A stretch of 29,145 nucleotides of DNA, from contig JAOTVX010000043.1 of assembly GCA_029863175.1 (NCBI GenBank), positions 1-29,145 of the forward strand. The letters are read 5' to 3'. Both the position numbers and the translations under genes were made by a program. Source of the DNA: Betaproteobacteria bacterium. Its GTDB lineage: Bacteria > Pseudomonadota > Gammaproteobacteria > Burkholderiales > SG8-41. How positions within the stretch are numbered: the stretch's first letter is position 1; the number at the start of each line of letters is the position of its first letter. Positions 1 through 29,145 of this stretch are shown here, piece after piece. Under the pieces are notes generated by a model. It ran no database searches, had not been told where the DNA came from, and saw only the letters and a list, made by a program, of their open reading frames with translations.

Positions 1-1709
1 GCTATTACCGAACGGCCAAGTCGGTATCGCAACTCAACACCATTCTGCTGCAGTACCTGGGTACCCGCATCGCTCCGGTGCACGACAAGGAATACCACCC
101 TATCAACGAGCGCTTCGGAATGAGAGGTGAACGACTCGAGGCGCACGACGATCGGGTATTCAGGCGATGTCCCAGCGCAATTCTTGAAAGCTTCGTGCTC
201 CTGCAACAACATCACGAGCTAAAGGGCATGAATGCTCCAACCTTGCGCTCACTATGGCGGGCACGACGCCTCATCAACACGGCATTTCGTCGGGACCAGC
301 ACAACCGCCAGCAGTTCATGCAAGTCTTAAGGAGCCCGGAACGGGTGGAGCGCGCGCTGCGGCAAATGAACGAAAACGGAGTCCTCGGCGGCTACCTCCC
401 CGACTTTGGTCGGATCGTCGGCCAAATGCAGCACGACCTCTATCACGTCTACACGGTGGACGAACATATCCTGCGCGTCGTGCGCAATCTTCGCCGCTTC
501 TCGATCCCGGAGCTGGCGCATGAGTTCCCGTTATGTAGCCGCCTTATGAGCAATTTCGAGCGACCGGAGGTGCTGTATGCGGCGGCGCTGTTTCACGACA
601 TCGCGAAGGGGCGCGGTGGTGATCATTCGCAGTTGGGCGCGGTCGACGCGCGACGCTTCTGTCGTGACCACTCGCTCAGCCCTGACGATACCGAGCTCGT
701 GCCGTGGCTCGTCGAAAACCACCTCGTCATGTCCGCCACCGCGCAGAAGCAGGACATCGCCGATCCGGAGGTGATATCGGCGTTCGCCCAGCGCGTGCGC
801 GACGAGCGCCATCTGCATGCTCTCTATCTCCTTACAGTCGCTGACATTCGCGGAACCAGCCCCAAGGTATGGAACGCGTGGAAATCGAAGCTGCTCGAGG
901 ACCTGTTCGGCGCAACGCGCCGGCGTCTCGCCGGCCACCGCGCCACGGTTGCCAGCAACCTTCAGATGCGTCAGGAGGAGGCTCGGACAAAGCTTCGCCT
1001 CTATGCGGTTTCGGAGCACGCCCAGGACAAGCTGTGGGCGAAACTCGATGACACCTATTTCCTGCGTAACGAGTCTCAGGAGATTGCGTGGCACACACGC
1101 TCGCTTTACTACCGTGTGGACTCGCCCGAGCCAATCGTCAAGGCTCGCGTGTCGCCAGCGGGCGAAGGACTGCAGGTGATGATCTATGTGCCGGATCAGA
1201 AGGAGCTCTTCGCCCGCATCTGCAGTTTTTTCGAGAGCATCAGCTACGATATTCACGAGGCCAAGATCTACACCACGCGGCACGGCTACGCGTTCGATTC
1301 CTTCCAGGTCCAGGATCCTGACAACCGGCGTCCGCAGTACCGGGACGTGATCGGGCTGATCGAATACGAACTTGCCGATCGTCTCAGGAACAAGACGCCG
1401 CTGCCGGCGCTCAGCAAACCGCGTCTGAACCGCGAGTTGCGCCACTTTCCGATCTCGCCGGAAGTGAATGTTCAACCCGACGACAGAGGAGTTTACTGGG
1501 TGCTCTCTGTGATTGCGGGTGACCGGCCGGGACTACTATCCCGCGTCGCCCGCGTGCTGACAGCTTACGATATCGATTTGCACACCGCGAAGATCAACAC
1601 GCTCGGTGCCCGCGCCGAGGACGTGTTTCTCGTCACGGGAGCAGGGCTCAAGAACCCGAAAACGGTCGTGCGGCTGGAAAGCGCCTTGGTCGAGCAGCTC
1701 CGTACCTGA
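1..1709 (+). CDS. glnD: Bifunctional uridylyltransferase/uridylyl-removing enzyme GlnD, 3' part only
   Basis: GlnD senses glutamine and adds or removes UMP on PII proteins, so it sits at the top of nitrogen control. The reading frame is open from base 3, so the gene begins upstream of the window and the N-terminal nucleotidyltransferase domain is missing here. The first visible residues (YYRTAKSVSQLNTILLQ) match the segment before the HD domain. The HD phosphohydrolase motif (FHDIAKGRGGDHS) is at about 591-630 and would do the UMP removal. Two C-terminal ACT domains follow: one around GLQVMIYVPDQKELFARI, the second around VLSVIAGDRPGLLSRVARVL, ending near the stop at 1707-1709. A GTG at 78 is an internal codon, not the start. 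The next gene converges on it, and the 91-bp gap is filled by 7-bp repeats. Confidence 0.95.
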   Translation, partial: YYRTAKSVSQLNTILLQYLGTRIAPVHDKEYHPINERFGMRGERLEAHDDRVFRRCPSAILESFVLLQQHHELKGMNAPTLRSLWRARRLINTAFRRDQHNRQQFMQVLRSPERVERALRQMNENGVLGGYLPDFGRIVGQMQHDLYHVYTVDEHILRVVRNLRRFSIPELAHEFPLCSRLMSNFERPEVLYAAALFHDIAKGRGGDHSQLGAVDARRFCRDHSLSPDDTELVPWLVENHLVMSATAQKQDIADPEVISAFAQRVRDERHLHALYLLTVADIRGTSPKVWNAWKSKLLEDLFGATRRRLAGHRATVASNLQMRQEEARTKLRLYAVSEHAQDKLWAKLDDTYFLRNESQEIAWHTRSLYYRVDSPEPIVKARVSPAGEGLQVMIYVPDQKELFARICSFFESISYDIHEAKIYTTRHGYAFDSFQVQDPDNRRPQYRDVIGLIEYELADRLRNKTPLPALSKPRLNRELRHFPISPEVNVQPDDRGVYWVLSVIAGDRPGLLSRVARVLTAYDIDLHTAKINTLGARAEDVFLVTGAGLKNPKTVVRLESALVEQLRT

Positions 1710-1711
1710 CG

Positions 1712-1805
1712 GAATGTTGAATGTCAAATTTTGAATGTTGAATAATCCTCGTCGCATGACTTGACCTCAGCCTGTACCATTTAGCATTCAACATTCAACA
1801 TTATT
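1712..1805. repeat. Facing arrays of 7-bp repeats between glnD and def
   Basis: Five consecutive 7-bp units lie at 1712-1746 (GAATGTT, GAATGTC, AAATTTT, GAATGTT, GAATAAT). Three units of the complementary type lie at 1785-1805 (CATTCAA, CATTCAA, CATTATT). The last unit runs into the def stop codon at 1801-1803. The two arms can pair over about 12 bases around a loop of some 40 bases, so the RNA of either convergent gene could fold into a terminator-like stem. No known element is recognised. Confidence 0.8.
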
Positions 1806-2334
1806 CATCCTGAAGGTCCTGCCCCGGGAAGAGCTCCTCGTTGAAGCCGAAATTGCGCAGATCCCGGATCCGCATTGGATAGAGGATTCCCGCGAGGTGA
1901 TCGCACTCGTGCTGCACGACCCGTGCGTGGAAATCACTCACCGTGCGATCGATCTCTTGCCCGTATTGGTCCCGACCCCGATAGCGTAGCCGGCGATGGC
2001 GCGGAACGAGGCCACGCATGCCGGGCACGCTCAGACATCCCTCCCAGTCTTCTTCGATTTCGCTGCCGACCGGCACCAGCACCGGATTGATCAGAACGGT
2101 ATAGGGCACCAGCTCGGCATCGGGATAGCGCGCGTTACGCTCCACTCCGAAAACGGCCACCTGAAGCCCGACCCCGATCTGAGGCGCCGCAAGCCCGGCG
2201 CCGTTGAGGGCCCGCATCGTATCCTCCATATCGGCGATCAGCGAATGCAATTCGGGCGTATCAAAGCGCTTTATCGGCTGTGCAACCCGCAACAGTTGCG
2301 GGTCCCCCATGCGCAATACGGTCCTAATCGCCAT
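1801..2334 (-). CDS. def: Peptide deformylase
   Basis: Removes the formyl group from the initiator methionine of new proteins; a cytosolic metalloenzyme. All three family motifs are present in the 177-residue product: [10 protein letters not shown] at residues 45-54, EGCLSVPG at 98-105 with metal ligand Cys100, and QHECDH at 141-146 with ligands His142 and His146 and catalytic Glu143. The length is normal. The start codon at 2334 overlaps the last 11 bases of the upstream phosphorylase gene, which points to coupled translation. It is the last gene of the minus-strand run from smc. Bacteria often carry several def paralogues. This copy is not next to fmt, so it may be a second deformylase. Confidence 0.93.
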
Positions 2335-3070
2335 CGAGACTCAGCAACCGGTCCAGCACATTGCGCACGCGCGCCATCGCGACCTCGGATACCGCATTGA
2401 TCTCTTCCAGGCGCACGCCATTCCTGCTCGTCCCGCGGCCCGCAGCGTAGTTAACGACCACCGCGATCGCCGCGTAGCACAGGCCCATCTCGCGCGCCAG
2501 CGCCGCTTCGGGCATGCCAGTCATGCCGACCATGTCAGCCCCGTCGCGCTCGAGCCGGTTGATCTCTGCGACGGTTTCAAGGCGCGGCCCTTGCGTTACC
2601 GCGTAAGTGCCGCCATCCATCACGGGCTCGCCTGTCGCGGCGGCCGCTTCAAGAAGCCGCCTCCGCATCGAGTCGCAATACGGGAACGTAAAATCAATAT
2701 GCGTCACGCTCCGGTCCGCTTGATCGAAAAAGGTCGAATTGCGGCTATGGGTGTAATCGATGATCTGATCGGGTAGCGCCAGCGCTCCGGGAACGAGGTC
2801 CGCGCGAATGCCACCCACCGAAGCGATCGAGACGACATTCCTTGCTTTCTCGGCATGCAGAGCCCAGATATTCGCCCGATAGTTCACCTCGTGCGGCGCA
2901 ATCGTGTGGCCATAGCCGTGGCGCGCCAGGAACACGACCTCGCGCCCCTGAATCGTGCCGAAGGTCAAGGCGCCGGACGGCTCGCCGTAGGGTGTCCGCA
3001 CCACCTGGCGCCGCGTGATGTCGAGATTGGCGAGCTTTGTCAGCCCGCTGCCGCCGATAATGCCTAACAT
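2324..3070 (-). CDS. mtnP: S-methyl-5'-thioinosine (or thioadenosine) phosphorylase
   Basis: A 248-residue member of the MTA/purine nucleoside phosphorylase family, which splits methylthio-nucleosides from polyamine synthesis into base and methylthioribose-1-phosphate. The start [10 protein letters not shown] and the segments [27 protein letters not shown] and [10 protein letters not shown] follow the family. ASVGGI replaces the TACGSL of human MTAP. From memory this pattern, including [13 protein letters not shown], matches the Pseudomonas aeruginosa enzyme that prefers methylthioinosine and releases hypoxanthine. The adjacent hpt gene, which salvages hypoxanthine, fits that choice. The ATG at 3070 is supported by the conserved N-terminus but has no Shine-Dalgarno sequence; the leader consists of 7-bp repeats. 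The gene overlaps def by 11 bases. The family is secure; the exact substrate is inference. Confidence 0.85.
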
Positions 3071-3105
3071 GGTGATGGATGATGGGTGATGGATGGTGGG
3101 TGATT
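3071..3105. repeat. 7-bp repeat array upstream of the phosphorylase gene
   Basis: Five head-to-tail 7-bp units on the plus strand: GGTGATG, GATGATG, GGTGATG, GATGGTG, GGTGATT. They begin directly next to the ATG of the minus-strand phosphorylase gene and so form its whole ribosome-binding region. The rest of the gap to hpt (3106-3177) shows no further unit and no gene. Confidence 0.8.
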
Positions 3106-3177
3106 AACGATAACCGCAACCCGCGCTGCGCGAGTTGAAGCGGCGCTCCTCACCTGGCAACTTGCGCTCTGGAATCA

Positions 3178-3729
3178 TTACAGTTCCTTGAGGGCGTAGA
3201 TCTCGGGCAAATTCCGCCATACGCCGCCGACATCCATGCCAAATCCGAACACGTACCGGTCGGGAACGTGAACGCCCACAAAATCCGCACCAATGGGTTT
3301 CGGTTTTCCCGTGTCCTTTTCAGCGAAGACAACGCTGTAGACGCGACTGGCGCCGGCCGCGAGCACCTTATCGCGAATCGCAGCGAGCGTCTTGCCCTCG
3401 TCCAAAATGTCGTCGAGTACCATCACGACGCGCCCTGCGACGCCGGTACCCGGGGTCACGTTCCAGGCGATCTCGCCTCCCTGCGTCGCGGTTCCGTAGC
3501 GGGTAACGTCCAGATAGTCGAATTCGAGTGGAAACCTCAGTTGCGGCAGTAGCTGCCCTGCGAAAATCACGCTCCCCCGCATCACACACAGCACCAGCGG
3601 AAAGGCGTCGGCGAGCTGCACAGAAATTTCGCGTGCGAGCCGAGCTACGGCCTCGGATACCGCAGGGCCCGATACCACCAGATCGGCCGTATCCAGTAGG
3701 TGCCGCGCTTTTTCAGGTGACAGGCTCAC
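3178..3729 (-). CDS. hpt: Hypoxanthine/guanine phosphoribosyltransferase
   Basis: Makes IMP or GMP from hypoxanthine or guanine and PRPP; a cytosolic purine salvage enzyme. The 183-residue product has the PRPP-binding loop VVMVLDDILDEGKT at residues 101-114, the flexible-loop region around RYGTATQGGE, and CVMRGSVIFAG near residue 48, in the family order. Start is GTG at 3729, 17 bases after the galU stop; no good Shine-Dalgarno sequence is visible, so translation may depend on galU. The product can use the hypoxanthine expected from the downstream methylthioinosine phosphorylase, so the pair looks like a short salvage route from polyamine synthesis back to IMP. Confidence 0.92.
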   Translation of the reverse strand: MSLSPEKARHLLDTADLVVSGPAVSEAVARLAREISVQLADAFPLVLCVMRGSVIFAGQLLPQLRFPLEFDYLDVTRYGTATQGGEIAWNVTPGTGVAGRVVMVLDDILDEGKTLAAIRDKVLAAGASRVYSVVFAEKDTGKPKPIGADFVGVHVPDRYVFGFGMDVGGVWRNLPEIYALKEL

Positions 3730-3746
3730 AATGTGGCGACGGCAAA

Positions 3747-4625
3747 TTATAGATGGCGACAGCCAAGTTTCCTGAGAAATTTTCTGACATCGGCGCCTAC
3801 TTCAGGGTGCTTTAGCGCATAGGCTAGATTGGCCTGCAGGTACCCAAGCTTGCTGCCGCAGTCGTAGCGCACGCCGTCGAATTCGTATGCGAAGACATGT
3901 TCCTCGTGGAGCAGCGAACCGATGCCGTCGGTCAGTTGTATCTCCCCGCCCGCGCCGGGCTTGATGCCCTGCAAATGCCGGAAAATCGCGGGGGTGAGCA
4001 CGTATCGCCCCACGACACCGAGCGTCGAGGGCGCCTTCTGCGGCTCGGGTTTTTCCACGATACCGATCATCTCGTGCGGCGAACGCGAACGCCCAACGGT
4101 CTTCACGATGCCATACTGCCGGGTCTGGCGTCGCGGGACATTCTCCACGGCCACGACGGAGCAGCCCGTATCCCGGTAGACCTTGACCATTTGCGCCAGC
4201 GCCGGTGTCTTCGCATCAATCAGGTCGTCGGCAAGCACGACCGCAAACGGCACATTTCCCACCACGGGCATGGCGCACAGAATCGCGTGACCGAGCCCAA
4301 GCGTTTGCGGCTGGCGCACGTAGGTACAGGAGACGTGCGACGGAATAACTTCCCTGACAATCTTAAGTAGCTCCCGTTTGCCGCGGCCGGTCAGCTCGAT
4401 CTCGAGCTCATAGGCGGTGTCGAAGTGATCCTCTATGGCGCGCTTGCCACGACCCGTAACGAAGATCATTTCCGTCATACCCGCTGCCACGGCCTCCTCG
4501 ACGGCGTACTGAATGAGCGGTTTGTCAACGATTGGGAGCATCTCCTTGGGGCTCGCCTTCGTTGCCGGCAGGAAACGCGTGCCCAATCCCGCCACGGGAA
4601 ATACGGCTTTTGTAATCTGTCCCAT
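3747..4625 (-). CDS. galU: UTP-glucose-1-phosphate uridylyltransferase
   Basis: Makes UDP-glucose from UTP and glucose-1-phosphate, feeding polysaccharide and LPS precursor synthesis. The N-terminus carries the nucleotide-binding signature [20 protein letters not shown] (residues 9-28), followed by [12 protein letters not shown]. Other conserved stretches are [27 protein letters not shown] and [10 protein letters not shown]. The length of 292 residues is normal. It starts two bases after the ligA stop and ends 17 bases before hpt, so all three are probably read from one transcript. Placement of galU in a cell-division/ligase run has no obvious functional logic. Confidence 0.95.
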
Positions 4626-4628
4626 TCG

Positions 4629-7776
<3,148 letters not shown>

Positions 7777-7792
7777 TGCACGCTCCCGGAAA

Positions 7793-10700
7793 TCAGGCCG
7801 CTTCTTCGGTCAGCTTCATCGCCTCTTCAATATCCACCGCAACCACCCGCGATACGCCCGGCTCCTGCATGGTGATGCCAAGCAGCTGTTCCCCGACTTC
7901 CATGGTGATCTTGTTGTGGCTGATGAACAGGAATTGCGATTGCTGCGACATTTTCTTCACGAGGTCACAGAAGCGCCCCGTATTGTGATCATCGAGCGGC
8001 GCGTCGACTTCGTCCAGCAGGCAGAATGGCGCGGGGTTGAGCTGGAACAGCGAAAATACGAGCGCCAGCGCGGTCAGAGCCTTCTCACCACCCGAGAGCA
8101 GGTGGATCGAGGTGTTTTTCTTGCCGGGAGGCTGGGCAGTGACCTGCACCCCTGCATCGAGGATTTCCTCGCCGGTCAGGATCAAGTGTGCATTCCCACC
8201 GCCAAAAAGGGCGGGAAACAGCTCGCTGAAATGGCGATTGACTTCGTCAAAGGTCTGCTGGAGCCGCTCGCGTGTCTCGCGGTCGATGCGTCGGATCGCA
8301 TCCTCGAGCGTCGCCATGGCCTCGGTCAAATCGCGGGATTGCGCGTCGAGGTAATCCTTGCGCTCCCGGGCCGCCTGCAGTTCCTCCAGCGCGGCGAGAT
8401 TCACCGCTCCCAACGCCGTGATCTCTTCGTTTAGCCGCCCGATCTCCGCCTGCAGCGCACTCGGGCGGGTACCCTTTTCGAGCGATGCAGCCAAGTCTTC
8501 CTCGCGCGCCCCGGCCTCGGCCAGCTGCTGCGCGTACTGCGCCTCGTTGAGGCGGGCTTCCTGTTCCTTCAGGCGAGTATCGCCGACTTTCTCGCGCAAC
8601 GGCTCGAGCTTTTGCTCGCAGGCGTGGCGCTCTTCGTCGACCGTTTTGAGCTGTCCCTCCAGGCCCTCCTGCGCATCGCGCGCCTGCGCGAGCGTCTGTT
8701 CCCGCTCGGCGCGCAGCGCCAGCGCCTTCTGCAACTGCTCCTGAAGCGTCGCTCCCTGGTAACCGCTCAGTTCCTGCTGGCGCGCGAAGAGCGTGCCTGA
8801 CAAGCGCTCCACGCTTTGATAAACAGCTTTAATAGAGTTATCTATTTCATTGATTTTATTATCACATGTATGCTTGTGGAAGGTGGCTTGCTGGGCAGCA
8901 TCGCGAGCTTCCTGTAGCGCTTTTCGCTGAAGTTCCAGGACCGCTTCTGCGCGGCGGTAAAGGTCATTCGCAAGCGCAACCTGCTCGCCCAGTTCATTGG
9001 CTTCCGCGCGCAACTCGGCGCCCCGCGCTTCAGCCACTTGGCCGGTCTCGTTTGCTGTCCGGGTCTGCGCTTCGACCTCCGCCAACTCTTCTACAATCTG
9101 CCGCGTGCGCTCGGTGACACGCTCGTTCATCTGGGCGAGGCGCAGGGCCTCCATCTGCAACGCGTGGTGGTGGTGCTGCTGGTTGCCAATGGTTTGCCGC
9201 AGCTCGTCCAAACGCACTCGGTGCTCACCGACCTCCTGATCGGCTAGGGCCGCCCGCCCGCGTAGTGCAGCAACTTCCTCGCGCACGGTTTTCATCGTGC
9301 CCTCAAGCTGCTCGATTTCGCGCTGCCGCGAGAGCACGCCATGCAGCTCGGTGTCGGGGGCATGGAAACTCACGCTGTGCCGGGTGAACGCGTGCCCCTC
9401 CCGTGTCACGAACATCGCGCCCGCCGGCAGCTTGGCGCGCGCGGTGAGGCCGTCACCCGCGCTCGGCGCGATGTACACCTGGTGCAGCCACTCGCCCACC
9501 GCTGCCTCAGTCCGGGGATCCCTGCAACTCACGTAGCGATGCAGCGGCTCATAGCCGGCCCACGCCTGGGCCGGCTCCGGCGCCGCATTCGACAGCGCAA
9601 AGACGGCTACTTTCCCTGGGGGCGGTTCCGCGAACCATGTTTCGGTCTCGGTGAGGCGCTCCAGGGCGATGGCAGTAAGCCGTTCGCGCAGCACGGCTTC
9701 CAGCGCATCCTCCCAGCCGGCTTCGATGCGGATGCCCTGCCACAGCCGCGGGGCCTGATCGAGGCCGTGCGTTCCGAGCCAACCCGCGGTGTTGGCGCCG
9801 CGCGCGAGGCGCTCCTGGAGCTGCGTGAGCGCATGCAATCGCGCCTCGAGTCCGCTCATCCGCTGACTTCCCGTCTCAAGCGCCGCGTCGGCCTCACGCG
9901 CTGCCTGTTCGGCCTGAGGCAGCCCCGACTCTTGCGTCATGAGCGTCTCGCGTGCGGCCTGGAGTGCCTTTTCCAGCCCGAAAATTTCTTCCTGCAGCTG
10001 CGCCAGCCGTTCCGTATTGGCCGGCTCCAGTGCTTCGCGCTCATCACGCAGTCGCTGCACGCGCTGACCGAGTTGCTCCAGCAGCTGAATGGCATGGGTG
10101 CGCTTGGTCTGCTCGACCTCGAGCTTTTGCTCCGCCAGGGCCAACGCGCGTAGCAGTTCGTCGTGGCGATTGCGCGTTGCCCGGAACGTTTCCTCGGCAA
10201 CGGGGAGCTTGTCGGTCTCCACCCGCGCCACTTCCTCGAACGCCGTAAGTCGCTCCGCCGCCTCGCCCAGCGACTCGCGCCACTCGGCAAGCTCGCCCTG
10301 TGCCACAGCCATCTGTCCGCGATCCCGTTCGAGTTGCGTCTGGAGCTCTCCGATCTCACGCTCGACGCGACTGCGGTTCTCGCGCTGGTGAGCGATCTCC
10401 TGCTCCAGCCGCGCGGTCTCGGCATTGGACTCGTAGAAAGCCCCTTGGGCGGTCTGCACTTCATCGCTTGCGCGGTAGTGCTGCGCCCGCATGGCTTCCA
10501 GCCGCTTTTCGATCTCGCGCAAGCGCGTGGTTTCAGCCTCCAGCTCGAGGCCGAGCCGCTCGATTTCGCGGGTATGACGTGCCCGCTGGGCGGCCGCTTC
10601 CTGCCGCCGCAGCAACCACAACAGGTTCTGCGTGCTCCGCAACTGCCCCTGGAGCTCATGGTAGCTCGTCGCGACCTCAGCCTGGGCCTGAAGGTGCTCG

Positions 10701-11314
10701 AGCTGCTTGTCCAGCTCCTGACGAATGTCTTCCACCCGCAACAGATTGTCGCGGGTATCCCTGAGCCGAAGCTCGGTTTCGCGGCGCCGCTCGCGATACT
10801 TGGAAACGCCCGCCGCTTCCTCGAGGAAGACGCGCAATTCCTCCGGCTTGGCCTCGATCACCCGCGAGATCATCCCCTGCTCGATGATGGCGTAGGCGCG
10901 GCTTCCAAGTCCCGTGCCAAGGAAGATGTCGGCAACATCGCGCCTGCGCACGTGAAGATTGTTGACGTAGTACGACGAGTCCGCGTCACGGTTGAGCACG
11001 CGACGAACCGAGATCTCGGCGTAGCTTGCCCACTGCCCGCCGGCCTTGCCGAGGCTGTTGTCGAAGACGAGTTCGACGCTCGCCCGGTTCACTGGCTGGC
11101 GCTGGCCCGAGCCGTTGAAGAGCACGTCCTGCATGGTTTCGCCGCGCAGGTGCCGCGCCGACGTTTCCCCGAGGACCCAGCGTACGGCATCAATGACGTT
11201 GGACTTGCCGCAGCCGTTGGGGCCGACGATGCCTACCAGTTGTCCGGGGACAGGGATGTGAGTGGGATCTACGAAAGACTTGAAGCCGGCGAGATTGATC
11301 TGCTTGAGGCGCAC
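7793..11314 (-). CDS. smc: Chromosome segregation ATPase SMC
   Basis: A condensin-type ATPase that organises and separates chromosomes, usually with ScpA and ScpB (not in the window). The 1173-residue product has Walker A GPNGCGKS at residues 31-38, long coiled coils, a central hinge near residues 500-650, and a C-terminal head with LLSGGEKALTALAL from residue 1072 and Walker B CLLDEVDAPLDD. The start is GTG at 11314, giving MRLKQINLAGFKSF, a typical SMC beginning. It is the first gene of a seven-gene minus-strand run. A block at 8821-8870 is only 22% GC while the reading frame stays intact; the encoded stretch (CDNKINEIDNSIKAVYQS, about residues 816-834) lies in the second coiled coil. Confidence 0.96.
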   Translation of the reverse strand: MRLKQINLAGFKSFVDPTHIPVPGQLVGIVGPNGCGKSNVIDAVRWVLGETSARHLRGETMQDVLFNGSGQRQPVNRASVELVFDNSLGKAGGQWASYAEISVRRVLNRDADSSYYVNNLHVRRRDVADIFLGTGLGSRAYAIIEQGMISRVIEAKPEELRVFLEEAAGVSKYRERRRETELRLRDTRDNLLRVEDIRQELDKQLEHLQAQAEVATSYHELQGQLRSTQNLLWLLRRQEAAAQRARHTREIERLGLELEAETTRLREIEKRLEAMRAQHYRASDEVQTAQGAFYESNAETARLEQEIAHQRENRSRVEREIGELQTQLERDRGQMAVAQGELAEWRESLGEAAERLTAFEEVARVETDKLPVAEETFRATRNRHDELLRALALAEQKLEVEQTKRTHAIQLLEQLGQRVQRLRDEREALEPANTERLAQLQEEIFGLEKALQAARETLMTQESGLPQAEQAAREADAALETGSQRMSGLEARLHALTQLQERLARGANTAGWLGTHGLDQAPRLWQGIRIEAGWEDALEAVLRERLTAIALERLTETETWFAEPPPGKVAVFALSNAAPEPAQAWAGYEPLHRYVSCRDPRTEAAVGEWLHQVYIAPSAGDGLTARAKLPAGAMFVTREGHAFTRHSVSFHAPDTELHGVLSRQREIEQLEGTMKTVREEVAALRGRAALADQEVGEHRVRLDELRQTIGNQQHHHHALQMEALRLAQMNERVTERTRQIVEELAEVEAQTRTANETGQVAEARGAELRAEANELGEQVALANDLYRRAEAVLELQRKALQEARDAAQQATFHKHTCDNKINEIDNSIKAVYQSVERLSGTLFARQQELSGYQGATLQEQLQKALALRAEREQTLAQARDAQEGLEGQLKTVDEERHACEQKLEPLREKVGDTRLKEQEARLNEAQYAQQLAEAGAREEDLAASLEKGTRPSALQAEIGRLNEEITALGAVNLAALEELQAARERKDYLDAQSRDLTEAMATLEDAIRRIDRETRERLQQTFDEVNRHFSELFPALFGGGNAHLILTGEEILDAGVQVTAQPPGKKNTSIHLLSGGEKALTALALVFSLFQLNPAPFCLLDEVDAPLDDHNTGRFCDLVKKMSQQSQFLFISHNKITMEVGEQLLGITMQEPGVSRVVAVDIEEAMKLTEEAA

Positions 11315-11342
11315 TCTTTTATCGACGAAGTTATAATCTGAG

Positions 11343-11356
11343 CGTCAACATTGACG
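11343..11356. promoter_or_regulatory. Perfect 14-bp palindrome in the smc/queF divergent promoter region
   Basis: CGTCAACATTGACG is a perfect palindrome midway in the 74-bp gap between the divergent smc and queF starts. Each arm also reads as a TTGACG -35 hexamer pointing outward. For smc, TCGATA at 11320-11325 lies 17 bases from the minus-strand copy. For queF the match to a -10 box is poor (around 11372-11377). A TATAAT at 11332-11337 on the plus strand has no convincing -35. The site could be an operator, or two back-to-back promoter elements. No regulator is identified. Confidence 0.35.
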
Positions 11357-11388
11357 GTGGATTGTAACGGATTTAGGCGCTCACGATA

Positions 11389-11811
11389 ATGCCAGGCAAG
11401 CCTTCGAAACCGCTGGAGACCTTCGCGAACCCTCACCCAGCGCGCGACTATCGGATTCACATGGAAATACCGGAGTTTACGTGCCTGTGCCCGCGCACGG
11501 GCCAACCGGACTTCGCGACCCTCGTGCTTGACTACGTGCCTGACCGGCGTTGCGTCGAGCTGAAAAGCCTCAAGCTCTACGTTTGGTCCTGGCGGAACGA
11601 GGGCGCCTTTCACGAGTCGGTCACGAACCGGATCCTGGAAGATCTGGTGCGGGCCACGCGTCCGCGCTTCATGCGCCTGGCCGCCCGCTTCAACGTCCGC
11701 GGCGGCATCTACACGACGGTCGTCGTCGAACACATCAAGCCGCGTTGGAGACCGGGGCCGGCCGTAGACCTGGCCACACTTCAGCCTGCTCCGGGTAGCC
11801 CCGCGAACTGA
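11389..11811 (+). CDS. queF: NADPH-dependent 7-cyano-7-deazaguanine reductase QueF
   Basis: Reduces the nitrile preQ0 to the amine preQ1 in queuosine tRNA modification; cytosolic. The 140-residue product is the short single-domain type. It has the active-site stretch [13 protein letters not shown] with catalytic Cys34 and Asp41, which keep the 7-residue spacing known from Bacillus QueF. The QueF signature [16 protein letters not shown] at 57-72 is followed by His75-Glu76, matching the substrate-binding His-Glu. It is divergent from smc and upstream of dapC. The Shine-Dalgarno sequence is weak. No preQ1 riboswitch is visible in the 74-bp leader. Confidence 0.95.
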
Positions 11812-11832
11812 CCCGCGCGCCGAAAGGCCCCT

Positions 11833-11838
11833 TATAAT
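11833..11838 (+). promoter_or_regulatory. Candidate -10 box for dapC
   Basis: A perfect TATAAT lies in the gap after the queF stop, 54 bases before the preferred dapC start. The nearest -35-like hexamer is CTGACC at 11808-11813 with a long 19-base spacer, so the box is clear but the promoter is unproven. Confidence 0.4.
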
Positions 11839-11891
11839 CCGCACCTTTCGTTCTCTTGGGGGAGACCCTCCCCGGTGTCTGCCGAGCCAGC

Positions 11892-13085
11892 GTGAACCCC
11901 GATCTAGACCGCCTTCAGAGTTATCCCTTCCAGAAGCTGAGCGCTTTGCTCGATGGCGTCGCCTCTCCGCCCCGCAAGAAGCCGATTGCGCTATATATAG
12001 GCGAGCCCAAGCACCCGACGCCCGCTTTCATCACGCAAACGCTGATCGACCATCTGGACGGGCTGGCTGGCTACCCCTTAACCGCGGGTGGAGAGGCACT
12101 GCGGACCGCAATCGCCGACTGGCTGCGGGTGCGCTACCAGTTGGACAGGGTCGATCCACGCAGCGAAGTCATCCCCGTGAACGGCAGCCGGGAGGCGTTG
12201 TTCGCCTTTGCACAGGCGGTGGTCGACTCGACCAGACCCGATCCGATCGTCATCGGCCCCAACCCGTTCTATCAGATCTACGAAGGCGCAGCGCTGCTCG
12301 CGGGAGCCACCCCGCACTACCTCAATAATCTACCGCAACGGGGCTACGCCTTCGATTTTGCCGAGCCGCCGGAGGCGCTATGGCGGCGCGTCCAGCTCGT
12401 CTACGTCTGCTCACCCGGCAATCCGACCGGACACGTGATGCCGCTTGACGAATGGCAGCGCTTGTTCGAGCTCTCCGACCGCTATGGCTTCATCATCGCG
12501 TCGGATGAATGCTACTCCGAGATCTATTTCGACGAGGGGCGTGCCCCGCTCGGTGCATTGCAGGCAGCCTCGCAGCTGGGGCGCAAGGGCTGGCCGCGCC
12601 TGGTGATGTTTTCCAGCCTGTCCAAGCGCTCGAACGTGCCCGGGATGCGCTCCGGCTTTGTCGCCGGCGACGCCGCGATCTTGAAGCAATTCCTGCTCTA
12701 CCGCACCTACCACGGTTGTGCAATGAGCCTACCGGTTCAGGCCGCGAGCGTCGCTGCCTGGAAAGACGAGGCGCATGTCATCGAGAACCGGCGCCTCTAC
12801 CGTGAGAAATTCGCTGTGGTGCTCGAGATCCTGCGTCCCGTCATGGACGTCGAGATGCCCGATGCCGCCTTTTACCTTTGGCCCCGGACGCCGCTGCCCG
12901 ACCCGGAGTTTGCTCGCCGTCTTCATCAGGAGCAGGCGGTCTCGGTGCTGCCGGGCAGCTTCCTCGCGCGCACAGCCCACGGTATCAATCCGGGGGCCGA
13001 CCGGGTGCGGATCGCGCTCGTCGCCTCGGTCGATGAATGCGCCGAGGCGGCACAGCGGATACGCACCTTTGTCGAAACCTTATAA
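11892..13085 (+). CDS. dapC: Succinyldiaminopimelate aminotransferase DapC
   Basis: A PLP enzyme that transfers an amino group from glutamate to N-succinyl-2-amino-6-ketopimelate in the lysine and diaminopimelate (cell wall) pathway. The class I/II aminotransferase fold is shown by IGEPKHPTP near the start, [22 protein letters not shown] (174-180), ASDECYSE and [16 protein letters not shown] with PLP-binding Lys245. I chose GTG at 11892 (product [16 protein letters not shown], 397 residues) over the in-frame TTG at 11856, because homologues start with this motif. Neither start has a strong Shine-Dalgarno sequence. dapD follows 94 bases downstream, which fixes the assignment within a family where sequence alone is ambiguous. 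Confidence 0.9.
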
Positions 13086-13088
13086 CCT

Positions 13089-13140
13089 AGGAGTTTGTCG
13101 GACTTTGGTCCGACAAACTCCTGAGGCAAAACCGCCCGCA
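13089..13140 (+). repeat. Hairpin repeat, copy 1 (between dapC and dapD)
   Basis: Perfect 15-bp inverted arms AGGAGTTTGTCGGAC (13089-13103) and GTCCGACAAACTCCT (13108-13122) enclose a TTTG loop. They are followed by GCAAAACCGCCCGC at about 13126-13139. The same hairpin plus GCAAAACCG tail recurs at 16330, 16537 (reversed) and 28972. It starts three bases after the dapC stop and could act as a transcription terminator, although no T-tract follows. Confidence 0.85.
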
Positions 13141-13166
13141 AGAGAACGGCAAGAAAGGACTAGGGA

Positions 13167-13172
13167 TAAAAT
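13167..13172 (+). promoter_or_regulatory. Candidate -10 box placing the dapD transcript start at its ATG
   Basis: TAAAAT lies eight bases before the dapD ATG, so a transcript starting 7-8 bases after it would begin at or next to the A of the ATG (13180). The context GGATAAAATCATCGCC resembles that before tRNA-Ser (TGATAAAATTGGCGCC at 26319). No good -35 is seen. Confidence 0.3.
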
Positions 13173-13179
13173 CATCGCC

Positions 13180-14001
13180 ATGAAGAAACTCCAAGCCATC
13201 ATCGAACAAGCCTGGAAGCGCCGCGCCGAAATCAGCGCCGCGAACGCGGGCACAGAATGCAAGCAGGCCGTGGCCGACACGATCGAGCTGCTCGATCAGG
13301 GGAGACTCCGCGTGGCCGAGAAGACCGGGAGTCAATGGGTCGTCCATCAGTGGGCCAAGAAGGCCGTGTTGCTCTCGTTCCGGCTGCAGGACAATGTCGT
13401 GATGCAGGACGGCTACACGCAGTACTTCGACAAGGTGCCCGCCAAATTCGCGGGCTATACGCCTCAGTCTTTCCAGCAAGGCGGCTTTCGCGTGGTACCA
13501 CCGGCCGCCGTCCGCAAGGGCGCGCACATCGCAAAGAACGTCGTGCTGATGCCCAGCTTTGTCAATATCGGCGCTTATGTCGACGAGGGCACCATGGTCG
13601 ACACGTGGGCCACGGTCGGGTCGTGCGCACAGATCGGCAAGAACGTGCACCTGTCTGGCGGGGTCGGCATCGGCGGCGTGCTCGAACCGCTGCAAGCCAA
13701 TCCCACGATCGTCGAGGATAATTGTTTTATCGGTGCGCGCTCCGAAATTGTCGAAGGCGTCGTCGTCGAAGAGGGCGCAGTGATCTCGATGGGCGTTTTC
13801 ATCGGCGCGAGCACCCGTATCTATCATCGTCAGTCCGGTGAAATTCTCTACGGGCGGGTTCCCGCGGGCGCCGTCGTAGTCCCCGGCAGCCTGCCCACGC
13901 CGGATGGCCGCTGCAGTCTTTACTGCGCGGTGATCGTCAAGCAGGTTGACGCCAAAACGCGCGCCAAAACCAGCATTAACGACCTGCTCCGAAGTGACTA
14001 A
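13180..14001 (+). CDS. dapD: Tetrahydrodipicolinate N-succinyltransferase DapD
   Basis: Transfers succinyl from succinyl-CoA to tetrahydrodipicolinate, the step two before dapC action in the lysine/diaminopimelate pathway. The 273-residue product begins [18 protein letters not shown], the typical start, and has the hexapeptide repeats of a left-handed beta helix ([59 protein letters not shown]). Length matches E. coli DapD (274). The frame is open far upstream, but those residues overlap dapC and are not part of the protein. The ATG has no close Shine-Dalgarno sequence; the nearest purine run is 12 or more bases away. dapE is not adjacent. Confidence 0.95.
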
Positions 14002-14014
14002 TTTGGCTAGCTAA

Positions 14015-14034
14015 TGTGCCGGAGAGTTGGCACA
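14015..14034 (+). terminator. Weak hairpin after dapD
   Basis: TGTGCC (14015-14020) and GGCACA (14029-14034) form a 6-bp stem with an 8-base loop, 13 bases after the dapD stop. There is no T-tract, so termination is doubtful. The remaining bases to pilU (14035-14138) contain GC-rich inverted segments around 14077-14105 but no gene. Confidence 0.25.
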
Positions 14035-14138
14035 ATAACCGGAGTTGCGGGTCCCTTGGGCATCGATTTGCCAGAGGGCCGGCTTCGGGCCCCGCCAGCG
14101 GGGTGATTGCGCGCCGATAGTTGCCACGGAGGACGGTC

Positions 14139-15299
14139 ATGTTCGTGACCCCGCTCTTCAAGCTGATGTCCGACAAGCAGGCGTCGGACCTGTTTTTCAC
14201 CGCCGACGCGCCGATCCAGATCAAGATCAATGGCGTCGTGATGCCGATCAACAATCAGCTGCTCGATCCGGAGCAGGTGAAGAAGATCTGCTACGAGGTC
14301 ATGAATCAGACGCAGATCAAGGAGTTCGAGTCCACACAGGAAATGAACTTCGCGCTGGCCGCCGGTCAACTGGGCAACTTCCGCGTCAACGTATTCCGCC
14401 AGCGCAACACGGTCGCAATGGTCATCCGGTTCGTGAAGCCGGACGTCCCTGTATTCGACGGTCTCGGGCTGCCGCCGATTCTCAAGGAAGCCATCATGGA
14501 GAAGCTGGGCCTGATCCTGGTCGTTGGCTCGACCGGGTCGGGAAAGTCCACGACGATGGCTTCAATGATCGACTATCGCAACGGACTGAAAACCGGTCAT
14601 ATCCTCACCATCGAGGACCCGATTGAGTTCATCTTCAAGCACAAGAAGTCGATCGTGAACCAGCGCGAAGTGCGGGTCGATACCAGCAGCTATGAGACTG
14701 CCCTCGTCAATGCCATGCGCGAGGCGCCCGATTTGCTGATGATGGGCGAGATCCGCGACCGCCAGACACTGCAGACCGCACTGCTGTTCGCGCAGACCGG
14801 CCACCTCTGTCTGTCGACCTTGCATGCCAACAACAGCTACAACGCGCTCAACCGGGTCATCAATTTCTTCCCGCTCGAGACGCGGTCCGCGCTGCTGTCC
14901 GACCTGTCGATCTCGCTGCGCGCGGTGATTTCGCAGCGTCTGGTGCGAGCGGTTGACGGCAAGCGGATCCCGGCCGTCGAGGTTCTGCTCAACACGAAAC
15001 ACATTGCCGAGCTGATCAAGGACGGCGAGATCAGCCAAATCAAGGACGCGATGGAACAGAGTCTCGCGCCCGGATCCCAGACCTTCGAGCAGGCCCTCTG
15101 CCAGCACTATTCGTCCAACAAGATCAGCCTCGAGGAAGCGATGGCAAACGCAGATTCACCAACCAACTTGCACTGGCTTATCAACAACGCTACCAAGACG
15201 CCCGCCGGCACGGCTGGCGCATCGTCGTCGAATTCCAGAGTCACACAGCCAGCCGAGGATCTCTCCAGCATCAAGCTTAATCTAGACGCGCTCGGTTGA
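14139..15299 (+). CDS. pilU: Type IV pilus twitching ATPase PilU
   Basis: A hexameric cytosolic ATPase of the PilT family that assists pilus retraction. The 386-residue product has Walker A GSTGSGKST at residues 130-138, an Asp box (TIEDPIEF, 157-164), Walker B LLMMGEIRD (199-207) and a His box (HLCLSTLHANN). The N-terminus FVTPLFKLMSDKQASDLFF is of the PilU rather than PilT type, and the protein is longer than PilT with a low-complexity Ser/Thr/Ala tail (TPAGTAGASSSNS). The ATG at 14139 has a clear GGAGGA five bases upstream; an earlier in-frame TTG at 14121 is less likely. No pilT is present in the window. Its place between dapD and prmB is unusual for a pilus gene. The stop overlaps the candidate prmB TTG start. 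Confidence 0.9.
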   Translation: MFVTPLFKLMSDKQASDLFFTADAPIQIKINGVVMPINNQLLDPEQVKKICYEVMNQTQIKEFESTQEMNFALAAGQLGNFRVNVFRQRNTVAMVIRFVKPDVPVFDGLGLPPILKEAIMEKLGLILVVGSTGSGKSTTMASMIDYRNGLKTGHILTIEDPIEFIFKHKKSIVNQREVRVDTSSYETALVNAMREAPDLLMMGEIRDRQTLQTALLFAQTGHLCLSTLHANNSYNALNRVINFFPLETRSALLSDLSISLRAVISQRLVRAVDGKRIPAVEVLLNTKHIAELIKDGEISQIKDAMEQSLAPGSQTFEQALCQHYSSNKISLEEAMANADSPTNLHWLINNATKTPAGTAGASSSNSRVTQPAEDLSSIKLNLDALG

Positions 15300-16216
15300 G
15301 CAGACGCCGCCCCACTCGCGCCCGCGCGTGGACCGTGGGCGAGCTTGTGCGTGAGGGTGCGCGCCGCTTCCGGCGTGCCCGCCTGGCCTTCGGACACGGC
15401 AGTGTCAGCGCGACTGCCGAGGCCGCGTGGCTCGCCCTACACGCGCTTCATCTCCCCCCCGGCGCAACGCCATGCGTCATGTCGCGCGCGGTCGCCCCGG
15501 GTACAGCGGAACGAATACTCCACCTCTTCGAGCGGCGCATTCGGGAGCGCAAACCGGCCGCTTACCTGACACACGAAGCCTGGCTCGGTGATTTGCGCTT
15601 TTTCGTGGATGAACGCGCGATCGTGCCGCGCTCTCACATCGCCGGGCTACTGAGAACCGGTCTGGTGCCCTGGATAAGTAAACCCGGCAGGGTCAAGTCA
15701 GTGCTCGATCTCTGTGCGGGTTCCGGGTCCCTGGCTATCCTGTCGGCGCATGCGTTTCCGGATGCGCAGATCGACGCGGCAGATATTTCTACGCCAGCGC
15801 TGGAGATCGCACGTCGTAACGTGCGCGAGCATCGGCTGGGCCGGCGGATCCGGTTGGTCAAGTCAGATCTCTTCTCGAAGCTGCAGGGCAAACATTACGA
15901 TCTCATTGTCTGCAATCCCCCGTACGTAACGACTGCCAGCATGCGCCGCCTGCCACCGGAGTACCGTTACGAGCCCGAACTCGCGCTGGCCGGCGGCGCC
16001 GATGGGCTCGATGTCGTGCGGCGCATCGTGGCCGAATCCGGTGCGCATCTGAACCCGCGCGGGTTGCTCGTGGTCGAAGTCGGGCGCGGCCGCCGCCGCG
16101 TCGAGCGCATGTTCTCGACGATACCGTTCATCTGGCCCGACACGGATGCAGGCAGCGCCGTGTTCGTGATCGAGCGCGAAGAAATTGATCGAGTTCTCGC
16201 CCGATCAATTTCTTAA
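15296..16216 (+). CDS. prmB: 50S ribosomal protein L3 glutamine methyltransferase PrmB
   Basis: Methylates a glutamine of ribosomal protein L3 using S-adenosylmethionine. The 306-residue product has an N-terminal helical domain with RARLAFGHGSVSATAEAAWL, typical of PrmB, then a Rossmann methyltransferase fold with DLCAGSGSLAI (138-148) and the glutamine-methylating motif NPPY (207-210). PrmB is preferred over PrmC because of the FGHG region and the YRYEPELALAGG DGLDVVRRI stretch. The start is uncertain: TTG at 15296 overlaps the pilU stop and keeps the whole N-terminal motif; GTG at 15335 would trim 13 residues. The last 13 codons form one side, loop and other side of a perfect inverted repeat that includes the stop codon. 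Confidence 0.92.
   Translation: MSRRRPTRARAWTVGELVREGARRFRRARLAFGHGSVSATAEAAWLALHALHLPPGATPCVMSRAVAPGTAERILHLFERRIRERKPAAYLTHEAWLGDLRFFVDERAIVPRSHIAGLLRTGLVPWISKPGRVKSVLDLCAGSGSLAILSAHAFPDAQIDAADISTPALEIARRNVREHRLGRRIRLVKSDLFSKLQGKHYDLIVCNPPYVTTASMRRLPPEYRYEPELALAGGADGLDVVRRIVAESGAHLNPRGLLVVEVGRGRRRVERMFSTIPFIWPDTDAGSAVFVIEREEIDRVLARSIS
16179..16214 (+). terminator. Perfect 13-bp inverted repeat overlapping the prmB stop codon
   Basis: AAGAAATTGATCG (16179-16191) and CGATCAATTTCTT (16202-16214) pair perfectly over 13 bases with a 10-base loop. The final T is the first base of the prmB TAA. The upper part is AT-rich and there is no T-tract beyond the arm, so it may act as a bidirectional terminator or an RNA-stabilising 3' stem. 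Confidence 0.6.
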
Positions 16217-16329
16217 CACATGCACCCCCGACACCGCAGCGAAATCGCGGCTCACTTAGAACTCGCTACGAAGTGCACGAATGTCCTGCTGCTTATCAGG
16301 GTCCAGACATTAAGGATTTCGCCGGCCCT
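16217..16329. other. Gene-free stretch after prmB
   Basis: These 113 bases lie between the prmB stop and the miniature element. I see no reading frame with a plausible start, no RNA motif and no repeat in them. The whole gene-free gap between prmB and rluB is 333 bp; the rest is the element and 12 bases of spacer. Confidence 0.5.
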
Positions 16330-16537
16330 AGGAGTTTGTCGGACTTAGCTCCGACAAACTCCTTATGCAAAACCGCCCGCACGAAAATCGACGCAAAGAG
16401 CAATGAAAACTTCATTTCGAGCCTACTCGTCCGCCCTTTGCAGGCCAATAAGGGTCGCTATCCGGGCTTTCATTCGAAATCCGCAGGCGGTTTTGCTGTT
16501 AGCAGCCTGTCCGACACCTAAGTCCGACAGGCTGCTA
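16330..16537. mobile_element. 208-bp miniature element with inverted hairpin ends (copies 2 and 4 of the repeat)
   Basis: The left end is the hairpin AGGAGTTTGTCGGA (16330-16343) / TCCGACAAACTCCT (16350-16363) followed by GCAAAACCGCCCGC (16367-16380). The right end is the mirror image: GCAGGCGGTTTTGC (16483-16496), then a hairpin TAGCAGCCTGTC (16500-16511) / GACAGGCTGCTA (16526-16537). The ends share layout and the GCAAAACCGCC core in inverted orientation but have different outer stem sequences (AGGAGTTTGTCGG against TAGCAGCCTGTCGG). The roughly 100-base centre codes for nothing recognisable. This is the shape of a REP pair or a MITE-like element moved by a transposase elsewhere in the genome. 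The family is not identified. Confidence 0.65.
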
Positions 16538-16549
16538 GGATCGGCGAAA

Positions 16550-17344
16550 TCATAGGTCCAGTGATGTGAGCAGCTGCCGTGTTTCCCGCGGCGGCAGCTC
16601 GAGGAACTGACCACGCCGGAGCTGCCGCGGCAGGCTTACCGACCCGAAGCGCACTCGAATTAGACGGCTGACGGCATGCCTCAGCGCTGCGAACATGCGG
16701 CGCACCACACGATTTCGACCTTCGCGTATGACTAGACGGTACCAGTGGTTGGCGCCCTCGCCGCCCGCGTCCAGGATCGAGTCGCACCGTGCTACGCCGT
16801 CGTCAAGGCGAACCCCAGCAACGAGTCGAGCCAGCTCTTCCGCCCTCAGGCGTCCCAGAACGCGCACGGCGTATTCACGCTCCAGCGCGTAGCGGGGATG
16901 CATCATGCGATTGGCGAGCTCGCCCGAGGTAGTCAGGATCAGCAGGCCCGAGGAATTGAAGTCGAGGCGACCGATGGTCAGCCACTTTGCGCCGCGCACC
17001 GGCGGCAGGCGCTCGAACACGCTGGGCCGGCCCGCGGGATCCGCCCGGCTGACGATTTCCCCTTCGGGCTTGTGGTAGAGCAGCACCCGCGGCGGACGCT
17101 GGCGCAAAGGCCGCCGCAGCACCTTGCCCTCGACTTTGATCAAATCGTGCGGCCCGACCCGGGTTCCGATGCCGGCTGCGGCACCGTTCACGCTTACCCG
17201 TCCCGCTCCCATCAGCACCTCCATCTGGCGGCGCGAGCCGAGACCGGCATCTGCAAGAACCTTCTGCAGCTTCTGCGTTCCTGGCGTCGCGCTCCGGGCG
17301 GCCGGATTGGTCACCGGGGGCTTGCCGCCCTTCGAATCAGACAT
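16550..17344 (-). CDS. rluB: 23S rRNA pseudouridine synthase, RluB type
   Basis: Converts a uridine of 23S rRNA (U2605 in E. coli RluB) to pseudouridine. The 264-residue product has an N-terminal S4 RNA-binding domain ([30 protein letters not shown], in part residues 25-54) and the RsuA/RluB catalytic region with [14 protein letters not shown], nucleophile Asp128. [14 protein letters not shown] and the basic segment [14 protein letters not shown] are also family-typical. RluB is chosen over RsuA/RluE by the ending and length, with moderate certainty. Its start overlaps the recR stop by eight bases, so it is probably translated with recR. Confidence 0.88.
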
Positions 17345-17933
17345 CGCGTCGTTCCATGACAGCCTGAGCGAGCGTACCGCTGTCGACGTGTTCGAGCTCG
17401 CCCCCGACCGGCAAACCGCGGGCGATCCGCGTGACCTTCAGCCCGCGCTGCCGCAGCAGCTCGCCGACGTAGTGCGCGGTCGCTTCGCCTTCGACGGTGA
17501 AGTTGGTCGCGAGGATGACCTCCCGCACGACTCCATCGGTCGCCCGTTTCACGAGCCGCTCGAGATGAATTTCTTTCGGGCCGACACCGTCGAGCGGCGA
17601 AAGCGCACCCATCAGCACGAAATACAGGCCCTGGTAGCATTGCGCCTGTTCCATCATGAGGACATCCCCGGGAGTCTCGGCGACACAGAGCTGCGCCGAG
17701 TCACGGCGCGCTGAGCGGCACAACTCGCAGACTGGTTCTTCCGCGTAGCTGTTGCACTTCTCGCAGTTGCGGATCCTCCCAAGGGCGTCGGTCAGCGCGG
17801 CCGCCAGGCGCCCCGCGCCGCGCTGATCACGCTGCAGCAGGTGGTAGGCCATGCGCTGCGCCGACCTCGGGCCAACCCCCGGCAAACAGCGCAAGGCGGA
17901 AATCAGCTCTTCAAGCGATGAAGGTGTCTTCAT
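17337..17933 (-). CDS. recR: Recombination protein RecR
   Basis: Works with RecF and RecO to load RecA on gapped DNA. The 198-residue product has a helix-hairpin-helix ([17 protein letters not shown]), a zinc finger with Cys57, Cys60, Cys69 and Cys72, and a Toprim domain ([26 protein letters not shown] segment; [16 protein letters not shown]). Length is standard. The conserved order dnaX-ybaB-recR is intact, all on the minus strand. The ATG at 17933 has no Shine-Dalgarno sequence; 7-bp repeats (AATGACG) start six bases upstream. Confidence 0.96.
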
Positions 17934-17938
17934 CGCTT

Positions 17939-17997
17939 AATGACGAATGACGAGCAAGCACGCATTTCTAGATATTTAGACCATCATTTCGCATTAT
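17939..17997. repeat. 7-bp repeats between recR and ybaB
   Basis: Two exact units AATGACG lie at 17939-17952, and a degraded inverted counterpart (CATCATTTCGCATTAT) at 17982-17997. This is the weakest of the four 7-bp loci, but the placement (against a start codon, in a gene gap) and inverted layout are the same as at 1712 and 19908. Confidence 0.5.
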
Positions 17998-18005
17998 CCC
18001 TTTAA

Positions 18006-18027
18006 GATTAAAACGGTAGTTTTAATC
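18006..18027 (-). terminator. 9-bp hairpin overlapping the ybaB stop codon
   Basis: GATTAAAAC (18006-18014) and GTTTTAATC (18019-18027) pair perfectly with a 4-base loop. On the minus strand the hairpin encodes the last residues (LKLPF) and contains the TAA of ybaB at 18008-18010. No T-tract follows. It resembles the stop-codon hairpin of prmB. Confidence 0.55.
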
Positions 18028-18331
18028 CTGGCGGCAGCGGCAATCCAGCCGTCACGCCAGCCATCTTTTCCTGCACGGTAACTTCCACCCGCCGAGCCGC
18101 GTCGTTGAAGGCTGCGGCGACGAGATCTTCCAGCATCTCCCGATCATCAGCCGGCAGGCGCGGGTCGATGCTGACCCGCCTGACATCATGCTTGCAGGTC
18201 ATCAGCACCTTCACCAGTCCGGACCCGGCCTGCCCCTCCACTTCCATCTCGGCGAGCTGCTCCTGCATGCGTTTCATGTTTTCCTGCATCAGCTGCGCCT
18301 GCTTCATGAGATTCCCGATGCCGCCTTTCAT
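18008..18331 (-). CDS. ybaB: Nucleoid-associated protein YbaB/EbfC family
   Basis: A small DNA-binding dimer encoded between dnaX and recR in most bacteria. The 107-residue product begins [34 protein letters not shown] in part, the usual heptad-rich N-terminal helix, followed by [18 protein letters not shown] and [17 protein letters not shown]. Start ATG at 18331 lies 13 bases after the dnaX stop. The end overlaps a 9-bp hairpin. Confidence 0.95.
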
Positions 18332-18344
18332 GTGTCGCGCTCCT

Positions 18345-19898
18345 TCATTTCGCCGGTTTGACCGAGGACTCGATCACCTGCGCGTCAAAGTTTTCCACCA
18401 GCCCGCGCACGAACGGATCCTGCTCGATCGCCGCAAACGCATCCGCCTGTTGCTGCTGCTGCGCCCGGTCGGCAACCGCCGCTGGCGAACCGGTAGCCGC
18501 CTCGGACAGGGTGATGATCAGCCGCAACCGCTCACCGCAATGGCGCTCCAGCGCCGACTTCAAGCGCTCCTGGTAGGGTCCGTCGAGCAGGTGCTGGTGG
18601 GCCTGTCCGAGCTTCAGCTCGATGCGCCCGGCCGTGCGCCCTGCCAGCTCGCAGTGCTGAGCCAGCATCTTGGCAGCCCCGACGAGCCCGAGCTGATCGA
18701 TCAGTTCCCGCCATTCCGGGTCAGCGCGGTTTTTTTTTGACTCAGGCGCGCGCACCGCGGCCATTGCGGGCGAATCTTGGCCAGAAGCGGCCGCTGGTCT
18801 CGCTTCGTGGCCGTCGCGCGCCGGGGCAAACGCTCGCATCCGCAGCAGCGTCATCGTAAAACCGGCATATTCGTCCGGGGCGAGGCCGAGATCGCTGCGG
18901 CCCTGGAGTGCGATCTGGTAATAGAGCTGCAAATCATCGGGCGCGAACTGTTCGGCCAGCTCAACGAGGACTGCGCTTTCGGGATCCTCCGCTGGCACAG
19001 CGTCGGGAACCCGCTGCAACAGGGCCAACCGGTGCAACAGCGAACCCAGGTCCTGCAGCGCAGCCTCGAACGAGAGGCTGAGGCCCGCCATGCGATCGGC
19101 TTCTGCCAGCAGCCCCGCCGCATCTCCCGCCGCCAGCGCACGCAGGATGGCGTAGAGGTGATCCTGGCCTACGGTCCCGAGCATGGCACGCACCGATTCC
19201 TGCTCGACCACCCCCGCTCCGTACGCGATCGCCTGGTCGAGCAGGCTCAGCGCATCGCGCACGCTGCCCTGCGCCGAGCGCGCCAGCAACGCCAGCGCCG
19301 CCGGCTCGTGACGAATGCCTTCCGCCTCGAGGATATGCTGCAGGCGCTCGCTGATCTGCTGGCGGGGTATGGGCTTGAGGTTGAACTGGAGACAGCGCGA
19401 AAGCACGGTGATCGGGATCTTCTGGGGATCGGTCGTCGCCAGAATGAATTGGACGTGCTGGGGCGGCTCCTCGAGTGTCTTCAGCATGGCGTTGAAGGCT
19501 GAGCGCGACAGCATGTGCACTTCGTCGATGATGTAAACCTTGAAGCGCCCGGCGGTCGGGGCATAAAGGGCGTTTTCGAGCAGCTCCCTCATGTTGTCGA
19601 CTTGCGTATTGGACGCCGCATCGAGCTCGAGCAGGTCGACGAAGCGCCCCGCGTCGATCTCTGTGCAGGCACCGCATTTCCCGCACGGCGCATCGGTCAC
19701 GCCGGTCTCGCAGTTGAGTGCCTTGGCGACGATACGCGCAAGGGTCGTCTTGCCCACTCCGCGCGTGCCGGTCAACAGATACGCATGGTGCAGTCGCTGC
19801 TGCTTCAGCGCATTGGTAAGCGCCCTGACGACGTGCTCCTGCCCTACGAGTTCGGGAAAGGCCTTGGGACGCCACTTGCGGGCGAGAACTTGGGTCAC
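18345..19898 (-). CDS. dnaX: DNA polymerase III subunits tau (and probably gamma)
   Basis: The clamp-loader ATPase that links the replicative polymerases. The 517-residue full-length product is tau. Walker A GTRGVGKT is at residues 44-51, zinc cysteines at 63, 72, 75 and 78 (CGKCGAC), the DEVH-type Walker B in YIIDEVHML, sensor 1 around ATTDPQKIP, and SRC motif LSRCLQF. Domain III ends near residue 360; a linker and the polymerase-binding tail follow. In that linker the gene has nine A in a row (18738-18730); adding one A gives Lys-Pro-Arg and then TGA, so a gamma-like protein of about 392 residues is expected. The start is GTG at 19898 with no Shine-Dalgarno sequence; 7-bp repeats lie directly upstream. 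Confidence 0.96.
18730..18738 (-). other. A9 slippage site in dnaX for a gamma-like product
   Basis: On the coding (minus) strand the codons TCA AAA AAA AAC (Ser387-Lys-Lys-Asn) contain nine consecutive A. With one extra A (transcript slippage) or a -1 ribosomal shift the reading becomes Lys Pro Arg TGA, stopping at once. With one A fewer the frame stops after about ten codons. Thermus dnaX makes gamma from a homopolymeric A9 run and E. coli dnaX from an A-rich slippery site; the site here is at the matching point, in the linker after domain III. Confidence 0.75.
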
Positions 19899-19907
19899 TG
19901 CAAAACC

Positions 19908-19992
19908 GTGAGTGGTGAGTGGTAAGTGGTGAGTGGCATTTTACTGCAACCGCCGCCTTACGACTCACAAGTCACGGGTCACGGGTCACTCA
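19908..19992. repeat. Facing arrays of 7-bp repeats between dnaX and the pagL-like gene
   Basis: Four units lie at 19908-19935 (GTGAGTG, GTGAGTG, GTAAGTG, GTGAGTG). Four related units in the opposite sense lie at 19961-19988 (CGACTCA, CAAGTCA, CGGGTCA, CGGGTCA), running into the pagL-like stop at 19990-19992. The gap between the two minus-strand genes is almost wholly made of these arms and their 25-base loop. Confidence 0.8.
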
Positions 19993-20550
19993 GATATGAT
20001 ACTGCAGGCTAATCTGCAGAAAATTGATGCCGTCGTTCGGCTTCTTGATGTCCGCGTTCGAAAAGTGCTGATAGCTGCAGCTCAGGGCGAACGCGTTCCG
20101 GGCCCCGAAGCGGTAACCGACACCGAAATGGCTGCCAAACTGGAACGACGTGCCGAAGCCCTTGTTGCCCAGCGAGATTTCGGACAGAAGGTGGGCCCCG
20201 ATTCCCGCTTCAACATAGGGACCCTTGAGGTCGTTTTGCTGAAGCCGAAACACCGGCGTTACCCCAATCTCGGCCAGGTCTTTGTTCTGTCCCGGCAACG
20301 CGTCGCGCCGCCAATAGCCGACGCCGACATCCCAGAATCCGCCGACGTGCCAGCGCTTCCCTTCGAACCAGCGCCGATCCCAGTCCCATTGCAGGGCGAC
20401 GTCCACCATCCCGGTGCCGTCACCAGAGCTTGAACCCCCACCGGCGCCGACGCCGCCTTGGATCGAAATTCCATCGACGGCCCCGGCAGAACCGATCGCA
20501 AGCACCATCAGCAGTGCGGCCGTCGCGCCGCGTAACTTATTCTTCTTAAT
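19990..20550 (-). CDS. pagL: PagL-type lipid A 3-O-deacylase (acyloxyacyl hydrolase family), ATT start proposed
   Basis: An outer-membrane beta-barrel enzyme of this family removes an acyl chain from lipid A. The C-terminal half carries the family signature: PYVEAGIGAHLLSE, an aromatic-alternating barrel pattern, and SYQHFSNADIKKPNDG with the catalytic His-x-Ser pair. The last residues LQISLQYHI resemble a barrel end. The first standard start, ATG at 20508, would begin inside a signal peptide. No ATG, GTG or TTG exists in frame between there and an upstream stop. ATT at 20548-20550 gives MKKNKLRGATAALLMVLAIG, a classic signal peptide, with AAGGGGGAG (20555-20563) four bases ahead. Residue Asn176 stands where the catalytic Glu of P. 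aeruginosa PagL would align by spacing, so activity is uncertain. Confidence 0.8.
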   Translation of the reverse strand: MKKNKLRGATAALLMVLAIGSAGAVDGISIQGGVGAGGGSSSGDGTGMVDVALQWDWDRRWFEGKRWHVGGFWDVGVGYWRRDALPGQNKDLAEIGVTPVFRLQQNDLKGPYVEAGIGAHLLSEISLGNKGFGTSFQFGSHFGVGYRFGARNAFALSCSYQHFSNADIKKPNDGINFLQISLQYHI

Positions 20551-20604
20551 TATTCTCCCCCTTACTTCAATGCTGCTGAGACGTTACTCAATTGGAATAA
20601 GGGT

Positions 20605-20700
20605 GGCGAGCCTTACCCCCGGCACTTGCAAAAAATAGCTGTGGCTGCTTCCTTCCGGACCTGACCAGGTTCACTATCCTGCAATGCGGGGAGGCCCGCC
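20605..20700 (-). ncRNA. ffs: Signal recognition particle RNA, small (4.5S) type
   Basis: The RNA core of SRP, which binds Ffh and targets nascent membrane proteins. The minus strand contains CCTGGTCAGGTCCGGAAGG followed by AAGCAGCC, the near-invariant domain IV with its GGAA tetraloop. The ends pair over nine bases: GGCGGGCCT at 20700-20692 with AGGCTCGCC at 20613-20605, including one G-T wobble, which sets a length of 96 bases. A CATAAT on the minus strand at 20723-20718 is a possible -10 box, in which case the primary transcript is slightly longer. No intrinsic terminator follows; the pagL-like start is 54 bases downstream on the same strand. Placement ahead of dnaX is common in proteobacteria. 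Confidence 0.95.
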
Positions 20701-20895
20701 GTCAATCAAATGAAAACATTATGCACGGACGCCGGACGATGCGCTACAGCGCCCCGTTCACGACAACTTTACAAGCGCGTGGTTTAATGCTTCCATTTAA
20801 CCCGCCGCGAGAAGCAGAGCTCGCGCTGTGGCGCCTCTACGGGTCGCCGGCGTCAAATCCCGATGACAATGTCAACATCCTGAGCGGAGGAGTGC

Positions 20896-22866
<1,971 letters not shown>

Positions 22867-22930
22867 ACGAGGTGCGGTCATGGGTCACCGCATGACGATC
22901 GCTGCAGTCAGTGCCCGGCGCTTGCGGCAC

Positions 22931-23629
22931 TTACCCGCCGTTCCGCCGCGCCTCGCTGCGCGGGTTTGCCAGCCCCAGCGATGCGATCAGCGCCTCGGCA
23001 TCGAGGTCGCGGCGCAGGTCGCGGCGCACTTCCTGCCAGCGGAAGCGCACTGAGTTTCTGACGATTTCGTCGTCCAGGCGCTTCAACTCGTCTATGACGG
23101 GCGCCCGGCTGATCAGCGCCCCGGGGCTCTCCGAGAACGGCGTCTCGTCATCGCGCACAGCGGCCCAGTCACACGATTCCAGACGTGCGCTCAGACGCTC
23201 CGTGAGCTCCAGAAATTCGCCACCCGCTCCCTCCGGCATACCGGTAGCCGTGAGGATCGCATCGACGACGGCGGCCATGAGACGACCGACCTCGTCTTGG
23301 CCCGCATTGGTGCGCCGCATCACGAGGCCGCCTGCGTAAATCGAAATATCCGACAGGCACGCGAGCCAGACATACCACTTTGCGATGTCGATCGATTTAA
23401 CGTAGTCATCGTTATCGAACAGGTTTGGAAAACCCACGCCCGCGCGCGTTCTGAGATAGCCGTACAGGGAGGTCTGCGCGACGTGGCTGGCGCGGGACTC
23501 GAGAAACTGCCGCAAGCCGTCGCGGTCGTTGATTCGCGTCCGCCGACCCCGTCCACCCGCCCCAAGGTAGTGTCGGAAGGTCTGCCACAACTCCGCGGCT
23601 CTGGCCCGGACCGGCCATGGCGCCGTCAT
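22931..23629 (-). CDS. Conserved-looking soluble protein of unknown function
   Basis: I do not recognise this 232-residue protein. It has no signal peptide, no membrane helix and no nucleotide-binding motif. The composition is charged and Arg/Ala/Asp-rich, apparently mostly helical, with an aromatic patch (IDIAKWYVWLACLSDISIYAGGL in part) near residues 75-98. I chose ATG at 23629 because AGAGGTGA precedes it by five bases and residues upstream of it (MPPVGSARHRKD...) look non-coding. It converges on acs (64-bp gap) and diverges from the symporter operon (116-bp gap), so it shares a promoter region with the transporter and may be connected with acetate metabolism or its control. Confidence 0.75.
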   Translation of the reverse strand: MTAPWPVRARAAELWQTFRHYLGAGGRGRRTRINDRDGLRQFLESRASHVAQTSLYGYLRTRAGVGFPNLFDNDDYVKSIDIAKWYVWLACLSDISIYAGGLVMRRTNAGQDEVGRLMAAVVDAILTATGMPEGAGGEFLELTERLSARLESCDWAAVRDDETPFSESPGALISRAPVIDELKRLDDEIVRNSVRFRWQEVRRDLRRDLDAEALIASLGLANPRSEARRNGG

Positions 23630-23745
23630 ATTGTCACCTCTGGACATTAATGATTGAAACAGCGTATCTTTACGGTGCCTAGCGCTCCCCACCGGGGGCA
23701 ACGGACACTATCCGGCAAGACCACCAAATAAGAGGAGGATAGCGC

Positions 23746-24006
23746 ATGAGCACGGCCAATACCCAAAAAGCGCACTGGGAACGAACCCGCCGGTTGATGA
23801 TTATCCATTTAACGATCTGGTTCATCTTCTCGTTCGTCGTCCATTGGTTCGCCCCGCAGCTGAACAAGATTTCCTTCATGTATTTCCCGCTCGGTTTCTA
23901 TATGGCGGCGCAGGGCTCGCTCGTTGTGTTCGTGGTCCAGCTCTTTCTCTTCGCCAAGCAGCAGGAGAAGATCGACCGCGACTGTGGCATGGCTGAAGAC
24001 GAATAA
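23746..24006 (+). CDS. Sodium:solute symporter small subunit (DUF4212)
   Basis: An 86-residue inner-membrane protein with two predicted membrane helices (MIIHLTIWFIFSFVVHWFA and FYMAAQGSLVVFVVQLFLF) separated by a short loop (PQLNKISFMYFPLG). The N-terminal AHWERTRRLM and overall layout match the small subunit found next to VC_2705-type sodium:solute symporters. GAGGAGG lies nine bases before the ATG. The large subunit begins 15 bases downstream, so the two are almost certainly co-expressed. The precise role in transport is not established. Confidence 0.9.
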   Translation: MSTANTQKAHWERTRRLMIIHLTIWFIFSFVVHWFAPQLNKISFMYFPLGFYMAAQGSLVVFVVQLFLFAKQQEKIDRDCGMAEDE

Positions 24007-24021
24007 AGGGGGGAATGCGCC

Positions 24022-25851
24022 ATGAGCTTTTTCAAACCAAAAGGTTCGTTCATCGACAACCTGCCTCGGATCTACGGCCTCTACACCGGCGGCTTCGTTC
24101 TCTTTATTGCCTTGATGGCCGTACTGGAGCAGTTTGGACTGGGCGCCGATACGATCGGGATTCTGTTCGTAGCCTTCACGATCTTCATCTATGCCCTGAT
24201 CGGGTGGCTGTCGCGCACCATGCAGATCGATGCCTACTACGTCGCCGGCCGCCAGGTGCCGCCCGTATTCAACGGGATGGCGACCGGAGCGGACTGGATG
24301 TCGGGCGCCTCGTTCGTCGCAATGGCGGGCGGCATCTACATGGGCGGTCACGCCTACCTCGCGTTCGTCGTGGGGTGGACCGGGGGTTACGTGCTGGTCG
24401 GAACCTTGATGGCGCCGTACCTGCGCAAGTTCGGCTGCTATACCGTGCCCGACTTCATCGGGACGCGCTATGGCGGCAACTTCGCGCGTTTGTGCGGGGT
24501 GCTCGTGCTGGTGATCGCCTCGTTCACGTACGTGACGGCGCAGATCAACGCCACGGGCACGATCGCCTCGCGCGCGCTGCAGATCCCGTTCGAAGTCGGC
24601 GTATGGTTCGGCCTGTTGGGCATCCTGCTGTGCTCGATGTTAGGCGGCATGCGTGCGGTGACCTGGACTCAGGTGGCGCAGTACATCGTGCTCATCATCG
24701 CCTACCTGGTGCCGGTCATCTGGATGTCGAACAAGCAGGGCTTTGGCATCATTCCGCAGTTGGTTTATGGCGATGCGGTGGCGCGGATCGGCGAGCTGGA
24801 GGTACTGCATCAGGTCGGTGTGCTCAAGCCAGCCGCAGCCGTGGCCGGCGTGAGCGCGCTCACCGTGAAGCACGCGGCGTCCGGCGATTCCGTGATCTCG
24901 GCAATCCGATTCGTGACGCTCGTCGCGTGCATGATGCTCGGCACCGCGTCGCTGCCGCACATCCTGATGCGCTATTTCACGACGCCCTCGGTTAGAGACG
25001 CGCGCAGGTCGGTGGCTTGGTCGCTGTTCTTCATCTTCCTGCTCTACTTCACGGCGCCCGCATTGGCCACCTTCACCAAGCTCCAGGTGCTCGATCCGAA
25101 CCTCGCCACTAGCATCATCGGCAAGTCGATCGCGGACGTGAACGCGCTCGAGTGGATTCAGAAGTGGAGCAACGTCGGCTTCCTCAAGATCATCGACAGC
25201 AACGGTGACGGGATCCTGCAGATCAACGAGTTCTTCATGCGCGGCGACATCGTCGTGCTGGCGACACCGGAGATTGCGGGTTTGCCGTACGTAATCTCGG
25301 GCCTCGTTGCCGCCGGCGGCATGGCGGCAGCGATGTCTACGGCCGACGGGCTGCTGCTGGCGATTGCCAACGCGCTCTCGCACGATCTTTACTACAAGAT
25401 GATCGACCCGAAGGCGGACGTGCGGCATCGTCTGATCGTCGCCCGCGTTCTGCTGGTCGGCATCGGCGCGGCGGGTGCCGTCGTCGCAAGCTTCAGGCTG
25501 ACCACGATTCTCGGTGCCGTGGCCTGGGCATTCGACTTCGCCATGTCCGGATTATTTTTCCCGCTGGTGCTGGGCGTCTGGTGGAAGCGTGCCAACCGTC
25601 CAGGGGCCATTGCAGGCATGCTCATCGGCCTCGGCGTAGGGACCTGGTATCTCTACATGGTGCGGTGGGGCGGCATGACGCCGTGGCTGGGTATTGACCA
25701 CCTGCGGTTCGGGATCATCGGCGCAGGCGCGAGCCTTATCGCCATGGTTGCGGTGTCGCTGATGACCAAGGAACCGGATGCGGAGACGCAAGCCATGGTC
25801 GACGAGCTCCGTATCCCGAAGGGCGAGACTATCCTGGGCTCGACTCACTGA
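24022..25851 (+). CDS. Sodium:solute symporter of the VC_2705/ActP-like type
   Basis: A 609-residue inner-membrane transporter of the SSS family, with at least 12 hydrophobic segments. Family features are YYVAGRQVPPVFNGMATGADWMSGASF in part, GGHAYLAFVVGWTGGYV, RYFTTPSVRDARRSVAWS and GGMAAAMSTADGLLLAIANALSHDLY. Pairing with a DUF4212 small subunit and closeness to acs suggest a short-chain monocarboxylate, most likely acetate, as substrate; this is inference. An extramembrane loop holds a canonical 12-residue EF-hand calcium loop, DSNGDGILQINE (residues 392-403, bases 25195-25230). AAGGGGGG precedes the ATG. A strong intrinsic terminator follows at 25875. Confidence 0.93.
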   Translation: MSFFKPKGSFIDNLPRIYGLYTGGFVLFIALMAVLEQFGLGADTIGILFVAFTIFIYALIGWLSRTMQIDAYYVAGRQVPPVFNGMATGADWMSGASFVAMAGGIYMGGHAYLAFVVGWTGGYVLVGTLMAPYLRKFGCYTVPDFIGTRYGGNFARLCGVLVLVIASFTYVTAQINATGTIASRALQIPFEVGVWFGLLGILLCSMLGGMRAVTWTQVAQYIVLIIAYLVPVIWMSNKQGFGIIPQLVYGDAVARIGELEVLHQVGVLKPAAAVAGVSALTVKHAASGDSVISAIRFVTLVACMMLGTASLPHILMRYFTTPSVRDARRSVAWSLFFIFLLYFTAPALATFTKLQVLDPNLATSIIGKSIADVNALEWIQKWSNVGFLKIIDSNGDGILQINEFFMRGDIVVLATPEIAGLPYVISGLVAAGGMAAAMSTADGLLLAIANALSHDLYYKMIDPKADVRHRLIVARVLLVGIGAAGAVVASFRLTTILGAVAWAFDFAMSGLFFPLVLGVWWKRANRPGAIAGMLIGLGVGTWYLYMVRWGGMTPWLGIDHLRFGIIGAGASLIAMVAVSLMTKEPDAETQAMVDELRIPKGETILGSTH

Positions 25852-25874
25852 GGTTATTGCTTTAACAGTAAGAC

Positions 25875-25906
25875 CGGGGCAGGCGCGAGTCTGCCCCGTT
25901 TTTTTT
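25875..25906 (+). terminator. Intrinsic terminator after the symporter gene
   Basis: Perfect 8-bp stem CGGGGCAG (25875-25882) / CTGCCCCG (25891-25898) with an 8-base loop and eight T directly after it. It ends the DUF4212-symporter transcript. Confidence 0.93.
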
Positions 25907-25936
25907 GCAAGAATTTGTCGCAAAGGCTTGGAGCAT

Positions 25937-26293
25937 ATGACAGAGGGGTTCCCGATCTGGGTGATCGTCGTCGATTACGTCCTCGGGACGGTCATGTGGA
26001 CGCTGATCGGGCGCTTCGGGATGAGCATTTTCCTGCCCGAAACCAGCAGCTTTTTTTTCATGCGCTTCTTCGTCCGCGTGACGAACCCGCTGCTGAAACT
26101 CTTCGACCCGATCACGCCGGCCTTTCTCGTTCGCCCCCTCGTCCCGCTCTACGTCGCCTGGTTCTTCTTCATGTTCCGCTTCTACGCCATGCCCTGGCTG
26201 CTGGGCTACTCCGTAATGGGAATGCTTTCCTTCCCGCTGGAAAGCGAGATCGCCCAGGGGGTCGCCTACCTGGTCGGGAAGCTGCTCAACTGA
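25937..26293 (+). CDS. Small membrane protein, YggT-like
   Basis: A 118-residue protein with three or so hydrophobic segments: WVIVVDYVLGTVMWTLIG, a middle segment around LVPLYVAWFFFMFRFYAMPW, and a C-terminal amphipathic stretch. The run VRVTNPLLKLFDPITP resembles the helix-P-x-x-P segment of YggT proteins, which is why I offer that name with low certainty. ATG at 25937 has TTGGAG four bases upstream; the frame is open further upstream but crosses the terminator of the previous gene, so a longer start is rejected. A short GC hairpin (26298-26313, GCGGGA/TCCCGC) follows the stop without a T-tract, then tRNA-Ser. Confidence 0.75.
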   Translation: MTEGFPIWVIVVDYVLGTVMWTLIGRFGMSIFLPETSSFFFMRFFVRVTNPLLKLFDPITPAFLVRPLVPLYVAWFFFMFRFYAMPWLLGYSVMGMLSFPLESEIAQGVAYLVGKLLN

Positions 26294-26320
26294 GATCGCG
26301 GGACCCTTCCCGCCATCTGA

Positions 26321-26326
26321 TAAAAT
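26321..26326 (+). promoter_or_regulatory. Candidate -10 box for tRNA-Ser
   Basis: TAAAAT ends ten bases before the first base of the tRNA, a fitting distance for a transcript start just ahead of the mature 5' end. No clear -35 is visible. Confidence 0.4.
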
Positions 26327-26336
26327 TGGCGCCTCC

Positions 26337-26427
<91 letters not shown>

Positions 26428-26583
26428 GGTCAACTGGACTGACTAGTTAATGCCGCTCCCTTGGAAGACGAAAAACAGAGGGAACGTCAGTTCATTGATC
26501 TTGCGCGGTTAGGCGAAGATTGTGGCAGTTGCCCCGGCAACGGGCGTGAGCGAAGCCGCAGGCGCGGAAAGACGGGGGAATAG

Positions 26584-27537
26584 ATGGCGGAAAGCAAGGC
26601 GACGGCGGTCGAGGAGGCGGCGCGCGAAGACTTGGCCGGGCTTGTCGAGCTGCGCCGGGCGTGCATGCCCCATGTCGCGGCAACGCCGAACTTGTTGGCC
26701 TGGCAATGGCTCGACAATCCGTCGGGGCAGGCGCGCATCTACGTCATCCGCGACCGCGGTCGCATCGTCTCGATGTATCAGGCGATCCAGCAGCGCGTGC
26801 GCTTCGGCGGCGCGGTACGGGCCGCGCGCATGATCCAGGACGTCATGACGCTTCCCGACTATCGCGGGCGCGGCTATTTGCACGCACAGGCCTGGCGTTG
26901 CCTGGACGATATGACCGCCGCCGGGGAAGTGGGCTATACATTTCCCAACCAACAATCCGAACGCAGCTTTCGCCGCACCGGCTGGATCGAGCTCGGCCGG
27001 GTGCCGCTTCGGACCAGGACGATCGCGCCGGCCGCACCGGCCGCGCCCCAAGGGCCGCGTGTCGTGCTGCGCGAAGTCGACCGTTTCGACGAGGCCGCCA
27101 CCCGGATTTGGCAACAGAGCGGCCTCCCATGCGGCGTTCACCGCGACGCCGAATATTTGAATTGGCGCTACCGCAAGCCCGATTGCCATTACGCGAGATT
27201 CATCGTCGGTGACAATGCCGGTATTCTGGTGCTCAAGCGCTATGCCGAAGGGGATCGGGTGATCGTCCACATCTGCGAGCTCGTGGCGCCGGCGGACGCG
27301 GGCGAATTGGTCACGGCGGCGCTCGCCGCGGCCGAGCACCACGCCCAGCGTCTGGGTACGAGCGAACTTACGTGCTGGCTGCCCGCGGGCCACCCGCACG
27401 AGCCGGCTTATGAAGCGGCTGGGTTCGGGCTACAGCAATTAGACCGCTATATATTTGCCACCGCAAACGACGCGGGCGGCCTTCCCACCGATTCGAGCGC
27501 GTGGCACTTCAGCCAAGGGGATAGCGATGTCTACTAA
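26584..27537 (+). CDS. Double-GNAT acyltransferase-like protein
   Basis: A 317-residue protein with a GNAT fold at the N-terminus (DVMTLPDYRGRGYLHAQAW, the acetyl-CoA-binding RGRGY at 94-98) and a second degenerate GNAT-like half starting with YLNWRYRKPD (191-200). The L-N-W-R-Y-x-x-P layout is, from memory, common in GNAT proteins of polysaccharide and lipid-modification loci; the substrate cannot be read from sequence. ATG at 26584 follows GGGGGAATAG. The downstream PIG-L deacetylase overlaps its stop by 11 bases, so the two are translationally coupled. Together they could swap an N-acetyl group on an amino sugar for another acyl group; that is inference. Confidence 0.82.
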   Translation: MAESKATAVEEAAREDLAGLVELRRACMPHVAATPNLLAWQWLDNPSGQARIYVIRDRGRIVSMYQAIQQRVRFGGAVRAARMIQDVMTLPDYRGRGYLHAQAWRCLDDMTAAGEVGYTFPNQQSERSFRRTGWIELGRVPLRTRTIAPAAPAAPQGPRVVLREVDRFDEAATRIWQQSGLPCGVHRDAEYLNWRYRKPDCHYARFIVGDNAGILVLKRYAEGDRVIVHICELVAPADAGELVTAALAAAEHHAQRLGTSELTCWLPAGHPHEPAYEAAGFGLQQLDRYIFATANDAGGLPTDSSAWHFSQGDSDVY

Positions 27538-28228
27538 TCGTCCGCCGCGAATGCTGGTGATCGCGCCGCATCCGGACGACGAGGTCCTCGGCGCGGGCGG
27601 GACAATCGCGCGCTTCGCCGCCGCCGGCGTGGTCACGGTCGCGACCATCGCCGCACATATGCCCCCGCTTTATACCGAAGAGCTCCACCAGCAGACGGTC
27701 GCGGAAGCGAAAAAAGCGCACCAAAGGCTCGGGGTTAAAAAGTCGATCTTCCTCGACAATCCGGCGGTGCTGCTTGACCGGATCGAACTCCCCGAGTTCA
27801 ATGGCATGGTGAGCACGATTGTCGCGGAGGCCGAGCCCGACGTGCTGTTGATCCCGTATTACGACCGCCATGTCGACCATCGGCGCGTGTTCGATGCCTG
27901 CATGGTGGCCGCGCGCCCGATCGGCGCCGGGCGCAACATCGGCCTGGTCGCGGCGTATGAATCGCTGTCGGAAACCCATTGGAACGCGCCCCATTTGGAG
28001 CCTAACTTCACGCCCAACTGGAACGTCGACATCAGCGATCATATCGACGCCAAGCTCGACGCCATGCGCTGCTACGAAAGCCAGGTGCGTCCGTTTCCCG
28101 CATCGCGCTCAGTCGAGGCGCTCAGGGCGCTCGCGCTCTTCCGCGGCAGCCAGGCAGGCATGGCTTATGCCGAGGCCTATCATTTGCTGCGCCTGTCACG
28201 CGCCCCAGAATCGCTGTTCGGGGGTTAA
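27527..28228 (+). CDS. PIG-L family zinc-dependent deacetylase
   Basis: The 233-residue product has the PIG-L/LmbE metal site: APHPDDE at residues 13-19 and DRHVDHRR (113-120) supplying the third ligand. Members remove N-acetyl groups from amino sugars or sugar conjugates. No signal peptide is present, so it acts in the cytosol. ATG at 27527 follows AAGGGGAT and overlaps the stop of the GNAT gene; the frame is open further upstream but that part lies inside the GNAT gene. Substrate unknown; the coupling with an acyltransferase suggests cell-surface glycan or nucleotide-sugar modification. Confidence 0.9.
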   Translation: MSTNRPPRMLVIAPHPDDEVLGAGGTIARFAAAGVVTVATIAAHMPPLYTEELHQQTVAEAKKAHQRLGVKKSIFLDNPAVLLDRIELPEFNGMVSTIVAEAEPDVLLIPYYDRHVDHRRVFDACMVAARPIGAGRNIGLVAAYESLSETHWNAPHLEPNFTPNWNVDISDHIDAKLDAMRCYESQVRPFPASRSVEALRALALFRGSQAGMAYAEAYHLLRLSRAPESLFGG

Positions 28229-28491
28229 GGCGGCGGCCTATTCGGGCGTTCGCGATGGTTGGCCGGTGGAATTGGCGGGAGATATGTGTCAAAAGCACGT
28301 GACGATCCCATAAATATGTGATGCCTTAGCACGCCCTGGACGCATAGCCTGCTCTACTATGGGAATCTAGCCCCACCACTACCCAGAATGCTTGCAGCGT
28401 GGACTATTTACCTTGTTGATTTTGTTCATAGAGCATAGCGTTTACCGATTAAAGCAATAACCCAGATCAGCTCTTCCACAGGGAAGGCACT
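28229..28491. other. AT-richer gap without a gene
   Basis: This 263-bp gap carries no plausible reading frame. Its second half (about 28310-28480) is clearly richer in A/T than the surroundings and includes TTGATT and CATAGC/CATAGAG segments that could be promoter parts, but no pair has proper spacing. The AGGGAAGG at its end is the ribosome-binding site of the next gene. Confidence 0.45.
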
Positions 28492-28866
28492 ATGAAAGCG
28501 ATAGAGTTGACTCAGCAATGGTTCGGGCAATGGTTCGCGTATCTGAGCGCGTGCTTCGAGCTACCCATGACGGCACCCATCTGCCGGCCGGCTTGGACCT
28601 TGGCCGCAATCGGCTCGGCCGCGATCGCCGGCGTCCTGACGCTCTGGCTGCTCTGGCGTCTCATTGACTACAAGCTCAAGCTGCGCGCTGCGCTGCGCGC
28701 CCAGGCCGAGCGCGACAGGATCGACCATGAGGCGATCGCGCACACGCAATGGATCGGCGATACGGCCTACCACGCCGAGTTATCCGAGGAGGAAGTTCGC
28801 CGCCGCATCGCCGAAGGACTCGAGGCACACAAAACCAACGCGGCGCCGATTTCGGGCACTTCTTAG
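28492..28866 (+). CDS. Small single-helix membrane protein of unknown function
   Basis: I do not recognise this 124-residue protein. One membrane helix lies at about residues 35-57 (WTLAAIGSAAIAGVLTLWLLWRL in part), followed by a basic stretch (DYKLKLRAALRAQAERDR) and a soluble, charged, helical tail (ELSEEEVRRRIAEGLEAH). The positive residues after the helix suggest that the tail is cytosolic. AGGGAAGG stands about five bases before the ATG, and a clean intrinsic terminator follows 23 bases after the stop, so this is a genuine short transcription unit of its own. Confidence 0.75.
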   Translation: MKAIELTQQWFGQWFAYLSACFELPMTAPICRPAWTLAAIGSAAIAGVLTLWLLWRLIDYKLKLRAALRAQAERDRIDHEAIAHTQWIGDTAYHAELSEEEVRRRIAEGLEAHKTNAAPISGTS

Positions 28867-28889
28867 TGACATGCTTCGCTGATTACACA

Positions 28890-28910
28890 CCCCGCGTTGG
28901 CGGGGTTTTT
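28890..28910 (+). terminator. Intrinsic terminator after the small membrane protein gene
   Basis: Stem CCCCGC (28890-28895) / GCGGGG (28900-28905) with loop GTTG, followed by TTTTTG. Confidence 0.9.
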
Positions 28911-28971
28911 GTTTGTGGTGCTACGGATTCTCTGCGCCACGTTCACCGCGGCATCGGAGATTGTTTGCGGT

Positions 28972-29018
28972 AGGAGTTTGTCGGACTTAGTCCCGACAAA
29001 CTCCTAATGTAAAACCGG
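28972..29018 (+). repeat. Hairpin repeat, copy 3 (abutting the group II intron)
   Basis: Arms AGGAGTTTGTCGG (28972-28984) and CCGACAAACTCCT (28993-29005), followed by GTAAAACCG at about 29009-29017. This matches copies 1 and 2 up to AAAACCG. The similarity stops two to three bases before the inferred intron boundary at 29021, so the repeat appears cut by the intron. Confidence 0.8.
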
Positions 29019-29020
29019 CA

Positions 29021-29145
29021 ATCGGGATAGGGGCAAGCCTCACGGCTCGACCCCTCCCACACCACCGTGCGTACGGGTCCGTACACGGCGATTCGGCAGG
29101 TTAAGCGGTAGGTAAAACATGGAGTCTCGGTAATCCGAGAGCCGC
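29021..29145 (-). mobile_element. Group II intron, 3' end (domains V-VI), cut by the window edge
   Basis: Read on the minus strand, 29092-29061 is a domain V hairpin: ATCGCCGTG pairs with CACGGTGGT including the G-T wobble of the catalytic triad region, the upper stem TACG/CGTA carries a short loop, and a 2-base CG bulge sits on the 3' side. Domain VI follows as GGGG...CCCC (about 29054-29030). A bulged A at 29028 stands before the final TCCCGAT, so it is seven bases from the inferred 3' end at 29021, the standard branch-point distance. A further short stem lies at 29145-29120. The reverse transcriptase/maturase gene, if any, would be outside the window. Confidence 0.8.

Follow-up and report, generated by a model that had tools for sequence, protein, structure and literature searches.

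In the dnaX gene of Thermus thermophilus, nine A residues in a row (A9) are present on the sense strand in the tau frame, stops of the other frames are located behind the run, and a gamma subunit shorter than tau is predicted (PMC1088944, PMC5009743). In the dnaX gene of E. coli, a shift in the -1 direction is followed by an immediate stop, and gamma is again the shorter product (PMC5009743). According to the same source, as far as its available text goes, the standing of E. coli gamma was settled after considerable controversy. A third arrangement is the two-ORF dnaX of a GeneTack cluster, in which a poly-A stretch lies between the gamma and tau parts and polymerase slippage was proposed; the available sections of that paper also name Neisseria among the users of the AAA_AAA_G pattern (PMC3711429). 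Searches based on disrupted ORFs miss the shifts that give shorter products (PMC4066793, in the part available). The kind of site described here is therefore already known from Thermus A9 slippage, E. coli frameshifting and the two-ORF poly-A dnaX genes. Full-text literature searches, judged by the titles that they gave, brought up no report of A9 dnaX sites recurring in the betaproteobacterial order studied here.

The window is the whole stretch of 29,145 nucleotides that was analysed (contig JAOTVX010000043.1), and its nearest named relatives are metagenome-assembled Betaproteobacteria and Burkholderiales. The dnaX gene occupies 18345..19898 of the minus strand, starts with GTG and encodes the DNA polymerase III subunit tau of 517 amino acids. 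The product scores 705 bits against PRK07994 (cut-off 613) and 433 bits against TIGR02397 (cut-off 250), and Pfam assigns residues 231-356 to domain III and residues 379-513 to the alpha-binding tau domain V. The next gene on the 3' side is ybaB/ebfC (18008..18331, minus strand), and recR lies beyond it (17337..17933, minus strand).

The A9 run, a candidate slippage site identified by sequence and conservation, is located at 18730..18738 of the minus strand and reads A_AAA_AAA_AAC in frame. The original prediction placed nine A residues in the codons TCA AAA AAA AAC at residue 387, and these codons are indeed found at 18740-18729 of the minus strand, where they encode Ser387-Lys-Lys-Asn390. 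It also held that one added A gives Lys-Pro-Arg-TGA. Reading the shifted frame bears this out: the run with one more A gives S-K-K-K-P-R-TGA, that is, two sense codons and then the stop (18723-18721, minus strand). This TGA lies in the -1 frame, which would be reached by an A10 transcript or by a -1 ribosomal shift. The shifted frame ends at residue 392, in agreement with the predicted short form of about 392 residues. The coding part of the putative gamma, stop included, covers 18721..19898 of the minus strand and is common with tau until the run; the predicted protein keeps domains I-III and lacks most of the polymerase-binding domain V. In the +1 frame, corresponding to an A8 or A11 transcript, a TGA is located nine codons past the run (18701..18703, minus strand). 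The run had been assigned to the linker before the polymerase-binding tail. By Pfam it falls where the match to domain V begins, just beyond the linker, which is near the place first assigned.

The window thus has the Thermus-type traits, namely an A9 run within a single tau frame and near stops in both non-zero frames (two codons in -1, nine in +1), this comparison being with the literature description of the Thermus gene and not with its sequence. The two cases differ in that Thermus belongs to a different phylum, in that here the -1 stop follows at a very short distance and is strongly selected whereas the +1 stop is farther away, and in that slippage is a prediction here. With E. coli dnaX, the window shares the corresponding place in the protein, the -1 direction and the immediate stop. 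In contrast, the E. coli site consists of A_AAA_AAG with an upstream Shine-Dalgarno-like element, whereas the window has A9 without such an element, and A_AAA_AAA followed by A_AAA_AAC stands where the E. coli-type A_AAA_AAG heptamer would be. E. coli dnaX also has a downstream stem-loop as a stimulator, according to the available literature text. In the two-ORF dnaX genes tau needs the shift, whereas in the window tau is the unshifted product (PMC3711429, available part).

Conservation of the run was compared among relatives. In the family sample of G001, 63 of 74 genomes have a dnaX match at E <= 1e-100. Exactly nine A residues in codon phase 2 are found in 23 relatives. One gene of the sample, L127, has A7 in phase 2, and another, L130, has A6G in phase 2; the remaining dnaX genes either are without such a run, as many are, or are cut or broken upstream of the run site. 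In L140 (G056), the match to dnaX breaks off near residue 331 and the reading frame closes at 356, ahead of the linker, which may reflect an assembly error. The original prediction had named an AAG codon breaking the run in relatives as the observation that would refute it. This check supports the prediction, with exact A9 runs in 23 relatives; AAG is present in L130, and many other genes are without the motif. AAG makes up 67% of the Lys codons elsewhere in the same dnaX genes. The motif xKK[NK] was looked for in 121 proteins, namely the query together with its 120 top matches, and is present at the site in 118; the other three have SKNN, SKIN and SKKA, and the surrounding linker is unalignable.

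At the order level, 194 genomes have a dnaX match, and the 30 best loci and 60 loci chosen down the list were read. The gene set comprises 221 distinct dnaX genes, which remained from 233 sequences after 12 with a coding sequence identical to another were dropped, and 170 of the 221 have a GC content of at least 55%; counts of genes are not independent of ancestry. In these 170 GC-rich genes, the 75-codon linker stretch (36,958 nt) contains 33 runs of at least eight A residues, and the remaining sequence (234,755 nt) contains none. The linker runs are one A8, 30 A9 and two A10, and three A7 runs are also present. In the genes below 55% GC, ten A8 runs lie outside the linker and two inside, and all six A9/A10 runs lie inside. 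Linker A9 or A10 runs were also seen in other lineages of the order (L017, L160 and L165; L214 and L215; L046, L062 and L230), where they occupy phases 0, 1 and 2 and are all followed within a few codons by a shifted-frame stop.

The stops of the shifted frames were analysed in the GC-rich genes (55% GC or more), as were Shine-Dalgarno-like pairing, folds, Lys-Lys pairs and the distribution of A9 on the tree. A -1 stop is present within three codons of the run in 28 of the 32 GC-rich A9/A10 genes. In 300 rounds of synonymous recoding of these proteins, such genes numbered 8.4 on average and 14 at most. Among A9-less genes, 23 of 132 have the -1 stop at the matching place, and in the A9 genes it occurs at 3 of 119 other places; the run is located 4-6 codons before a conserved Trp in 27 of the 32 genes and farther in five, and the matching place is valid for the 27. 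In the 26 phase-2 A9 genes, the background of T-ending codons ahead of the stop predicts 4.5, a value conditioned on the stop being present. A +1 stop within three codons was found in 6 of the 32 A9/A10 genes and in 5 of the 132 A9-less genes, a weak enrichment. Compared with synonymous recoding, the +1 stop counts are 4 against 3.3 at three codons, and 15 against 10.2 (sd 2.0) at nine codons. Judged by these comparisons, the close -1 stop is under strong selection and the +1 stop is weakly enriched. The A9 run and the out-of-frame stop just behind it look maintained by selection, as far as gene comparison can tell.

The bases of the run are kept more strictly than the amino acids that they encode. 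Among the phase-2 A9 genes, the lysines are preceded by S, P, A, V or L, written as TCA, CCA, GCA, GTA or TTA; these codons account for about 1-10% of the codons of those residues in the same genes. The lysines are followed by AAC, AAG or AAT. These genes were picked for having the run, and a check free of this selection was made on 166 GC-rich linkers, in which 50 of the 54 Lys-Lys codon pairs are part of an A stretch of length seven or longer. Thus, on codon evidence, the nucleotides at the run are conserved beyond the residues. This bears on the idea that selection acts on the encoded peptide, Ser-Lys-Lys-Asn serving for example as a protease site that yields gamma, with no frameshift product. 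The conservation of the motif in nearly all the proteins compared speaks for it, and Caulobacter produces gamma by proteolysis (PMC5009743, available part). However, the flanking residues vary while the bases remain A by way of rare A-ending codons, the Lys-Lys pairs are concentrated in A runs as stated above, and a protease site gives the -1 stop no role. We regard this explanation as very improbable. An even smaller chance is given to a run that arose by chance or mutation and has no function, or that is a phase-variation tract. The dnaX run is the single A9/T9 on both strands of the window (0.08 expected), and at least one A9 appeared in 6 of 100 shuffles of the window, so that one A9 per 29 kb is only mildly unusual and, taken by itself, unremarkable; the question of selection is therefore decided by comparison. 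The run is conserved, and mostly exact in length, across species whose DnaX proteins are 58-77% identical, which argues against an origin by chance. Phase variation would turn off tau, whereas the A9 genes that were read have an open tau frame.

One gene thus very probably makes both the long subunit (tau) and the short subunit (gamma), to judge from the comparisons above, and the remaining question is the route. Our preferred reading, with a probability of roughly two in three (0.68), is that A9 is a programmed slippage site for RNA polymerase of the Thermus type. RNA polymerase would slip on the nine T residues of the template, and a pool of mRNAs differing in the length of the A run would result. 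The mRNAs with A9 (or A12) would be read through to give tau. Those with one extra A would reach the stop two sense codons past the run and give a gamma of 392 amino acids with domains I-III, and those one A short would reach the stop nine codons past the run. The competing route is the one that E. coli dnaX uses, -1 programmed ribosomal frameshifting, in which tRNA-Lys slips on A_AAA_AAA or on the overlapping A_AAA_AAC/G and the ribosome meets the same TGA; we consider this unlikely as the explanation, though much less so than a protease site. Ribosomal shifting is known from sites of this type, with an in-frame A_AAA_AAA followed by A_AAA_AAN. The phase-2 A9 run holds just such an in-frame A_AAA_AAA with an overlapping A_AAA_AAC, A_AAA_AAG or A_AAA_AAT, selection is much stronger for the -1 stop than for the +1 stop, and L127 retains the -1 stop although its run is A7. 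In the same order, the A6G site of L219 (G118) is preceded by a strong Shine-Dalgarno-like element, and this gene is a candidate for E. coli-type frameshifting. Against the ribosomal route, A7 or A6G would suffice for it, yet the run is mostly nine, and other lineages carry the run in other codon phases: their A9 or A10 runs stand in phase 1 or 0, and most have a shifted-frame stop nearby.

The stimulators expected from E. coli were sought around the run. Upstream Shine-Dalgarno-like pairing in the A9 genes has a mean of -3.2 kcal/mol against -3.0 in the control (p 0.26). The duplex energy is -3.0 in the window, equal to the control mean, whereas it is -7.4 in E. coli dnaX and -11.6 in L219 with A6G; no upstream Shine-Dalgarno-like stimulator was detected in the window, and none overall across the A9/A10 genes. 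Individual genes, L150 (-7.0), L223 (-6.8) and L158 (-5.7), show better anti-Shine-Dalgarno pairing than most A9 genes, which would suit the ribosomal route. The downstream fold of the window is no better than that of shuffles, by a test insensitive enough to give the known E. coli stem-loop a z of 0.1. Over the 32 A9/A10 genes, the downstream mean z is -0.52 against -0.16 for 50 nt (p 0.03) and -0.33 against -0.18 for 70 nt (p 0.14); because of the E. coli score, these downstream results say little either way. The 40 nt upstream of the run are folded slightly better than those of A9-less linkers (mean z of -0.61 and -0.18, respectively; p 0.007), but this difference was given no weight, because the make-up of the linker may account for it. 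The fixed length of nine, the absence of a Shine-Dalgarno-like stimulator and the codon phase varying between lineages together favour polymerase slippage over ribosomal frameshifting. A mixture of the two is possible. The sequence, the nucleotide-level conservation of the run, the selection on the -1 stop and the domain boundary are shown here; the production of the short protein, polymerase slippage as its main route, and the gamma:tau ratio are inferred.

Several further observations bear on polymerase slippage. PMC5009743 suggests that Thermus may rely on polymerase slippage on account of its second lysine tRNA, whose pairing with AAG should be tight. A pattern search for tRNA-Lys(CUU) was performed in the 23 A9 genomes, four of which gave no lysine match at all; it was found in 14 of the 19 others and in 4 of 17 A9-less genomes chosen by hand from the family sample (p 0.007, ancestry ignored), a comparison confounded by incomplete assemblies and by ancestry. 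Both UUU and CUU lysine tRNAs were found in G038 (A7), G049 (A6G) and G145, and UUU only in G118, the source of L219, and in G202. The excess of tRNA-Lys(CUU) in A9 genomes fits the second-lysine-tRNA conjecture of PMC5009743. For E. coli RNA polymerase slipping on one gene, insertions exceeded deletions threefold (PMC6260861, in the part available), which is in keeping with the -1 stop being the more strongly selected of the two. T runs slip more than A runs with this enzyme, and slippage on A runs was under detection in a reporter, according to the same text; such weak slippage counts against the polymerase reading. The +1 stop would be expected to matter if A8 or A11 transcripts were common, so that its weak enrichment also counts against polymerase slippage. 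So do the -1 stop that L127 retains with a run of A7, the A6G of L130 and the absence of any run from many relatives.

A9 was counted on both strands of the assemblies of the 23 A9 genomes. In two of them, G060 (3.3 Mb) and G011 (2.8 Mb), the only A9 of the assembly lies inside dnaX. Two matches each were found in G006, G048 and G055, and 3 to 23 in the other 18. G060 has 180 A7 windows and 35 A8 windows, and the decay of these counts leads to an arithmetic estimate of about eight runs of at least nine A residues. With one A9 against about eight expected in G060, and with more A9 runs in most A9 genomes, the avoidance of A9 is clear in G060 and is not general. The further A9 runs in most A9 genomes count against the polymerase slippage reading.

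The history of the run was traced on a FastTree tree built from the residues before the linker, with one short row left out and three cut or broken genes unscored. For the 166 GC-rich genes, the presence of A9 requires at least 12 changes, as opposed to 29.6 on average and no fewer than 25 when labels are shuffled; the presence of at least eight A residues requires at least 18 changes among 217 scored genes. Because the tree is unrooted and has many open deep forks, gains are indistinguishable from losses. In a 49-row clade including the window, the run is absent in a 32-row group, in L004/L097 and in L092. On the tree, L129 (A9) and L130 (A6G) are sisters. As L130 has no Shine-Dalgarno-like element and G049 has tRNA-Lys(CUU), L130 may be a decaying site. 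A tentative and on balance doubtful interpretation is that the device for gamma was repeatedly gained, lost and exchanged in the order, between an A9 run for the polymerase, in varying codon phase, and an A6G site for the ribosome, in step with tRNA-Lys(CUU), and that the polymerase took over where the ribosome slips poorly.

An A9 run and an adjacent -1 stop kept across the family, the run being the sole A9 in two assemblies, are strong comparative evidence that these lineages benefit from retaining a short subunit. The sister lineages without the site are natural controls, and the gene set allows polymerase slippage and ribosomal frameshifting to be compared at one gene.

Two RNA features were also seen in the window. 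A match to a group II intron is located near the window end (29021-29093, minus strand) and scores 40.7, barely over the gathering score of 40. A bacterial small SRP RNA gene (Rfam RF00169, 84 bits) lies directly 5' of dnaX at 20602-20700 of the minus strand.
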